Shown in pieces: positions 1 to 5,236 of a stretch of DNA of 5,236 nt. Location: NCBI GenBank assembly GCA_002314465.1, contig DCGA01000091.1:1-5236 (forward strand). The letters run 5' to 3'. The position numbers and the translations under genes are program-made. The notes under the pieces are model-generated. The model worked only from the letters and a program-made list of their open reading frames with translations, did no database searches and was not told the DNA's origin. How positions within the stretch are numbered: the stretch's first letter is position 1; every line of letters begins with the position of its first letter. The stretch is from a bacterium UBA1790. GTDB lineage: Bacteria; Bacteroidota; Bacteroidia; Bacteroidales; Muribaculaceae.

Positions 1-150
1 ACCCTCGGCGTATTTGTTGGTGAGGCAGCTGCCCATGGCTTGCATTACCTGAGGGCTAACGAAGTTCTCGCTCGCGATGAGCTCGATACCTTGCTGCTGA
101 CGCTGTCTTTCTTTCTCGATGATGTCAAATAATAATTTGTCTTGTTCCAT
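1..150 (-). CDS. glyA: Serine hydroxymethyltransferase, N-terminal fragment (cut by window edge)
   Basis: The 50 codons present read [20 protein letters not shown] at the N-terminus, followed by the family signature [20 protein letters not shown] and then [10 protein letters not shown] at the window edge. The IASENF...[16 protein letters not shown] block is diagnostic of bacterial GlyA. The enzyme is a cytosolic PLP protein that interconverts serine and glycine while loading one-carbon units onto tetrahydrofolate, feeding purine, thymidylate and methionine synthesis. The PLP lysine and most of the roughly 425-residue protein lie outside the window. The ATG at 148-150 is the natural start: it gives the usual N-terminal length and lies about 35 nt downstream of a good Bacteroidota promoter. 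No Shine-Dalgarno is visible; the upstream DNA is AT-rich, as usual in this phylum. glyA follows the pyrB-pyrI-flavin reductase operon in the same direction but has its own promoter. Confidence 0.96.
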
Positions 151-184
151 ATTAGAATTTAATGTTGTATAGAAGGTTATTGTG

Positions 185-216
185 CAAAGGTAGTACAAAT
201 AAACCCTCTAAGCAAG
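185..216 (-). promoter_or_regulatory. Promoter of glyA (Bacteroidota -33/-7 type)
   Basis: Read on the minus strand, TACCTTTG at 192-185 matches the Bacteroidota -7 consensus TAnnTTTG. A TTG at 215-213 lies 20 nt upstream, the spacing expected for the -33 element. Transcription should start near 181-177, giving a glyA 5' UTR of roughly 30 nt. This is the best-formed promoter in the window because both elements are present. It lies between the flavin reductase stop codon (220-222) and glyA, so glyA can be expressed independently of the pyrimidine operon. I see no convincing terminator between the two genes, so some readthrough from upstream is also possible. Confidence 0.8.
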
Positions 217-219
217 TTT

Positions 220-792
220 TTATTTCGTTTTTTTCTTACGCACTGTCCATCCGAAGTGACCCAATTCTTCGCCCAGCGTGTAATAGTGTCCGTGACAGTA
301 GGTTATAAGGTCGGCTTTCTTCAGGTCAAGTGCTCCGGTTTCGGGGTCGAGGTATTTTTCGTCGACGATGACGTTGACCACCTCGGCAAGGAACATATCG
401 TGTGTGCCCAGGCGTAGGATGTCGCGCACGCGGCACTCAATGCTAAGCGGTGCCTCCTCGATGTAGGGCGCATCTACCGTGCGACCCTTTACCGGGGTGA
501 GTTTCATCTCCTCCCACTTGTTGCAGTCGCGTCCCGAGCGCACTCCGCACCAGTCGGTGGCGCGTGCCAGGGCTCGGTTGGTGAGGTTGAGCGTAAAAGC
601 CATGTTTTTCTCCACGATGTCGTGGCTGTGGCGCTCGCGGCGTATCGACACGTAGGTCATCGCCGGGTCGCTGCATATTGTACCCGTCCATGCAGCGGTA
701 AACATGTTATACTCTTCGGGCGTAGAACCGCAACTCACCAGCAGTGCCGGCAAGGGGTAAACCATTGTGCCCGGTCTCCAGTTCTGTTTCAT
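220..792 (-). CDS. Flavin reductase-like domain protein (FMN-binding split-barrel, flavoredoxin-like)
   Basis: This 190-residue protein has the pattern of the flavin reductase-like domain (Pfam Flavin_Reduct). It has an N-terminal strand with [12 protein letters not shown] (11-22), the flavin-contact region [28 protein letters not shown] (29-56, N29, T32, W35 and R51-R54 typical), and the late strand [17 protein letters not shown] (129-145). The C-terminus is strongly basic (RKKKTK). Relatives bind FMN and act as NAD(P)H:flavin oxidoreductases or flavoredoxins in the cytosol; the substrate of this one cannot be read from sequence. Its ATG (792-790) overlaps the pyrI TGA (791-789) as ATGA, so it is almost certainly cotranscribed with pyrBI and translationally coupled to pyrI. 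A role linked to pyrimidine metabolism is only inference from position. Possible electron-transfer partners such as dihydroorotate dehydrogenase are not in the window. Confidence 0.9.
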
Positions 793-1244
793 TTAAGGGT
801 GATTTCTTTCTGGTGAACTGTGCACTCGCAGTGGTGGCAGCGCAGAGTGATATTGCTGCGGTCAACCACATGGAAGTGGGTGCGCATGGGCTCGTTGTTG
901 CTTATGCACTTGGGGTTGTTGCACTTCACGATATTGAACAGTTCATCGGGTACCTCAACCTCATGCTTGTCTACCACCTCGTAGTCGCGAATCACGTTGA
1001 TTATTGCGGTGGGAGCAATCACGGCGATGCGGTTGAGTGTTTCCTCGGGGAAGGTTACGTCGGCAATCTTGATGATGCCTTTCTTGCCCATGTGCACGCT
1101 GTCGAGGTTAAAGCCTATGGTGATGCTGTTGGGCAGGTCTTTGAGGCCGAGCAGGGTTACTACCTTAAATAATGACTCGCTGGGAATATGGTCAATTACG
1201 GTGCCGTTCTTCAGTGCGGCTACTGCAAGTTCTTTCTTTTCCAT
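789..1244 (-). CDS. pyrI: Aspartate carbamoyltransferase regulatory chain
   Basis: The 151-residue product matches the usual PyrI length (about 153). The N-terminal allosteric domain (about 1-100) carries the conserved [15 protein letters not shown] (9-23), containing the region that binds CTP/ATP in the E. coli protein, and ITIGFNLDS (41-49). The C-terminal zinc domain has four cysteines, C108, C113, C136 and C139, in the C-x4-C...C-x2-C spacing needed to hold zinc and contact the catalytic chain. PyrI has no catalytic activity. It assembles with PyrB into the c6r6 holoenzyme and transmits inhibition by CTP (and UTP) and activation by ATP. The gene begins 31 bp after the pyrB stop codon and overlaps the next gene by 4 bp, so pyrB-pyrI-flavin reductase form one operon. 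All key residues appear intact, so allosteric control of ATCase should be functional. Confidence 0.97.
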
Positions 1245-1275
1245 TTTAATAAAGCGTTATACTTTTTAATACATA

Positions 1276-2187
1276 TCAACCTTCGATACCGAGTGCTCGG
1301 CATATAATCGCCTGGCGTGCAAACAAGCCGTTCTTTGCCTGCTGGAAGTAGTAAGCCTTGGGGCTGTCGTCCACGTCTTGGGTAATCTCGGTGATGCGGG
1401 GCAGCGGGTGCAGCACGCGCAGGTTGTCCTTGCTGTTGTCGAGCATAGATGCACGCAGGGTGTAAAGGCTCTTCACACGCTCATATTCCATGAGGTCGCT
1501 GAAGCGTTCGCGCTGCACGCGTGTCATGTACAGGATATCGGTTTGGTTGATGATGTCCTCGTCAAACTCGGTGGTCTCGGTGTATTTGATGCCCAGTTTG
1601 TCGCAGAAGTCCTTGTACTGCTTGGGCATCTTCAGTTCGTCGCAAGCCACAAAGTTGAAAGTGGGGTTGAAGTATTGCATTGCCTCGAGCAGAGAGTGTA
1701 CTGTGCGGCCATACTTGAGGTCGCCCACCATAGTGATTGTAAGGTCGTTGAGACGGCCTTGTGTCTTGTAGATGCTATAGAGGTCGAGCATAGTCTGTGA
1801 GGGATGCTGGTTGGCTCCGTCACCGGCATTGATGATGGGCACAGGCGAAATCTCGCTTGCATAGCGTGCAGCGCCTTCCAGGTAGTGGCGCATCACGATA
1901 AGGTCGGCATAGTTGCTCACCATCATGATAGTATCCTTGAGTGTCTCGCCCTTGCTCTGGCTACTGGTCTTTGCGTCGCTAAAGCCTATCACACGGCCGC
2001 CCAGGCGGTTTACTGCGGTTTCAAAACTCAGGCGGGTACGTGTTGAGGGTTCAAAGAACAGCGTTGCGACAACCTTACCCTCGAGAAGGCGCTGGTTGGG
2101 CTGTTTTTCAAACTCTCCCGCTCTTTCAAGCAAGGCCAGAATCTCCTCCTTGCTCAGGTCCGAAATTGATACTAAACTCTTTGTCAT
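1276..2187 (-). CDS. pyrB: Aspartate carbamoyltransferase catalytic chain
   Basis: PyrB condenses carbamoyl phosphate and L-aspartate to carbamoyl aspartate, the committed step of cytosolic de novo pyrimidine synthesis. The 303-residue protein (E. coli 311) has all the expected motifs: the carbamoyl-phosphate loop [13 protein letters not shown] (44-56, with S48, R50, T51 and R52), SKGETL (78-83, K79 corresponding to the mobile active-site lysine of the neighbouring subunit), HPSQ (128-131), the aspartate-binding R223-x-Q225, and HPLPR (260-264). That the neighbouring gene is pyrI confirms ATCase rather than ornithine carbamoyltransferase. The ATG at 2187-2185 is the first start in frame and gives a family-typical N-terminus, [12 protein letters not shown]. 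Expression is probably controlled by the attenuator ending about 30 nt upstream. No Shine-Dalgarno is visible in the AT-rich stretch before the start. Confidence 0.98.
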
Positions 2188-2217
2188 CGTCTTATTGTAT
2201 ATTTACGTTATAGCAAT

Positions 2218-2257
2218 AAAAAAAAGCCAATCACAACACAATGGTTGGGATAGGCTT
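2218..2257 (-). terminator. Leader intrinsic terminator (putative pyrB attenuator)
   Basis: On the minus strand a hairpin spans 2257-2224. AAGCC pairs with GGCTT, ATC with GAT, and CAAC with GTTG, separated by two single-base internal mismatches (T/T and C/T), with a 6-nt CATTGT loop. The 3' arm runs straight into a uridine tract; the run of A on the plus strand is 2218-2225, with the last two inside the stem. There is no comparable T tract on the plus-strand side, so it works only toward pyrB. It lies after the promoter and before pyrB, within the operon's own leader, so it is more likely a conditional attenuator than the end of an upstream gene. The upstream DJ-1/S41 unit already has its own terminator at 2449-2478. 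The first stem base overlaps the leader ORF stop codon. Confidence 0.85.
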
Positions 2258-2358
2258 CACTCTCTGCGACTACGATGCGGCTGCGGGCAGCGCTGAGGCT
2301 GCATGCAGATGTGAGCAGTTAACTCACTGTAGCCAGTATGAAACGCGAATGTTTTCAT
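2257..2358 (-). CDS. Putative 33-residue leader peptide of the pyrB operon
   Basis: An ATG at 2358-2356 opens an uninterrupted 33-codon frame ending at TGA 2259-2257. The peptide begins MKTFAFHTGYSEL and ends PHRSRRE. Its second half is rich in Cys, Gln, Pro and Arg (four Arg, at 23, 29, 31 and 32), with no transmembrane segment or signal peptide. The start lies only about 4-8 nt after the predicted transcription start, so the message would be leaderless or nearly so. The stop codon overlaps the first base of the attenuator hairpin, so a ribosome reaching the end would physically cover the 5' arm. This geometry, more than the sequence, argues for a regulatory leader peptide like enterobacterial PyrL, to which it shows no evident similarity. 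The frame could be accidental (102 bp). Conservation of the reading frame upstream of pyrB in relatives would decide. Confidence 0.62.
   Translation of the reverse strand: MKTFAFHTGYSELTAHICMQPQRCPQPHRSRRE
2287..2327 (-). other. Small RNA hairpins inside the pyrB leader
   Basis: Two short inverted repeats lie in the middle of the leader transcript. One pairs GTGAG with CTCAC across 2327-2311 (7-nt loop). The other pairs GCAGC with GCTGC across 2302-2287 (6-nt loop, GC-rich). The second could instead form a competing GCTG/CAGC hairpin with bases 2291-2280. They end 30 nt or more before the terminator and do not share bases with it, so they are candidates for RNA-polymerase pause hairpins rather than for a classical antiterminator. 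Short stems of this size also occur by chance. Confidence 0.35.
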
Positions 2359-2365
2359 AACACTG
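2334..2365 (-). other. Inverted repeat covering the leader-peptide start codon
   Basis: On the minus strand CAGT (2365-2362) pairs with ACTG (2337-2334), and ATGAAA (2358-2353) pairs with TTTCAT (2343-2338), with a 3-nt bulge and a loop containing ATTCGC. The pairing buries the leader ATG itself. If formed in the RNA it would restrict initiation on a nearly leaderless transcript, but the outer CAGT may be at or before the transcription start, so only the inner 6-bp stem may exist in RNA. It could alternatively be a DNA operator beside the -7 box. Confidence 0.35.
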
Positions 2366-2373
2366 CAAAGGTA
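2366..2373 (-). promoter_or_regulatory. Promoter -7 element of the pyrB-pyrI-flavin reductase operon
   Basis: TACCTTTG on the minus strand is a full match to the Bacteroidota TAnnTTTG -7 motif and continues as TACCTTTGCA, identical to the other two promoters in the window. The preceding bases are T-rich (seven T at 2381-2375). I do not see a clear TTG at the -33 spacing; the best bases there are in GATGTCG. Expected initiation is near 2363-2360, only a few bases before the leader ATG. The element lies downstream of the S41/DJ-1 terminator, so it is the first promoter for the pyr operon. Confidence 0.72.
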
Positions 2374-2444
2374 CAAAAAAATCTGTTATCTCACGACATC
2401 TTATGGCAAAAAGAATGCAAACGGGCTTTATATTGGTTGATAAA

Positions 2445-2481
2445 AGTACACGGGGCAACCTTGAGTGGTTGTCCCGTGACT
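2445..2481 (-). terminator. Intrinsic terminator of the S41/DJ-1 unit
   Basis: CACGGGGCAACC (2449-2460) and GGTTGTCCCGTG (2467-2478) form a 12-bp stem with one G-U type pair and a 6-nt loop. Three more outer pairs (2445-2447 with 2479-2481) form across a single bulged base. On the minus strand it is followed by TACTTTTATC, a short T tract, and it begins about 20 nt after the DJ-1 stop codon. The plus-strand side lacks a T run, so it serves the minus-strand genes. It insulates the pyr operon promoter, which lies some 70 nt further on. Confidence 0.82.
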
Positions 2482-2500
2482 ATTGTGTGTGTGATTGGTT

Positions 2501-3121
2501 TTATTTTCCTCCGTACATTGCCATTATCTCGCACATTCCCATCTTGAAGAACATGTGATAACGGTCAATCATTTCGGGTGTGTCGTTCTCGAGTAGGCGC
2601 AGCATTTCCACAGCAAAGTCGAGGTAGCCTGTGCCGTTGGCAGTGACGATGTTGCCGTCGGTTACAGCCTGTGCGTTTACATATCCTGCCTCGTTGGTGT
2701 AGTTGTCACCGCCCCACAGTTTCAGTTGGTCAAGTCCGTTGCCGGTGTGCTTGATGCCGTTAAGGAACCCCTTGGAAGCCATCCACGATGCGGCATTGCA
2801 TATTGCTCCCACGGGTACTCCGCGCATGACGGCATTGGCAACTATGGTCGTAACCTTGTCGGCATTGGGAGCCTGCCAACCGTAACCGCCTATCAGTACT
2901 ATGGCGGCGTAGTCGGCGGGAATGGTGTCGAATGTGTAGTCGGGCATCATCTTGAAGCCGCTTATGGAGTTGACGGGCGCCATGGTGGCGGCAACAATCT
3001 TGTTGGCATACTTGGGATTCTGGCGCAGACCCACCTCATCGGTAGTTATGGCTTGGGCCAGAAAAGGTATCTCGTGGTCGGCATAGTTGTCGAGCAGTAT
3101 GTATAGAATCTCCTTCATCAT
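2501..3121 (-). CDS. DJ-1/PfpI family protein (class I glutamine amidotransferase-like fold)
   Basis: The 206-residue protein has the Rossmann-like DJ-1/PfpI layout. It has an N-terminal strand EILYILLDNYADHE (4-17) with an acidic residue near position 17, where DJ-1 relatives place their active-site Glu, then IVLIGGYGW (74-82), then the nucleophile elbow PVGAICNAASWMA (103-115) with C108 as predicted nucleophile. H125 (IKHTGN) follows as in relatives. The family includes deglycase/chaperone-like proteins, isonitrile hydratases, amidases and regulators; the exact activity cannot be assigned. No signal peptide, so cytosolic. Its ATG (3121-3119) directly follows the TAA of the S41 gene with no spacer, indicating one operon and probably reinitiation. 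The second ATG (3118-3116) would shorten the protein by one residue and cannot be excluded. A strong hairpin terminator follows the stop. Confidence 0.9.
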   Translation of the reverse strand: MMKEILYILLDNYADHEIPFLAQAITTDEVGLRQNPKYANKIVAATMAPVNSISGFKMMPDYTFDTIPADYAAIVLIGGYGWQAPNADKVTTIVANAVMRGVPVGAICNAASWMASKGFLNGIKHTGNGLDQLKLWGGDNYTNEAGYVNAQAVTDGNIVTANGTGYLDFAVEMLRLLENDTPEMIDRYHMFFKMGMCEIMAMYGGK

Positions 3122-4270
3122 TTATTTTTTGCAATAGTTGTCAATGATGTATTTCCATGCGGCATCTTTATCGGTGAGGTCGAGTTTCACGTCGGGCTCC
3201 AGGGTTGCGTCCTCTTCTACAGTCTTGTCGGGGCGAACGAAGTACTTGCTGCTTATTGTGCCCACAATGTTGGTGTTGGGGAGGCGGTAGGGTAAGATTT
3301 CGCCGTAGTGCGAGGGAGAATAGGTTGATGTTGCGCCTATGATAGTGCCTATGTTGTTGTCGCGCGCCATGGTCATGAGCATGCCGGCGCTGCTATAGGT
3401 CTTGGCACTCTGAACGAACACCACCTTGCCCTCATATACCTTGGGCTGCACGAAACTTGCATCGGGTTTGCCCTGTGGCATGGGGTATAGTTCGTCTATG
3501 TGTCCGTCGCCCTCCCAACTCTTCTTGGCAATGGCGATACGGGGGTTGAATGTTCCCATAAAGTTGGAGAAACGTATGAAAGATGAGAACTGCTTCATGT
3601 CGGCATATGCCTTGAGGTGAATGAGTAACTCATCGCACAGCATGCTGCTTCCGCCGTTGTTGTATTGTGCGTCGACAACAAGTGTCTTGATGCCAAGTGA
3701 GTCGATCTTGCCGAACATCTCGTCGAGCATCATGTCCCAGCGGGGGAGTGCCTCGTTGCGCATGGTGCGTGCGTCGACACACTGGTTAAACTGCAGGTAG
3801 CACAGCGAGTGCTCGGCTACGATTTCGTAGTGGAACAAGTCGTCCTTGCGCGACATGATGTGGTCGCCCTTCTCGCTTTCGGCTTCTTTGGCCATCTCGG
3901 CGGCCTTCTTTGCCTTGAGTTCGGCAAGTCGTGTGAGGTCTATCACGTCGGTGTGCTTGTCGTGCAGTCGTCCGATGGTGTTAACGAGAATCTTCACAAA
4001 GTCGGAGTCACTCTGGCACTTGCCGCACTCGGCGAGCAGCGCGTCTTGCTTAGCCATGAGCGAATCCCTGCGTTCTTTCTTAATATAATAAGGATGAGTG
4101 TCGGCAAGCATGTCGACAAAAAGCATCACGTCCTTCTGATACTTGTTCCCGTTAGTGTATTTTTGGTTTGTTTGGAACACCGAGTCGTTAAGAGCCTTGA
4201 ATTGTTCCAGAGTTTGTGCGTGTGAAATGGTGAAACACATCACCATGAGTGTAATAAAAAATTTTTTCAT
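3122..4270 (-). CDS. Exported S41 family peptidase-like protein
   Basis: With the start at 4270 the protein has 382 residues and opens with a signal peptide, MKKFFITLMVMCFTISHA, with a likely cut before QT (18/19), so it should be periplasmic or secreted. The mature part resembles the S41 (tail-specific/tricorn-type) fold: IGRLHDKHTDV (99-109, H103/H106), the strand VVDAQYNNGGSS (198-209, a D-x-R-x-N-x-GG variant), VFVQSAKTYSSAGM (284-297, S294 the predicted nucleophile), and EPDVKLDL (358-365) near the end. No PDZ domain is evident. No lysine sits at the Ser+25 position of CtpA-type Ser/Lys dyads, so it is either tricorn-like or inactive. A charged Lys/Glu segment (117-136) looks like a surface insertion. 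The frame stays open upstream to an ATG at 4414, but that extension contains the promoter and the recG terminator, so I reject it. It is cotranscribed with the DJ-1 gene. Substrate unknown. Confidence 0.87.
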   Translation of the reverse strand: MKKFFITLMVMCFTISHAQTLEQFKALNDSVFQTNQKYTNGNKYQKDVMLFVDMLADTHPYYIKKERRDSLMAKQDALLAECGKCQSDSDFVKILVNTIGRLHDKHTDVIDLTRLAELKAKKAAEMAKEAESEKGDHIMSRKDDLFHYEIVAEHSLCYLQFNQCVDARTMRNEALPRWDMMLDEMFGKIDSLGIKTLVVDAQYNNGGSSMLCDELLIHLKAYADMKQFSSFIRFSNFMGTFNPRIAIAKKSWEGDGHIDELYPMPQGKPDASFVQPKVYEGKVVFVQSAKTYSSAGMLMTMARDNNIGTIIGATSTYSPSHYGEILPYRLPNTNIVGTISSKYFVRPDKTVEEDATLEPDVKLDLTDKDAAWKYIIDNYCKK

Positions 4271-4293
4271 CTCTTTAATATTGTTTGTGGGTG

Positions 4294-4301
4294 CAAAGGT
4301 A
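4294..4301 (-). promoter_or_regulatory. Promoter -7 element of the S41/DJ-1 unit
   Basis: TACCTTTG on the minus strand matches the Bacteroidota -7 consensus, again within the longer TACCTTTGCA. Initiation is expected about 4290-4287, giving a 5' UTR of about 20 nt to the ATG at 4270. A clear -33 TTG is not at the expected spacing; there is a run of eight T at 4334-4327. The position fixes the gene start: any start upstream of about 4290 would not be on this transcript. Confidence 0.72.
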
Positions 4302-4356
4302 CTGTAATATCCGTTGATGGGTTTGTAAAAAAAAGACATTATACAATCCCTCCTGC

Positions 4357-4404
4357 AAAAAACATACCAAAACAGGACAAATCGTATTATGCGATTTGCC
4401 CTGT
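4357..4404 (-). terminator. Intrinsic terminator downstream of recG
   Basis: On the minus strand ACAGGGCAAATCG (4404-4392) pairs with CGATTTGTCCTGT (4384-4372) over 13 bp including one G-U, with a 7-nt loop. It is followed by TTTTGG and then a second run of six T (4362-4357). The stem starts 23 bp after the recG stop codon. On the plus strand the G-U becomes an A/C mismatch and no T tract follows, so the orientation is clear. Confidence 0.85.
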
Positions 4405-4427
4405 ACCATTGCATTCTAAGTATTGTT

Positions 4428-5236
4428 TCAGCTTATCTGTGACCAGTTAAGCTGTTTGTTGAACAGTTCATGGATGTGGCGGTCCATCATTTTGCCCTCG
4501 GGGGTTGACAAGTCGGGATCGTTGCGCAGCACGGCCTCGGCATCGTCGCGCGCCATCTGCAGTATCTGTCCGTCTTGTGCGAGGTTAGAAATCTTGAGAT
4601 TGAATGCCACACCGCTCTGTTGGGTGCCTTCCATGTCGCCGGGACCGCGCAGTTTCATGTCTTCCTCGGCAATCACAAAGCCGTCGTTGGTCTTTGTCAT
4701 CACTTCAAGGCGATGGCGGGTGTCGCGCCCCAGTTCGTGCTTGGTCATGAGGATGCAGTAAGACTGGTCGGCTCCACGGCCTACGCGTCCGCGCAACTGG
4801 TGCAACTGCGACAGACCGAATCGCTCGGCGTTCTCTATCACCATCACGCTGGCATTAGGCACGTTTACTCCCACCTCAATGACAGTCGTGGCAACAAGTA
4901 TCTGCGTCTTACCTTGCACAAACTTCTGCATCTCCTCTTCTTTCTCTGCTGGCTTCATCTTGCCATGCACCTTGCTGAGCCGGAAGTCGGGAAATACCTG
5001 GCAGAGTTTCTCGTAGCCCTGCTCAAGATCCTGCAGGTCCATTTTCTCACTTTCCTTAATAAGTGGATAGACGATGTACACCTGCCTGCCAAGTCCTATC
5101 TGCTGTCGGATGGCATTGTAAAGAGAAACAGTCTGGTCGTCGTATTTGTGCACTGTGTTAATAGGCTTGCGGCCAGGAGGCAGCTCGTCGATAACCGAGA
5201 CCTCAAGGTCGCCATATACGGTCATTGCCAAGGTTC
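4428..5236 (-). CDS. recG: ATP-dependent DNA helicase RecG, C-terminal part (cut by window edge)
   Basis: RecG is a cytosolic superfamily 2 helicase that remodels stalled replication forks and branched recombination intermediates. About 269 residues of a protein usually near 690-700 are present. From the window edge they read RTLAMTVYGDLEVSVIDELPPGR, the conserved stretch after motif III. Next comes the second RecA-like domain with VYIVYPLI, then KVHGKMKP, motif V TTVIEVGVNVPNA, and ERFGLSQLHQLRGRVGRG containing motif VI with its arginine fingers. Then comes the TRG translocation segment GFVIAEEDMKLRGPGDMEG and the typical C-terminal tail. The TTG at 5231-5229 is an internal leucine codon (RTLAM), not a start. 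The gene ends at TGA 4430-4428 and is followed by its own terminator, so it is not in the S41/DJ-1 operon. The wedge domain and helicase motifs I-III lie outside the window. Confidence 0.96.
   Translation of the reverse strand, partial: TLAMTVYGDLEVSVIDELPPGRKPINTVHKYDDQTVSLYNAIRQQIGLGRQVYIVYPLIKESEKMDLQDLEQGYEKLCQVFPDFRLSKVHGKMKPAEKEEEMQKFVQGKTQILVATTVIEVGVNVPNASVMVIENAERFGLSQLHQLRGRVGRGADQSYCILMTKHELGRDTRHRLEVMTKTNDGFVIAEEDMKLRGPGDMEGTQQSGVAFNLKISNLAQDGQILQMARDDAEAVLRNDPDLSTPEGKMMDRHIHELFNKQLNWSQIS

Follow-up and report, generated by a model that had tools for sequence, protein, structure and literature searches.

What does a short open reading frame (ORF), followed at once by a terminator-like hairpin, do between the promoter and the start of pyrB in a Bacteroidales genome? 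The locus lies in a 5,236-nt stretch of bacterium UBA1790 (GCA_002314465.1, contig DCGA01000091.1), hereafter the window, meaning the whole stretch of DNA that was analyzed. The window genome is, judged by sequence, close to Candidatus Sodaliphilus (Muribaculaceae): its pyrB shares 98% identity with the pyrB of Ca. Sodaliphilus fimicaballi (L031) and 96% with the gene from a metagenome-assembled genome from horse faeces (L032). All features of the locus are on the minus strand. The gene order is pyrB, encoding the aspartate carbamoyltransferase catalytic chain (1276..2187, ATG at 2187; Pfam OTCace_N and OTCace), then pyrI, encoding the regulatory chain (789..1244), then a flavin reductase-like gene (220..792) that overlaps pyrI by 4 nt; the latter two were identified by ORF translation and Pfam.

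A first-pass annotation of this DNA had proposed a leader-peptide attenuator built on the logic of the Escherichia coli pyrBI operon, with an unrelated peptide. We find that positions 2373-2218 probably form a translation-coupled transcription attenuator of pyrB-pyrI, likely acting when pyrimidines are scarce. Comparison of leaders across the order gives good support to a translation-coupled device; that it senses pyrimidines we infer.

The pyrB leader region of the window

The leader region comprises a promoter box, a short ORF, and a hairpin with a T tract. The predicted -7 promoter box, TACCTTTG (2366..2373), was read directly and matches TAnnTTTG, the consensus of the phylum (PMC7366714, PMC9723704). 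In Flavobacterium psychrophilum this box occupies -12 to -5 (PMC9723704), and the same position here would put the transcription start at 2361, with a 5′ untranslated region (UTR) of 3 nt. The leader ORF (2257..2358; 33 codons plus stop) runs by direct reading from an ATG at 2358-2356 through the peptide MKTFAFHTGYSELTAHICMQPQRCPQPHRSRRE to a TGA at 2259-2257. It contains the tetranucleotide CATA at codon 7 (2337..2340; +18 from the ATG) and, according to folding, a putative three-way junction (2268..2334).

The ORF ends at the base of a terminator-like hairpin (2223..2258, from folding), whose first bases overlap the stop codon. The stem starts with AAGCC at 2257, and its first base is the last base of the stop. 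The hairpin has a predicted energy of -13.3 kcal/mol (z -3.4), and none of 200 shuffles was equally stable. A T8 tract, read directly at 2218..2225, shares its first bases with the final pairs assigned to the hairpin. A simple hairpin scanner missed this structure because the stem has internal mismatches, and that scanner's hairpin counts in the window were not above its shuffles. The parts list of the first-pass annotation, with box, 33-codon ORF, hairpin and T tract followed by pyrB, thus holds on direct reading, as does the overlap of the ORF stop with the first hairpin base. Farther upstream, a strong hairpin at 2449-2478, between a DJ-1/PfpI-like gene and the pyrB promoter box, is probably the terminator of that gene.

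An open frame is kept in leaders with unrelated peptides

We compared 195 pyrB loci: the window contig, 14 genome loci, 80 named loci, and 100 stretches from further genomes. These 100 stretches represent 60 of 139 and 40 of 152 genomes with a match and were drawn largely from the best-ranking similarity matches, which leaves distant families of the order under-sampled. Removal of near-duplicates and of upstreams shorter than 90 nt left 162 distinct upstreams, 82 of which have a hairpin and T-run ending no more than 150 nt from pyrB. Leaders were then selected blind to ORFs. Selection called for a hairpin of -9 kcal/mol or lower ending 8-125 nt before pyrB that is preceded at 25-190 nt by a TAnnTTTG box and followed by none. 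This promoter box and hairpin combination was found in 43 of the 162 upstreams.

The blind-chosen leaders carry an open frame far more often than shuffled sequences predict. An ATG lies within 40 nt of the box in 42 of 43 leaders (the exception is L185), and in 39 of these 42 (all but L186, L200 and L203) the frame that begins at the first such ATG has no stop codon farther than 12 nt ahead of the hairpin. By comparison, the two alternative frames are open in 13 and 7 leaders, respectively, and 12.9 open leaders would be expected from dinucleotide shuffles. Among the 39, two are short, with 31 nt (L007) and 41 nt (L209) between ATG and hairpin. Frame conservation across Bacteroidales, which the first-pass annotation had named as a check on its reading, is borne out among these leaders. 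Further analyses used 38 leaders, that is the 43 minus L185, L186, L200, L203 and L007, or 37 leaders where L209 was also set aside. The two close relatives of the window, L031 and L032, keep the same box, followed after 7 nt by ORFs of 31 and 33 codons that stop at the hairpin.

Translated leaders give peptides that are unrelated between genera. The window, L031 and L032 peptides share the pattern GYSE..A..CMQ..C.Q...SR. The leader peptide of the window has no Pfam match; against the E. coli PyrL family in particular (PF08052), it gave no match at E up to 0.01, whereas E. coli PyrL itself matches at 3e-34. On this point the peptide is indeed unrelated, as had been claimed. A test by codon position showed no sign of selection on the peptide, with substitutions spread evenly over first, second and third positions (4, 3, 4 for window/L032; 8, 9, 10 for L031/L032; 9, 9, 11 for window/L031; 1, 3, 4 for L143/L147; 2, 3, 6 for L058/L174). 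The last pair also differs by a 2-nt shift, with the frame open in both. Taken together, the even substitutions and the frame that is open after a shift suggest that selection seems to maintain an open frame of set length and not a peptide. An open frame that reaches the terminator while its peptide drifts is what a PyrL-like attenuator working by ribosome occlusion predicts.

Spacing is constrained and the ORF is predicted to start near the 5′ end of the transcript

The distance from ATG to hairpin falls between 77 and 119 nt in 37 of 38 leaders, with L209 at 41 nt. The median of the 38 (94.5 nt) and the value for the window (100 nt) are similar to that of E. coli K-12 pyrL (88 nt). In 31 of 38 leaders, the stop codon covers or lies beyond the base at which the hairpin begins; in the other 7 it precedes that base by 1-11 nt. 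Stop positions thus span -11 to +70 relative to the hairpin start, and for 37 of the 38 leaders a frame open to at most 12 nt from the hairpin was a condition of retention.

The leader ORFs also start close to the promoter. From box to ATG there are 5-10 nt in 31 of 38 leaders (median 9), so that, with the box placed as in F. psychrophilum, these 31 would have 5′ UTRs of ~1-6 nt. Lengths of this order are uncommon: in Bacteroides thetaiotaomicron, ~3.7% of mapped 5′ UTRs are shorter than 10 nt (PMC7366714). The predicted near-leaderless leader ORFs would be new.

The full layout appears to be specific to pyrB. We scanned the window and the 80 named loci (1.02 Mb, both strands) for a box, 5-10 nt, an ATG, 75-120 nt, and a hairpin with T-run. 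The layout occurs in 19 of these 81 sequences, each time before pyrB and nowhere else; of the 25 hits in the scan, 6 are second hits to a leader already counted, and the 19 include L066, where pyrB lies more than 110 nt beyond the layout. Besides the family of the window (f1), leaders of the 38-member set come from ten families (f11, f15, f20, f39, f56, f63, f73, f82, f98 and f101), of which f15 is represented by L209, whose ORF has just 11 codons. The layout is also present in named genomes of Barnesiella and Coprobacter (L058, L085, L088 and L103). Its distribution is nevertheless patchy, as many Muribaculaceae have a plain promoter before pyrB instead. In another 91 upstreams the box is at most 90 nt from pyrB, with a median of 28 nt between box and pyrB ATG; most of these have no room for a leader.

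A CATA element recurs around codon 7

Of 37 leaders, 21 carry the tetranucleotide CATA between +15 and +33 from the ATG, where 5.6 are expected and 200 shuffles gave at most 12. Either CATA or AATA starts at exactly +18 in 17 of the 37. In L143 and L158, CATA is likewise at +18 even though the ATG lies 18 and 20 nt from the box, and so the element seems tied to the ATG. A polymerase pause as the start codon emerges would explain CATA, and its recurrence around codon 7 marks it as a new candidate element. E. coli pyrL has CAT at +18, and 13 of 15 PyrL relatives encode RH at the matching place (P0062 has RQ, and P0048 differs otherwise). However, the 15 relatives, examined out of 71 found, look like close kin, and the agreement with E. 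coli may therefore be chance.

The putative pyrimidine-sensitive pause region differs in the window clade

In E. coli, under limiting UTP, RNA polymerase pauses on the pyrL template, which requires U, and at a hairpin pause (PMC10135430). The average Bacteroidales leader has a comparable U enrichment: U makes up 0.36 of the bases at -24 to -9 relative to the hairpin and 0.24 of those farther upstream, the former value being the higher one in 26 of 37 leaders (P 7e-4). The U-run of E. coli pyrL starts 28 nt before the hairpin. The window, L031 and L032 are without this enrichment, each with 3 T among the 16 bases from -24 to -9. Hence the pyrBI-type logic of the first-pass annotation stands in part. 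The leader ORF does reach the terminator, and its frame is kept in ten further families; the U-rich pause region is missing from the window, and for that reason we rate the element as working like a pyrBI-type attenuator rather than as a member of that class.

The missing U-run means that the pause in the window's clade may be set by stems within the ORF. For the window and L032, folding predicts a common three-way junction. The two sequences differ there at nine positions, eight of them unpaired and one changing a U-G to a C-G pair. L031 retains several of the stem sequences, and its predicted fold differs. The ORF folds have z scores of -2.18 (window), -2.02 (L032) and -0.87 (L031). These stems could conceivably be pause hairpins. 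Across 37 leaders, RNA of the ORF folds more stably than its shuffles do (mean z -1.35), a difference that uneven composition could partly cause, and the best single ORF hairpin is marginally stronger than in shuffles (P 0.057).

Comparison with known attenuators and alternative explanations

The closest known parallel is the pyrBI operon of E. coli, where the PyrL (PF08052) leader ORF also reaches a terminator ahead of pyrB-pyrI. In the average relative of the window, a U-rich stretch and a hairpin upstream of the terminator add to the likeness. Apart from the unrelated peptide and the missing U-run of the window, the two differ in that the pyrL stop lies 47 nt past the hairpin start while the window ORF ends at the hairpin base, and in the 5′ UTR of only ~3 nt predicted for the window. 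PyrR-dependent pyr attenuation in Firmicutes likewise places a terminator ahead of pyr genes; it rests on an RNA-binding protein and an anti-antiterminator. Within the phylum, B. thetaiotaomicron has long 5′ UTRs with short ORFs that have been called “reminiscent of leader peptides” (PMC7366714), and clues for leader-peptide attenuation have been reported before amino-acid operons of Flavobacterium (PMC9723704). The passages of PMC7366714 concerned do not mention pyrB, and neither “Bacteroid” nor “pyrB” occurs in the main text of PMC2965389. Among the matches listed in a search of open-licence literature, with few subscription papers, none dealt with attenuation of pyr genes in the phylum.

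A short ORF ahead of an intrinsic terminator is also the arrangement of trp/his-type attenuators, in which a ribosome stalls at control codons and thereby switches between antiterminator and terminator. Classical amino-acid attenuation of this kind is, however, very improbable here. In amino-acid attenuators, over 20 bp separate the terminator from the stop codon of the leader (PMC4824070), whereas the stop is within the hairpin in the window and in the hairpin or no more than 11 nt away in the 38 leaders. There is no run of control codons, and no residue dominates the pooled leaders; a control amino acid was rejected as a candidate, the commonest residue, Arg, reaching 10%. Pairing of the 5′ arm with upstream sequence is below that of shuffles over 37 leaders (0.24 against 0.37, P 1e-4), which speaks against a favored antiterminator in the order, although it lies slightly above shuffles in the window (0.31 against 0.24), L031 (0.42 against 0.41) and L032 (0.50 against 0.40). 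The layout fits pyrBI-type ribosome occlusion better, and according to a reporter study, the ribosome represses terminators located near a stop codon (PMC4824070). Least probable of all is that the ORF encodes a small protein or arrest peptide with its own function: the peptide pattern common to the window, L031 and L032 would suit it, but even substitutions, the lack of a Pfam match, and peptides that are unrelated between genera argue against it.

Two further explanations concern the signal. The fold within the ORF of the window clade could be a ligand- or protein-binding element that controls the terminator, with the open frame incidental or secondary. The shared junction of the window and L032, with its differences largely at unpaired positions, is consistent with this, as is the distribution of the motif, which 3 of 101 genomes from the genus carry here and nowhere else. 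Yet L031 folds otherwise, the comparison comprises three sequences, an Rfam scan of the window gave no match at E up to 5, and leaders elsewhere in the order keep the frame and not the fold; we regard such an element as quite improbable. Alternatively, ribosome occlusion might operate as proposed while responding to general transcription-translation coupling or growth state instead of pyrimidines. The window leader has no U-run and names no ligand, as this explanation would allow. The restriction of the layout to pyrB in the 1.02 Mb scanned and the U enrichment of the average leader, near its place in E. coli, point the other way, and a signal other than pyrimidines is unlikely.

A model for translation-coupled attenuation of pyrB-pyrI

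In the pyrimidine-responsive attenuator that we favor, scarcity of pyrimidine nucleotides would cause RNA polymerase to pause in the leader. The ORF would be translated from its near-leaderless 5′ end by a ribosome that follows close behind the polymerase and covers the 5′ arm of the terminator. The hairpin would then be blocked, and transcription would continue into pyrB-pyrI. When no ribosome is close, the hairpin and T tract would terminate transcription. The proposed signal is low UTP or CTP; induction at low UTP is what the analogy with E. coli suggests.

A more elaborate reading joins an old PyrL-type attenuator to a leader ORF at the 5′ end, a pause at codon 7, and Sodaliphilus stems that replace the U-run. 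With the ORF starting at the very beginning of the transcript, the first ribosome could load as RNA polymerase leaves the promoter. The CATA element (CAT in E. coli pyrL) might mark a pause near the start codon that synchronizes the ribosome with the polymerase, and the RNA stems might stand in for the U-run as the pyrimidine-sensitive pause in the Sodaliphilus clade. That all of these elements act jointly is speculative and rather unlikely.

If the attenuator works as proposed, textbook transcription-translation coupling would extend to a phylum known for initiating translation without Shine-Dalgarno sequences (PMC9723704), and the leader would be a natural reporter of coupling for gut Bacteroidales. 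Unrelated leaders that share an open frame and no peptide are, on sequence evidence alone, an argument for coupling in this order. With a near-leaderless start and an element at codon 7, the question also arises of how the first ribosome would be loaded in time.

The pyrB locus and other upstream regions

The window PyrB is 55% identical to E. coli PyrB, and a pyrB of this kind, at E up to 1e-80, was found in none of 77 genomes from the same class outside the order. Transfer of pyrBI between phyla, perhaps with the leader included, is conceivable. Within the genus, a close pyrB is missing from many genomes, some of them rated 96-98% complete; matches at E up to 1e-60 occur in 6 of 19 and 6 of 10 genomes in two samplings. 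A relative of the flavin reductase-like gene is present at the same locus in 69 of the 80 named loci.

The motif GATTGG lies in the hairpin region (terminator 3′ arm) of 15 of 38 leaders, across families despite their differing peptides, and this recurrence hints at common descent of the attenuator. Other kinds of pyrB upstream are also present. L003 and L005, from the same genus, have a 5′ UTR of ~80 nt whose ends are partly complementary (AATTAAG with CTTAATC or GTTAATC), with no T-run terminator between them. In L082, L084, L087, L089 and L091, which are without the leader attenuator, GCAGTGAACTCA...TTTCACTGCA is common and ends at the pyrB ATG. These two segments are the complementary ends of a hairpin that abuts the pyrB start codon and is possibly another control of pyrB.
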